Of a stretch of DNA of 47,743 nucleotides, positions 1 to 47,743 are shown one piece after another. Source of the stretch: a virus; IMG/VR virus record IMGVR_UViG_3300035168_000051, positions 1 to 47,743 of that record; one strand, given 5' to 3'. The position numbers were made by a program, and so were the translations under genes. Under the pieces are notes generated by a model. The model did not search any database. It had not been told where the DNA came from and saw only the letters and a program-made list of their open reading frames with translations. The stretch's first letter is position 1, and each line of letters starts with the position of its first letter.

Positions 1-420
1 GCCGACGTGGAGCCCCTCGGGCAGCTGCGTGATCTGCGTGCCTCTGAGGTCGAGCCCGCCGCCGACGTGGAGCCCCTCGGGCAGCTGCGTGATCTGCGTG
101 CCTCTGAGGTCGAGCCAGCCGCCGACGTGGAGCCCCTCGGGCAGCTGCGTGATCTGCGTGCCTCTGAGGTCGAGCCCGCCGCCGACGTGGAGCCCCTCGG
201 GCAGCTGCGTGATCTGCGTGCCGCTGAGGTCGAGCCTGCCGCCGACGTGGAGCCCCTCGGGCAGCTGCGTGATCTGCGTGCCGCTGAGGTCGAGCCAGCC
301 GCCGACGTGGAGCCCCTCGGGCAGCTGCGTGATCTGCGTGCCTCTGAGGTCGAGCCCGCCGCCGACGTGGAGCCCCTCGGGCAGCTGCGTGATCTGCGTG
401 CCTCTGAGGTCGAGCCAGCC
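1..420. repeat. 60-bp tandem repeat, seven copies
   Basis: Seven head-to-tail 60-bp units fill the window edge and probably continue beyond it. They are nearly identical; copies differ at only two places (cct/ccg near unit position 42, and the third base from the unit end region). Read leftward, each unit encodes one 20-residue leucine-rich repeat, and all substitutions keep the frame. The near identity of copies implies recent expansion or ongoing homogenisation. Confidence 0.95.
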
Positions 421-498
421 GCCGACGCTGAGCGCCCCGTCTGCGGCCACGACGTATTCGATCCCGCGCTTGTCGAGAAATTCTATCGTGAGAAGCAT
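1..498 (-). CDS. Leucine-rich-repeat protein, partial (C-terminus off window)
   Basis: Leftward reading frame open to the window edge. After an N-terminal cap of about 26 residues beginning MLLTIEFLDKRGIEYVV, it consists of 20-residue repeats of the type LDLRGTQITQLPEGLHVGG, whose spaced leucines (LxLxxTxIxxLPxxL) fit a leucine-rich repeat. Start chosen at the ATG at 496-498, because GGAGGGG lies 5 bases upstream; an ATG at 510 has no usable ribosome site. It is the second gene of a leftward pair with the hexapeptide-repeat gene, 33 bp downstream of that gene's stop. LRRs usually make protein-binding solenoids; the partner is unknown. Position next to the repressor suggests a lysogeny-linked or early accessory role, which is inference. 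Reading-frame evidence is strong, function is not. Confidence 0.8.
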   Translation of the reverse strand, partial: MLLTIEFLDKRGIEYVVAADGALSVGGWLDLRGTQITQLPEGLHVGGGLDLRGTQITQLPEGLHVGGWLDLSGTQITQLPEGLHVGGRLDLSGTQITQLPEGLHVGGGLDLRGTQITQLPEGLHVGGWLDLRGTQITQLPEGLHVGGGLDLRGTQITQLPEGLHVG

Positions 499-502
499 CT
501 TC

Positions 503-526
503 CCCTCCATCGGGCCGCGCCCGTGT
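503..526 (-). repeat. Duplicated 24-bp leader, copy 2 (before LRR gene)
   Basis: Matches 1309-1332 at 23 of 24 positions. On the minus strand it contains CGGGC-GCG-GCCCG, a 5-bp stem with a 3-base loop, followed by the GGAGGG ribosome site. The same leader precedes both leftward repeat-protein genes, so gene plus leader may have been duplicated or exchanged as a cassette. Confidence 0.8.
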
Positions 527-531
527 GAAAA

Positions 532-1299
532 TCAGTCGGCTGCCGGGCGATCGGCCCCTGCCAAACGCGCCTTCGCCCGCGCCAATCCGGGGTGCGATTC
601 GACCATCGCGATCGCGTGCAGATAATCGGCCCCATGATCGCTATCGCCGTGCGTTTCCGCCACCATGAGCCGAAGCTTGTCAGACGAAACTCCGTGCTTG
701 CACCCGACCCACCATCTCAGTCCGTGCTCGGCAGAATACACAGCGGTTGCCCACGCGCCGCGCGATCCCTGCGGGCCGAGCACAAACAGCCAATCGTCTC
801 TTTCGATGGACGCGCGGTTGCCGATGGACGCGCCGTAGCCGATGGACGCGCCGTCGCCGATGGACGCGCCGTCGCCGATGGACGCGCCGTAGCCGATGGA
901 CGCGCCGTCGCCGATGGACGCGCCGTCGCCGATGGACGCGCCGTAGCCGATGGACGCGCCGTAGCCGATGGACGCGCCGTAGCCGATGGACGCGCCGTCG
1001 CCGATGGACGCGCCGTCGCCGATGGACGCGCGGTTGCCGATGGACGCGCGGTTGCCGATGGACGCGCCGTCGCCGATGGACGCGCCGTCGCCGATGGACG
1101 CGCCGTCGCCGATGGACGCGCATCCTTCCGCGATCTTCGCTTCCGGCCATACCTCGACGGACTCCGGCAGTGTCACACTGGCATGCACGGCAGCGCTCTC
1201 CGCGACGACGCCGCCGACGGAACCGTCGGGGTTGCGCCACCTGCGAGCCGGCGCCTCGTGCCAGCCTCCGAATTTGTGCTGGAAAATCTCGTCCGACAT
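532..1299 (-). CDS. Hexapeptide-repeat (left-handed beta-helix-like) protein
   Basis: 255 residues. An N-terminal region of about 75 residues (including HKFGGWHEAPARRW) leads into 17 perfect hexapeptides ASIGDG/ASIGYG/ASIGNR and one degenerate copy, then a C-terminal domain of about 85 residues beginning near DDWLFVLGPQGSRGAW. Ile at every sixth position is the hallmark of left-handed beta-helix hexapeptide repeats, best known from acyltransferases, but no catalytic acyltransferase domain is visible, so a structural or decoy role is equally possible. Start taken at the ATG at 1297-1299, 9 bases after GGAGGG; the upstream ATG at 1308 abuts that ribosome site. It heads a leftward pair with the LRR gene and is probably expressed from the operator-bearing promoter at 1344-1372. 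Confidence 0.8.
   Translation of the reverse strand: MSDEIFQHKFGGWHEAPARRWRNPDGSVGGVVAESAAVHASVTLPESVEVWPEAKIAEGCASIGDGASIGDGASIGDGASIGNRASIGNRASIGDGASIGDGASIGYGASIGYGASIGYGASIGDGASIGDGASIGYGASIGDGASIGDGASIGYGASIGNRASIERDDWLFVLGPQGSRGAWATAVYSAEHGLRWWVGCKHGVSSDKLRLMVAETHGDSDHGADYLHAIAMVESHPGLARAKARLAGADRPAAD
805..1120. repeat. 18-bp tandem repeat, about 17.5 copies
   Basis: Perfect-register 18-bp units (gatggacgcgccgtcgcc and variants) encode the hexapeptides of the leftward gene. Only one or two positions vary between copies (gtc/gta/gtt, cc/cg), giving Asp, Tyr or Asn-Arg at hexapeptide positions 5-6. There are no spacers, so it is not a CRISPR. Every frame on both strands stays open through the array, which explains misleading long plus-strand ORFs here. 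Confidence 0.95.
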
Positions 1300-1308
1300 T
1301 ATCCCCAT

Positions 1309-1332
1309 CCCTCCGTCGGGCCGCGCCCGTGT
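1309..1332 (-). repeat. Duplicated 24-bp leader, copy 1 (before hexapeptide gene)
   Basis: Partner of 503-526 with one mismatch. It holds the same short hairpin and ribosome site and lies between the candidate leftward promoter and the hexapeptide-repeat gene. Confidence 0.8.
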
Positions 1333-1343
1333 CGATGGGGAAG

Positions 1344-1372
1344 AGGCTACTTCTGATTTTCAGAAATTGCAA
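1344..1372 (-). promoter_or_regulatory. Leftward promoter with operator in the spacer
   Basis: On the minus strand TTGCAA (1367-1372) and TAGCCT (1344-1349) are separated by exactly 17 bases. Inside this spacer lies the perfect inverted repeat TTCTGA-TTT-TCAGAA (1351-1365). A related element sits in the same place in the rightward promoter of the Cro-like gene, so this is very likely a repressor or Cro operator controlling the two repeat-protein genes. The match to the sigma70 consensus is moderate. Confidence 0.6.
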
Positions 1373-1391
1373 CAGCGAGGCGCAATATTTT

Positions 1392-1405
1392 TTCGTTTTT
1401 CAGAA
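1392..1405. promoter_or_regulatory. Second leftward operator candidate
   Basis: TTCGTTTTTCAGAA shares the TCAGAA half-site and T-rich centre with the operator at 1351-1365, 27 bp away. It overlaps the last codons of the repressor gene. It may allow cooperative repressor binding at the left promoter; inferred from similarity only. Confidence 0.4.
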
Positions 1406-2044
1406 TTTTGTCGCCGTTCTAATAAATTCAAGCACAAACGCGCGCACGCGGACTTCCTCGCCGTCGTGCTTTCCGATTCTGATAGGTGATTGGAAGTTCG
1501 GATCGTCGCTGTCCGGCATAAGCAAATAGCCGTTCCCGCGGTCGGAAAACACGCGCTTTACCGTAGTTTCAATGCGTTGCGATGAATCAACCCGCTCTAT
1601 AATTACCCAATCGCCGTCCTTAAAATCCCGAGGGGCCGCGTGAATGTCCAGACAGAGCACTAGGTCTCCATCTCGAGCTTGCCGGTTGATTGAATTCCCC
1701 CTCACGCGAAGAACGAAAACAGCATCTTCAGGCCATTTTTCGTCGACGACGACGTGAGCCGGGACTTTTTCGAATTCAATGACTGGCTCTGTCCACACGC
1801 CGCCAGCGACCTCCCCAATTATGAATGCTGTTCTAATCGTTGGCTCTGTCCCCGCCAGCAACATGCCGGCAGGCGGTTCAACCTCTAGATATCTCGCAAT
1901 CACCTCAACTTCCCGCACCTTTACGTCGCGCTCACGTTTTAAAAGTGCTGTCACAGCGGATGGTGCGCGGCCGATCGCTTTCGCGAGCCCCGACCTCGTT
2001 TTCCCGGGCTTTTTTAGGCCCTCGACGATCCATTCTATGTCCAT
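1400..2044 (-). CDS. CI-type prophage repressor (HTH + S24/LexA-like peptidase)
   Basis: 214 residues. The N-terminal helix-turn-helix is around residues 16-40 (SGLAKAIGRAPSAVTALL). The C-terminal S24 domain has an Ala80-Gly81 cleavage-type site (GEVAGGVW), nucleophile Ser118 in RVRGNSIN and general-base Lys163 in TVKRVF, so RecA-stimulated self-cleavage and SOS induction are expected. It should hold the lysogenic state by binding the TTCTGA-type operators on both sides of its gene. Start set at the ATG at 2042-2044 (MDIEW), with an AAAGAAG ribosome site; in-frame ATGs further upstream add poorly conserved-looking residues and lack a ribosome site. It is divergent from the Cro-like gene, the classical immunity-region arrangement. 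Confidence 0.93.
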   Translation of the reverse strand: MDIEWIVEGLKKPGKTRSGLAKAIGRAPSAVTALLKRERDVKVREVEVIARYLEVEPPAGMLLAGTEPTIRTAFIIGEVAGGVWTEPVIEFEKVPAHVVVDEKWPEDAVFVLRVRGNSINRQARDGDLVLCLDIHAAPRDFKDGDWVIIERVDSSQRIETTVKRVFSDRGNGYLLMPDSDDPNFQSPIRIGKHDGEEVRVRAFVLEFIRTATKF

Positions 2045-2079
2045 GATAGCTTCTTTGCCTATATCGAAAATGAACGCCA

Positions 2080-2095
2080 TTACGAAAAACGAAAA
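2080..2095. promoter_or_regulatory. Operator candidate upstream of the repressor
   Basis: TTACGAAAAACGAAAA reads TTTTCGTTTTTCGTAA on the other strand, resembling the operator at 1392-1405. It lies 36 bp upstream of the repressor start, where a repressor-maintenance promoter would be; TATAGG follows on the minus strand. Binding here could give autoregulation. Confidence 0.4.
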
Positions 2096-2111
2096 TTTTT
2101 GCGGCGCCCTC

Positions 2112-2140
2112 TTGCGCGCTTTCTGATTTTCCGAAATAAT
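2112..2140 (+). promoter_or_regulatory. Rightward early promoter with operator; leaderless transcript likely
   Basis: TTGCGC (2112-2117), 17-base spacer, AATAAT (2135-2140). The spacer contains TTCTGATTTTCCGAA (2121-2135), a one-mismatch version of the left operator. Transcription would begin near 2147, which is the ATG of the Cro-like gene, so its mRNA is probably leaderless, like the lambda cI transcript from PRM. Confidence 0.6.
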
Positions 2141-2146
2141 GGGTTC

Positions 2147-2431
2147 ATGGCATGGGACCCTGCACATTCAATCATCAAACGCCTTGGCGGTGAAGCCATC
2201 GTGTCTGCCGTGGCTGGACGCTCATACACGGCCCCGTATCGGTGGCAGGCCGACCCTTCGAAGGGCGGGACGGGCGGGCGTATTCCCGGACGAGTGATCC
2301 CGAAGCTTCTTGACTACGCGCGACAGCAAGGGGTGCCTCTTACGGCCGAGGAATTCCTTTCCTCTCCGACGGAGAGGCTCAAAGAGCCGGCGCGCGCCGA
2401 CGCCAACCGTTCTCAAGAGGCCGCCGAATGA
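2147..2431 (+). CDS. Cro-like DNA-binding protein
   Basis: 94 residues. Divergent to the repressor, with a short helix-turn-helix-like N-terminus (SIIKRLGGEAIVSAVAGRS) followed by YTAPYRW, a pattern common in YdaS/Cro-type phage regulators. The tail from about residue 70 is polar and probably disordered. Start is the ATG at 2147, 7 bases after the predicted -10 box; an alternative upstream start would lie inside the promoter. It overlaps the next gene by ATGA. It probably competes with the repressor for the TTCTGA operators and commits the phage to early transcription. Confidence 0.75.
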   Translation: MAWDPAHSIIKRLGGEAIVSAVAGRSYTAPYRWQADPSKGGTGGRIPGRVIPKLLDYARQQGVPLTAEEFLSSPTERLKEPARADANRSQEAAE

Positions 2432-2673
2432 CCAGCACTCCCGCCCCTCCCCCGCCGCGCGCCATGACGGACCGCATCGCGTCCGATCTCGCCGACGCTC
2501 GCCGGGCCTCGCGACGCGAAGCGCGGATCAGGATCATCGAGGCGATCGCGCCGTGTGTCATCGAAGCAGCAAAGCCGCTCGCGCCGACGCGCCGAGACGC
2601 GTTTTTCATGGACGTTCGCCACATGGTCGACGCGCTCGAGTCCATCGCCGAGCCGCCGGTCGAGAAGGAGTGA
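2428..2673 (+). CDS. Small hypothetical early protein
   Basis: 81 residues, Ala/Arg rich, predicted mostly helical (IASDLADARRASRREARIRIIEAI). Starts inside the stop of the Cro-like gene (ATGA), so translation is probably coupled. No recognised domain. The 9-bp gap to the next gene and same strand place it in the early operon. Confidence 0.6.
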   Translation: MTSTPAPPPPRAMTDRIASDLADARRASRREARIRIIEAIAPCVIEAAKPLAPTRRDAFFMDVRHMVDALESIAEPPVEKE

Positions 2674-2682
2674 GGCATCGAA

Positions 2683-2865
2683 ATGAGCAATGGGCATGCG
2701 CTCGTCATCTCCCTCGCCCTCATTGCCACAGCGACGGGATACATGCTCGCTGGGCATTCCGCGCCAGCGGACCCGCCCGTGACCCTCGTCGAAGTCGCGA
2801 TTGCGGCTCTGCCCGCGGTCAGCGTCGGCGCTGCGATCGTGATCGCCATCGGGCGCGTGAAATGA
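2683..2865 (+). CDS. Small membrane protein, two predicted TM helices
   Basis: 60 residues with hydrophobic segments at about residues 6-24 and 36-57, a short loop with PADPP between, and a basic C-terminus (GRVK). Preceded by GGAGTGAGG. It overlaps the following micro-gene by ATGA. Role unknown; small early phage membrane proteins often affect exclusion or cell physiology, which is only a possibility here. Confidence 0.6.
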   Translation: MSNGHALVISLALIATATGYMLAGHSAPADPPVTLVEVAIAALPAVSVGAAIVIAIGRVK

Positions 2866-2954
2866 TCCCCGATCCGCCGGACTGGCTTCTCGTGTTCGCG
2901 ATCGTCTCTTTCGCGATCGGATGCGCCGCGATGGTTATGGGGGCTGTTCTATGA
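2862..2954 (+). CDS. 30-residue single-span membrane peptide
   Basis: Short ORF (MIPDPPDWLLVFAIVSF...) with a single hydrophobic segment over residues 9-29. Both ends overlap neighbours by ATGA (2862 with the upstream stop, 2951 with the downstream start), the spacing seen throughout this operon, which supports it being translated. No family recognised. Confidence 0.5.
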   Translation: MIPDPPDWLLVFAIVSFAIGCAAMVMGAVL

Positions 2955-3154
2955 GCGCTGATCTCGACGAACTCATTGCGATATCCGCGATGGCTCGCGA
3001 CATCGAGGACATGTCCGACGAGCAATTGGAGCGAATGTGGCTCCATATGCAGGACGATGATGCGGACGTGCGCCGCATCTTCAAGAGCGCGGCGGTGGCC
3101 GTGCGACAGAAGCGGCTCGCAATGGCGCGGCCCGCGAACGTGATGGCGGCCTGA
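2951..3154 (+). CDS. Small acidic hypothetical protein
   Basis: 67 residues, rich in Asp/Glu and Met (MSADLDELIAISAMARDIED), helical throughout. Start at the ATG at 2951 overlaps the stop of the 30-residue peptide. No recognised domain. Confidence 0.6.
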   Translation: MSADLDELIAISAMARDIEDMSDEQLERMWLHMQDDDADVRRIFKSAAVAVRQKRLAMARPANVMAA

Positions 3155-3181
3155 TGCGCCGCTGAATTGGAGGCAACTGAA

Positions 3182-3532
3182 GTGGAAATCGATATCGACA
3201 AGATCGCCGGCGTCATCGGCGATGCGCTCACGAACGGCCCCGCCTCGTGCGCACGGGCGCATGGCGTCCCGCAGTCCTATGTCGGCGTAATGCTGACCCT
3301 CGCGCGCAAGATCGGCGCGATTCCGAAAACGGCCCGCGCCGGCGGCGAGCGCCGCAAGTACGACCCCGCGGATGTGGTCGCCGCTCTCGCCGCGAAGCCG
3401 CTTCCCGACGTGATGGCGCAGTTCGGCCTCTCGGCCGCCACGCTGCTGAAGATCGACGCCGACGCTCGCAAGGCCGCTAAGGCCAGCGGCTCCGCGGCTG
3501 CGGGCGGCGAGGCCGTCCAGGCGGCGGCGTAA
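3182..3532 (+). CDS. Putative HTH DNA-binding protein
   Basis: 116 residues. GTG start at 3182, 8 bases after GGAGG. Two helix-turn-helix-like stretches are visible, around ARAHGVPQSYVGVMLTLARK and VMAQFGLSAATLLKIDADAR, with an Ala/Gly-rich tail. This resembles small phage transcriptional regulators but no family is named with confidence. Located in the early operon after the small-protein cluster. Confidence 0.6.
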   Translation: MEIDIDKIAGVIGDALTNGPASCARAHGVPQSYVGVMLTLARKIGAIPKTARAGGERRKYDPADVVAALAAKPLPDVMAQFGLSAATLLKIDADARKAAKASGSAAAGGEAVQAAA

Positions 3533-3547
3533 GCCATGAGGTGCCCA

Positions 3548-3733
3548 ATGTCGCAAGAGCTGAAATTCGAACTGAAGCAGATCGTGACGCTGATTGACTC
3601 CGGCGAGGTCGGTACGGTCATCTCCCGTTGCGAATCCTCGACCTCCGAGCCGAGCTATCTGATCCGCTACAAGGCGGCGGACGGTCGGCAGGTCGAGGCT
3701 TGGTGGAGCGAGTCCGCGCTCGAGGCGATGTGA
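3548..3733 (+). CDS. Small beta-rich hypothetical protein (Tudor/SH3-like pattern)
   Basis: 61 residues from the ATG at 3548 (AGGTG just upstream); an ATG at 3536 is the alternative. The pattern FELKQIVTLIDSGEVGTVI then YLIRYKAADGRQVEAWW reads as a small five-strand barrel, a type repeatedly seen in phage early regions. Function unknown. Confidence 0.6.
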   Translation: MSQELKFELKQIVTLIDSGEVGTVISRCESSTSEPSYLIRYKAADGRQVEAWWSESALEAM

Positions 3734-3734
3734 C

Positions 3735-4025
3735 ATGCCGGCTCCGCGTCGCAACTCCGCACCTGCCGACGCGGCGCCGGCCGCGCGTGTGAGCGCGCAT
3801 TCGAATTCCGAGAAGCCATCCCATGTTCCGCGCCGCTCGTCCGCCGCGGCATCCGGGCATGTGAGGGCGGGGCAGAGCGTGGGGAATCCTCCCGTGAATT
3901 TAAGCGCGCTCTGCCCCATCAATTCCGCCGCGCGTCGGATTTCCTCCCCGCCGCGTATCGGAGCCCGCGCCGTGCGCGCCCCAATCGGCGCGGGCAGCTT
4001 TGCAGGAGATGGAGTGAGGCCATGA
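3735..4025 (+). CDS. Doubtful ORF, 96 residues, low complexity
   Basis: Open frame from an ATG one base after the preceding stop to an ATG-overlapping end, which looks like operon spacing. The product is low-complexity (Ala, Ser, Arg, Pro) with no domain, and the DNA beneath carries two perfect inverted repeats. It may instead be an untranslated or regulatory segment. Reported so that the 290 bp is not left blank. Confidence 0.25.
   Translation: MPAPRRNSAPADAAPAARVSAHSNSEKPSHVPRRSSAAASGHVRAGQSVGNPPVNLSALCPINSAARRISSPPRIGARAVRAPIGAGSFAGDGVRP
3869..3917 (+). other. 11-bp perfect inverted repeat (hairpin)
   Basis: GGGGCAGAGCG at 3869-3879 and CGCTCTGCCCC at 3907-3917 are exact complements with a 27-base loop. 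A second hairpin, CCCGCGCCG/CGGCGCGGG at 3964-3972/3986-3994 with a 13-base loop, follows. No U-tract follows either, so they are not standard intrinsic terminators. Confidence 0.6.
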
Positions 4026-4294
4026 TCCCGATCGATACGCCGCCCGGCACTGAAATCGTCTGCATCAGGACGCCGCAGCACTGCGTCAATGCAGTCGGGA
4101 TTCCATCGCCGATCGCCGCCGGGCAATTCTATGTCTTGGAGCGGTGGGAAACGACCCACCTGTTCCATGAACCGACAGTCGTCGTCGCGGGAATCGATGG
4201 TCATAGCTTTAACAGAGAATTCTTCCGCCTCCTCGAAAAGCCGGCCGAACTCTATTCGCTCCTTGAAAGAGAGCCTGTGAAGGAGACCGTCTGA
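4022..4294 (+). CDS. Hypothetical protein, 90 residues
   Basis: Starts after GGAGATGGAGTGAGG. The sequence mixes beta-type stretches (EIVCIRTPQHCVNAVG, GQFYVLERWETTHLF) and a helical C-terminus (FFRLLEKPAELYSLLE). It resembles small phage proteins of unknown function; no domain named. Ends 1 bp before the next micro-gene. Confidence 0.65.
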   Translation: MIPIDTPPGTEIVCIRTPQHCVNAVGIPSPIAAGQFYVLERWETTHLFHEPTVVVAGIDGHSFNREFFRLLEKPAELYSLLEREPVKETV

Positions 4295-4295
4295 C

Positions 4296-4385
4296 ATGCT
4301 CACCATCATGTCCTTCCTCGGCGATGCGCTGCTCGCGGCGTTCGCCACCGAATACGAGCGGATAGAGGAAATCGTCCGCATCTGA
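4296..4385 (+). CDS. 29-residue micro-ORF
   Basis: Encodes MLTIMSFLGDALLAAFATEY followed by an acidic helix. Starts one base after the preceding stop with GGAG 8 bases upstream of it. Amphipathic or weakly hydrophobic N-terminus. Small and unverified, but position and ribosome site favour translation. It is followed by the hairpins at 4413-4480. Confidence 0.4.
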   Translation: MLTIMSFLGDALLAAFATEYERIEEIVRI

Positions 4386-4412
4386 GCTTCTTCCTCCCCG
4401 GAAGATGCGCGT

Positions 4413-4431
4413 CCCGCAGCGCTTGTGCGGG
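4413..4431 (+). other. Hairpin after micro-ORF
   Basis: CCCGCA/TGCGGG with a 7-base loop, followed by CTCTTTCC. It could be a weak attenuator within the early operon. Confidence 0.4.
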
Positions 4432-4450
4432 CTCTTTCCTCCCTAAACTT

Positions 4451-4480
4451 CCCCGGCGGGCTCGTCCCGCTGGGGCCTTT
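4451..4480 (+). terminator. Terminator-like hairpin in early operon
   Basis: CCCCGGCGGG-CTCGT-CCCGCTGGGG is a 10-bp stem (one G-U pair) with a 5-base loop, followed by CCTTT. With the hairpin at 4413-4431 it occupies the roughly 220-bp gap 4386-4608 where no convincing gene is seen. Partial termination would reduce expression of downstream early genes; the short U-run makes it weak. Confidence 0.45.
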
Positions 4481-4608
4481 AGGAGACAGCCTCTCGACGA
4501 CGCGTATGGCTGCCACGCCAATGACCTGCCAGGCCGCGCCATCGATCGAGGTTTCAGCAAGTTTCCGTTCGTCTCCCATGGCTCCAAAGAGCATGAGGAG
4601 GCTGTCCG

Positions 4609-4995
4609 ATGTATCCGTCACCCAAGGATATTTTGCCGATGAGTTCGATCGATGTGGCCGCCCGCGAATGGGTGGTGAGATTGGAGGATGCGGAGCGCAA
4701 GCGCTCCGGCTCCGCCTTGCCGATCGCGCGCGCCGCGGTCGCTCGTCATTTGGGAGTCGCGCCCGGCACCTTGGAGAACATCCGCAGGGGGCGAACCAAA
4801 GGCGTGCGGGGATGGATCGCTGATCGGCTGTGCGCCGCGGTGACGGAACATATTCAATTCGAGATCGCGAGGCTGGAGCATGACCTGGAAGTGGCTCGCC
4901 ACTGCGGTATGGGAACTCGCGAAAGCGAAATGCGCTCGATGGATTCGAGACGCGAAACGCTTCGTGCGGTCCTTGATAGCAAGGTGACGGGATGA
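4609..4995 (+). CDS. HTH-containing hypothetical protein
   Basis: 128 residues, start after GAGGAGG with 7-base spacing. A helix-turn-helix-like stretch (AVARHLGVAPGTLENIRRG) is followed by RTKGVRGWIADRLC and a long coiled helix (HIQFEIARLEHDLEVARH). This is typical of small phage regulators that bind DNA and oligomerise. Target unknown. First gene after the terminator-like gap, so it may begin a sub-operon. Confidence 0.7.
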   Translation: MYPSPKDILPMSSIDVAAREWVVRLEDAERKRSGSALPIARAAVARHLGVAPGTLENIRRGRTKGVRGWIADRLCAAVTEHIQFEIARLEHDLEVARHCGMGTRESEMRSMDSRRETLRAVLDSKVTG

Positions 4996-5049
4996 CGAGC
5001 GGAGCGGCAAGCTGAACCATTTCCCCAGCCGGCTGCGTAGGAGCGCGAC

Positions 5050-5304
5050 ATGGCCCTCTTCTACCCGCAAACATCGATCAAGCTGCCGAACTCGGACCGG
5101 ACGTTCGAGACGACAATCCGCTCTCCTCACGCGACGCTCGCCGAATTGACGGATGACATTCGCGCGCATGGCGTCGCGCTCGTGGAGAAGGTGCGAGTGC
5201 AAATTAAGGGCGGAGAGGAAGTGGTGTCGGTTGTCGAGGAGATCGCGCTTGGCGCGTCCTACATCGGGTTCATTCAGAACCTTCGTCCGAGACAGCGTCA
5301 GTAA
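5050..5304 (+). CDS. Hypothetical protein, 84 residues
   Basis: Start after TAGGAG. Sequence (FYPQTSIKLPNSDRTFETTI, later VRVQIKGGEEVVSVVEEIAL) suggests an alpha/beta fold; no recognised motif. Located before the DUF2303 pair in the early operon. Confidence 0.6.
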   Translation: MALFYPQTSIKLPNSDRTFETTIRSPHATLAELTDDIRAHGVALVEKVRVQIKGGEEVVSVVEEIALGASYIGFIQNLRPRQRQ

Positions 5305-5379
5305 GCGTTCCTGCGTTCCCGCGCCGGAAAGGTCGATCGTCCCGGCGCGGGGGTGGGATTTCAAGAGGAGGTCAATCCA

Positions 5380-5715
5380 ATGAAGCGTATCCGCGATGCG
5401 ACGCAGATCATCGGCCTGTTGGAGGACGGCGATCTCGCGAGCGATCTTTCGAATGAAATCCAACATGTGCTGGACAAGCTGCGCGATGCGGCCGGGCCGA
5501 AGCGCGCGGCGAAGGGTAGCGTGACCCTGAAGCTCAATTTCGAGGTCGAGGGTGTCTCGACAACGATTGACGCGGATATCGCGTCGAAGACGCCGAAGGC
5601 GAAGAGGTCCAGCTCGTTCTTCTTCGTCACGGATGACGGCCTTTCGACCGAGCATCCGAAGCAAGTTCAAATGTTCCCGGAAGATGCCGAGAAGCGCAGC
5701 GCGCGCAACGGCTGA
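5380..5715 (+). CDS. Hypothetical protein preceding DUF2303 gene
   Basis: 111 residues; start at the ATG at 5380 with GAGGAGG 8 bases upstream rather than an upstream ATG at 5353 without one. It has a helical N-terminus (IQHVLDKLRDAAG) and a beta-rich core (SVTLKLNFEVEGVSTTID). Such a small partner gene often precedes DUF2303 genes in phages; joint function is unknown. Confidence 0.7.
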   Translation: MKRIRDATQIIGLLEDGDLASDLSNEIQHVLDKLRDAAGPKRAAKGSVTLKLNFEVEGVSTTIDADIASKTPKAKRSSSFFFVTDDGLSTEHPKQVQMFPEDAEKRSARNG

Positions 5716-5727
5716 TAGGAGGCAGAA

Positions 5728-6639
5728 TTGAGCGATACGACACTCGACGGAGCGTCCGTCAAGGAAATTCGCGACCTCGCACAGGAGGCCGCACAAACGC
5801 GCGTCACTTGCGTGTCCATCCCCGGCGTCGAGTCGACGATTCCGATCGTCACGCGAACGGCTGGGGGCGGACAATCTGCCATCGTCGACATTCACGGCGA
5901 GGCGAAGAAGTGGCGTTCCTCCCCCGAGCGTCGGGAAGGCGTCGCCAAGGCGTTCACGCTCGAGTCGTTCATTGATCTCGTCAAGCGCCATGCCGATGAG
6001 CATTCCGCAGTGTTCGCGTCCATCTTCACGGACAATCCGTCGCTGACCGCAGTCATCGACTACCACCAGACCGATGGCTCGCCGCGCTTCGGCAAGCATC
6101 GCATCGCCTATGAGTTCCCGCTGTCCGATGAATGGACCGCGTGGAAGGGCGGAGACGGCGTTTCGATGGCGCAGGTAGCGTTCGCACAATTGATCGAAGA
6201 CCGGATTTCTGAACTGGCGGCGCCATACGACGCCGAGAAGGCGCAATTCGAGCCGGTGCTTCAGACGACATTCGCCAATCCGAATGATGTCATCCGGCTA
6301 GCGCGCGGTCTTCAGGTCAATATCGAGAGCAAGGTCGCCGAGGCCCGCGTGCTTCAGACAGGCGAGACGCAGATCAGCTTCGAGGAGACCCACAAGGACA
6401 GCGACGGCAAGCCTCTGAAGGTGCCAGGCGTGTTCATGTTGTCGATCCCGCTGTTCATCGGCGGCGAGACGATCCGCATTCCAGCGCGTCTGCGCTATCG
6501 AAAGGACGGCGGCCGGCTGCATTGGTCTTACCATCTCTATCGCTGGCGCGAGGAGTTCCGATCCGCGCTCATGGCGGCCGGCGACAGGGTGAAAGAAGAG
6601 ACCGGACTACCGGTGTTTGAAGGGGCTCCGGAAGCGTGA
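5728..6639 (+). CDS. DUF2303 (YfdQ-like) family protein
   Basis: 303 residues, TTG start with AGGAGG 5 bases upstream. The family signature is seen in LESFIDLVKRHADEHSAVFA, LTAVIDYHQT, FGKHRIAYEFPLSDEWTAW and the C-terminal RLRYRKDGGRLHWSY. DUF2303 proteins are common in early regions of temperate phages near recombination or replication genes, but their biochemical role is not established. GTGA overlap with the nuclease gene that follows indicates translational coupling. Confidence 0.85.
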   Translation: MSDTTLDGASVKEIRDLAQEAAQTRVTCVSIPGVESTIPIVTRTAGGGQSAIVDIHGEAKKWRSSPERREGVAKAFTLESFIDLVKRHADEHSAVFASIFTDNPSLTAVIDYHQTDGSPRFGKHRIAYEFPLSDEWTAWKGGDGVSMAQVAFAQLIEDRISELAAPYDAEKAQFEPVLQTTFANPNDVIRLARGLQVNIESKVAEARVLQTGETQISFEETHKDSDGKPLKVPGVFMLSIPLFIGGETIRIPARLRYRKDGGRLHWSYHLYRWREEFRSALMAAGDRVKEETGLPVFEGAPEA

Positions 6640-7064
6640 CAACTTGCGCCCGCGCAAAAAAATCTCCGGCGTTGAAGACGGCGCGGAATTCGCGCGGGCG
6701 CATCGTTCGCATCTCCGAATCGAAAATTCAACGCCAGCTCGTCGAATACCTCGACGTGGCGCTTTTCCCGACGCACCGCGTCTTCGCGATCCCGAACGCT
6801 TCGCGACGCGGTATCGGCGGCAATGCTGCGAATGCGGTCGCGGGGCTTCGCAAGGGCATCCCTGACCTCGCGATCGTTGGCCGGGGTCGCATCTACTTCG
6901 TCGAGGTCAAGACGGATAAGGGCGTGCTTTCCGCCGAGCAAGAGGACTTCAAGGACTGGTGCCTGATGAAAGGCATGTGTGGGTGGTGCTGCGCACGGTC
7001 GCTGGACGATGTTCGCGCGGCGCTTCGGCACTGGGGAATTGAAACAAGAGAAGCATGTCCATGA
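6636..7064 (+). CDS. VRR-NUC family nuclease
   Basis: 142 residues, GTG start overlapping the preceding stop. PD-(D/E)xK-type core: IPNASRRGIGG, then GIPDLAIV (Asp) and IYFVEVKTDKG (Glu-x-Lys), followed by LSAEQEDF, the usual VRR-NUC Gln motif. Stand-alone VRR-NUC proteins are frequent in phage replication/recombination modules and act as structure-specific nucleases. All catalytic residues appear present. Confidence 0.85.
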   Translation: MTTCARAKKSPALKTARNSRGRIVRISESKIQRQLVEYLDVALFPTHRVFAIPNASRRGIGGNAANAVAGLRKGIPDLAIVGRGRIYFVEVKTDKGVLSAEQEDFKDWCLMKGMCGWCCARSLDDVRAALRHWGIETREACP

Positions 7065-7495
7065 AGCCGAGGCGCATCACCACAGACCAAATCCACGCCA
7101 TCCTCGCGATGTATCGTAAGGGTGTGCCGATGGAGAAAATCCGCGTCAAGTTTCGCATGAGCTTCACGACGGTTCGGACCATCGTTAGGCATCCAGAGCA
7201 GTCGATAGCTCGCGCCGCGGCGGGAGGGGCGCTCGCGACAATCGTCAATCCGGCGAAGGAAAGTGTCACGCCTGAATGGGATGACAGGCCACCCGGAATC
7301 GTGAGGCAGGCTCCGCCGCTGCCGAAAGATCGCATCCCGATCGATCTCGCAGCGCGCGCCGCGCGTGTCAGGGCGGCGACCGATAGCCGGCGGATCGGTC
7401 CCGCCTATCCGCATAGCGTCGCCCTCAGCAGCTCTCCGGCCGGACAATGCGCCGATCTCGGGTCCAAGGATCAGCGCGGGAGGGCGTTCCGATGA
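7055..7495 (+). CDS. HTH protein, 146 residues
   Basis: Overlaps the nuclease gene by 10 bp. The N-terminus carries a helix-turn-helix of resolvase/homeodomain type (TTDQIHAILAMYRKGVPMEK, then MSFTTVRTIVRH). The C-terminal half is Ala/Pro/Arg-rich and probably disordered. It may be a regulator or a DNA-binding accessory factor. ATGA overlap with the gcrA-like gene. Confidence 0.65.
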   Translation: MSMKPRRITTDQIHAILAMYRKGVPMEKIRVKFRMSFTTVRTIVRHPEQSIARAAAGGALATIVNPAKESVTPEWDDRPPGIVRQAPPLPKDRIPIDLAARAARVRAATDSRRIGPAYPHSVALSSSPAGQCADLGSKDQRGRAFR

Positions 7496-8049
7496 GCGTC
7501 AAAAATTTCGAGTGGCCGGACGACGCGATCGAGATGGTGCGCAAGATGGCGGCCGAGCGCGAGACACTCAGCGCGACCGCGCGGGCGATGAGCGAGCGGT
7601 ACGGGCGGCGGATCACCAACAACGCCGTCATAGGTAAGGCGTCGCGCCTCGGCATTCACTTCAATAGCGGGTCGGCGCGCAACACGAAGGGCCGCCCTCC
7701 GAAGGTGCGCTGCACGAAGGCTGTTCCGTCGCTATCCAGGATCATGGATAGACCGTCCGAGCCGGTAGAGCCTGGCCCAATCGCGCATGTCTTTGCGCCG
7801 GTCGACGAGCCGGCCGCCGTCGCCATCCCAAAAACCGGACGCGTGACTCTTTTCGATCTGCGGGAGTCGATGTGCCGGTGGCCGATGTGGCGCGATGCCG
7901 AGCCGCGGCATTTCTGCGGCGAGCAGGCGGCCACCGGAGCGGTCTACTGCGGCTATCATGCGCAAATCGCCTACACGACGCCGGCGGAAGCAAAGCGCGA
8001 GGTTGCTGAGTGGCGGAAGGCGCAGAGACAAGCGGCGAGGACGGCATGA
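7492..8049 (+). CDS. gcrA: GcrA-family cell-cycle regulator
   Basis: 185 residues. Start at the ATG at 7492 with GGGAGGG upstream. N-terminal GcrA DNA-binding domain (FEWPDDAIEMVRKMAAE ... NNAVIGKASRLGIHF) and C-terminal sigma-binding-type segment with the two Cys pairs (SMCRWPMW, FCGEQA, YCGYHAQIAY). In Caulobacter GcrA binds sigma70 and stimulates promoters carrying CcrM-methylated GANTC sites. A phage copy could redirect host transcription or time phage genes to the host cell cycle; that is inference. It lies directly before two DNA methyltransferase genes, a suggestive pairing. Confidence 0.9.
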   Translation: MSVKNFEWPDDAIEMVRKMAAERETLSATARAMSERYGRRITNNAVIGKASRLGIHFNSGSARNTKGRPPKVRCTKAVPSLSRIMDRPSEPVEPGPIAHVFAPVDEPAAVAIPKTGRVTLFDLRESMCRWPMWRDAEPRHFCGEQAATGAVYCGYHAQIAYTTPAEAKREVAEWRKAQRQAARTA

Positions 8050-8270
8050 GCCCATACCGCATCGACTCCCGGTCGCAGCTCCAGACCCTCGAAACGCTTC
8101 GCCGCGTCATCGCCGAGCGCCGGCTCCCATCGAAGAGCGAAGCGGAATATTTGCTCGACAACATCCGCGCGCTTCATGAGCGCGTCGAGAGGTCGGTGGC
8201 GCGCGAGGCCGAGCGCGAGAGGGCGCGGCAGGTCGCCGATTTTGACGACATGATGGGAGGCGGGGAGTGA
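8046..8270 (+). CDS. Small helical protein between gcrA and helicase-methylase
   Basis: 74 residues; start at the ATG at 8046 overlapping the GcrA stop, with GAGGA upstream. Nearly all helix and charged (LETLRRVIAERRLPSKSEAE ... RSVAREAERERARQVADF), probably coiled coil. Its stop overlaps the GTG of the next gene. Function unknown; the context suggests an accessory to the neighbouring DNA-modification genes. Confidence 0.65.
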   Translation: MSPYRIDSRSQLQTLETLRRVIAERRLPSKSEAEYLLDNIRALHERVERSVAREAERERARQVADFDDMMGGGE

Positions 8271-10780
8271 GCGCAGATGCCTATCTCGACTTCCTCCGCG
8301 CAAAAATCCGGCTCGCCCCAAAGAGTGGATTTGAGGTCGATGATGCGGAGATTTCGCCCGTGCTGCTCGGCCATCAGAAAGCGATCGTGCGATGGGCGGC
8401 GCGCGGCGGCAGGCGAGCGATCTTCGCGCGATTCGGTCTCGGCAAGAGCGTGATGCAGATCGAGCTGCTGCGTCTCGCCACGCTGCGCTATGGCGGGCGC
8501 GGGCTGATTGTCGCGCCTTATGGAGTGCATGGCGATATCGTCAAGGATGCGCGCATGCTCGGCGTCGAGGTCAGCGTTATTCGCCGGATCGAGGATTGTG
8601 GTGAGACGGGCCTCTATCTCACCAATTACGAACCCATCCGCGACGGGAAGCTCGACCCGAACGAATTTCTCGCCGTCAGCCTCGACGAGGCGAGCGTGCT
8701 GCGCTCCTATGGCTCGAAGACGTTCCAGACCTTTCTCCGGCTCTTCGAGCGCGTGCGCTTCCGCTTCGTCGCCACGGCGACGCCCTCCCCCAATCGCTAC
8801 AAGGAGTTGATCCATTACGCCGGCTTTCTGGGCGTGATGGATACCGGCCAGGCGTTGACGCGGTTTTTCCAGCGGGATTCCACCAAGGCGAATAATCTCA
8901 CTCTCTATCCGCACAAGGAGCGTGAGTTCTGGCTGTGGGTTGGGTCATGGGCAGTCTTCCTCGAAAAGCCGTCTGACCTCGGCTATTCGGATGCGGGATA
9001 TGATCTGCCGCCGCTGGAGCTCGTCGCGCATGAGGTCTCGACGCGTGTCGACGGCTATCGCTTCGAGCGGGATGGCCAAGGGCAACTGCTGGACGAAGCG
9101 GGCGGCGACCTCGGCCAGACCGCGCGAGCCCGGCGCGCAAGTCTCTCCGCGAGGATCGCCGAGGTCGAGAAGATCATCGCGGCGTCGCCGGGCGATCATT
9201 TCCTGATCTGGCACGATCTAGAGGATGAGCGGCGCGCGATCGAGAAGGCGATCCCAGGCGTCGTCTCCGTCTATGGCACACAGGACATCGACGAACGCCG
9301 CAACATCATGCGGGACTTCGCTGATGGACGTCTGTCACGGCTCTCGACAAAGCCAATCATCGCCGGATCGGGGCCGAATTTTCAGCATCACTGCCACCGG
9401 GCGATCTTCTGCGGCGTATCCCACAAGTTCAACGACTTCATCCAGGCGGTGCATCGCATTCAGCGCTTTCAACAGCGTTTCCCGGTGCGGATCGATGTGA
9501 TCTTCGCTGATACGGAGCGGCATGTGTGGCGCGATCTCCAGGCGAAATGGAAGCGGGACACGGAGCTGCGCGAGACCATGACGAAAATTGTCGAGACCTA
9601 TGGTCTTAATGAGATCGAGATGAGCGAGACGCTGGCGCGCACGATCGGCGTCGAGCGGATCGAAGTATCCGGCAATGGGTGGGCCGTTGCTAATAATGAC
9701 ACGGTCGATGAAGCGCGGAGGCTCGCCGACGACAGCCTCGACCTCATCGTGACATCGATCCCATTCGCCAATCACTACGAATACACGCCGAGCTACAATG
9801 ATTTCGGCCATACCGACGACAATGGGCATTTCTGGGCGCAGATGGGTTTTCTGACGCCAGAACTGCGGCGCGCGCTGAAGCCGGGGCGGATCGCCGCGAT
9901 TCATGTAAAAGACCGGATATTGTTCGGCTCGGTGACGGGAGAAGGCGTGCCGACGCTCTCGCCGTTTCATTGCGAGACGATCGAACATTACCGCCGGTAC
10001 GGATTCCAATATCTGGCGCTTATTACCATTGTCACCGATGTGGTGCGGGAGAATAATCAGACATATCGGCTCGGCTACTCGGAGATGCTGAAAGACGCCA
10101 CCAAGATGGGCGTCGGCTGTCCGGAATATGTCGTCGTGATGCGCAAGCCGCAGAGCGATCGGGGGCGCGGCTATGCCGATCAGCCGGTGACTCGGACCCG
10201 CGAGGATTATAGCCTAGCGCGTTGGCAAGTCGACGCGCATTCATTCTGGAGATCGTCCGGAGATCGTTTGGCGACTCCCGAAGAAATGGCGAGAGTTGAC
10301 CCCGGCTCGCTGGCGAAACTCTTCACGCAATGGAGCCTTGAAGGTCTCTATGATTATGAGGCGCATGTTCGCATCGGCGAGGCGCTGGAAGCGCGCGGCG
10401 CCCTACCATCGACCTTCATGGCCCTGGCACCAGGCTCGCGCCATCCGGACGTCTGGCATGATGTGAACAGGATGCGCACGCTGAACGGCGCGCAGAGCGC
10501 GAGCGGGCGTGAACAGCATGTCTGCCCATTGCAGTTCGACATCGTCGATCGATTAATCCGACGCTATTCGGATGAAGGCGAGCTGGTCTATGACCCGTTC
10601 GGCGGGCTGTTCACCGTTCCATATCGGGCATTGCATTTGAAGCGACGCGCCCGAGCGGTCGAATTGTCATCGACCTATTTCTTCGACGGCGTGAAGTATC
10701 TGCAGGCGGCCGAGCGGCAGATTGGCGCGCCGAGCCTCTTCGACGTGCTGCGCGAGAGCGCGGGTGAGGAGGCGGCATGA
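8267..10780 (+). CDS. SNF2-type helicase fused to beta-class DNA methyltransferase
   Basis: 837 residues, GTG start. N-terminal superfamily 2 ATPase: Walker A RFGLGKS (residues 56-61), DEAS box (140-143), motif III TATPSPN (170-176), and motif VI-like QAVHRIQRF near residue 395. C-terminal amino-methyltransferase: catalytic motif IV as TSIPF near residue 496 and the AdoMet-binding motif I DPFGG near 776, an order (IV before I) typical of beta-class N6-A/N4-C enzymes. Motif IV departs from the usual (D/N/S)PPY, so target and activity need checking. No nuclease domain is visible, so it is probably a modification/anti-restriction enzyme and not a restriction system. Confidence 0.85.
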   Translation: MSADAYLDFLRAKIRLAPKSGFEVDDAEISPVLLGHQKAIVRWAARGGRRAIFARFGLGKSVMQIELLRLATLRYGGRGLIVAPYGVHGDIVKDARMLGVEVSVIRRIEDCGETGLYLTNYEPIRDGKLDPNEFLAVSLDEASVLRSYGSKTFQTFLRLFERVRFRFVATATPSPNRYKELIHYAGFLGVMDTGQALTRFFQRDSTKANNLTLYPHKEREFWLWVGSWAVFLEKPSDLGYSDAGYDLPPLELVAHEVSTRVDGYRFERDGQGQLLDEAGGDLGQTARARRASLSARIAEVEKIIAASPGDHFLIWHDLEDERRAIEKAIPGVVSVYGTQDIDERRNIMRDFADGRLSRLSTKPIIAGSGPNFQHHCHRAIFCGVSHKFNDFIQAVHRIQRFQQRFPVRIDVIFADTERHVWRDLQAKWKRDTELRETMTKIVETYGLNEIEMSETLARTIGVERIEVSGNGWAVANNDTVDEARRLADDSLDLIVTSIPFANHYEYTPSYNDFGHTDDNGHFWAQMGFLTPELRRALKPGRIAAIHVKDRILFGSVTGEGVPTLSPFHCETIEHYRRYGFQYLALITIVTDVVRENNQTYRLGYSEMLKDATKMGVGCPEYVVVMRKPQSDRGRGYADQPVTRTREDYSLARWQVDAHSFWRSSGDRLATPEEMARVDPGSLAKLFTQWSLEGLYDYEAHVRIGEALEARGALPSTFMALAPGSRHPDVWHDVNRMRTLNGAQSASGREQHVCPLQFDIVDRLIRRYSDEGELVYDPFGGLFTVPYRALHLKRRARAVELSSTYFFDGVKYLQAAERQIGAPSLFDVLRESAGEEAA

Positions 10781-10893
10781 GCGCGTTCGTCGAATCCAAC
10801 GGCGGCACGTTCCGCGATCTCCCGCCGGGCTCGCTTCGAGAGGGCGGGACGATGGTCAACACGGTGATCTTGACGATGCGGAGGCGTGCATGA
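10777..10893 (+). CDS. 38-residue linker ORF
   Basis: Small ORF beginning MSAFVESNGGTFRDLPPGSL with four-base ATGA overlaps at both ends (with the helicase-methylase stop and with the C5-methylase start). GAGGAGG precedes it. Likely translated to couple the two methylase genes; no domain. Confidence 0.5.
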   Translation: MSAFVESNGGTFRDLPPGSLREGGTMVNTVILTMRRRA

Positions 10894-11945
10894 ATGCCGC
10901 TCGCGCATATTACAACGAGCACGATCCTCACGCCGCGCAGTGGCTGCGAAATTTGATCGATTGCGGCGCTATCGCTCTTGGCGACGTTGACGAAAGAGAC
11001 ATCCGCGATGTCGTTCCAAATGAGCTTGCTGGATATACTCAATGTCACTTCTTCGCCGGCATTGGAGGTTGGTCATACGCACTCCGACGCGCCGGCTGGC
11101 CCGACGATCGACGAGTCTGGACGTGGAGCGAGCCTTGTCAGCCTTTCTCCTCGGCAGGCCGAAAAGCTGGGTTTGCTGACGAGCGGTACCTACGCCCCTA
11201 TGTTCACCATCTCGTCCGATGCTGCCGTCCTCCAGTGTGCTTTGGAGAGCAGGTTGCGAGCAAGGACGGCCTCGCTTGGCTCGACGTTATTCAATCTGAC
11301 ATGGAAGGAGAGGGTTACACCTTCCTGGCGTTTGATCTCTGCGCTGCGGGCGTCGGCTCGCCGAACGTCCGACAACGGCTTTTCTTCGTGGCCGACGCCT
11401 GTCGTGAACGACGCGAAAGGGAGCGGCTACAGCTATTCACAGGGCAATCACGAGACGCCATGCTTGAAGCTTCCGGGAGCCGCGGCGCTGGCGAGCTGGC
11501 CGACTCCGAAAGCATCCGATTGCTCGGGCGGCAGGACGACGGAGACGGCGGGCGGCGGGAACGCGCATCTGGACAAGGACGTGAGGCTAGCGAGCTGGGC
11601 GACGCCCACAAGCCGGGGCCGGAAGGACGGCGCTTGTCAGAACGCGGACGTTCCGACGAATGCGCTGCTCGGGCGTCAGGCGATCTTGTGCGGCCCGGCC
11701 CGCCTAACGGCTTCTGGCGAGATGCTGACTGGATCGGATGCACGGACGGAAAGTGGCGGCCAGTTGAGCCCGGCTCATTCCCGTTGGTTGATGGGGCTGC
11801 CTTCCGTGTGGGATCAGGCGGCCCCTTTGCGGGAAAGTCGCGCGCGAAAATGCTCAAAGGCTACGGGAACGCGATCAATGCCGAAGTCGCGGCCGAGTTC
11901 GTAGCTGTTGCGATGGAAGCGCTGCGCATGAAGGAGCCCGCATGA
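10890..11945 (+). CDS. dcm: C5-cytosine DNA methyltransferase
   Basis: 351 residues; start at the ATG at 10890 after GGAGG. Motif I FAGIGG (55-60), motif IV PCQPFS with catalytic Cys83, motif VI as GEQV (119-122), motif VIII QRLFFVAD (162-169), a variable Arg/Gly-rich target-recognition region (about 175-290), and motif X NAINAEVAAEF near 325. It methylates cytosine in DNA, probably protecting phage DNA from restriction. Motif VI has GEQV in place of the usual ENV. Over 85% of the gene is overlapped by a second long ORF in another frame (11008-11904). Confidence 0.9.
   Translation: MNAARAYYNEHDPHAAQWLRNLIDCGAIALGDVDERDIRDVVPNELAGYTQCHFFAGIGGWSYALRRAGWPDDRRVWTWSEPCQPFSSAGRKAGFADERYLRPYVHHLVRCCRPPVCFGEQVASKDGLAWLDVIQSDMEGEGYTFLAFDLCAAGVGSPNVRQRLFFVADACRERRERERLQLFTGQSRDAMLEASGSRGAGELADSESIRLLGRQDDGDGGRRERASGQGREASELGDAHKPGPEGRRLSERGRSDECAARASGDLVRPGPPNGFWRDADWIGCTDGKWRPVEPGSFPLVDGAAFRVGSGGPFAGKSRAKMLKGYGNAINAEVAAEFVAVAMEALRMKEPA
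11008..11904 (+). CDS. Overlapping ORF nested in the C5-methylase gene (WPTP-repeat protein)
   Basis: 298 residues in a different forward frame within the methylase gene. It is not random in look: it starts MSFQMSLLDIL, has LSPRQAEKLGLLTSGTY, LFNLTWKERVTPSWR, three spaced SWPTP/SWATP motifs, and ends QLSPAHSRWLMGLPSVWD. I recall phage and bacterial proteins of this same pattern, often annotated as methylase-related; this is memory and not a search. The WPTP motifs correspond base for base to VADA/LADS/GDA in the methylase frame. Either this is a true dual-coding pair or one reading is a conserved by-product. Ribosome site is weak (AAGAGA). Confidence 0.5.
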   Translation: MSFQMSLLDILNVTSSPALEVGHTHSDAPAGPTIDESGRGASLVSLSPRQAEKLGLLTSGTYAPMFTISSDAAVLQCALESRLRARTASLGSTLFNLTWKERVTPSWRLISALRASARRTSDNGFSSWPTPVVNDAKGSGYSYSQGNHETPCLKLPGAAALASWPTPKASDCSGGRTTETAGGGNAHLDKDVRLASWATPTSRGRKDGACQNADVPTNALLGRQAILCGPARLTASGEMLTGSDARTESGGQLSPAHSRWLMGLPSVWDQAAPLRESRARKCSKATGTRSMPKSRPSS

Positions 11946-12247
11946 CCGATCCCCGCCCGCTCCTCTCAGCAATCGCGCGCCTCACCAAAGAGCGCGACGA
12001 CTACCGCGACCTGTGCCGCGACTTCTCCGGCGCGGAATCGCCCGAGGCGCTGGTCGCGGCGTTGCGTGATCGTCAGCGGATGGAGGCGGAGATCGCGTCG
12101 CTCAAAGCCGAGCTCGCCGCGGCTGAGGAGGTCGCGCGCAAGGCGCTTGAAGCCATCCCGATCGCGATGGATGCGGCGGTTGCGAAAGAGCGCGAGTCGA
12201 CCGCCGCCGCGATCCGGGCGCGTCGGGATGGCGGCGACCATGGCTGA
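11942..12247 (+). CDS. Coiled-coil hypothetical protein
   Basis: 101 residues, AAGGAG 5 bases before the ATG, ATGA overlap with the methylase. Long heptad-type helix (RQRMEAEIASLKAELAAAEE). The pattern is typical of the Ead/Ea22-like small phage proteins of unknown role. Confidence 0.65.
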   Translation: MTDPRPLLSAIARLTKERDDYRDLCRDFSGAESPEALVAALRDRQRMEAEIASLKAELAAAEEVARKALEAIPIAMDAAVAKERESTAAAIRARRDGGDHG

Positions 12248-12348
12248 ACCCGCGACCGCCGCCGCCCGCCGAAAACATCGTGCGCAAACCGCGCCCAAGC
12301 GACGGTTTCACTTGCTTGAATCAAACGAAGCGCCCAAAAAAGACGAAC

Positions 12349-12375
12349 GCGCGCCGGTTTGCAGACCGGGCGCGC
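12349..12375. other. GC-rich hairpin upstream of the HNH gene
   Basis: GCGCGCCGGT (12349-12358) pairs with ACCGGGCGCGC (12365-12375) with one bulged base and a 6-base loop. It lies 33 bp before the HNH start, in a 160-bp gap with no convincing gene. It may be an attenuator or RNA-processing site. Confidence 0.4.
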
Positions 12376-12407
12376 GCTCTAACCGCCCTCATGCAAAGGA
12401 CATGACG

Positions 12408-13226
12408 ATGGCTCCGCGGACGCCTAGCACAGGCGCGCCGAAGCGCGCAAGCGAACGCCTGAAGAACAAACGCGTGGCGATATCTAAAGCCGTGCGCTTC
12501 GAAGTATTCAAGCGCGACAAGTTCACATGCCAATATTGCGGCGCGAAAGCTCCAGATGTCGTCTTGGAGTGCGATCATCTGCAGCCGGTCGCCAGTGGCG
12601 GCGACAACGACCCGATGAATCTCGTTACGTCGTGCCACGCGTGCAACAACGGCAAGCGAGATAAGCGCCTTTCCGAAACGACCATTCTCGACAAGCAGAG
12701 AGCACAGCTCGAAGAATTAAGTCAGCGGCGAGAGCAGCTTGAAATGCTCATTATGTGGCGCGATGGAATTCAGTCCGCAAAGTCAGATGCGCTTGAAGCG
12801 GTCTGCACGATCATCGGCGGCCGATCGAACTATATACCAAGCGACTCCGGCCGGAAGAAGCTGTCTAGGTGGCTAAAGTCCTATGGAGAGTCCGCGATAA
12901 TAGAAGCAGTCGATGAGGCTTTTGATGCCTATGAGGACGGCAGCGAAGAGAGTTGGCGTATCGCATTTGCGAAGATTCCAACGTTTGCGCGCATCGCGAA
13001 GGAAAAGTCCGAGCGGCCATATCTCGGCAGGATTCTCTACATCCAAGGGATCATCAGGAAACGCATCCGCGCGAGTCACTTCAATATCGTCGACTATCTC
13101 GAGCACCTTGTCCGCAATGGAGCGGACATCGACGAGATGGAACGGCGCGCCAAGAAAATGGATCGCCGCTCCGATTTTGAAGACCCCTACGATCAGTGGC
13201 TGCAAAAGATCGGAGCGCCATTTTGA
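12408..13226 (+). CDS. HNH endonuclease-domain protein, possibly replication-linked
   Basis: 272 residues; start at the ATG at 12408, 7 bases after AAAGGA. HNH core at about residues 27-85: FEVFKRDKFTCQYCGAKAP, LECDHLQPVASGGDN, NLVTSCHACNNGKRDKR, with both Cys pairs and the His/Asn residues. The C-terminal 190 residues (RWLKSYGESAIIEAVDEAF, YLGRILYIQGIIRKRI) are of replisome-organiser or unknown type. Lying between the methylases and the replication genes, it may act in replication or as a DNA-processing nuclease and not as a mobile homing enzyme. Confidence 0.8.
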   Translation: MAPRTPSTGAPKRASERLKNKRVAISKAVRFEVFKRDKFTCQYCGAKAPDVVLECDHLQPVASGGDNDPMNLVTSCHACNNGKRDKRLSETTILDKQRAQLEELSQRREQLEMLIMWRDGIQSAKSDALEAVCTIIGGRSNYIPSDSGRKKLSRWLKSYGESAIIEAVDEAFDAYEDGSEESWRIAFAKIPTFARIAKEKSERPYLGRILYIQGIIRKRIRASHFNIVDYLEHLVRNGADIDEMERRAKKMDRRSDFEDPYDQWLQKIGAPF

Positions 13227-14080
13227 GCTTGGCTGCGACGATCAGAGCGATGGCCGCGGCCGGCTGTTCAGTCGAACAGATAGCCGCGGTTTCCGCGCAG
13301 TTTGAAGAGGCCGAAAAGGCGGCCATTGCTGAAAGGCGGGCCAAAGATGCCGCCCGCAAACGGCGGAGCCGGGCCATAACGTCCGCGCTGTCACGCGGAC
13401 GTGACGTGACTCCGCGTGACGCCGCGGACATCGTGGGACATCCTGTGACATCGCGTGACGCCGACCCCTCGCGCGTAGATGATACAACCACGCACGCGCC
13501 CGGTTTCCCGGTCGGATTCTCTAACGAGAATCCTAGTTTAGTTAACCCCCTTCCTTCGGAAGGCACCCCTACGCCGGAAGCAGCCGGCCATGGCGACCAA
13601 ACTGAGCCCGGCCGAAAGCCACGGCGAGAGGCTGCGTCGGCCGGGGACGAGCCGGACGACCCCAAGGCCCGCAAGCCGATCGACATTCTCGCCGAATGCG
13701 TGTCTCGCCAAACGGCGGCGGATATCGTCGAGCATCGCAAGAAGCTCCGCAAGCCGCTGACGGCACGCGCCGCCGCGGAGAATGCCAAAGCTCTCGTCGA
13801 ATGTGGGAACCCTGAAGCCGGAGCCGCGATGTGGATTGCGCTCGGGTGGCAGGGGTTCCGAGTCGACTGGTTCCGAAACGAGCAAGCGAAATCGAACGCC
13901 CGTGCCGGCCCGCACAAACCCGCCAAGCGCAATCCGTTCCTCGCCGACTTCGAACGCGAACTATCCGAGCAACACGGCCATGCAGCAGATTGGGGATATC
14001 ACAAGACTACCGACGAGCCCGGCAAAGCGCCCGGCAAAACCGTCGACCTCCTTGACGACGAATACGGTTCTGCCGACTGA
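13223..14080 (+). CDS. Putative phage replication protein
   Basis: 285 residues. TTG start overlapping the HNH stop by TTGA, with GGAG 8 bases upstream. The N-terminal helical segment (IRAMAAAGCSVEQIAAV ... AKDAARKRRSRA) is followed by a disordered middle and a C-terminal domain (KPLTARAAAENAKALVECGN ... WIALGWQGFRVDWF) of the type found at the end of phage replication initiators. No ATPase motif. It probably binds the phage origin or recruits host helicase; inferred from pattern and position. Confidence 0.65.
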   Translation: MSLAATIRAMAAAGCSVEQIAAVSAQFEEAEKAAIAERRAKDAARKRRSRAITSALSRGRDVTPRDAADIVGHPVTSRDADPSRVDDTTTHAPGFPVGFSNENPSLVNPLPSEGTPTPEAAGHGDQTEPGRKPRREAASAGDEPDDPKARKPIDILAECVSRQTAADIVEHRKKLRKPLTARAAAENAKALVECGNPEAGAAMWIALGWQGFRVDWFRNEQAKSNARAGPHKPAKRNPFLADFERELSEQHGHAADWGYHKTTDEPGKAPGKTVDLLDDEYGSAD

Positions 14081-14603
14081 AGTTTCCGCCGAGCTGACAG
14101 CGATGTTCATGGGGCTCGCCATGCCGGCGGATGCGGCAGAAAACCCCGCCGTGACCAAGCGCCTCTACGCCGACGCGCTGGCGGGCCTTCCCGCGGCTGA
14201 GACGATCGCCGTTTTGCGGCTCTATCGCATCGGCGACCTCGGCGACGGGACGTGGTGCCCTAAGCCGGGGGAAATCCGCCAGACGATCCTGGCTCGCTTG
14301 GAGCGCCGCGCCGACGCCGACCGGATGGAGCGCATCATCGCCGAGCAGATTTCGGCACGCTCGGAGGCGCGCGGGCCGCAATCGGAGGAAGCGCGCGCTC
14401 ATGTTCAGGCGATGGTCGATCAGTTTAAGGCTGGCGTGCCGCAAGAGCGCCAGAGGGCCGAGCGGCCGCGCTTCCCGACCGAGGATGAGGCCAAGGCCCT
14501 TCTCGCGAACCCGCCGGCGCATCTCACCGGCCCGGTATCCGTCTCCCCCGAACTCGAGGCGAAACTCGCGGAGATCACCGCATTCGCTCGCGAGGTGCTG
14601 TGA
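13980..14603 (+). CDS. Putative replication accessory protein
   Basis: Up to 207 residues; the start is uncertain (ATG at 13980 overlaps the previous gene by 101 bp and lacks a good ribosome site; TTG at 14052 is an alternative). The conserved-looking core is VSAELTAMFMGLAMPADAAE ... DGTWCPKPGEIRQTILARLE, resembling proteins that pair with phage replication initiators. C-terminal part helical. No catalytic motifs. Confidence 0.6.
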   Translation: MQQIGDITRLPTSPAKRPAKPSTSLTTNTVLPTEVSAELTAMFMGLAMPADAAENPAVTKRLYADALAGLPAAETIAVLRLYRIGDLGDGTWCPKPGEIRQTILARLERRADADRMERIIAEQISARSEARGPQSEEARAHVQAMVDQFKAGVPQERQRAERPRFPTEDEAKALLANPPAHLTGPVSVSPELEAKLAEITAFAREVL

Positions 14604-14791
14604 TGGGAGCCCGGAAATTCGAGACGCGCCGCTGCGCCGAGTGCGGCTCCTACTTCGCGCCGACGCAGGGCCGGCAGATGTTTTGCGCGCCGCTGTGCGC
14701 TTCCCGCAGCCGGAACCGCTCGACGCGAGCCGAGTCGCGGCGGATCAGGAAGGCAATCGGGCGGAACTGGGGAAGCGAGTCTCCCCGATGA
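14600..14791 (+). CDS. Small zinc-ribbon protein A
   Basis: 63 residues from GTG 14600 (or ATG 14603). Two Cys pairs, RRCAECGSYF and MFCAPLCASR, make a treble-clef or zinc-ribbon; the tail is basic. Overlaps both neighbours by four bases or fewer. Together with the next gene it forms a tandem pair of related small zinc proteins, perhaps duplicates. Confidence 0.65.
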   Translation: MMGARKFETRRCAECGSYFAPTQGRQMFCAPLCASRSRNRSTRAESRRIRKAIGRNWGSESPR

Positions 14792-14976
14792 CCGAGACCC
14801 CCACGCCCCGCCGCCAGCCGCCCCAGCCCCGCACGCCGAAGACCTGCCTCGCCTGTGGAGCGCCGTTCCTCGGCCTGTCGTTCCAGCGGGCCTGCAGCCC
14901 GGCCTGCAGCCGCCGCGTCCAACGCGCCAAGACCCGCGCCGAGCTCGAGGCCATCCGCCGCGAGGCTGGCCGGTGA
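14788..14976 (+). CDS. Small zinc-ribbon protein B
   Basis: 62 residues, ATGA start overlap. Pro/Arg-rich N-terminus, then KTCLACGAPFLG and RACSPACSRRVQRAKTR, the same Cys spacing as the preceding protein. Likely nucleic-acid binding. Its stop overlaps the GTG of the next gene. Confidence 0.65.
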   Translation: MTETPTPRRQPPQPRTPKTCLACGAPFLGLSFQRACSPACSRRVQRAKTRAELEAIRREAGR

Positions 14977-15155
14977 GGCGGCCCCGGAAGCGGCTGCATC
15001 GCCGCGAGCTCGTGATCCGCCGGCGTCGGATCGCGGTTTGGGAGTTCCGGCGAGGCGTGGGGCGGGACTGGCGGGCGATGGTTCGGGAAGCGGCAAGGGA
15101 AATTCTCAGGGAAGGCCGAGGAGCGCCTTACCTACCGCCTCAGCCATTCCCGTAG
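14973..15155 (+). CDS. Small very basic protein
   Basis: 60 residues with about one third Arg/Lys (RRPRKRLHRRELVIRRRRIA), GTG start overlapping the preceding stop. Could bind nucleic acid. Low-complexity composition keeps confidence moderate. Confidence 0.45.
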   Translation: MRRPRKRLHRRELVIRRRRIAVWEFRRGVGRDWRAMVREAAREILREGRGAPYLPPQPFP

Positions 15156-15187
15156 CCGAGTATGGCTGAATTGCTACACAGACCGGC

Positions 15188-15202
15188 TTGAACAGCGTTC
15201 AA
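15188..15202. promoter_or_regulatory. TTGAA-N5-TTCAA palindrome before the NusG-like gene
   Basis: 5-5-5 inverted repeat 27 bp upstream of the NusG-like start, in a 73-bp gap between genes. Could be an operator for timed expression of the antiterminator. AAGGA ribosome site follows. Confidence 0.35.
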
Positions 15203-15228
15203 ACGGCATCAGGAAAGGACGGCGGGGG

Positions 15229-15735
15229 ATGAGCTGGCATGTCATCCGAACCTTTGGGCGCGATCACCTGGCCGAGACTCACCTCAGGCGAGCCGGGTGG
15301 AGGACGTTCCGGCCGGAGCAGCATCGGTATTTTCGGAACGCCCGAACCGGCAAGATGTCCGATAGGCCGATCAAGACCTCGCTGATGCAGGGCTACGTCT
15401 TCGTGCGCGCCGATCGCCTGTCCGACCTCGGCAGGCTGCGCGATGTGCGAGAGGTCTGCTACATCCTCGGCTCTTGGAACGGAGATCGTTTTGTCCCGGC
15501 AGAAATCCGGCCGGATTGGATCGACGCGATGGAGCATGCAGGGCCGAAGATCGTCGGCAAGAAAATCCCGTTCCAGAAAGGGCGGCGCGTTCGGCTTATA
15601 CTCGGGAAGATCAGCGATATGATTTCTGAATGCGAGGGTGTTGACAAGAAAGGCCGCGTCTTGGTAAGGGTTGATTTGCTCGGGAAGTCTCAGACGGTCG
15701 CCGTCGACCCTGAGCATGTCGAGCTGGCGGATTAA
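15229..15735 (+). CDS. NusG-family transcription factor (probable late antiterminator)
   Basis: 168 residues. N-terminal NGN domain (MSWHVIRTFGRDHLAETHLR ... SLMQGYVFVRADRLSDL ... VREVCYILG) and C-terminal KOW domain (KGRRVRLILGKISDMISE ... RVLVRVDLLGKSQTVAV), the full NusG/RfaH architecture. NusG paralogues such as RfaH and LoaP suppress pausing and termination on specific long operons. Its place at the end of the early region, just before the long late operon, is where lambda places Q. I infer it lets RNA polymerase pass terminators in the late genes, perhaps loading on the hairpin-rich DNA at 15736-16136. Confidence 0.85.
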   Translation: MSWHVIRTFGRDHLAETHLRRAGWRTFRPEQHRYFRNARTGKMSDRPIKTSLMQGYVFVRADRLSDLGRLRDVREVCYILGSWNGDRFVPAEIRPDWIDAMEHAGPKIVGKKIPFQKGRRVRLILGKISDMISECEGVDKKGRVLVRVDLLGKSQTVAVDPEHVELAD

Positions 15736-16136
15736 CTGCTGCGGACACCGCCGCCTCACAGCAAGCGCGCTTCGGCGCGAATGGAGTTCTGCGCCCGGAG
15801 CCGAGAGGCTGGCGGGCGTTTGATTCGGTTTCGAGCGCCAGCAATGGGGTGACGAAAAGGTCGGGTGTGCTCTGTCCGGATAGCGACCGGACGACATTCG
15901 ACGCAATAGCGTAGGGCAAGTTCGGTTGCGCGCTTACACAAGCTGAACGCCGTCGATCTACGCCGCTCGGAAGACGCCAAGCGCGGCTATGGAAATAGCG
16001 CTCGGCGGGTGCGACGCCCGCCGCCAGTTCTCCCGAAAGGGATCGGCCCCGGCCTCTGTCCTCGGACATGCCAGCGCGTGTCACACGGTGGGATCGTAAG
16101 CCGGCGCCGGCGAGCGGTCTTGGGGTCTTCAGTATC
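15736..16136. other. Hairpin-rich non-coding region before the late genes
   Basis: About 400 bp without a convincing gene on either strand. Perfect hairpins: CGCGC-TTCG-GCGCG (15766-15779, UUCG loop), GTCCGG-N7-CCGGAC (15874-15892), AGCG/CGCT with CTAT-GGAA-ATAG (about 15980-16002) and CGGCGGG-N7-CCCGCCG (16003-16023). It lies between the NusG-like gene and the late genes, so it probably holds the late promoter and leader, and possibly the antiterminator's recognition hairpin. No clear -10/-35 pair was found. Confidence 0.5.
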
Positions 16137-16213
16137 GCCCGCGTAGCTCAGTTGGAAGAGCAGCGCCTTTGTAACGCGCCGGTCGCCCGTTCAAATCGTG
16201 GCCGCGGGCTCCA
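16137..16213 (+). tRNA. tRNA-Thr (anticodon TGT), irregular
   Basis: 77-nt cloverleaf: perfect 7-bp acceptor GCCCGCG/CGCGGGC, D-stem GCTC/GAGC, anticodon loop TTTGTAA with TGT at 16170-16172 (reads ACA), T-loop TTCAAAT, discriminator T and encoded CCA at 16211-16213. Two defects: a C-C mismatch at 31:39 and one extra base (T16199) bulged in the 3' T-stem. ACA is a rare codon at this GC, so a phage-supplied tRNA makes sense, but the defects could also mean a decaying copy. Confidence 0.8.
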
Positions 16214-16216
16214 ATA

Positions 16217-16293
16217 TCGGCCGGCGCTGATGGGAGCGCCTGTTCAAGGACAGAGTGGCCCCGCTGGTGACACGGGGCTTTAGCGCCGGCCGA
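16217..16293 (+). ncRNA. Structured RNA candidate directly after the tRNA
   Basis: TCGGCCGGCGCT (16217-16228) and AGCGCCGGCCGA (16282-16293) form a perfect 12-bp closing stem. Inside are CTGT/ACAG and GCCCCG/CGGGGC hairpins. GGCGCT (16223-16228) can alternatively pair with AGCGCC at 16235-16240, so two exclusive folds exist. It may be a processing or termination structure for the tRNA transcript or a separate small RNA. Confidence 0.5.
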
Positions 16294-16372
16294 ATAACCT
16301 CCCACTGCCTTGCAGATGGGCCTCAAAACCACCGCCTGTGTGAGGCTCGCTCATCGAATCCTCCGCGAGAAA

Positions 16373-16392
16373 CCCCGGCATTCATGCCGGGG
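16373..16392 (+). mobile_element. IS200/IS605-type terminal hairpin (left side of relic)
   Basis: CCCCGGCA-TTCA-TGCCGGGG, a perfect 8-bp stem, followed by AGGGATAG and by GGCGC-GTAA-GCGCC (16404-16417). Hairpins of this kind flank tnpB elements. It lies 135 bp upstream of a TnpB-like N-terminal fragment; a matching hairpin follows the TnpB C-terminal fragment at 17419-17438. Confidence 0.45.
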
Positions 16393-16453
16393 AGGGATAG
16401 CGGGGCGCGTAAGCGCCGCCTTGCTTTTGCCGCGTCGGGAGGATACAAAAGGC

Positions 16454-16487
16454 GAACCCGCCGCGCGTTCCAGCGCACGGCGGGTTC
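16454..16487. terminator. Strong bidirectional terminator-like hairpin
   Basis: GAACCCGCCG (16454-16463) and CGGCGGGTTC (16478-16487), a perfect 10-bp stem, with AAAAGGC before and TTCTTG after. The U-run is better on the minus strand (CCTTTTGTAT). Could end transcripts entering this non-coding interval from either side. Confidence 0.5.
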
Positions 16488-16527
16488 TTGACCGACCAAC
16501 TGCACCAACAGTCGAACGGCCCGCCGC

Positions 16528-16608
16528 CTGATTATCACCTTCCGATACCGCGTCAAAGACGCCTGGTCGTGGGTCAGTTTGAAATTCGACGGGATTGACG
16601 GGCTCTGA
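16528..16608 (+). pseudogene. tnpB: TnpB N-terminal fragment
   Basis: Reads LIITFRYRVKDA, the usual start of alphaproteobacterial IS200/IS605 TnpB (RNA-guided nuclease) proteins, with CTG in place of ATG. After 12 residues the similarity ends and the frame stops at 16606. It is separated by about 600 bp of unrelated sequence from a TnpB C-terminal fragment at 17213-17431. Interpreted as the remains of one internally replaced element. Confidence 0.4.
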
Positions 16609-16648
16609 ATTATCCCCACCTTGGACGCTCTACGCTAAGAGGTTAGCC

Positions 16649-16840
16649 ATGAGCACGAAAAGGCCGAAACGCCCCCGCGACCCCAACCAGCTCGCGAAAC
16701 TGGTTGTTGATATCGCTGTCGGCAACGCTCAAGATACGAAAGCCACGCACACGTCTGAGATGGCAAGCTTGGGCCGTCTCGGTGGCCTGCGCGGCGGGGT
16801 TTCGAGAGCGGCAAAAGAGTGGAGGGGAAAATGGAGCTAA
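16649..16840 (+). CDS. Small basic hypothetical protein, possibly truncated
   Basis: 63 residues from an ATG with AAGAGG upstream. MSTKRPKRPRDPNQLAKLVV DIAVGNAQ and the later GRLGGLRGGVSRA resemble a widespread small protein of plasmids and phages that normally continues with a Lys/Arg-rich helix ending in ARW. Here the frame stops early, and the next frame reads DIASEASAG, so a frameshift probably removed the end. Confidence 0.5.
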   Translation: MSTKRPKRPRDPNQLAKLVVDIAVGNAQDTKATHTSEMASLGRLGGLRGGVSRAAKEWRGKWS

Positions 16841-17009
16841 GATCGATGGGATTGATATCGCTAGCGAGGCGTCCGCAGGAGCAGGACACGGCGGCCAGAC
16901 GGCATGACCTTATCGTTTATGGTCGCTTACTAGCGGACGCAATCGGCAAGCGGAGCAACTCGCCGGTGCCCACCCCTTCAGAGCCTCAATCGAAGCGCGA
17001 AGGCCGTAA

Positions 17010-17219
17010 GGACGCGCGGAGGGTTCCGCGAAGACGGTCTCTTCTGGGAAGTTTACAGGAACACGAAACCCGCGCCGCGCGAAAAAACTTGACGCAGGTT
17101 CGGCCGCAGAAATTCGCCGTCGGCGCGAATCCGGTGAATCGAACATTTCTCTCGCGACTGAATACGGCGTCCATCGTGAAACAATCTCCATGATCGTAAG
17201 AGGGCTGATCTGGAAATAA
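17010..17219 (+). pseudogene. Fragment of HNH-type endonuclease C-terminus (HTH)
   Basis: Open frame without a start ending in SAAEIRRRRESGESNI, LATEYGVHRETISMIVRG and LIWK. This is the DNA-binding tail (x-A-x-x-Y-G-V-x-x-x-T-I-x-x-I-x-x-G-x-x-W) of many phage HNH homing endonucleases. The HNH core is absent; TAA at 17007-17009 blocks the frame upstream. Its stop overlaps the start of the TnpB fragment, so two mobile-gene relics abut here. Confidence 0.5.
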
Positions 17220-17431
17220 TCGTCAACGAACGTATGACTTCCCAAGCCTGTTCGTGCTGCGGTTCGTTGAGCAGCAGCACGAGGCCGAAAGGTATCGCGG
17301 GTCTTGGAATAAGGTCCTGGCATTGCGATGACTGCGGTTCTCTTCTCGACAGGGACGTGAACGCGGCTCGGAACATTCTCAGGATCGGCGCGGAACGTCG
17401 CGCTCCAGTAGTGGAAATCCTCGGCCTTTAG
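17213..17431 (+). pseudogene. tnpB: TnpB C-terminal fragment (zinc ribbon and RuvC end)
   Basis: About 72 residues: EIIVNERMTSQACSCCGS, PKGIAGLGIRSWHCDDCGS and DRDVNAARNILRIGAERR. These are the Cys4 zinc ribbon and the last RuvC Asp (DRDVNAA) of IS200/IS605 TnpB. The rest of the nuclease is missing, so it is inactive unless the ATG at 17234 yields a free zinc-ribbon peptide. It ends with TAG at 17429 inside the terminal hairpin. Confidence 0.75.
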
Positions 17432-17438
17432 GCCGGGG
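17419..17438 (+). mobile_element. IS200/IS605 right-end hairpin
   Basis: CCTCGGCC-TTTA-GGCCGGGG forms an 8-bp stem including one G-U pair, overlapping the TnpB stop and followed by AAGACGTTAAG. This is the classical right-end/guide-RNA scaffold end of tnpB elements. The sequence after it starts a different gene. Confidence 0.6.
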
Positions 17439-17683
17439 AAGACGTTAAGATCGGCGCAGAAATCTGCAAGGCCCTCGGCCTCGATGGCAACCGCATCTCG
17501 AAGCTCGAAATGACGTTCACCGCGCAAGAGGCGACGGTCGTCGTCACGCTGGCGCCTCTCGACGCTGATCGCCCCGCCGGCGAGCGCCTGGTCGAGACGC
17601 TGCGGACATTCGACCTAGTTGAGCGGCAGAGCGCCGCCGACCCTGATGGCGTTGATCCGCTCGGGCTGCCTGGCCTTTGCTGA
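17432..17683 (+). CDS. Hypothetical protein whose start was lost at the IS junction
   Basis: Open frame of 83 codons with good coding look from KIGAEICKALGLDGNRISKL (17447) through TFTAQEATVVVTLAPLDADR to the stop at 17683. No ATG, GTG or TTG is present before the core; the region upstream is the IS right end, in the same frame and separated only by TAG. It resembles small alphaproteobacterial phage proteins with an alpha/beta start. Either the insertion removed its start, or an unusual start is used. The next gene starts 2 bp after its stop. Confidence 0.55.
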   Translation, partial: AGEDVKIGAEICKALGLDGNRISKLEMTFTAQEATVVVTLAPLDADRPAGERLVETLRTFDLVERQSAADPDGVDPLGLPGLC

Positions 17684-17685
17684 CC

Positions 17686-17769
17686 ATGACCGAGCAATCT
17701 CTCGCCATTGCCTGCGCCGTCGTCTCGTCTCTCGCTGTGCTGATCGCCGCTCTATCAGGCTATCGCTGA
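17686..17769 (+). CDS. 27-residue membrane peptide
   Basis: MTEQSLAIACAVVSSLAVLI continues to one hydrophobic helix ending GYR. It starts 2 bp after the preceding stop. Possible small phage membrane protein; unverified. Confidence 0.4.
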   Translation: MTEQSLAIACAVVSSLAVLIAALSGYR

Positions 17770-17773
17770 TCTC

Positions 17774-17899
17774 GTGGCGCTTTGCCTGGCATGTCCCTTC
17801 GATCGCCCGCCCCGCGTCTTAGGCCGGCGACGCCTCGGATACCGCCGCCACGCCATGAAGACGGCCAACGCCATGAGCCGCAGAACGGGCCGTGGCTGA
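17774..17899 (+). CDS. Doubtful 41-residue ORF
   Basis: GTG start, product MALCLACPFDRPPRVLGRRR then basic. No strong ribosome site. Weak candidate in the 320-bp stretch before the HNH gene. Confidence 0.25.
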   Translation: MALCLACPFDRPPRVLGRRRLGYRRHAMKTANAMSRRTGRG

Positions 17900-17902
17900 G
17901 CG

Positions 17903-18088
17903 ATGGCGACTGCGGGCCTGCCCTCTAGCAAGCCGGCGAGATCGCTGCGCCAGGAGAGCCTCGGAAGCCGCGCTTGCGGCCTCGCTGCCCTAGGGGGGGT
18001 GGTGAAAACCCGCGGGCGGAGGGGCGCGTACCGGCATGGGAAGCGTTTTTTTGCGCGTGCAAAACCAAAGACAAAGATAACCAGTTAG
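17903..18088 (+). CDS. Doubtful 61-residue ORF
   Basis: Begins MATAGLPSSKPARSLRQESL and ends with a basic tail (GKRFFARAKPKTKITS). It contains a run of seven G and of seven T. No family recognised; it may be untranslated sequence before the HNH gene. Confidence 0.25.
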   Translation: MATAGLPSSKPARSLRQESLGSRACGLAALGGVVKTRGRRGAYRHGKRFFARAKPKTKITS

Positions 18089-18092
18089 TTAT

Positions 18093-18410
18093 ATGCCAAA
18101 AGCACCGCCGCTTCATCGTCCGCTTGGGTGGAAGCGAAGAGCGCCGTGGGTTCATGCTCCTGGGAAGAAGAGCGCGGCGAGTCGAGGTTATGGAACCGAT
18201 TGGGGAAAGCTCAGGGCTGAAGTTCTTGAGGCCGAGCCGTGGTGTCGAGAACATGCCAAGCACGGCGACAGAGTTGCTGCAACGCATGTGGATCACATCG
18301 TTCCGAAGTGTGATGGCGGGACGGATCGGAAATCGAATCTGCAGCCGCTTTGTTACCGCTGTCACATGAGCAAGAGCGGGCGTGAAGGCGCCGAAGCGCG
18401 CCGCAAATGA
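18093..18410 (+). CDS. HNH endonuclease upstream of terminase
   Basis: 105 residues. HNH core in the second half: RAEVLEAEPWCREH, THVDHIVPKCDGGTDR, NLQPLCYRCHMSK. This is the compact HNH type encoded next to terminase genes in HK97-like and other cos phages, where it acts with the terminase in DNA packaging and cos cleavage (shown for HK97 gp74). The ribosome site is poor. Followed 16 bp later by the small terminase gene. Confidence 0.85.
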   Translation: MPKAPPLHRPLGWKRRAPWVHAPGKKSAASRGYGTDWGKLRAEVLEAEPWCREHAKHGDRVAATHVDHIVPKCDGGTDRKSNLQPLCYRCHMSKSGREGAEARRK

Positions 18411-18425
18411 AGAGGCAGTCTTTCT

Positions 18426-18935
18426 GTGGCAAGACCGAGAAAGCCGGATCACCTGAAGCTGGTGTCCGGGACGGCGCAACCATGCCGGATGAATCCGAAG
18501 GCTCCGAAGCCGAAGAGAGAACGTCCTTCTCCGCCGGCACATTTGAGCGACCGTGGTAAGGCCGGATGGGTCGAGGCTGTTCTGATTGCCGATCGCATGG
18601 GTGTGCTGACGGAAGCGGACGGGCTGGCGCTTGAGGCGCTGTCTGAGGCGATTGCGGATATTCGGGCGGCGCGTGCTTCTCTGGCGAGGCCGCTGGTGCT
18701 TGAGGTCGAAGGCGAGCGGCGAGAAGTCGCCGCCGAGAACGAGCGCTACTATTGGACCTTCGGCAAGGGCGGACCGATGCGGCGCGCGCGTCCGGAGATC
18801 GCGGATATCTCGGACGCCGATCGCCGGCTTGCGATGTGGTTCGCCAAGTTCGGCATGACGCCGGCCGACCGGTCGCGGGTCTCTGGCGAGCCAGAGAAAG
18901 AGGCGTCGGTTTTTGACGAGATGTTCGGAAATTAA
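18426..18935 (+). CDS. terS: Terminase small subunit (P27 family)
   Basis: 169 residues, GTG start. Begins MARPRKPDHLKLVSGTAQPC, the usual P27-family start, then LSDRGKAGWVEAVLIADRMG, VLTEADGLALEALSEAIADI and a C-terminus ending in SVFDEMFGN. It recognises packaging sites and recruits the large subunit. TAATG overlap with the large-subunit gene. Confidence 0.9.
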   Translation: MARPRKPDHLKLVSGTAQPCRMNPKAPKPKRERPSPPAHLSDRGKAGWVEAVLIADRMGVLTEADGLALEALSEAIADIRAARASLARPLVLEVEGERREVAAENERYYWTFGKGGPMRRARPEIADISDADRRLAMWFAKFGMTPADRSRVSGEPEKEASVFDEMFGN

Positions 18936-21430
18936 TGACGAAGAAGCCTCCTGAGCCGTGGGTGCTTTCGCCGTTCACGGCCGCGGCACATCAATATGCA
19001 CTTGACCTGATTTCCGGCAAGCGTCCAGCCTGCCAACTGACGATCAAAGCGGCGCGACGCTATCTCGACGATCTGGCAAAATCGGAACGCGCGGACTGGC
19101 CGTTCCGCTACGACATTGCCGCGGCGACGAAGGCGTGTCGCTTCATCGAAGCGATGGTCCACACGAAAGGCAAGTGGTCAGCTAAGCGTGAGACGCTGAA
19201 ACTCGAGCCGTGGCAGGCGTTCTTTGTCTGCAATGTGTTTGGGTGGCTGAATAAGCTGACTGGCAAGCGGCGCTTCCGCCAAGCCTATCTTCGGGTGCCA
19301 CGCAAAAACGGCAAGTCGGCGCTGGCCGCAGCGATCGGCCTCTACATGCTGACCGCTGATGGCGAGGCCGGGGCCGAGGTTTATTCAGGAGCCTCTTCCG
19401 AGAAACAAGCATGGGAAGTATTCGGCCCGGCGCGTATCATGGCGATGCGAAATGGCCCCTTCAAGGCGAAGGCGAAGATAACCACAAACGCCTCGAACCT
19501 TCACGTCATGGGGACCGGTTCTAAGTTCGAACCTGTCATCGGGAAGCCAGGCGATGGGGCATCGCCGAGCTGCGCGATCATCGACGAGTATCATGAGCAC
19601 CAGACTGATGATCTAGTCGACACGATGATCACCGGCATGGGAGCGCGCGAGCAGCCGCTAATGCTCATCATCACGACGGCAGGATCGAGCACGGGCGGGC
19701 CGTGCTACGCATACGACAAGGACGCGCAAGCGGTTCTCTCCGGCACGATCGAGCGCGACGAACTATTCGTTCTGATTTATGGGATTGACAATCAACAGAG
19801 AGTAGTTGAATACCAGTCGTATCGCGCAGTTGAACGATTGGACTACGAATGCCGAAGGGTCAATGCCCAAATCACCCAGATCGACCAATCCGTTCGAGAG
19901 GCGTTTGCCTGCTGTGTTACACGCGGGATCGTCGTTCCGACGCGACCAGGCGATGCAAAAACCACCCAGACCGGCCGATCAGAAACGCAAAACTCGGACT
20001 ATGCGGGTCTTGCTACGAGCAATACCTGCTCGACAGAGACCCGGATTATAAGCGCCGGTCAATTGAGAAGCGCCAAAAGTGGGCTGAAAAAAATAGAGAC
20101 CGCTGCCGCGCGGCACAAACAAGATGGAGAAGTAAGCCAGAGACGAAGCGCGCCCGCAAAAACTACCAACTCGGCTACGACCACGGAATCTCAGTTTCAG
20201 AGTATGAGAGATTATGTTCTGAGCGTAAAGGAGTGTGTGACATCTGCGGACGTGGAGACAGGGTCCTTTACGTCGATCATTGCCACTCTTCTGGAGATAT
20301 CAGAGGGCTACTGTGTCAAAAGTGCAACTCAGGGATCGGTCTTCTCGGAGATACTGAAGAGTCTATACGCAAGGCACTCGCATATTTTGAGCGCCGAAAG
20401 GTGCAGACTAGACGGGAGCAGTTTTTATGTGACTCTCCCGCCTGACGACTGGTCATCGGAAGCATCGCTCGTCAAGGCAAACCCGAACTATGATGTTTCG
20501 GTTTCTGCGGAGTTTCTAAAGGCCCGTCTTGCAGAAGCGATTTCATCGCCGCGCAAAGCCGCGATCTACAAGACGAAGCATCTCGACGAATGGGTATCGG
20601 CCGGCTCTCCCTACTTCGATTCATTGTTGTGGGAAGGTCTCAAAGAGGAATTCGACCCGGCCGCTTTGGCTGCCGACGGTTGGGATTGCTACATCGGTCT
20701 CGATCTCGCGTCGAAGAAAGATTTGACGGCGATTGTGCTGTTGCTGACACGGTTCACCGAAGACGGAAGTCGAGAGTTCCGCGTCGTGTCTCGCTTCTAT
20801 GTTCCAGAAGCGCAGGCCGAAGACCCGAAAGCCATCTTCTACCGCGAATGGGATGAGAAGGGATATCTCAACCTGACTGGCGGCAACGTCATTGATGAGC
20901 CGCTGATCGAGTCTGACATTGTCGAGTTGGCGAACCTCGTTGGTTGTCTCGATATCGGATACGACCCGTGGGGATCGCGTTCTCTGTGCCAGCGTCTCCA
21001 AGACGAACATGGATTGACGGTTACAGAAGTTCCGCAAACGACGAAGAACTTGTCGGAGCCGATGAAGACGCTTGATGCAGCGATTTCATCCGGCCGCATC
21101 CGGCATGATGGGAACCCCGTCATGGCGTGGTGCATCGGCAATGTCTGCGCCAAGGAAGACAAGAACGAAAACGTCTTCCCATACAAAGAGCGCCCAGAAG
21201 CAAAGATCGACGGAGCTGCCGCGCTGTTGAACGCAATGGCGCGGGCATTGGCCGCTGAGGTTGAAACAACTTCCGTGTTCGACCTGTTGGCGAGAAAAGC
21301 CAACGCCAATCACGCGCAATCAAACGACGATGACGAGGCAATCCTCGCGAATCCTGCGCATCCGCGATGGAAAGAAGCGCGCGAAAGGTGGGAACGCAAG
21401 CACATGTCGACGGACGATATCTGGGGATGA
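18935..21430 (+). CDS. terL: Terminase large subunit with a 216-codon in-frame insert
   Basis: 831 residues. ATPase: RKNGKS Walker A (123-128), IIDEYHEH Walker B (about 213-220), LIITTAGS motif III. RNase H-like nuclease: GLDLASKKD (about 588), IGYDPWG, and KIDGAAALL near the end. HK97-type TerL are about 550-620 residues. Between IYGID (ending at 19789) and PPDDWSSEASLVKANPNY (from 20438), where the family reads straight through the linker, 648 bp are inserted. The insert is open in the terminase frame but has no terminase-like sequence, and it carries a homing endonuclease in another frame. Whether the insert is removed, tolerated as an exposed linker, or abolishes function cannot be told from sequence. 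Confidence 0.88.
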   Translation: MTKKPPEPWVLSPFTAAAHQYALDLISGKRPACQLTIKAARRYLDDLAKSERADWPFRYDIAAATKACRFIEAMVHTKGKWSAKRETLKLEPWQAFFVCNVFGWLNKLTGKRRFRQAYLRVPRKNGKSALAAAIGLYMLTADGEAGAEVYSGASSEKQAWEVFGPARIMAMRNGPFKAKAKITTNASNLHVMGTGSKFEPVIGKPGDGASPSCAIIDEYHEHQTDDLVDTMITGMGAREQPLMLIITTAGSSTGGPCYAYDKDAQAVLSGTIERDELFVLIYGIDNQQRVVEYQSYRAVERLDYECRRVNAQITQIDQSVREAFACCVTRGIVVPTRPGDAKTTQTGRSETQNSDYAGLATSNTCSTETRIISAGQLRSAKSGLKKIETAAARHKQDGEVSQRRSAPAKTTNSATTTESQFQSMRDYVLSVKECVTSADVETGSFTSIIATLLEISEGYCVKSATQGSVFSEILKSLYARHSHILSAERCRLDGSSFYVTLPPDDWSSEASLVKANPNYDVSVSAEFLKARLAEAISSPRKAAIYKTKHLDEWVSAGSPYFDSLLWEGLKEEFDPAALAADGWDCYIGLDLASKKDLTAIVLLLTRFTEDGSREFRVVSRFYVPEAQAEDPKAIFYREWDEKGYLNLTGGNVIDEPLIESDIVELANLVGCLDIGYDPWGSRSLCQRLQDEHGLTVTEVPQTTKNLSEPMKTLDAAISSGRIRHDGNPVMAWCIGNVCAKEDKNENVFPYKERPEAKIDGAAALLNAMARALAAEVETTSVFDLLARKANANHAQSNDDDEAILANPAHPRWKEARERWERKHMSTDDIWG
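19790..20437 (+). mobile_element. 648-bp homing-endonuclease insertion within terL
   Basis: Bounded by the interruption of terminase similarity. Length is a multiple of three and there is no stop in the terminase frame for 216 codons. Local GC is visibly lower than in flanking terL. About 59 bp precede the endonuclease start; its last two codons and TGA lie in terL sequence after the insert. Too little room remains for a group I intron core, and no intein junction residues (N-terminal Cys/Ser with C-terminal His-Asn) are present. Exact ends could shift by a few bases. Confidence 0.65.
19849..20445 (+). CDS. Endonuclease VII-type HNH homing endonuclease nested in terL
   Basis: 198 residues in the +2 frame relative to terL. 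Two N-terminal Cys-His modules of repeated form (CPNHPDRPIRSRGVCLLC and CKNHPDRPIR ... LCGSC), a basic linker (KRQKWAEKNRDRCRAAQTRW), then the recombination endonuclease VII fold: CDICGRGDRVLYVDHCH, RGLLCQKCNSGIGLLGD. The His-Asn catalytic residues are present. Such genes spread by cutting uninterrupted copies of their target, here terL. Ribosome site is weak (GGA 8 bases before ATG). Confidence 0.85.
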   Translation: MPKGQCPNHPDRPIRSRGVCLLCYTRDRRSDATRRCKNHPDRPIRNAKLGLCGSCYEQYLLDRDPDYKRRSIEKRQKWAEKNRDRCRAAQTRWRSKPETKRARKNYQLGYDHGISVSEYERLCSERKGVCDICGRGDRVLYVDHCHSSGDIRGLLCQKCNSGIGLLGDTEESIRKALAYFERRKVQTRREQFLCDSPA

Positions 21431-22776
21431 CAAGAAAGCTCAGGAATAGCCGCGGGCGCTGGTCGCGAGTGGATGCGCAGCGGACATCGACGGACCCCCG
21501 CGATCCCGACGCGCGCCGCATCCACAACGGCCCGCGCACGATTGCCGGCGTCTCGATCACGCCGGACACCGCTGTCACGATTTCCGCGGTTTGGGCGTGC
21601 CTTCGCTATCTGTCTCAGACTGTCGCCGTCCTCCCGTGGCACGTCATGCAGGACGGAGATCGCGGCGCGCAAATCCAGCGCGCGAATCCCGTCGATTGGC
21701 TGATCTACAAGCGTCCGAACCCTGAGTGGTCGAGCTTCCAGTTTCGCGAGACGATGACGCATTGGGCGCTTCGATACGGCAATGGCTATGCGGAGATCGA
21801 GCGCGATCAGGCTGGCCGGCCGTTTGCTCTCTGGCCGATCCATCCCGAGCGCGTCGAAGTGTGCCGCGATGTCGACACCGGCCGGCTGTTCTATGAGGTC
21901 TGCAACGACCGAGGCGGCGAGATCGAACTCGACGCGCAAGATGTTTTCCATATGCGTGGCTTCGGCGAAGGTGTCGTTGGCGTCAACGTGATCGAATATG
22001 CGGCGCAATCGCTCGGGTGGGCGCGCGCCGCACAGATATTCGGCGCGGCATTTTTCGGGAATGGCGCCACGCCGTCGACTGTCGTCATCAATAAGAAGGC
22101 CCTTTCTGAGGCCGGGCTGGAACTTCAACGCAAGGAGTTCGAAGAACTCTACAAGGGGCCTTGGCGAGCTGGGCGCACTGCGCATCTCGACAATGATGCT
22201 GACATCAAAGCGATCGGGCTTGATATCGAGAAGACGCAACTAATCGAAATCCACCAATATCTTATTGAAGAAATCACGAGATGGTTCGGCGTTCCGCCGC
22301 ATAAGGTGATGCATCTAATAAGGTCCAGCTACAACAGCGTCGAGCATCAGTCCATAGAGGTGGTTGTCGACTCAGTTTCGCCATGGGTAAAGCGATTTGA
22401 GGACGAGGCTGATTTTAAGCTATTCGGACAAAACCGGCGCGGTCTCTACACAAAAATGAACATGAACGCGCTTCTTCGTGGCGACATGAAATCTCGCATG
22501 GAGTTTTACAAGGGGATGCATTTCGTCGGCGCCTATTCGCCGAACCGAATCCTCGAACTCGAAGACGAGAACACGCTCGGACCAGACGGCGATATCCACG
22601 TCATGCAGCAGCAGATGGTCCCGCTCGAATTCATCGCGAAGGGGCCGGAGCAAGCCGCCGCCGGCGGAGAGCAGAACGCGGCCCCTATGGTTGAAGAAAG
22701 CGCCGATCCGTTGACGGAAGACGCCGAGGCAGTGGCGGCGCGCGTCGCCGCTGAAGCATGGCTGGAGTTCGCGTGA
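21427..22776 (+). CDS. Portal protein (HK97 family)
   Basis: 449 residues from the ATG at 21427, overlapping the terL stop. Family features: GVSITPDTAVTISAVWACLR, AVLPWHVMQ, NPEWSSFQFRETMTHWALRY GNGYAEI, AAQIFGAAFFGNGATPSTVV, RWFGVPPHKVMHL, HQSIEVVVDSVSPW. It forms the dodecameric DNA-entry ring of the capsid and docks the terminase. C-terminal 40 residues are acidic and Ala-rich. Followed by a one-base overlap with the next gene. Confidence 0.93.
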   Translation: MTRKLRNSRGRWSRVDAQRTSTDPRDPDARRIHNGPRTIAGVSITPDTAVTISAVWACLRYLSQTVAVLPWHVMQDGDRGAQIQRANPVDWLIYKRPNPEWSSFQFRETMTHWALRYGNGYAEIERDQAGRPFALWPIHPERVEVCRDVDTGRLFYEVCNDRGGEIELDAQDVFHMRGFGEGVVGVNVIEYAAQSLGWARAAQIFGAAFFGNGATPSTVVINKKALSEAGLELQRKEFEELYKGPWRAGRTAHLDNDADIKAIGLDIEKTQLIEIHQYLIEEITRWFGVPPHKVMHLIRSSYNSVEHQSIEVVVDSVSPWVKRFEDEADFKLFGQNRRGLYTKMNMNALLRGDMKSRMEFYKGMHFVGAYSPNRILELEDENTLGPDGDIHVMQQQMVPLEFIAKGPEQAAAGGEQNAAPMVEESADPLTEDAEAVAARVAAEAWLEFA

Positions 22777-24560
22777 TGGAAGGCGTCGTGACGAATCGCG
22801 CAAGCGCCCTGCCGCCGCGCCAGGAGAAGCCGTCTCCGCTCGCTGCGGTGTGGCAATGGGCGAATAAGGCTGGGGCTGTCATTGCCGATCTTCGCTCCCG
22901 CATTTCTGCGCTGGAAAGCCGGCCGCAGGCGCGAGACGGCGTTTCGATCGCAAGCCTCTTCATCGACCAAGACAATATCCTCGTGGCGATGCTTAGCGAC
23001 GGAAGGTCGCTTAAAGCAGGCCGGGTTACGCCTCCGGCTCCGGCAATTGATGTGGCCTCTATCGAGGGCATGATCGCAAGGCGGGTTGAAGCATCGGTGG
23101 CGGCGTTGAATGCCCGTGAGCCGGTTAACCTGACGGCTATTCAAGAGCGCATTGATGGCGTCTACACGGCGCTTGCCGGGTTCCGTCAGCCGAAGGATGG
23201 AGAGAGCGTCACAGTTGACGACGTGAAGCCGCTGATCGCGGCAGAAGTGGATCGTGTCGTCGGCGCTCTGCCGAAACCGGAATCGCCGGCTCCGGCAATC
23301 CTGCCAGATTTTGATCGTCTGATCTCTGATCGCGTCGCGGCGGCCGTCGCCGCGATCCCACCCCCTGCCCCCGGCAAAGACGTTGATTTGCTGGTCGTGC
23401 AGGCGATGGTGGCCGCAGAGGTAGCCAAGGCTCCGCGTCCAAAGGATGGGGAAAGCGTCACGGTCGATGACGTAAGGCCCGTGATTTCCGCCGAAGTTGC
23501 GCGCGCTGTTGGTGAACTCCCGAAGCAGGAAGTTAAGGGAGCCGTCGTCACCGCCGACCTCGATCGACTAATCGCGGATCGGGTAGCTGTTGCCGTAGCT
23601 GCGATCCCCCCCGCGCCCGCCGGGAAGGACGCCGATCCCGTGGTTTTGCAGGCAATGGTGGCGGCGGAAGTTGCGAAGCTGCCGCCCATTGACTTGGTAG
23701 TTTCGCGCGCGGTCGCGGCCTTGCCGGCCCCGGCGATAGATGCCGCCGCGATCGAGCGCCTTGTCGCCGATCGAGTTACCATTGCGGTCGCCGCGATTCC
23801 TCCTGCGTCTCCCGGAAGAGACATTGACCCCGTTGTCGTGCAGGCGATGATTGCCGCAGAAGTGGCGAAGCTACCGCGGCCGAAAGACGGCGAGAGCATC
23901 AGCGAAGACGCCGTCCGCTCGATGGTTGTCGATGCGGTCAACGAAGTTGTCGGGACATGGAGCCCGCCGCAGGACGGCCACCCCCCAACCGATGAAGAAT
24001 TGACGCCGCTAGTCGAGTCTGCCGTTCACCGCGCCGTCGCCGCCATTCCAAAGGCGAAGGATGGCGTCGGCATTGCTGACATGATCGTCAATGCCGAGGG
24101 CCGGCTCGCAGTCGTGCTGACAGATAATCGGCGCATCGACGCGGGGCCGGTTGTGCCGGAGCCTATTGAAGGCCCTGCCGGGCGCTCCATCAGTGATGCA
24201 AGCGTGAATGGCGATGGCGAGCTTGTCATAACGATGAGCGACGGGGCGACGATCGTCGCCGGGGGAGTTGTCGGGCCGCCAGGGAAAAGCATCAAGGGCG
24301 ATGCGGGGCGCGGAATCGCGTCGCTTCGCATAGTCGGAAACGATCTGGTCGCTACGTTCACAGATGGTGACGAACACTTGATCGGACGTGTTGTCGGCAA
24401 GGCTGGGAAGCCGGGGGAACCGGGGAAAAGCATCAAGGGCGACAAAGGCTCTTCGTTCACCTTCTCCACATCGTATGTGCCTTCCAACATCGATCAATTC
24501 CGCGTTGTCGAGATGGCAGACGACGACGGCAACGTTCGCCGCATGATTACCTTGGACTGA
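22776..24560 (+). CDS. Long repeat protein with collagen-like segments between portal and protease
   Basis: 594 residues from ATG 22776. The middle (about residues 125-410) alternates two modules: PKDGESVTVDDVKPLI AAEV and LISDRVAAAVAAIPP, each repeated several times. The C-terminal third has beta-type units (DMIVNAEGRLAVVLTDNRRI) and collagen-like Gly-x-x runs (GPPGKSIKGDAGR, GKPGEPGKSIKGDKG). Its position in the head module suggests a virion component, for instance a fibre or scaffold attached to the head. Collagen-like repeats often trimerise fibres. No homologue function recalled. Confidence 0.75.
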   Translation: MEGVVTNRASALPPRQEKPSPLAAVWQWANKAGAVIADLRSRISALESRPQARDGVSIASLFIDQDNILVAMLSDGRSLKAGRVTPPAPAIDVASIEGMIARRVEASVAALNAREPVNLTAIQERIDGVYTALAGFRQPKDGESVTVDDVKPLIAAEVDRVVGALPKPESPAPAILPDFDRLISDRVAAAVAAIPPPAPGKDVDLLVVQAMVAAEVAKAPRPKDGESVTVDDVRPVISAEVARAVGELPKQEVKGAVVTADLDRLIADRVAVAVAAIPPAPAGKDADPVVLQAMVAAEVAKLPPIDLVVSRAVAALPAPAIDAAAIERLVADRVTIAVAAIPPASPGRDIDPVVVQAMIAAEVAKLPRPKDGESISEDAVRSMVVDAVNEVVGTWSPPQDGHPPTDEELTPLVESAVHRAVAAIPKAKDGVGIADMIVNAEGRLAVVLTDNRRIDAGPVVPEPIEGPAGRSISDASVNGDGELVITMSDGATIVAGGVVGPPGKSIKGDAGRGIASLRIVGNDLVATFTDGDEHLIGRVVGKAGKPGEPGKSIKGDKGSSFTFSTSYVPSNIDQFRVVEMADDDGNVRRMITLD

Positions 24561-24566
24561 GGCGAA

Positions 24567-25244
24567 ATGTCAGCGAAGACAGGCAACGACAATCGCGCTT
24601 CGACAATTCGTGTCGTCGCGCGCGGGAAGCGCGCCGAGATTTATGTTTACGGCGTGATCGGCGGCGATTGGTTCGGCGATGGCGCAACGGCGCAGAAATT
24701 CTCTGACGACCTGAAAAAGCTCGGCGATGTTTCCGCCATCGATTTGCATATCGACAGCGAAGGCGGGTCGGTGAAGGATGCGCAGGCGATGTATACATTG
24801 CTCGTGTCTCATCCTGCGAAGATATCGGTTCACATCGATGGGTGGGCGTGCTCTGCCGCTTCATTCCTCGCCATGGCCGGATCGGACATTTCGATCGGCG
24901 AAGGCGGGATGTTCATGATCCATAACGCCAGAATGATGGTTTATGGAGAGGCGCAGGATTTGGACCGCGGCGCTGCTCTGCTGCGCACGACGAACCAAAT
25001 GATCCTTCAGAAATACGTCGACCGCACTGGCCTTGATGCGAAGAAGGTCAAAGAGTGGATGGATGCAGAGACGTGGTTCACGGGCCGTGAAGCCGTCGAT
25101 GCCGGCTTCTGCAATCGCGTCGTCGAAAACCTCAAAGTGGCAGCATCGACGACGAGAGACGTTTCGAGGTTCATGAACGTTCCGCAGTCGCTGCGTCCCC
25201 GAAGAAACCGCGCGGCGGCAGCATTGGCGAGCTTCGCCAGATAA
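24567..25244 (+). CDS. ClpP-type prohead protease
   Basis: 225 residues, GAGG before ATG. ClpP fold: IDLHIDSEGGSVKDAQAMYT, nucleophile Ser in WACSAASFLAMAGS, His in MFMIHNARMMV and Asp in YVDRTGLD. It processes scaffold/capsid proteins during head maturation. The basic C-terminus (LRPRRNRAAAALASFAR) may be a targeting or self-cleavage tail. It directly precedes the capsid gene. Confidence 0.9.
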   Translation: MSAKTGNDNRASTIRVVARGKRAEIYVYGVIGGDWFGDGATAQKFSDDLKKLGDVSAIDLHIDSEGGSVKDAQAMYTLLVSHPAKISVHIDGWACSAASFLAMAGSDISIGEGGMFMIHNARMMVYGEAQDLDRGAALLRTTNQMILQKYVDRTGLDAKKVKEWMDAETWFTGREAVDAGFCNRVVENLKVAASTTRDVSRFMNVPQSLRPRRNRAAAALASFAR

Positions 25245-25271
25245 GGATTCCCGGCAAAGCCGGAACAAGAT

Positions 25272-25332
25272 CGCGCCTGGGCAGCGCGTTGGCTCGTCAT
25301 TGCACGAGCCGATCCGATCATCGGATAGCCCA
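25272..25332 (+). promoter_or_regulatory. RNA leader element A before the capsid gene
   Basis: Three consecutive hairpins: CGCG-CCTGGGCAG-CGCG (25272-25288), GGCTCGT-N6-ACGAGCC (25291-25310), ATCCGA-TCA-TCGGAT (about 25312-25326), then GCCCA (25328-25332), which is complementary to TGGGC in the first loop, allowing a pseudoknot. The 9-base loop C(C/T)TGGGCA(A/G) recurs in leaders B and C. Confidence 0.55.
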
Positions 25333-25357
25333 TTCACACCACGATGAAGGACTAACA

Positions 25358-26758
25358 ATGACCAAGCACGTTGTGCTACGGGCCGGCAACGGCTTGCCCG
25401 TCAGTTCCGCTTTTTTCGGCCCGGTTCTGATGGACGCGCTGGCCGCGCTGGAGGACCGTCTCGCGAATCTCCGTTCGGATGGCGAGGCGATCGTCGCAGC
25501 AGCTGACGAGGAAGGTCGCGATCTTACGGACGAAGAGGTTGCGCAGATCAACGCGAACGTCGAAGCCGCCAACAAGATCAAGGCGCAGATCGAAGCTCGC
25601 AAGAACATGACGCCGCAGAGCCAGGGCCGCCGCACGAGCCCCGAGGCGGCTGCGCCCGGCGCTCCCGAGAGCAACGGCCGCCGCGTCATCCCGGCGACGC
25701 CGCGCGTTCACGACTCGCGCGGTGGTTTCCAGAGCTTCGGCGAATTCGCGAAATCCGTCTACGGCGCAGCGCGCAACCCCGGCAACGTCGATCAGCGCCT
25801 CCAGAACGCAGCGACCACCTACGGCTCCGAAGGAACCGGCGCCGACGGCGGCTTCGCGGTTCCCCCGGAGTTTCGCCGCACGATTTGGCAGAAGGTGATG
25901 GACGATGAGAATCTCCTCACCCGCTGCGATCGGCTCGAAACGTCCAGCAACAACCTCGTCGTCCCGAAGGACGAGACGACCCCGTGGCAGTCCAGCGGCG
26001 GAATCCAGGTCTACTGGGAAGGCGAGGCCGGCGCCGCCACCCAGTCGAAGCCGCAGCTGAAAATGGACACGATGCGCCTGAATAAGCTGATCGCGCTCGT
26101 TCCCGTCAGTGAGGAGCTTCTCGACGACGCCCCGGGTCTGGAAAGCTGGCTGCGCGCCAAGGCGCCCTCCAAGATGCGCTCCAAGGTCAACACGTCGATC
26201 GTGCGCGGAACCGGCGTCGGCCAGCCGCTCGGCATTCTGACGGCCCCCTCGCTGATCACCGTGACGCAGGAGGAGTCGCAGGCGGCGGCTTCCATTCTCT
26301 ATGCCAACATCAACAAGATGTGGAACCGTCTGTATGGGCCGTGCCGCCGCAATGCGGTGTGGCTGATCAATCAGGACATCGAGCCGCAGCTCGACGTGAT
26401 GGAGTTCTCGCCCGGATCGACGGTTCCGATCCCGGTCTATCTGCCGGCGGGCGGCGTTTCCGAGCGCCCCTATGCGACCCTCAAGGGCCGCCCGGTCATT
26501 CCGGTCGAGGCGTGCTCCACCCTCGGCACCGTCGGCGACATCATCCTGGTCGATTTCCAGCAGTATGCGGCGCTCACGAAGGCGGGCCAGGACATCCGCA
26601 CCGACGTTTCGATGCACCTCTACTTCGATCAGGCGATGGAGGCGTTCCGCTTCATCTTCCGCGTCACGGGCCAGCCCTGGTGGGGCTCGACCATCGCGCC
26701 GGAGAACGGTTCGACGACGCGCTCCTGGGCGGTCACTCTCGAAACCCGCGCCGGCTGA
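25358..26758 (+). CDS. Major capsid protein (HK97 fold)
   Basis: 466 residues from ATG 25358 with AGGA upstream. The N-terminal 110 residues are coiled-coil (delta/scaffold-like: ALAALEDRLANLRSDGEA, EAANKIKAQIEARKN), normally cut off by the protease. The HK97 capsid core follows: GADGGFAVPPEFRRTIWQKV, LVPVSEELLDDAPGLESW, VRGTGVGQPLGIL, GRPVIPVEACSTLG, DIILVDFQQYAALTKAG. Terminator-like hairpin follows the gene, and a structured leader precedes it, matching high-level expression. Confidence 0.95.
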   Translation: MTKHVVLRAGNGLPVSSAFFGPVLMDALAALEDRLANLRSDGEAIVAAADEEGRDLTDEEVAQINANVEAANKIKAQIEARKNMTPQSQGRRTSPEAAAPGAPESNGRRVIPATPRVHDSRGGFQSFGEFAKSVYGAARNPGNVDQRLQNAATTYGSEGTGADGGFAVPPEFRRTIWQKVMDDENLLTRCDRLETSSNNLVVPKDETTPWQSSGGIQVYWEGEAGAATQSKPQLKMDTMRLNKLIALVPVSEELLDDAPGLESWLRAKAPSKMRSKVNTSIVRGTGVGQPLGILTAPSLITVTQEESQAAASILYANINKMWNRLYGPCRRNAVWLINQDIEPQLDVMEFSPGSTVPIPVYLPAGGVSERPYATLKGRPVIPVEACSTLGTVGDIILVDFQQYAALTKAGQDIRTDVSMHLYFDQAMEAFRFIFRVTGQPWWGSTIAPENGSTTRSWAVTLETRAG

Positions 26759-26772
26759 TAGCCGAGGCATGA

Positions 26773-26792
26773 CGGGGCGCTTCGGCGCCCCG
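26773..26792 (+). terminator. UUCG hairpin after the capsid gene
   Basis: CGGGGCGC-TTCG-GCGCCCCG, a perfect 8-bp stem with a stable UUCG loop, followed by CTTCCCCTTCTCTT. It works either as a partial terminator or as a 3' stabiliser raising capsid mRNA over downstream genes. Confidence 0.7.
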
Positions 26793-26823
26793 CTTCCCCT
26801 TCTCTTCAAATGAGGAAGAAACG

Positions 26824-27264
26824 ATGTTTCCCAATGCACTCGGCAGCGAACTCGCTGCGATCGTCGGCGTCATCGATCCCGACGCTTACGCCAATGCGGC
26901 CTATGAGTCCGGCTATGTCGACATGAGCAAGTTCGAAAGCCTGATGGCGATCGTCATGGCTGGCGATCTCGGATCGAGCGCGACGCTCGATTTCAAGCTT
27001 CAGTCGGCCGTCGCAGCGTCGGGCGGCGCCGACATCACGGGCAAGGCCATCACCCAGCTTACGCAGGCCGGGACGGACAGCAATAAGCAGGCGATTATCA
27101 ATCTGCGTCGCGAGGAGATGACGGAGGGCCATCGCTATGTGAAGGCGGTTATGACCGTCGGCACGGCGGCGTCGGACGCCAGCGCGATTCTGATCGGCAT
27201 CAATCCGCGCAACGCGCCGGCGTCGGACAACGACATCGCGGCCGTCGACGAGATCATCGCGTAA
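26824..27264 (+). CDS. Putative minor head/decoration protein
   Basis: 146 residues, GAGGAAG before ATG. Sequence IVGVIDPDAYANAAYESGYV, SSATLDFKLQSAVAASGGAD, INLRREEMTEGHRYVKAVMT. This kind of small beta-rich protein follows the capsid gene in many alphaproteobacterial siphophages and is presumed virion-associated. Exact role unassigned. Confidence 0.65.
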   Translation: MFPNALGSELAAIVGVIDPDAYANAAYESGYVDMSKFESLMAIVMAGDLGSSATLDFKLQSAVAASGGADITGKAITQLTQAGTDSNKQAIINLRREEMTEGHRYVKAVMTVGTAASDASAILIGINPRNAPASDNDIAAVDEIIA

Positions 27265-27283
27265 GGCGCGCGTATCAATTGAT

Positions 27284-27309
27284 GTTCGGCCGGGAATGCT
27301 CGGCCGAAC
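27284..27309 (+). other. 9-bp perfect hairpin between head genes
   Basis: GTTCGGCCG-GGAATGCT-CGGCCGAAC. Lies 15 bases before the next start and just ahead of its GGAGG ribosome site. No U-run follows, so translation control or RNA processing is likelier than termination. Confidence 0.55.
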
Positions 27310-27324
27310 TCATCGGAGGCTTTG

Positions 27325-27912
27325 ATGATCAAGGTCGTTTTTCTCGTCACGTCTACCGTCGAGGCGGCCAATGGTCGCACCTTCGTGAAGGGCAAAGCCT
27401 ATTGGCTGAGGCCGGATCAATATGCGTTCTGGGATGCGCGAGGCCGCATCGGTCCAGCGCCGGCTGATATGCCGACGGAGAACGCGCCGTTCTCGGTTGT
27501 GCGCGCCGGCCGCGAAACATTCGATGTGGTCGGCCCGTCGAATCGTCGCCTGAACACCGCGGCGATGCCGTGGGCGGATGCTGAGGCGCTGAGAGCGGCC
27601 GCGGAAGCCGACTGGCTCGTCAAGGGGCGTGCGCCTAGCGTCGCCGCTGTCGAGACGCCAGCTCCCGTTCAGGAGCCGCCGCAGCCTGTTGTCGCGGCTG
27701 TCGAGACGCCTGCGGCCGTGGCGATCACCGAGGTCGCCGTCTCGCCGCAGGATCGCATCGTCGAGATCGACGCTGTTGCGGACCTTTCCGTCGCGAAAGG
27801 CCCCGGCGGTCGCTTCTTCGTGAAGCGCGGAGACGCGAACGTGTCGCGCGGGTTCGCGACTGAGGAAGAGGCCGAGGCTGCGAAAGCTGGAATTGCGGCG
27901 AACCAAGCCTAA
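27325..27912 (+). CDS. Hypothetical head-module protein
   Basis: 195 residues from ATG 27325 with CGGAGG upstream. The N-terminal domain (MIKVVFLVTSTVEAANGRTF, KGKAYWLRPDQYAFWDARGR) is separated by a Pro/Val/Ala-rich linker (PAPVQEPPQPVVAAVETPAA) from a small C-terminal domain (GGRFFVKRGDANVSRGFATE). Domain layout with a flexible linker suggests a structural or adaptor role. Confidence 0.65.
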   Translation: MIKVVFLVTSTVEAANGRTFVKGKAYWLRPDQYAFWDARGRIGPAPADMPTENAPFSVVRAGRETFDVVGPSNRRLNTAAMPWADAEALRAAAEADWLVKGRAPSVAAVETPAPVQEPPQPVVAAVETPAAVAITEVAVSPQDRIVEIDAVADLSVAKGPGGRFFVKRGDANVSRGFATEEEAEAAKAGIAANQA

Positions 27913-28445
27913 TGTTCGACCTCTTCAAAACAGAGCAGAACGTCTTCACGTTCGACGACTACGGCTCGCTCATGAGCGCCGTTGGTGGTGCGAAGCGTGT
28001 TTTCGAGTTCGGTCCAGGCGCATCGACGCTCGCGATGATCGAGGCCTGCGTCGAGTCGATCGTGTCGGCGGAATGCAATCGCGAATGGCGTAAAAAGGCG
28101 GAAGATCGCCTTCGCGAGTTCATCGAGGCAGGCCGCGTCGAGATCATCGGCTTTACGAACTCCTGCCCTGTCGAGTTCGATGCGGAGATCAGCGGAGAGT
28201 TCGATATCGCGTTTGTCGATTCGCCGGTCGGGATCGAGGCGCGCAGCGCCGTGCGGCACAAGGGGCAAGAAAACTGCTCGCGGCTGAACACCGTCATATC
28301 GGCGCTTGAATTGGCGCCGATCGTTCTGCTTCATGACGCCAAGCGTCGCGGCGAACAGGCAACGCTTCAGAGAGTTTCCGATCTCGGCCATCGCGTGACG
28401 ATGATCGATTGCGTCAAGGGATTGGCGAGGATCGAGCGTTGCTGA
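27912..28445 (+). CDS. Class I SAM-dependent methyltransferase-like protein
   Basis: 177 residues, starting at the last base of the previous stop (TAATG). Motif I-like VFEFGPGASTLAMIEACVES, acidic loop SAECNREW, and FDIAFVDSPVG followed by IVLLHDAKRR, the pattern of small O- or N-methyltransferases acting on sugars or small molecules. It directly precedes two glycosyltransferase genes, so it may methylate a glycan. Unusual inside a head module. Confidence 0.7.
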   Translation: MFDLFKTEQNVFTFDDYGSLMSAVGGAKRVFEFGPGASTLAMIEACVESIVSAECNREWRKKAEDRLREFIEAGRVEIIGFTNSCPVEFDAEISGEFDIAFVDSPVGIEARSAVRHKGQENCSRLNTVISALELAPIVLLHDAKRRGEQATLQRVSDLGHRVTMIDCVKGLARIERC

Positions 28446-29161
28446 ACGTCATCCTCTGGAAATGGCGCAACTCTGGCAATTGGAAGCATTACGACGCGGG
28501 GCACGTAAACAGGCTTGTGAGAATGCTCGCCGCGCATCTGCACGTTCCGCATCGCGTCGTCTGCTTCACTGACGATGCTGGCGGCATTGACGAAAGCGTC
28601 AGATGTCTGCCGTTGGACGCCGCAGCTGCGCCGATCCCGCGCTTCGAAAGAATGCCGCTCCGAAACTGCTTCAGAAAGCTCGGTCTGTTTAACCCGGCCA
28701 TGCGCGACATTGCTGGCGAGCGGCTGCTCCAGATCGATCTTGACACGGTCATCGTCGGCGACATCACGCATCTTACCGAGCGGGTCGAGCCGATGGTGAT
28801 TTGGCGAAGTCCGTCCATCGGCAAGAAAGGGTTCGCGCTCAACACGTCCCTTGTGCTGCTGACGGCAGGAAGCCGGGCGGATATTTGGGACGCCTATCGC
28901 GTGGCCCCGGAAGGAGTTGCGCTCGCAGCGCAAGCGGCGGGATGGACGGGAACAGATCAGGCGGTCGTGGCGCATCTCGCGCCGGAAGCCGCGATATTCG
29001 ACGAAAGCGATGGCGTGATCTCTTTCCGCGACCATCTCAAAGGCGGGATGCGCGGTCTCCCACCAGATGCGCGGATGGTCTCGTTCTATGATCGGTTCGA
29101 TCCTGCAGATCAGAAGGTCCGCGCAATCGCGCCGTGGATTGCCGAGGCCGAAGCGGTATAA
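28439..29161 (+). CDS. Glycosyltransferase (GT-A type) 1
   Basis: 240 residues; TTG start at 28439 overlapping the methyltransferase stop (poor alternatives). LNVILWKWRNSGNWKHYDAG, HRVVCFTDDAGGIDESVRC, and the metal/nucleotide-sugar motif LLQIDLDTVIVGDI (Asp-Leu-Asp), then NTSLVLLTAG and WTGTDQAVV. This matches GT8-like or related phage glycosyltransferases. Paralogue of the next gene. Likely modifies a virion protein, host surface or DNA; target unknown. Confidence 0.75.
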   Translation: MLNVILWKWRNSGNWKHYDAGHVNRLVRMLAAHLHVPHRVVCFTDDAGGIDESVRCLPLDAAAAPIPRFERMPLRNCFRKLGLFNPAMRDIAGERLLQIDLDTVIVGDITHLTERVEPMVIWRSPSIGKKGFALNTSLVLLTAGSRADIWDAYRVAPEGVALAAQAAGWTGTDQAVVAHLAPEAAIFDESDGVISFRDHLKGGMRGLPPDARMVSFYDRFDPADQKVRAIAPWIAEAEAV

Positions 29162-29838
29162 TGCTAGCGATCGTTACGTTCCTGTGGCGTCCGATAGGGC
29201 GTGAGGCGATCTATGGCGCCGAGCATGTGAATATGCTCAAGCGTATGCTCGATGAATTCGCGCCGCCGCACAGGCTCGTCTGCGTGACGGATGACGCAAC
29301 CGGAATCGACCCGTCGGTTTATATCGTCGATATAGAGCCGCGCCTCGTCGAAGCCGGGCGGCGCTATCCGAAGCTCATGTTCTACAGGCGCGACGCCGCC
29401 GAATTGTTCGGCGCGTCACGCATTGCGATGATGGACCTCGATTGCATCGTGACGGGGCGTCTTGACCGCCTGTTTGCGCGACAGGAGCAAATCGTCGCGT
29501 GGGATGATCCGAACTGGGGCTCGACGCCATACAATTCGAGCCTTGTGCTGATGGACGCTGGCGCGGCTCCGCAGGTCTATGACCGCTTCGATGCGAAGAA
29601 GACAGAGGCGTCGGTTATCAAAAGCCGGTTCATGGGTTCGGATCAAGCATGGCTCGCGATTGTAATGGGGCGCGAGCTTCCGAAGTTCACGCCCCGCGGT
29701 GATGGCGTTCTGTCCTATCAGTCGCACTGCCGACACCCGGATAGCGTCAAGAAAGCGTCGATCGTGTTCTTCGCCGGCAATCCAAAGCCGTGGGATTCCT
29801 CTATTGAAGAGCCGTGGGTTAAACAATGGTGGGGATGA
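29161..29838 (+). CDS. Glycosyltransferase (GT-A type) 2
   Basis: 225 residues, TAATG overlap with its paralogue. LAIVTFLWRPIGREAIYGAE, HRLVCVTDDATGIDPSVYIV, IAMMDLDCIVTGRLDRLF with the DxD motif, NSSLVLMDAG, FMGSDQAWLAIVM and a C-terminal FAGNPKPWD. Same domain order as the preceding protein but clearly diverged, an old duplication. Together the pair may build a two-sugar unit. Confidence 0.78.
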   Translation: MLAIVTFLWRPIGREAIYGAEHVNMLKRMLDEFAPPHRLVCVTDDATGIDPSVYIVDIEPRLVEAGRRYPKLMFYRRDAAELFGASRIAMMDLDCIVTGRLDRLFARQEQIVAWDDPNWGSTPYNSSLVLMDAGAAPQVYDRFDAKKTEASVIKSRFMGSDQAWLAIVMGRELPKFTPRGDGVLSYQSHCRHPDSVKKASIVFFAGNPKPWDSSIEEPWVKQWWG

Positions 29839-30494
29839 TCGGCACTAAGCTCGTCGTCACGGTTCCCGCCGCCGATCTATCTTTGCTCACGGCGCAGGAG
29901 AGACGAACGGCTGCTGGCGTCAGCGACAATACACACGACGCTGAATTGGCGGCAATGGATTTACGCGTCGCCGCGGCAATCGCGGCTGAGTGCAATATCT
30001 CGATCGGATCAGGTGGCGACCCGACTCTTCGCCGGGAAACACTATCAGAGACGTTCCGTGGCGTGCGATCGGACTGCATTGTCTTCGCGCGCCGCCATGA
30101 AATCGAAGTGACCAGCATAACGGTCGATGGCGTCGCGCTCGACGACGATGAATACGAGATCGATCCTGAGTCCGGAATTCTCCGCCCGCTCAACGGTGAC
30201 TATTTCATCGAGTTCTGCGCGACAAAAATCGTCGCAGTCTATGAGGCCGGGTTCGAGACGGTTCCGACGGCGCTAAAAGGCGCAGCGATCGATTGCCTGC
30301 AATCATATTGGGCCAGGGGACAGATAGACCCGTCGATCAAGACATACGAAGACGACGTTGAGGGGATCGGGCGAGTTCGCACTGACTATTTCGCGGTGTC
30401 TGCGACCGGCAACTACGCGCAGTCCGCCGGCATCCCAGACATCGCGATCGGGCAATTGAAGCGGTTCAGAAACCCACCACGGCGGCAGTCGTGA
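29835..30494 (+). CDS. Head-tail connector (gp6-like adaptor)
   Basis: 219 residues from ATG 29835 (ATGA overlap) or 222 from 29826. Helical start and SLLTAQERRTAAGVSDNTHD, later VTSITVDGVALDDDEYEIDP, TYEDDVEGIGRVRTDYFAVS. This fits the gp6/phiE125-type connector family that caps the portal. Order portal-capsid-connector-adaptor supports it. Confidence 0.75.
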   Translation: MIGTKLVVTVPAADLSLLTAQERRTAAGVSDNTHDAELAAMDLRVAAAIAAECNISIGSGGDPTLRRETLSETFRGVRSDCIVFARRHEIEVTSITVDGVALDDDEYEIDPESGILRPLNGDYFIEFCATKIVAVYEAGFETVPTALKGAAIDCLQSYWARGQIDPSIKTYEDDVEGIGRVRTDYFAVSATGNYAQSAGIPDIAIGQLKRFRNPPRRQS

Positions 30495-30868
30495 CCCCAT
30501 CCCAAGCGCGCGCGTCTCTCGACAGAATGCTGGCGGGCCGAGAGTTCTGCGAGCTTCAGAAAGGAAGCGATCCGGCAAAGAAGGTCGCGTTGCATGCTGC
30601 CGTGCGCGATTACCGCCCCGACGAATTTACAGGTGGCAATGGTCTCGAATCCGGATTTTCCCACGTCATCATCTCGACGACGGAAATAGACGCCGCAAAC
30701 TGGCCAGACGCCGCTACATTGGCGACGACGACGGCAGGCGACCCGCGCATTCCGATCAAGGGCGACAAACTCATCCTGTCCAATGGTCGCGTTCGCATCG
30801 TGCAAGCTGCATGGCCGGCGCCATATGTTGGCGGTGAACTGATCCGTATCGAAATGACGGTGAAATAG
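30491..30868 (+). CDS. Head closure / head-tail adaptor protein
   Basis: 125 residues, GTG start overlapping the connector stop. N-terminal ASLDRMLAGREFCELQKGSD followed by a beta barrel (SGFSHVIISTTEIDAANWPD, IPIKGDKLILSNGRVRIVQA). Size, fold pattern and position match head-completion (Hc-type) proteins. Confidence 0.7.
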   Translation: MTPSQARASLDRMLAGREFCELQKGSDPAKKVALHAAVRDYRPDEFTGGNGLESGFSHVIISTTEIDAANWPDAATLATTTAGDPRIPIKGDKLILSNGRVRIVQAAWPAPYVGGELIRIEMTVK

Positions 30869-30870
30869 GT

Positions 30871-30940
30871 TTCGCGCTAGCGCGAATGCCCTAATGCTCC
30901 TTGGGCAAGAGCATCAAGGCCCGTCGTGATGACGGCCCAA
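30871..30940 (+). promoter_or_regulatory. RNA leader element B
   Basis: Palindrome TTCGCGCTAGCGCGAA (30871-30886), hairpin ATGCTC-CTTGGGCAA-GAGCAT (30894-30914), hairpin CCGTC-GTGAT-GACGG (30921-30935), then GCCCAA (30935-30940) exactly complementary to TTGGGC in the first loop (30901-30906), a likely pseudoknot. CAATCCC and AGATGGAGCC follow. Shares loops, order and flanks with leader C. Confidence 0.65.
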
Positions 30941-30983
30941 TCCCAGGCCCGCTGTGAAGCGGTCCAACAGATGGAGCCCCCTT

Positions 30984-31493
30984 ATGGCTGTCGCAGCGAA
31001 TGTTCGTGCTTCTATTTCCGTGAGCCAGACCGGGACTGCCGTTCTCGGAAATGCACCGGCATGGTCGGGAGCGATCGACAAAACGCTTTCGTTCGCCAAT
31101 GGGACGGGAGCAAATCAGGTCGATATCGTTTACGTCGCGGAACGTTCTGTCAATTCTGCATCGAATGACGATATCGACCTTGCGGGCGTGCTGACAGACG
31201 CGTTCGGCGCGAGTATCACTGCGGCGGAACTCGTCGCTGTGGTGATCGTGAATCAGCAATACGATGGAACAGCGAATACGACGAACCTGACTATGGGCGG
31301 GTCGGCGAGCGGAGTTCCCGGATTTACGTCCGCGCTTTGGCCTCTCAGCCCAGGCGGGGTTTTCGAAATCGTATCGCCCGGCGCTGCCGGCCTTGCGACG
31401 GTGACGGCCTCGACCGGCGACATTCTCAGGGTCGCCAACTCGTCCGGCGCAACAAACAAATACCAGATCGCGATTCTGGCCCGCTCCGCTTAA
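30984..31493 (+). CDS. Virion-associated beta-sandwich protein
   Basis: 169 residues from ATG 30984, with TGGAG in the shared leader. Sequence AANVRASISVSQTGTAVLGN, KTLSFANGTGANQVDIVYVA, DDIDLAGVLTDAFGASITAA, GGVFEIVSPGAAGLATV. Proteins of this pattern are common in alphaproteobacterial siphophages without assigned role. Its structured leader, like those of capsid and tail tube, suggests a high-copy virion component. Confidence 0.65.
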   Translation: MAVAANVRASISVSQTGTAVLGNAPAWSGAIDKTLSFANGTGANQVDIVYVAERSVNSASNDDIDLAGVLTDAFGASITAAELVAVVIVNQQYDGTANTTNLTMGGSASGVPGFTSALWPLSPGGVFEIVSPGAAGLATVTASTGDILRVANSSGATNKYQIAILARSA

Positions 31494-31499
31494 TCCGCA

Positions 31500-32168
31500 A
31501 TGGCTCGAATTGGGAACTTCGCGAGAGACATCGATCTGATCGTCTCTCGCCATCTTTCCGTCGAAGCGCGCCAGAAGATTGTTGCGGATAAGGCTCGGGA
31601 AATTCTCGCCAACGCGCAGGCCGCAAATCGCGCCGTTCTCGGAGAGACGCCGGCTCATAAACAGATTGTCGATGGAAAAGTTGGAGCGGCGCTCGAAAGC
31701 GTGAACGTCAATGGCGGGCACATCACATTCGAGTTTTCACTCGCTCGACCGATGCTCGAATGGATCATGACGACACTTCACAAGAATTCTCCGTTAAAAA
31801 CTGGCCGATATCGCGACTCTATCATCATTCTCGCGGATGGCGTCGAGATTGATGCCGAAACGATCGCGTCCTCGCAGATCGCCGCGGAATATGTGTTCAT
31901 CTCGACAGTCCCATATGCGCGCAAGATCGAGCGCGGACTATCGAAGCAAGCGCCGGAAGGCGTGTTCGAGGTTACCGCAGACATGGCGAAGCGCCGCTTC
32001 GGCAACATCGCAAACATCCGCTACACGATGCGAGGAATAACGGGCGGCGGCACGATGCTGGAGCGATGGGCGGTTGGCCATTCTTCGAAAGAGTTCGGCG
32101 CGAAAAAGCAACAACGGCAGTATGACAAGGACGTGCGGAACCCTTCCGTCGTCGTGAAGATGAGATAG
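31500..32168 (+). CDS. HK97 gp10-like neck/tail completion protein
   Basis: 222 residues. Central motifs: MLEWIMTTLHKNSPLKTGRY RDSIIILADG, IAAEYVFISTVPYARKIERG and a basic C-terminus. The NSPLKTGRYRDS segment is the hallmark of the HK97 gp10/minor neck family that joins head and tail. Two bases separate it from the next gene. Confidence 0.75.
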   Translation: MARIGNFARDIDLIVSRHLSVEARQKIVADKAREILANAQAANRAVLGETPAHKQIVDGKVGAALESVNVNGGHITFEFSLARPMLEWIMTTLHKNSPLKTGRYRDSIIILADGVEIDAETIASSQIAAEYVFISTVPYARKIERGLSKQAPEGVFEVTADMAKRRFGNIANIRYTMRGITGGGTMLERWAVGHSSKEFGAKKQQRQYDKDVRNPSVVVKMR

Positions 32169-32169
32169 C

Positions 32170-32559
32170 ATGGCGACGAAACCCGCAAAGGACGCCATTC
32201 GCGCGCGGTTATCCGCCAATTGGACAAACAGCGTCATACTCGGCGTGAATCACGACATGGAGCCGCCGACGGATGGATCGCCATGGGTGCGCGTGACGTT
32301 CCCCGTCGCAAACGACGACAAGCTCACGCTCGGCCCGCGGTATCGCGATGGCGCGTCTGCATTCATCGCAGTCGCGACTGAGATCGCGATCGGGATCGAT
32401 AAATCCGAGGAGTGGTGCGAGGCCATCGCGGCGATCTTCCGCGGCCAAAAGTTCGATGGAGTTGATTGCGCATTCGACGCGCCGACGATCAACGAAGGTC
32501 ATGACGAAGGCTCGTATTGGATTGCGAGCGTCGTCGTTCCTTACCGCTACTTCTACTAA
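32170..32559 (+). CDS. Tail terminator/completion protein (DUF4128-like)
   Basis: 129 residues: IRARLSANWTNSVILGVNHD, PPTDGSPWVRVTFPVANDDK, GASAFIAVATEIAIGIDKSE, ending SYWIASVVVPYRYFY. This matches small tail-terminator type proteins placed before the tail tube gene. Confidence 0.75.
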   Translation: MATKPAKDAIRARLSANWTNSVILGVNHDMEPPTDGSPWVRVTFPVANDDKLTLGPRYRDGASAFIAVATEIAIGIDKSEEWCEAIAAIFRGQKFDGVDCAFDAPTINEGHDEGSYWIASVVVPYRYFY

Positions 32560-32563
32560 GTTT

Positions 32564-32630
32564 CGCGCTCAGGCGCGTTCGCCCATATCCCGCCCCTGGG
32601 CAAGGCAGGAACGCAGCGTCGTGATGACGC
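32564..32630 (+). promoter_or_regulatory. RNA leader element C before the tail tube gene
   Basis: Hairpins CGCGC-TCAG-GCGCG (32564-32577), GCC-CCTGGGCAA-GGC (32592-32606, extended by TCC/GGA across one mismatch), GCGTC-GTGAT-GACGC (32616-32630), then CAATCCC and AGATGGAGCC. Same loops and order as leader B while stem bases differ in compensating ways. Confidence 0.65.
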
Positions 32631-32658
32631 CGCAATCCCTTAGATGGAGCCTACTACC

Positions 32659-33132
32659 ATGAGCCAGCCTTACGGCGCCTCTGGCACAAAGATCTATGTT
32701 TCGACGGCCGTCCTCGCCGAGCCTGCCGACGCGGCTGCGTATAACGCGCTGTCGTGGACTGAGGTCGGCGATGTCCGCAGCGTCGGCGACTACGGAGATG
32801 AGGCGCAGATTCTCACAGAATCGACGCTGCAGGATTCGCGCATCTTCAAATCGAAAGGGCCTCGCGACGCCGGAACGCTGGCGATAACCGTTCTCGATCG
32901 ACCGGACGACTCCGGACAGGTCGCGATGATCGCCGCGGAGGCAACCCCCTATTCCTATCCGTTCAAGATCGTTCTTCCGAACCGGCTCACGGTCGGCGGA
33001 ACGGATGGCATCGAATATTTCATCGGTCTCGTCACGTCGAAGCGCCTCAATGTCGCCGACACCGGCAACATCGTGAAGCGCACATTCAACGTGGCGATCA
33101 ATTCGAAGATCACACCTGTCGCGGCTACCTGA
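32659..33132 (+). CDS. Major tail tube protein
   Basis: 157 residues from ATG 32659 (MSQPYGASGTKIYVSTA), with TGGAG upstream; an upstream ATG at 32644 lies in the leader. NALSWTEVGDVRSVGDYGDE, FKSKGPRDAGTLAITVLDRP, VGGTDGIEYFIGLVTSKRLN, with the conserved pattern of lambda-like tube proteins. Size and place between tail terminator and chaperones fit. Confidence 0.85.
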   Translation: MSQPYGASGTKIYVSTAVLAEPADAAAYNALSWTEVGDVRSVGDYGDEAQILTESTLQDSRIFKSKGPRDAGTLAITVLDRPDDSGQVAMIAAEATPYSYPFKIVLPNRLTVGGTDGIEYFIGLVTSKRLNVADTGNIVKRTFNVAINSKITPVAAT

Positions 33133-33162
33133 TAGCCGCATCATCGCCAAACGGAGGCAAAT

Positions 33163-33582
33163 TTGGCATTCAATCTCTCGTCTCTCGATACATCGATCGC
33201 TGCCGAGTCCGGCGCCGTCATGACCGTCGTCAATCCGGTCAGCGGAGCTGTTCTCGTCGCCGAAGACAAGAAGCCTGTGACGATCACGCTCGCCGGCGAA
33301 GACAGTGAGCGCTTCAAGCGGGCCGACCGAGCGAACCGCAATCGCCGTCTCGCTCGCCAGCAAGGCGCTCGTGGCGGGAAGATTTCGGCCGAGGAAATGG
33401 AAGCCGACAACCTCGAGCTGCTGGTCGCCGTGACGATCGATTGGAGCGGGCTCGCGATTGATGGGAGCGAGGAGCTCTCGTTCTCTGCCGACAACGCGCG
33501 TGTGCTCTACACGAAATTGCCATGGCTTCGCGAGCAGGCGCAGGCGTTCGTTCTGGACCGCTCCAATTTTTTGAAGGCGTAG
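33163..33582 (+). CDS. Tail assembly chaperone G-type
   Basis: 139 residues, TTG start 5 bases after GGAGGCAAA. VAEDKKPVTITLAGEDSERF, RNRRLARQQGARGGKISAEE, LELLVAVTIDWSGLAIDGSE. Equivalent to lambda gpG: binds the tape measure during tail assembly. A TTTTTTG slip site lies three codons before its stop, allowing a longer G-GT product. Confidence 0.85.
   Translation: MAFNLSSLDTSIAAESGAVMTVVNPVSGAVLVAEDKKPVTITLAGEDSERFKRADRANRNRRLARQQGARGGKISAEEMEADNLELLVAVTIDWSGLAIDGSEELSFSADNARVLYTKLPWLREQAQAFVLDRSNFLKA
33567..33573 (+). other. Programmed -1 frameshift site TTTTTTG
   Basis: T TTT TTG in the zero frame allows both tRNAs to re-pair after a one-base back-slip. After slipping, translation continues as EGVAQELVEFVRLV, in place of KA-stop. 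Placement at the end of the chaperone gene and the open -1 frame beyond are the conserved arrangement of tail chaperones. Confidence 0.8.
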
Positions 33583-33959
33583 CCCAAGAGCTGGTGGAGT
33601 TCGTTCGGCTCGTCTACTTGGCTCCGATAACCGCGCCGCATCAGGACGAGCCGCCAGAGGTCGCCGCGTATCTCTGGCAGTGGTTTTCGGAGATCGCGCT
33701 GTCCCGCACAGGAAACGGCTATGGCGCGAATCCGGTGCAGCCGAGCGAAATACTCTCTTGGGCGAAGGGAATGAACATAGCGATGACGCCATGGGAGTTC
33801 TCGACGCTGCGACGAATGGAAGCCGCGGTGATTCCGATCCTGAACCGGAAGAAGTCGGACGACGCGCCGGCGAATGAGGTGTCTGTGACGGATACCGCTG
33901 GTGTATCGGCCCTATTTGCTGGTCTGCGTGCTCGCGCCGCTGTAGCGTTCCCGGAGTAA
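33573..33959 (+). CDS. GT part of tail assembly chaperone (made by -1 frameshift)
   Basis: About 128 residues of open frame beyond the slip site, no own good start (a GTG at 33594 is the only candidate). FVRLVYLAPITAPHQDEPPE, AYLWQWFSEIALSRTGNGYG, SILSWAKG-like segment and MTPWEFSTLRRME. Fused to the G product it would equal lambda gpGT, which links tape measure and tube subunits. Ends 3 bp before the tape measure gene. Confidence 0.8.
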   Translation, partial: EGVAQELVEFVRLVYLAPITAPHQDEPPEVAAYLWQWFSEIALSRTGNGYGANPVQPSEILSWAKGMNIAMTPWEFSTLRRMEAAVIPILNRKKSDDAPANEVSVTDTAGVSALFAGLRARAAVAFPE

Positions 33960-33962
33960 CCG

Positions 33963-36900
33963 ATGGCCGAGCAAGTCACAAGCCGGATCGACATTGATGT
34001 CCGAGGCGGGGATAGCGCTGAGCGCGCAGCCGCTGCCTTGGACAAGCTTGTTGCGTCAGAGGGGAAGGCCGTAGCGGCCTCTGATGCGGTCGCGGCGTCG
34101 ACAGATAAGCAATCGAAGGTACGGGAACGCAACGAGGCGGCGCTAGAGCGGCTCGCTCGGAAATATGACCAAGAGTACAAGCTTCTTCGGCAGATCGAGC
34201 AGGATCAGGCGGCGGTAAATCGCGCATTGAACGCTGGTCTCGGCGGGACAAAGGCGTATGAGGTGGCACTCGCCGCGCTGACGAAAAAGCAGCAAGAGTT
34301 CGGCGTCGCCGTGAACGACAATAACGGAAAGATGGATACGTTCATCGGCCGTCTAACGTCATGGAGCAGCGAGACAAATTCTCTTACCGGTCGACTCGAT
34401 GCGTGGGCCAGGTCTCAAAAGTCTGCCGCAGAAGCGGCCGCCGAAGCCGCAGCGCGGATCGACCCGATGATTGCGCGCATCAGCGCGTGGAACGCAGAGG
34501 TCAATTCTTTCGCGGGAAAGCTCGATGCCTGGGCGAAGGCGCAGGCGTCTGCTGCTGCCGCCGCGGCTGAAGCGGCGGCTAAGATCGATCCGCTCATCGC
34601 GAAGCTGACTGAGTGGGATCGAGCGACCAATTCCATGACGGGCCGTCTCGATACTTGGTCGCGCGTCCAGAAATCGATCGCTGCTGCGGCGGCCGAGGCG
34701 GCGAACAGCATTGATCCGCTGATGGCCCGTCTCGGACAATGGAACGCGGCTTCGAACTCTATGGTGGGCAGGCTCGATCTTTGGTCGAGAGTGCGGCAAT
34801 CCAATGCTGCGCAGGAGCCGCAAACTGACCCGCTGATGGCGCGCCTCACGGATTGGAACCGTGACGCCACGTCGATGACTGGGCGTCTCGATCTTTGGTC
34901 GAAGACGCAGAAAGCGGCGACGAAGGATATAGAGGCGCACACGAAGGCTGTCGGTCTTCAACGTTATGAACTGATCAACCTATCTCGGCAGTTCCAGGAT
35001 ATCGGCGTCTCTCTTGCCGGCGGCCAGGCCCCACTTACTGTGCTTATCCAGCAGGGTTCGCAGGTCGCGGATATTTTTGGTTCTAGCAGCGCCGGCGCCG
35101 GCGCTGCACTGAAGAGTTTCGGCCAAACCGTCCTTCGCTTCGCGCTCAACCCCATCACGTTGCTGACGGCTGGGTTCGGCGCCGCCGCGCTCGCCGCATA
35201 TCAGTTCTCCCAACAGCAAGCGGCGCTAGAGCGCTCTTTGAACGGCGTTGGCCGGCTCTCTGGGGCGTCGGCGGCGGGTCTCCGTCAAATGGCTGCTGAC
35301 GCATCCCGCGCGCCCGGCGGGCCATCCTACGGGCAGGCAATTTCCGGGGCTGCGGAGTTCGCCTCGGCCGGCATATCTGCGCAGAACATTCCGACTCTTC
35401 TCGCGGATGTGACGCGGTTCTCCCACGCGTTCGGCGTCGACATGGACGCGGCGCAGAAGGAGATTGCGCAGATCGTTGGCGAGAGCGGGCTCGGCGCGTT
35501 CGAAAGGCGGTTCGGCCCGGTCAGCTTCGCGACGAAGGAGATGGTCCGCAGCCTCGAGGCGAGCGGGAGGTTTGCGGAATCCGCTGCGTTGAAGACGCGC
35601 ATGTTCGATGAGGAGACGCGCAAGGCGGCCGATAGCGCGTCAAATCTGCAAAAAGCATGGGAATCGATCGTCAAATGGGCGACGACTCCGGTTTTCGGGA
35701 TCGGAGGCGCTGTGAACCGCGCGCTCAACGGCCCCTCGCTTCAAGAGCAGCTTGCCGTGGCCCGCGGAGAATTTTTCAATTTGCGAGCGCAGCGTCGCGG
35801 CGATCATAGCTCCTATCCCGGCGAGACAGCCGCGGAACAGCGCGTCCGCGAATTGGAGCGGCGCCTACAGGAAGAGCGCGACCGCCCGGCCCGCGAGGCC
35901 CGCAATCTCGAATTGAACCGGCTATCCAATATCGCGGGTCCAGCGATCGATGCGGCGCGGCCAGACCTCGCACAACTTCGTGGCTTGAAGGAATCGCGCG
36001 ACGCTCTGCAGTCTCTTCTCGGCAGCGATGACGGGCTTGCAAAGCTCGGGGACCGCGCCGGCGAAGCGCGGGAGGCGCTCGCCACTCTGAACGGCCAGAT
36101 CGAAGCGTGGCGTTCGTCTGTCGACCAGCTCCGTTTCACGACCGACCTTTCTGTTCGCGAAATCACGGCGCGCACGTTTTCCGAGCGCGAGGCTGTGGCA
36201 ATGGAGCGCGCGAGGACGCAGGCGATTCAGGAAGGCAAGAGCGCGCTCTATGCGTCGGTCGCGGCCGAGGCCGAGCGCGCGAAGATGATGGCGGAGAGCG
36301 CGAAGAAGGTCGATGATCTCGTTCGCACGTCGGCCGACAATGCGCGGCTCGCACGCGCCTCGAATCCGCTCGAACGCCGGCTGATGGAGATCGAATTCCA
36401 GCGTCGCGACTTCATGCGAGAGAACATCCCGAACGCGGCGGCCCCGATGGCGGCGCATTTCGACACAGCGGGGGCTGCGGCGACGCGGCTAGCCGATGCG
36501 TTGACGAGTTCCGCCGATCGCATCGGACGCCTCGTCTCTTTGCCTGAGCAAAAGGCCGCGACGACGAGCGGGATGCCATTCTTTGCGCGCTCTGGCGCCA
36601 GCCTGGGCGGAGAATTTTACCGCTCGATCATGCGCGCCGAGGGGACCGACAAATTCGGCGACCCCTACAATACGTCGCTTGGCTACATGCGCTCGCCGAA
36701 GCCACTGGTCGAGATGACCATGGCGGAGAGCTTGGCATGGGGCGATCAGGTTCGGCGCGCTCAGGGGCTCAACAGCTCGGCCAAGGGCGCATTCCAGATT
36801 ACCAACACGACGCAGCGCGACGCGATGCGGGCGCTCGGCCTCGGCGCGAACGACATGTTCTCAGTCGAGAACCAGAACCGCATGGCGGACTGGATTTTCA

Positions 36901-38057
36901 AGACGCAGGGAATCGGCGCTTGGGAGGGATTCAAGCGCCCAGGCGCATCCTTGCCGTCCGCCAATGACAATCGGGCGGCTCTTGCGTCTGGTGGCTTCGA
37001 TAAGAACGCTGATACGGCCAACTACGAGGCGCGCATCAAGCCACAAGAAGATTTCGCGAGAGAGATCATCCTCGGCAATGAGGCCCTGCGGGCGCGCGCC
37101 TCTGTCCTCGGAATGGATCAGCGGGCCATTGACGAGTCGACGAAATATCAAGAGCTGATGAACGAGGCGATCCGCCAGACCGGCGGCGTTCTCCCCGAGC
37201 AAAAGCAGTGGATCGAAACGAACGCGAAGGCTTGGGCGGACTATCAGGAGAACCTTCGGCAAGCCGACAAGGCGCAGCGTGAGTATGTCGAAAACCTAGA
37301 TATCGCGCGCTCCGGCCTCTCCGGATCGCTGTCAGGTTCATTGAAAGCGCTCGCGAACGGCGAGAGCGTCGGTCAGGCGCTCAACCAAGCTCTCACCGGC
37401 GTCCGCGACCGCATTTTCGATACGATGTCGAGCCGGTTTTCTGAAGCATTGCTTGGGCCGATGGGCTCGGCGAGCGGCGGGATTCTCGGCGGGCTGCTCG
37501 GCTTCGGCGGCGCCCAACAGAGCGTCGGCACGATGAGCGTCAACGCGGGCCTGGTCAATGTGAACGGCGGCGCCGGCGGCATTCCCGGCATCGGCGGCGC
37601 CGGCGGTGGCTTCCTCGGCGGGATCGTCGACAAGATCGGGTCGTTCTTCAGTTCTATCGGGCAGAACGCCGACGGCACGGAGAACTGGCGCGGCGGCTTG
37701 ACGTGGGTCGGCGAGCGCGGGCCTGAACTGCTTAACCTGCCGCGTGGCTCGCAGATCACGTCGAGCGAGCGCTCGATGGCGTTCGTGCGCGAACAGGCCA
37801 GCGCCGCGCGGGCGCATGCGGCGGCTATCGCCATGAACGACAACCGCGGCTCGGCGCCTACCGTGGTCTCCCCGCCTGTGACGGTCAATCTGATCGGCGC
37901 TCCGCAGGGAACGGAAGTCAAGGAATCGACCGACGCGAAGGGTGGGCGTCGCATCGACGTTGTGATCGCCGAGCGCGTCGCTGCCGGCATGGCGTCTCCG
38001 CAGGGCCGCGACGTATTCGCGTCGATGGGCGGTCGGCCGCGGCTGGCGAGGATGTAA
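33963..38057 (+). CDS. Tail tape measure protein with muramidase-like domain
   Basis: 1364 residues. N-terminal coiled coil, then five roughly 40-residue repeats (about 125-320), a TMP_2-type segment (SRQFQDIGVSLAGGQAPLTV, LTAGFGAAALAAYQFSQQQA, about 335-450), long helical arms, and a lysozyme/transglycosylase-like domain near 878-992 (GGEFYRSIMRAEGT, SSAKGAFQITNTTQRDAMRA, NRMADWIF). The Gly-rich C-terminus has GLTWVGERGPELLNLPRGSQ, the common tape-measure end motif. It sets tail length; the muramidase region would open peptidoglycan at DNA entry. Confidence 0.92.
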   Translation: MAEQVTSRIDIDVRGGDSAERAAAALDKLVASEGKAVAASDAVAASTDKQSKVRERNEAALERLARKYDQEYKLLRQIEQDQAAVNRALNAGLGGTKAYEVALAALTKKQQEFGVAVNDNNGKMDTFIGRLTSWSSETNSLTGRLDAWARSQKSAAEAAAEAAARIDPMIARISAWNAEVNSFAGKLDAWAKAQASAAAAAAEAAAKIDPLIAKLTEWDRATNSMTGRLDTWSRVQKSIAAAAAEAANSIDPLMARLGQWNAASNSMVGRLDLWSRVRQSNAAQEPQTDPLMARLTDWNRDATSMTGRLDLWSKTQKAATKDIEAHTKAVGLQRYELINLSRQFQDIGVSLAGGQAPLTVLIQQGSQVADIFGSSSAGAGAALKSFGQTVLRFALNPITLLTAGFGAAALAAYQFSQQQAALERSLNGVGRLSGASAAGLRQMAADASRAPGGPSYGQAISGAAEFASAGISAQNIPTLLADVTRFSHAFGVDMDAAQKEIAQIVGESGLGAFERRFGPVSFATKEMVRSLEASGRFAESAALKTRMFDEETRKAADSASNLQKAWESIVKWATTPVFGIGGAVNRALNGPSLQEQLAVARGEFFNLRAQRRGDHSSYPGETAAEQRVRELERRLQEERDRPAREARNLELNRLSNIAGPAIDAARPDLAQLRGLKESRDALQSLLGSDDGLAKLGDRAGEAREALATLNGQIEAWRSSVDQLRFTTDLSVREITARTFSEREAVAMERARTQAIQEGKSALYASVAAEAERAKMMAESAKKVDDLVRTSADNARLARASNPLERRLMEIEFQRRDFMRENIPNAAAPMAAHFDTAGAAATRLADALTSSADRIGRLVSLPEQKAATTSGMPFFARSGASLGGEFYRSIMRAEGTDKFGDPYNTSLGYMRSPKPLVEMTMAESLAWGDQVRRAQGLNSSAKGAFQITNTTQRDAMRALGLGANDMFSVENQNRMADWIFKTQGIGAWEGFKRPGASLPSANDNRAALASGGFDKNADTANYEARIKPQEDFAREIILGNEALRARASVLGMDQRAIDESTKYQELMNEAIRQTGGVLPEQKQWIETNAKAWADYQENLRQADKAQREYVENLDIARSGLSGSLSGSLKALANGESVGQALNQALTGVRDRIFDTMSSRFSEALLGPMGSASGGILGGLLGFGGAQQSVGTMSVNAGLVNVNGGAGGIPGIGGAGGGFLGGIVDKIGSFFSSIGQNADGTENWRGGLTWVGERGPELLNLPRGSQITSSERSMAFVREQASAARAHAAAIAMNDNRGSAPTVVSPPVTVNLIGAPQGTEVKESTDAKGGRRIDVVIAERVAAGMASPQGRDVFASMGGRPRLARM
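34335..34930 (+). repeat. Five in-frame repeats of about 120 bp within the tape measure gene
   Basis: Each unit encodes a pattern like DPLIAKLTEWDRATNSMTGR then LDTWSRVQKS and, in the first three or four, an Ala-rich helix (AAAAAEAA). Units are diverged at DNA level, so the repeats are old. Each could add a fixed length of helix to the tape. Confidence 0.75.
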
Positions 38058-38085
38058 GGCCCAAATACCCAGAATTCATGAGATT

Positions 38086-38159
38086 CCCCTCTGACAGGGG
38101 GGATTGAGCGCGACACCGAGCTTCAGCAGCCCGGCGTCGCTTTGCGACCTCGTGCGCTC
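38086..38159 (+). ncRNA. C4-like antisense RNA upstream of the antirepressor
   Basis: Hairpin CCCCT-CTGAC-AGGGG (38086-38100) and a larger fold closed by GAGCGC/GCGCTC (38106-38111/38154-38159) holding GTCGC-TTT-GCGAC. Two segments are antisense to the antirepressor translation start region: CTGACAGG (38091-38098) with CCTGTCAG (38164-38171), and CTTCAGCAGC (38121-38130) with GCTGCTGGAG (38178-38187), which contains the GGAG ribosome site. This two-site arrangement is that of the C4 RNA of phages P1/P7. Confidence 0.75.
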
Positions 38160-38194
38160 CGAGCCTGTCAGGCCGGCGCTGCTGGAGACCAGAC

Positions 38195-39007
38195 ATGGCG
38201 AACGAACTTAGGACAATCGATTTCCACGGCGACAAGATCGAGACTTTCGAGGCGGGCGGCGACCGTTGGGTCGCCATGCGGCGCATCTGCGAAAATCTCG
38301 GAATGGCGTGGCAGCGGCAGGCAGCAAAGCTCGAAGCGCAAAAGGAAAAGTTCAGTTGTAACCATATGGGGATGACTGGCGCGGACGGGAAAACCTATGA
38401 AATGGTCGCCATCCCGACCCGCAAGCTCGCCCTGTGGCTCGCTTGCATTAATCCAAACAAGGTCGCCGCGCACGTCCGGCCGAAGCTGGAACGCTATCAG
38501 GAAGAGTGCGCCGTTGCGCTGAACGACTATTGGACGAACGGCGCCGCCTTCAACGATCGCGCCTTCCCGCCGGACATCCGAGAAATGCTCGAGCGGATGT
38601 TCGGAATCGAGAAGATGCTCTCGCACAAGGTGACCGAACAAGGCCGGGTTATCGAATCCCAGGCGCGCGAGATTTCTGAATTGCGCGGCAAGATCGAGGT
38701 CAACCCCAACCTTTCGATGCCGGAATTTCAGCCGGCTATCGAATATCTGATCGAGTTCGGGGCCGAGCAGCACGGGCGCCACGCCCTCGCCGTCGCATTC
38801 GGGAATCGAGTGGTGAAGCGCGCGGAACAACTCGGCGTGACGGATGTGTGGAGGCGCGTTGGAGGGAAGCGAAAGTTTCGCCAGAAGTTTGCGCGCGCGT
38901 GCATGCAGGAATTTGGTCGTTTGATGATCCAAGAGCACAATATTCGGGCGCGCGCCGCTGCGCTCGGTCAGGGCGTTCTTCACCTCGTGAAGCCCGGCGC
39001 GAAGTAA
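38195..39007 (+). CDS. ant: Phage antirepressor (P22 Ant-type N-terminal domain)
   Basis: 270 residues. TIDFHGDKIETFEAGGDRWV, AMRRICENLGMAWQRQAAKL, KTYEMVAIPTRKLALWLACI, VRPKLERYQEECAVALNDYW mark the P22_AR_N antirepressor domain; the C-terminus is a helical/KilA-like DNA-binding or oligomerisation part. It should bind and inactivate a repressor to drive lytic growth. It is a lone regulatory gene inside the tail module, with its own leader carrying the C4-like RNA. SD GGAG is 7 bases before ATG. Confidence 0.88.
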   Translation: MANELRTIDFHGDKIETFEAGGDRWVAMRRICENLGMAWQRQAAKLEAQKEKFSCNHMGMTGADGKTYEMVAIPTRKLALWLACINPNKVAAHVRPKLERYQEECAVALNDYWTNGAAFNDRAFPPDIREMLERMFGIEKMLSHKVTEQGRVIESQAREISELRGKIEVNPNLSMPEFQPAIEYLIEFGAEQHGRHALAVAFGNRVVKRAEQLGVTDVWRRVGGKRKFRQKFARACMQEFGRLMIQEHNIRARAAALGQGVLHLVKPGAK

Positions 39008-39016
39008 GCTCGGATC

Positions 39017-39445
39017 GTGACCATCCCCGTCTGGCCGTCATCGCTCCCGCAGCGCGTCCTGCGGAGCGGCTACAGCGAGCAATCGCAGGACGGGCGCCTA
39101 TTCACGCAAACGAGCGCCGGGCCGCCAAAGACGCGGCGTCGATACTCGCGCGTGCTGCAAACCGTGCCAGCCGCGATCATAATTGATTACGACGGGAAAG
39201 CGCGATTGGAGCGATTTGTGCGAGAGGAAATCGTGCAAGGCTCCCTCCCTTTCATTTTCCCGGATCAGAGCCATGACGGGGTCCCGTTCGGAGACGAGCT
39301 TGGAGCCGATCTTCTCGACGAAACCGGAGCTATCCTGATCGACTCCGCGAAGTGGCTCGTCATGTTCGCGCAGAATGAATTGCCGCGATACGAGCCATTC
39401 GGGCTGTCGTGGAAAGCGTCGTTCACATTGAGCATCATGCCCTAA
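39017..39445 (+). CDS. Tail-tip protein, distal-tail-type
   Basis: 142 residues, GTG start. IPVWPSSLPQRVLRSGYSEQ, DGRLFTQTSAGPPKTRRRYS, FVREEIVQGSLPFIFPDQSH, YEPFGLSWKASFTLSIM. Proteins of this pattern sit between tape measure and DUF1833 genes in many alphaproteobacterial phages; a distal tail or minor tail role is likely. Confidence 0.7.
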   Translation: MTIPVWPSSLPQRVLRSGYSEQSQDGRLFTQTSAGPPKTRRRYSRVLQTVPAAIIIDYDGKARLERFVREEIVQGSLPFIFPDQSHDGVPFGDELGADLLDETGAILIDSAKWLVMFAQNELPRYEPFGLSWKASFTLSIMP

Positions 39446-39957
39446 TGCCGCGCGTTCCTCTCGCATTCCGCCGGTCGGCCGCGGAGCCGCACTCGTCCGA
39501 AGACATGGTGATGCTGGTCGAGATCACTCACGCCGATCTCGACGCCCCCATCTATCTCTCGACCGATCCGACCGAGCGATTGAGCGTTGATCCGCTAGCA
39601 TTCGGGACGGTGTCGAATGGCAAGACATACCAGTATGTCGAAATGGACGCGATATTGCCGGATGACAGGCAGGGGGAGCCCCCGAAAGTCACGCTGGAAT
39701 TAGAAAACCTCGACTCGTCATATGTTGAGTTGGCGAGGTCGTTCACGTCTCCGGCGCGTGCAAAGCTGCTCGTCTGCTTCGCGTCCGCCCCCGACTCGAT
39801 CATGAAACAGTTCACGCGCCTATGGGTGACGAAATGCGCCTACACGGAATCGACGATCTCGTTCGATCTGGCGCGCTTCAGGACTGAGAATTTGCCGTCA
39901 GGCCGCAGGATGACGAAGGACCGCGCGCCTGGGCTGCATGGGGTCGCCAGCTCGTGA
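39445..39957 (+). CDS. DUF1833-family tail protein
   Basis: 170 residues, ATG overlapping the preceding stop. MLVEITHADLDAPIYLSTDP, GKTYQYVEMDAILPDDRQGE, PPKVTLELENLDSSYVELAR, FTRLWVTKCAYTESTISFDL are DUF1833 features; the family lies between tape measure and NlpC/P60 genes and resembles lambda gpL in role. Confidence 0.82.
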   Translation: MPRVPLAFRRSAAEPHSSEDMVMLVEITHADLDAPIYLSTDPTERLSVDPLAFGTVSNGKTYQYVEMDAILPDDRQGEPPKVTLELENLDSSYVELARSFTSPARAKLLVCFASAPDSIMKQFTRLWVTKCAYTESTISFDLARFRTENLPSGRRMTKDRAPGLHGVASS

Positions 39958-40367
39958 GTCATTGGTCGGCTCGCTACATCGGCCTGCCGTGGGTTCCGGG
40001 CGGGCGCTCATTCGATGGCGCGGACTGCTACGGATTGGCGACCCTCGTCTACCGCGAAGAACTCGGGATCGAGCTGCGCTCCTATGACCAGTTTTACGTC
40101 ACCGCGGAAGAGCGCGAGGAGATCGCCGAACTCATCGCCGGCGGGACAGCGCGTGGCCCGTGGCGCGATATTGCGATCGAGGATGCGCGCGAATTCGATG
40201 GCGTCGTCTTCCGTCTCGCCGGATTCGCGAGCCACATCGGGATCGTCGTGTCACGCGGCCTGATGCTTCACGTCTCTGCGGGCCGCCCGGCGCGCATGGA
40301 GCGATTTTTGACCGGACACTGGCGCCCAGCCATCGCATCCGTTTTGCGCCATGAGAGCCGCCTTTGA
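39954..40367 (+). CDS. NlpC/P60 tail peptidase
   Basis: 137 residues, GTGA start overlap. Catalytic Cys in RSFDGADCYGLATLVYRE, His in GFASHIGIVVSRG and a second His in LMLHVSAGRPARME. Equivalent to lambda gpK: likely cleaves cell-wall peptide cross-links during infection or assists tail tip assembly. TTGA overlap with the tip gene. Confidence 0.88.
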   Translation: MSHWSARYIGLPWVPGGRSFDGADCYGLATLVYREELGIELRSYDQFYVTAEEREEIAELIAGGTARGPWRDIAIEDAREFDGVVFRLAGFASHIGIVVSRGLMLHVSAGRPARMERFLTGHWRPAIASVLRHESRL

Positions 40368-43096
40368 CCGGCTCCCGCGTTATTGCCGTCCCGACCTTCG
40401 ACTCCGCGCGCCGGATCGATCTGGAAGCTCCGGCGGGGTCGACCGTCGCCGAGATCGTGAGGCTTGCCCTGCCGGGTGCGACCCCGGCGCTGTTCGATCA
40501 GGTCCGCGTCACCATCGGCGACGTTCCGGTTCCGAGAGAATTCTGGACCGCGGCGCGGCCGAAGCCAGGCTCCGTCGTGCTGGTGCGCGTGTTACCTGGC
40601 AATGGCGGAATTCTGCGCACGGCGCTTTCGATCGCGGTGTCTGTCGCCGCTATCGCGCTCGGGCAGCTGTGGCTCGGGCCTCTCCTGGCAGGGTCGGCTT
40701 TTGGAACTGCGGTTGGTCTCACAAATGCGACAGCAAGCGCCCTTGTCTCCGGCGTTGCCATGCTCGCGGGCCAAGCGCTGCTCAACGCGGTGGTTCCGCT
40801 TCGACCAGATCGTTCGAAAACTGGGCTTCCGGATTCCCCGACCTATTCCGTCCAAGGCTTTCGAAACGTCGCGAATCCGGACGGGATCATCCCATGCCCT
40901 CTTGGGGTCATCCGCTTCGCCCCACCCTATTGGGCCACCCCATTTACGGAAATCGTCGGCGGCGAGGTGTTCGTCACCGCGCTGTTCGTTCTCGGATACG
41001 GTCCGCTCGAAATTCGCAATCTGCGCTTCGGCGACACGCCGATCGAGAAGTTCAAAGAGGTCCAAACCGAAATCAGGCATGGCTATGGCGACGACGCCCC
41101 GATTACGCTCTATTCGAAGCAGGTCCTCGAACAGCGCCTGAGCGTCGATCTGAACAAGGCATACTCCGATCAATTCGGAGCGCATACCCGCTTCACCGCA
41201 GGCGATGTGACGGAAACATCGATCGATCTGTTTTTCCCCGGCGGCATGTTCTGGATGCATACGGAGGTCTCGAAAGAATCGAGCAAAACATACCCGCGAC
41301 CGTTCGGCGTCGCTTTCAGGATCAGTCAGCGCAAAGATGGGATCGGCGCTTGGTCGGAAGTCACGACGTGGACGGTAGCCGAATACAAGCAGAAGGAATT
41401 TTATGCGACCTACAAATGGACGCATCCAGAGCGCGGGCGATGGGAGATCAAGGTCGAGAGGCTGACGCCTGACTTCGACGACCTCGCGACGTGGAATCAG
41501 TACGATCAAATTTCATCGCGCGCGATCTGGCAGGTTCTCCGCTCATTCCGCCCAGAATATCCAGTCAATTGTGAGGTTCCTCTCGCCCTCGTCGCGATAC
41601 GCGCGAAGGGCTCCAAGCAGCTCAACGGCGTGATCGACGACTTCAATTGCGAGGTCGGTCGCATTTGTCTCGATTGGGATGCAGGTGGGCAAGAATGGGT
41701 CGAGCGTGAAACGCGCAATCCGGCATCGCTATTGCGTTACGCGATGCAGGGTCCGATGAACGTATACCCGTTTGAAGATGACGAGATCGACCTAGCGTGG
41801 CTACAAGACGAGTTCCATCCGTTCTGCGAAGATAACGGACTCCACTACGATCGCGTGCATGATTTCGAGTCGACGCTCTATGACGATATGGCGGACATCT
41901 GCGCGGCCGGTCGCGGGTATCCGCGTGACGACGGAGAGAAATGGACTGTCGTCATCGATCGGCGTCAGACCGTCACATACGATCATCTGACGCCGCGAAA
42001 TTCGTATGACCTCTCTGGGGAAAGGACGTATATCGTCTTCCCAGAAGCATTCCGTGTGAAGTTCCAGGATTCGGCAAACAGCTACAAGCAGGCGGAGCGC
42101 GTCATTCCATGGCCCGGATTCGTCGGCGTTCCGTCGAGAACAGAGAGCATCGATCTCCCTGGCGTATGCGACCCTGACAATGTGTGGCTCGAAGCGCGCA
42201 AGAAGCAATATGAGCTTATCTATCGGCGCGACTCGTGGAACTTGATGCAGGATGCAGAGGGCCAGTTCCCGGCTCGCGGCGATCTATGCGAGCTGAACCA
42301 CTGGGCGCTCAACAACACTCAGCGATCGGCATTCGTCAAAGCCGTTCGCGGGGCCGCCGTTGTTCTCGACGATGTTATCACGATGGAATCCGGCAAGAGC
42401 TACGCGGTCAGAATCCGTAAGCTGGCGTCGAATGATCTGTCTGAAGATACGAGCGCGCTGCGGACAGTGCAGACCATCGCCGGCGAACATGACGCTGTAT
42501 TTCTCACGGGCTCGGGACAGGCGCCAGAAGTCGGCGATCTCGTCATGTTCGGCGAGGCCGCCAAGGTCTCTGAGCAGGTGCTTGTCAAGGAACTCGAGGC
42601 AACGGAAAATCTCGGGGTCAGGCATACGCTCGTCCCATACGCGCCGGAGATTTTCGACGCGCTGGACGCGGAATCGCCGCCGGCGTGGAACGGCCGCGTA
42701 GGCGAGGAAGTCTCGACATCCTACACCGCTCCTTCGGCGCCGACGATCACCTCTGTCGCATCCGGAACGCGCGTCGCCGCGCCGCCGCCGATCCTCGTCG
42801 CGGTTCTGTTGTCGCCCGGCTCGGGTGGCGGTCCGCTCACCAGTTTCGAGATCGATCATCGCCTCAGCGGCGCTGTTTCGTGGACAACCGTCGCAGTCCC
42901 CGCATCTCCTGGCAGCGCCACGATATCCGGATACGAAGAACTCGACGAGATCGAGATCAGAGCGCGCGCCGTTGGGCCGGGCGGCAACAGCACATATTCG
43001 GCAACGACGACGCATATCGTTGGCTTCGAAGACGAGCCGCCGCGGCTGGCCTTCGTCGATGCTCGAAACAGCCAACTTCTCGCATTGATGGGGTGA
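40364..43096 (+). CDS. Tail tip attachment protein (gpJ-like central fibre)
   Basis: 910 residues, TTG start. N-terminal gpI/J region with VRVLPGNGGILRTALSIAVS and a hydrophobic stretch VSVAAIALGQLWLGPLLAG, as in gpI-like tail assembly domains fused to J. Middle: YSVQGFRNVANPDGIIPCPL, VEVFVTALFVLGYGPLE-type segment, DFNCEVGRICLDW, NPASLLRYAMQGPMNVYPFE. C-terminal fibronectin III-like domain (TAPSAPTITSVASG ... ISGYEELDEIEIRARAVG). It contacts the host receptor. Confidence 0.88.
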   Translation: MTGSRVIAVPTFDSARRIDLEAPAGSTVAEIVRLALPGATPALFDQVRVTIGDVPVPREFWTAARPKPGSVVLVRVLPGNGGILRTALSIAVSVAAIALGQLWLGPLLAGSAFGTAVGLTNATASALVSGVAMLAGQALLNAVVPLRPDRSKTGLPDSPTYSVQGFRNVANPDGIIPCPLGVIRFAPPYWATPFTEIVGGEVFVTALFVLGYGPLEIRNLRFGDTPIEKFKEVQTEIRHGYGDDAPITLYSKQVLEQRLSVDLNKAYSDQFGAHTRFTAGDVTETSIDLFFPGGMFWMHTEVSKESSKTYPRPFGVAFRISQRKDGIGAWSEVTTWTVAEYKQKEFYATYKWTHPERGRWEIKVERLTPDFDDLATWNQYDQISSRAIWQVLRSFRPEYPVNCEVPLALVAIRAKGSKQLNGVIDDFNCEVGRICLDWDAGGQEWVERETRNPASLLRYAMQGPMNVYPFEDDEIDLAWLQDEFHPFCEDNGLHYDRVHDFESTLYDDMADICAAGRGYPRDDGEKWTVVIDRRQTVTYDHLTPRNSYDLSGERTYIVFPEAFRVKFQDSANSYKQAERVIPWPGFVGVPSRTESIDLPGVCDPDNVWLEARKKQYELIYRRDSWNLMQDAEGQFPARGDLCELNHWALNNTQRSAFVKAVRGAAVVLDDVITMESGKSYAVRIRKLASNDLSEDTSALRTVQTIAGEHDAVFLTGSGQAPEVGDLVMFGEAAKVSEQVLVKELEATENLGVRHTLVPYAPEIFDALDAESPPAWNGRVGEEVSTSYTAPSAPTITSVASGTRVAAPPPILVAVLLSPGSGGGPLTSFEIDHRLSGAVSWTTVAVPASPGSATISGYEELDEIEIRARAVGPGGNSTYSATTTHIVGFEDEPPRLAFVDARNSQLLALMG

Positions 43097-43099
43097 CGC

Positions 43100-43570
43100 A
43101 TGGCAGGTGCTTGGACGACGATTCCGATCAAGGACGGCGGCGGAGCCGATCGGAACATGCGCGTCTATGACGAGGACGGCGCGGGAACAGCGCTAGATTG
43201 GGGCCGTCGCGAAGTCCGTGGCGACGATGGCGCGAACTGGTCTTATGCTGCGGCGAGCGGCGGAATCCTCAACACGACGACCGCGGTGACGATCAAAGCC
43301 GCGGCAGGCGCCGGAATTCGAAACTACCTGCAATCTCTGACCATCATGGCGGAGACGCTTGGCACGGCGACCGAGCTTGCAATTCGCGACGGCGCTGCTG
43401 GGACGGTTCTGTTCCGCACAAAAATTCCGACATCCGGGCTGCCGACGACGCGGATCAAATTCGATCCGCCGCTGAAGGGCACGGCCAACACGCTGCTCGA
43501 GGTCGTCACGCTAACGGCGAGCGGGACAGGAGCGGTTTACGTGAACGCATCCGGCTTCACCGCGGCGTAG
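43100..43570 (+). CDS. Small tail-tip/fibre-associated protein
   Basis: 156 residues, GGGGTG before ATG. AWTTIPIKDGGGADRNMRVY, SGGILNTTTAVTIKAAAGAG IRNYLQ, GTVLFRTKIPTSGLPT, GAVYVNASGFTAA. All-beta jelly-roll-like pattern common just after gpJ genes; probably a receptor-binding or fibre-adaptor protein. Confidence 0.7.
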   Translation: MAGAWTTIPIKDGGGADRNMRVYDEDGAGTALDWGRREVRGDDGANWSYAAASGGILNTTTAVTIKAAAGAGIRNYLQSLTIMAETLGTATELAIRDGAAGTVLFRTKIPTSGLPTTRIKFDPPLKGTANTLLEVVTLTASGTGAVYVNASGFTAA

Positions 43571-43620
43571 CTCTAAAGCACATCGCGAAATCATGAACGA
43601 CGCCACGCATCACTGCGGCG

Positions 43621-43640
43621 GCGCGCGACTTCACGCGCGC
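43621..43640 (+). other. Hairpin before the tail fibre gene
   Basis: GCGCGCG-ACTTCA-CGCGCGC, perfect 7-bp stem ending 4 bases before the AAGGA ribosome site of the fibre gene. May modulate ribosome access or protect the mRNA end. Confidence 0.5.
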
Positions 43641-43654
43641 ATCAAGGATCGATA

Positions 43655-46600
43655 ATGGCCACTCAGACGAGGCTTTCCGATAAGCCCACCGTGACATCGT
43701 TGGACAAGATCGTCGGCATTCGCAACGACGGGACAGGCGATGCTGTCGTTCTAGCCGATATCGAGTCGATCGCTGCGCAGGTTTCCGTCGGCGGCGGGCT
43801 CGCGAAAGCGACGTGGGCGGCGCTCAGCGCTATCACGGGATCGACCAACGGTCAGGCCGCGCGTGTCATCGGCGATTCCGGGACGCACACTGATCCTGTT
43901 GTTGGCGGCACGGTCGCCAATGAGGGACATTACGGCTGGTATACGTCTCCGGCGGGCTGGCGCTGGCTCGGCCCTCTCGATGTCGAGGCTTTGAGCGATG
44001 CTTTGGACGCGGAGACCGCCGCGCGCATAGCCGCAGACGCGCTGAAAGCCCCTCTCGCCTCGCCGCCGCTCACCGGGACGCCTACCGCGCCGACGGCGAC
44101 ATCTGGCACGAACACCACACAGATCGCGACCACCGCGTTCGTCGCCACAGCCGTCGCTGCGGAAGCATCTGCGCGCATAGCCGCAGACGCGCTGAAAGCC
44201 CCTCTCGCCTCGCCGCCGCTCACCGGGACCCCCACCGCTCCTACAGCCGCGGAAGGCACGAACACCACACAGATCGCGACCACCGCGTTCGTCGCCACAG
44301 TCGACTCGAAATATAGCCGGCTCGAAACGGCTCGAGGTCCTGGAATCTTCCTCCCTGGGCAATCACCAGCCTACTTCACGTCATCGACCGTCGGCTCGCC
44401 AGAGTCTACCACTGCATCGACTGCGGAAAACGTCGTCAACACAGCGGACGGGCGCGCGTATCGCATCACGGGAGCCGGACGCCTTAATGTGCGGGCTGTC
44501 GCGTGGCTGCGAGGGGATCGGAAATTCAAGTGCAGGGTAATTTATAAGCGATCGGCCGACGTGACAGACCCAAACAACGACGCGATCAGCATCGTTGTTT
44601 TCTGGCTATCCTACACATTCGCCCTTGTGTCCGAGCAGGCGATCATCACGGATTCGACAGCCACGGCAGCCGCTGGGAAGCAGGTTAAAGAATTCGACTT
44701 GCCAACCGCGCCTGCCGGGGCGGTGTACGCGAGGCTCGGCGTTCGAACATATGGCGGCGACGGCTCTACGGATGTCTATGAGGAGGCGATTGAAGATATA
44801 ACAAATCTGGATGATGTGATCCCGTCTCCAACGGTTTATCAGGGGGCGTGGGATGCTTCCGCCAACGACCCGCAAATCCAGTCTGGTGTCGGCACACAGG
44901 GTCATTTCTACAAGGTCTCTGTGGCCGGGACAACGGCTATCGATGGCGTTTCGACGTGGAATATCGACGACACCATCATCTTCAACGGCACGGCTTGGGA
45001 GCGCATCCCGACCGGCGTCGAAAACGCCAGCGTCATCACGGCCGACAACCCATCATCCAATCGCGCGACGAATCGCCCGTATCGGTGGACGCTGCACGAC
45101 GAAGATGGCGACGTTGTTCTGGGCGTATCTCCTGACGGCCGCATCGCGCTCACGGGCGTGGATGTTGCCCCGACGCCGCGGGCGCGCAATACTGCCTCCC
45201 CGTTTGTAGATGTTGTCAGCAGCGCAAGCGGCGCGCTGATAAGGGCGGATCGAAGGGACGGCTCTCTTGCGTTGAGCCTGCACAAGCAGGCCGGCGTATT
45301 CTTCGCTCCAAGCATCATGCGTGGAGCGCACCGGCATTTCAATGTGCGGCCGGACGGAGCCCGCGGAATCGTCGCCACCGCACAGGATGGTGACGGATAT
45401 GTAGACGACATCTACCAGCGTCGTGACATCATCACTGACACCGCTGTGGCGGTAGGGTCCAAGTCGCTTGAAATCTATGGATGCATTGGACAGTCAAACG
45501 CTGGTTCTGGATCAGGCCCGTCTGGCGGCCCGACATGGACAGATCATCGCTTCAGCCACCACGTGATGATGACGGAAGGCTCGCCGAGCGTCTACGGTAA
45601 CTTGGAGGTTTCGACGCTTGGGTTTCGCCCGCCATACGATTTCGCGGCCTATGCTCAGCCCACAGGATACGGCCAAGACCCGCTCGGAATGGCGCTCGAG
45701 GCGTTGGTGCAGATTGAGCGCGATGCTGGCGTTCGCAACCCGGCTCGCGTCGGGCAGGTATCGTGGGAAGGCGGCCAGCCGCTCGGCAATTTTTTCCCCG
45801 GCACGGCCAGCCATTGGAATCATGAAAACATGGTCCACAGGCTGGGCCAGATCAAATCGTTTGCCGACAAATACCCGTTCGACAGCGTCGCGTTGAAGGC
45901 TATCGTCCTAATCCAAGGTGAGGCCGGGCCATATCCATACGCGACGACGTTCGAGAGTTGGATCGATGATGTTCTACCTCTTTATAAAACTCCTGTCGCG
46001 CAAACGTCGACCCCAAAACTGCTGTTCATGCAGATCAATACCGGCACGAGCAGCGGGACGAATTCAGGGGTAGAGCTCGACCAGCTTGCAGTCGCGCGTT
46101 CACGATGGCCGGCAATCTCGCTCGTCGGCCCGATGTACCATTACCCATTCTGGTTGCCGACAGGTTCTAACGGAATCCATTTGTCCGACATCGGGCGAAT
46201 GATGATGGGCGAGACCATCGCCATCGCCATTGATCGCGTCGTGCGGCGCGGGCTTTCGTGGAACCCTCTTTGGCCTGCGGCGGGAGGCGTGACGCGCGTA
46301 AACAACGTCATCACGATTCCAATGATCGGGACATCAGAAGCGAGCCCGCTGAAGTTCGATGACGACTGGGTGCAGGGTGTCACGAATCGCGGGTTCGTGT
46401 TCTCGCAAACGGGTGGCAACAGCCCCGTTATCCAGAGCGTCGCGATCAGCGGGTCAAACGTCGTTGTGACCCTGGACGTTACCCCGACTGGCTCGTCAAA
46501 AAAGATCAGCTACGCGCTAGCAAACGACACAGGGACCGACGGCTGGGCGACCGGCCGCGGGCAGCTTTATGTGTCCGATCAGCGCACATCCGTCTTTTAC

Positions 46601-46669
46601 CGTCGTGGCTTCGCGGTGCCGTCCAAAGTCCGGCACTACTGCGTGCGCTTCCAGGAGAATGTCCCGTGA
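43655..46669 (+). CDS. Tail fibre with SGNH-type esterase domain
   Basis: 1004 residues. N-terminus (TRLSDKPTVTSLDKIVGIRN) resembles virion-attachment domains; residues about 120-220 hold two copies of a fibre repeat (APLASPPLTGTPTAPTA ... NTTQIATTAFVAT); then GYWYT-type/beta regions and a sialate O-acetylesterase-like SGNH domain: Ser in YGCIGQSNAGSG (about 606), IQGEAG block (about 750) and GIHLSDIG with catalytic Asp/His (about 840). It probably removes acetyl groups from host capsule or O-antigen. The last 120 residues are beta-rich. Confidence 0.85.
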   Translation: MATQTRLSDKPTVTSLDKIVGIRNDGTGDAVVLADIESIAAQVSVGGGLAKATWAALSAITGSTNGQAARVIGDSGTHTDPVVGGTVANEGHYGWYTSPAGWRWLGPLDVEALSDALDAETAARIAADALKAPLASPPLTGTPTAPTATSGTNTTQIATTAFVATAVAAEASARIAADALKAPLASPPLTGTPTAPTAAEGTNTTQIATTAFVATVDSKYSRLETARGPGIFLPGQSPAYFTSSTVGSPESTTASTAENVVNTADGRAYRITGAGRLNVRAVAWLRGDRKFKCRVIYKRSADVTDPNNDAISIVVFWLSYTFALVSEQAIITDSTATAAAGKQVKEFDLPTAPAGAVYARLGVRTYGGDGSTDVYEEAIEDITNLDDVIPSPTVYQGAWDASANDPQIQSGVGTQGHFYKVSVAGTTAIDGVSTWNIDDTIIFNGTAWERIPTGVENASVITADNPSSNRATNRPYRWTLHDEDGDVVLGVSPDGRIALTGVDVAPTPRARNTASPFVDVVSSASGALIRADRRDGSLALSLHKQAGVFFAPSIMRGAHRHFNVRPDGARGIVATAQDGDGYVDDIYQRRDIITDTAVAVGSKSLEIYGCIGQSNAGSGSGPSGGPTWTDHRFSHHVMMTEGSPSVYGNLEVSTLGFRPPYDFAAYAQPTGYGQDPLGMALEALVQIERDAGVRNPARVGQVSWEGGQPLGNFFPGTASHWNHENMVHRLGQIKSFADKYPFDSVALKAIVLIQGEAGPYPYATTFESWIDDVLPLYKTPVAQTSTPKLLFMQINTGTSSGTNSGVELDQLAVARSRWPAISLVGPMYHYPFWLPTGSNGIHLSDIGRMMMGETIAIAIDRVVRRGLSWNPLWPAAGGVTRVNNVITIPMIGTSEASPLKFDDDWVQGVTNRGFVFSQTGGNSPVIQSVAISGSNVVVTLDVTPTGSSKKISYALANDTGTDGWATGRGQLYVSDQRTSVFYRRGFAVPSKVRHYCVRFQENVP
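44021..44300. repeat. 130-bp direct repeat within the fibre gene (period 150 bp)
   Basis: Copies 44021-44150 and 44171-44300 are almost identical at both ends and differ in the middle third (44092-44108 versus 44230-44257). They encode the duplicated fibre repeat. Near identity at synonymous sites points to a recent duplication or gene conversion. Confidence 0.9.
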
Positions 46670-47406
46670 GCATCAAAATCCTAGACACCTTCTCGACATC
46701 TCTCCCAAAGAACAAGAGCTATCGCGAACAGATTTCAGCTCTACCGGGATTGGAGCACTGGTGGGTTGCTGGCGAGCAGCAGAATGTGAGCGGCGGATAT
46801 CTCGTCAGTTGGAGTAATCTCTCTGGCGCCTCGCCGGCATATGCGGGAACTGGCGGCAAAGCTCCGTCCGTCTCTTCGTCCGGCATTAACGGGCAGACAG
46901 GATATGTCTTTGACGGTGTCGACGACTTCGTCACGTTTTCATTGACCGGCGCAGATTTCGACACGCCGTATTCGCTCGTATCTATATTCAAGGCTCCTGT
47001 TCCCGCTGTAGACGGCTATCTCCTTTCGACGTTCTCTGGAATTCAGACTGGTACGTGGATAACGCTTGGAAGCGACGAAAATATAGAAATCAACCACGGG
47101 AACGGAACATCCGCGCTCCCATTCAGCGCAGACGCCCCGTCGATAATCATCATGGGGTACTCGTACTATTATCTGAGCGGTCGCTACAATGGAGCAGACT
47201 TCACCCGTGTTTCAGCCACCAATGCTTACGGCAGCCAGAGCTTGGTCGCGGGAGACCTCAACAACCTCGGCCCTGCGCCGACATCTTTGACGCTCTGCGA
47301 GGTCATGAAGTTCGGCCGCGATATCACGAATGACGCAGAGACGATCAATCTGCTCGAAAGCTACGCGTCCGATCCGCTGATGTACGGCGTCGCCCTCGCC
47401 GTGTGA
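46666..47406 (+). CDS. LamG/concanavalin-like tail protein
   Basis: 246 residues, GTG start overlapping the fibre stop. PGLEHWWVAGEQQNVSGGYL, NGQTGYVFDGVDDFVTFSLT, YSLVSIFKAPVPAVDGYL, SGRYNGADFTRVSATN and LCEVMKFGRDITNDAETINL. The order (dataset-type beta sandwich with a terminal AEI-LL-Y motif) matches LamG-like jelly-roll carbohydrate-binding domains found on fibres. Confidence 0.75.
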   Translation: MSIKILDTFSTSLPKNKSYREQISALPGLEHWWVAGEQQNVSGGYLVSWSNLSGASPAYAGTGGKAPSVSSSGINGQTGYVFDGVDDFVTFSLTGADFDTPYSLVSIFKAPVPAVDGYLLSTFSGIQTGTWITLGSDENIEINHGNGTSALPFSADAPSIIIMGYSYYYLSGRYNGADFTRVSATNAYGSQSLVAGDLNNLGPAPTSLTLCEVMKFGRDITNDAETINLLESYASDPLMYGVALAV

Positions 47407-47445
47407 TCCGACGCGACACAATCTTCAAACAAGCAGGAATGGCGA

Positions 47446-47743
47446 ATGGTTGAGCGCTTCGGCGATTCCGCTCTCGTGAGCGGGCGGCTCGGGACTCCCG
47501 AGGATGTGAATCTCAAGAACGCCTACGGCATGCCGCTCGGCGGTATTGACGGGTTCGGGGACGGCGTGGCTGCAGCGCTTGCTGTCGACGCGAACGGGTC
47601 CGGCGGATTCGCCACGGCGAAGCGCACGGCGGTAGCCAACGCGAATGTGATCGTCAACGCAGCGACTCGTATTCTCGCCTATACGTCGATTTCCACTGCG
47701 CGAAACGTGACGCTCTGCGCTGCGAGCGCGTTCCCGCCTGGCG
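47446..47743 (+). CDS. Hypothetical fibre-region protein, partial
   Basis: Open from an ATG with AGGA 8 bases upstream to the window end, 99 codons seen (MVERFGDSALVSGRLGTPED, NAYGMPLGGIDGFGDGV, ANANVIVNAATRILAYTSIS). Glycine-rich beta-type sequence, probably another tail fibre or tail-associated protein. C-terminus lies outside. Confidence 0.6.
   Translation, partial: MVERFGDSALVSGRLGTPEDVNLKNAYGMPLGGIDGFGDGVAAALAVDANGSGGFATAKRTAVANANVIVNAATRILAYTSISTARNVTLCAASAFPPG

Follow-up and report, generated by a model that had tools for sequence, protein, structure and literature searches.

The DNA analysed here (the window, that is the whole stretch of 47,743 bases, of virus origin) carries a terL gene that reads as one open frame and is flanked by long intact ORFs (Table 1). 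In profile searches, its product matches TerL_ATPase (PF03354) and TerL_nuclease (PF20441), and its best solved relative, by sequence as well as by fold, is the HK97 TerL (6z6d). The catalytic residues of TerL are invariant in an alignment that includes nine carriers of the arrangement described below. No relative was retrieved when the genome contigs were searched with the C-terminal part of terL. Note that, elsewhere in the window, positions 532–1356 hold a long run of short repeats (SIGDGA) that is readable in several frames and on both strands and looks like a left-handed beta-helix protein.

Table 1. Features of the terL locus (window coordinates)
Feature	Position	Strand	Remarks
Separate HNH gene	18093–18407		PF01844; just upstream of terS, like HK97-type packaging modules
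terL, single open frame	18935–21430	+	831 codons, insert included; from the ORF list
TerL ATPase part	18935–19789	+	Residues 1–285; C-terminal end LIYGID; delimited by tblastn against relatives
Insert	19790–20437	+	648 bp; 216 terL-frame codons, zero stops
Insert leader	19790–19848	+	59 nt 5' of the nested start codon; read in the terL frame alone
Nested Endonuclease VII-family gene	19849–20445	+	198 codons plus stop, in another frame than terL; PF02945, PHROG endonuclease VII
TerL nuclease part	20438–21430	+	Begins PPDDW; shares bases with the 3' tip of the nested gene

An insert interrupts terL at a conserved site

The similarity to other terminases ends at 19789 and restarts at 20438 without the loss of any host residue. 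The initial annotation had described this break as 648 bp long, a multiple of three, and alignment with uninterrupted relatives bears it out: among the 163 fetched terL relatives, i.e. those having both terL parts, the two parts are separated by 0 nt in 157 and by 3–36 nt in the other six, versus 648 nt in the window. The span first proposed, 19790–20445, runs to the stop codon that closes the nested gene; the insert stops short of this, near 20437, with an uncertainty of a few residues, as the search turned up no close empty relative. The insertion site is conserved in terL and falls in the linker hairpin that joins the ATPase and nuclease domains, where the coding context is Y-T-I-D / x-x-D-D-W. 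The length of this site is naturally variable: two empty TerLs (L152, 5820–5852; L086, 4817–4846) hold 10–11 additional residues, which resemble both ends of the element (e.g. LEAYEWHGVKVP) and are possibly scars of an in-frame loss or an ancestral hairpin.

The ORF nested in the insert scores 63.3 bits against PF02945 (curated cut-off, 23.6), and the PHROG assignment agrees, in line with the initial annotation, which had recognized an out-of-frame gene for an endonuclease VII-type enzyme of homing type; that anatomy holds, and homing itself is considered below with the distribution of the element. The nested protein comprises two Cys/His knuckle repeats followed by an intact HNH core (VDHCH...CNSGIG), the catalytic DH, H and N residues of which are invariant among the nested relatives. 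A GGA lying six bases 5' of the nested ATG is a weak Shine-Dalgarno-like match; tested over the nested gene starts, such signals are weak and mostly no higher than background, and weak upstream signals have likewise been remarked for the ShiLan element discussed below (PMC11855218). A set of 385 alphaproteobacterial genomes yielded three weak Endo VII matches, and the terL-frame product of the insert gave zero matches when compared with phages.

The terL frame is kept open in nine of ten carriers

It had been pointed out that the terL frame has no stop over the 216 codons of the insert. This is correct, but for one insert it is weak evidence, because the frame would be open by chance with a probability of about 0.08 if the synonymous codons of the ORF are permuted and of about 0.5 under terL codon usage. 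Taken alone, these values would suit a frame left open by accident, after a recent insertion into a dead phage or through an assembly error. By scanning viral contigs with Endo VII alignments, we recruited nine additional distinct viral contigs in which, despite the divergence of terL, an Endo VII gene sits at the identical terL site. The ten contigs with this arrangement come from different samples. Their inserts measure 648 (window), 648, 549, 555, 627, 645, 636, 675, 543 and 663 bp, all divisible by three, the frame relation between the nested gene and terL is identical in all ten, and the terL frame is open through the insert in nine (the window and eight of its nine relatives). Codon permutation predicts about 20 stops over the ten inserts, and one is observed. 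Multiplying the nine single open-frame probabilities gives about 1e-11, and among about 155 Endo VII loci elsewhere, 13 lack a stop in the corresponding frame along the matched stretch (Fisher p about 2e-8), although the ten members are kin, so that these probabilities overstate their independence. Once the relatives are counted, the open frame is thus far beyond chance, and it is the recurrence that carries the case. The same arrangement in ten contigs from different samples, the retention of the TerL and HNH catalytic residues and the long intact ORFs around terL in the window make decay or an assembly artefact exceedingly unlikely; likewise, dead packaging, one of three outcomes initially envisaged, does not agree with the preservation of the TerL catalytic residues in ten lineages.

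The sole terL-frame stop among the carriers is a TAG in L266 (1629–1631), which could equally reflect a sequence error, suppression or a split terL. A split gene deserves consideration for the other carriers as well: terL could be expressed in pieces, with separate synthesis of the nuclease half from a start codon inside terL, close to where the nested gene ends, much as in Aeh1, where mobE, likewise an intron-less endonuclease gene within an essential coding sequence, divides nrdA into two polypeptides (PMC2988022). The L266 stop would divide the protein in this manner, a GTG at 20429 of the window, in the terL frame, falls within the last bases of the nested gene, and split phage genes can function (PMC2988022). 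However, this GTG is not kept among the carriers and, in contrast to Aeh1 nrdA, the terL frame stays open, L266 excepted; an open frame in nine of ten carriers would be needless if the protein were made in two parts. We therefore give a split terL little credence.

No intron, intein or bypass signature is detectable

Self-splicing introns and inteins are the usual vehicles of endonuclease genes in such positions, and the initial annotation had judged the extra sequence too short for a group I core and seen no intein signature. A covariance search with Rfam, relaxed to E values up to 10, detected no intron and no group I catalytic core in the window insert, whereas the positive control, an Endo VII-bearing group I intron in the terL of another phage, was recovered at E 3e-11 from a stretch of equal length; the empty intron of rV5-like phages scores 84 bits in the Rfam search. 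The inserts of the nine relatives gave no match at the gathering threshold, and no consensus RNA fold emerged among the ten inserts (z about -1). An unrecognised intron, either a degenerate group I intron or a new ribozyme, could nevertheless overlap the endonuclease gene and leave the mRNA: the terL group I intron of rV5-like phages does carry Endo VII genes, and RNA structure could cause the silent-site conservation, which is higher in the inserts than in other Endo VII genes (see below). Besides the failure of these searches, such an intron would have only the 59-nt leader as room 5' of the nested gene, and it would not need the open host frame that is kept in nine of ten carriers. We consider it very improbable.

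Removal at the protein level would, by contrast, account for the open frame, and a true intein with an out-of-frame Endo VII gene is known in another TerL. The latter is a Terminase_6C TerL, of another family (L242, 1471–3900; Endo VII gene, 2382–2969), with canonical intein ends (CMVGD at the start, VVSHN followed by T at the end) and an endonuclease encoded out of frame inside. The carriers, however, match no intein family, and their junctions are unfitting: the first residues of the inserts vary (N, T, T, T, S, S, I, S, E and L), no insert ends with Asn followed by Cys, Ser or Thr, and the next residue is usually Pro. The statement that no intein signature is present thus holds for the family matches and for the junction residues, and excision of the insert by an intein-like or protease process that escaped recognition is a very unlikely explanation.

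Ribosomes might also hop over the insert in the manner of T4 gene 60, which would leave it silent in TerL. The known bypass in T4 gene 60 spans 50 nt. The 648 nt of the insert are far above this length, inspection of the junctions shows no matching take-off and landing codons that would restore PPDDW, and an open frame would be unnecessary; we rejected bypass on the basis of the junctions and of the latter point, and regard it as hardly conceivable. An unusual removal or bypass had been the second of the outcomes proposed initially, and neither RNA removal nor ribosomal bypass predicts a conserved open host frame.

The element is scattered over the TerL tree

To place the carriers, a TerL tree was built without the insert (43 rows, quick method, nine carriers, L268 being left out). 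The carriers do not form a single TerL clade (AU p 0.0009). The carrier label changes eight times on this tree, at least six of these changes being forced by well supported branches, and shuffled labels need as many; such counts do not separate gains from losses. For nine of the ten carriers, comparison of the ATPase parts places an empty TerL nearest. For example, L181 reaches 64% (N-terminal part) and 72% (C-terminal part) with empty TerLs versus 60% and 47% with the nearest carrier. As far as the tree can tell, the element cannot have arisen once and then only been inherited vertically. Because the carriers are not one clade, the element appears to move, and from this distribution, patchy at one fixed terL site, we infer that it homes.

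Possible constraint on the insert beyond the absence of stops

In the arrangement found here, the third bases of the nested gene are the second bases of the terL codons. The excess identity at fourfold sites is 0.13–0.24 in the nested genes; other Endo VII genes, matched for protein identity, reach 0.006–0.03. The difference persists when stop-prone codons are omitted, which hints that something beyond stop avoidance may constrain the insert. Selection on the amino acids read in the terL frame was considered as the cause and dropped: we do not claim it because a comparable relative excess is seen at the first bases of leucine codons, which are silent in either frame, and because the changes are no more conservative than expected. 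That the element is dual-coding, its second, selected product being a tolerated or useful stalk on the packaging motor, is accordingly a doubtful, if conceivable, extension of the reading preferred below.

TerL is probably translated straight through the insert

Altogether, the most probable explanation is that a mobile endonuclease gene, with neither intron nor intein, occupies one site in terL, that TerL is translated through the insert as one longer chain and that this message also yields the endonuclease; we hold this view with good, though not full, confidence. An intron or a ribosomal hop needs no open host frame, and the conserved open frame therefore argues for read-through. Of the three outcomes first envisaged, a terminase that tolerates a read-through insert is, judging from the sequences, the best supported, given the conserved open frame and the intact catalytic residues.

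In the proposed mechanism, the Endo VII-type enzyme would presumably nick or cut an insert-free terL, and repair would then copy the element into the cut gene. What would allow the element to persist in an essential gene is a length divisible by three together with an open reading in the terL frame. TerL would emerge as a single chain of about 831 residues, insert included, and would still work with an insert of 180–225 residues, predicted to be largely disordered, on the surface hairpin that links its ATPase and nuclease domains. For the endonuclease, ribosomes would initiate internally on the terL mRNA, in the other frame. In an AlphaFold model computed from an alignment of 56 TerLs, both TerL domains have pLDDT values above 90, whereas the core of the insert falls mostly below 50 and sits on an extended hairpin with two flanking helices, which score near 80.

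Comparison with known elements

The initial annotation implied that this arrangement lacked precedent, which does not hold. Out-of-frame HNH insertions with no intron or intein were described in 2025 in phage methylases: the ShiLan element (Arsenault, Gosselin and Gogarten, 2025) consists of an HNH gene lying out of frame within a phage methylase gene that is dispensable; the host frame is open and no intron or intein was found (PMC11855218). This ShiLan domain belongs to the hidden out-of-frame HNH insertion elements of actinophage DNA methylases (PMC11855218, PMC9957025). The two elements share an out-of-frame endonuclease gene, an open host frame, the lack of a detectable intron or intein, a patchy distribution and a host-frame product predicted to be disordered; even the frame relation of ShiLan gp65 to its host gene is that of the terL element. 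Their nucleases, in contrast, show no similarity (HNH_3 versus Endonuclease_7), so that the arrangement is shared and the lineage is not. The ShiLan host gene is dispensable, whereas the element described here lies in terL, at one site in ten diverged carriers, and was submitted to a stop-codon test. What is new relative to ShiLan is thus the unrelated nuclease family, the essential host gene, the recurrence across lineages and the measured preservation of the frame. The literature searched, which left most subscription journals outside, contained no paper on such an element in a terminase.

Other systems resemble the terL element in part. The rV5-like phages (magaca, empty; nomo, filled) also have an Endo VII-family gene in terL, but there it lies within a group I intron that the search detects, occupies a different position of terL and is accompanied by host-frame stops. 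The HK97-type HNH proteins are also HNH nucleases encoded beside packaging genes, but by separate upstream genes. T4 gp49 is a Holliday-junction resolvase encoded at its own locus. By profile, the nested protein shares the Endo VII core with this T4 endonuclease VII (1e7d, 1en7), and differs from it by the Cys/His knuckles ahead of the core and by its location in terL.

Out-of-frame nested Endo VII genes were also seen in other host genes, namely helicase-methylase genes (L257, 286–3177; L223, 2715–4655; L294, 1609–6078) and an RNA ligase gene (PF09414; L321, 170–1303). The helicase-methylase cases resemble Pacc40 gp60 (PMC11855218); L294 appears to carry an intein too, and its nested gene is in the other relative frame.

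Implications

At least two nuclease families, unrelated to each other, occur in this arrangement. It indicates a third route, besides introns and inteins, by which an endonuclease gene can reside inside an essential gene, namely by keeping the host frame readable. The location in terL makes the arrangement open to test, since a packaging motor that carries a loop of about 200 residues must either function or fail. There is also a warning for annotation: a gene finder sees such a terL as uninterrupted, and the nested gene is readily overlooked. Finally, if the element did prove to be dual-coding, a selfish endonuclease gene would have evolved a second protein that keeps an essential host enzyme working.
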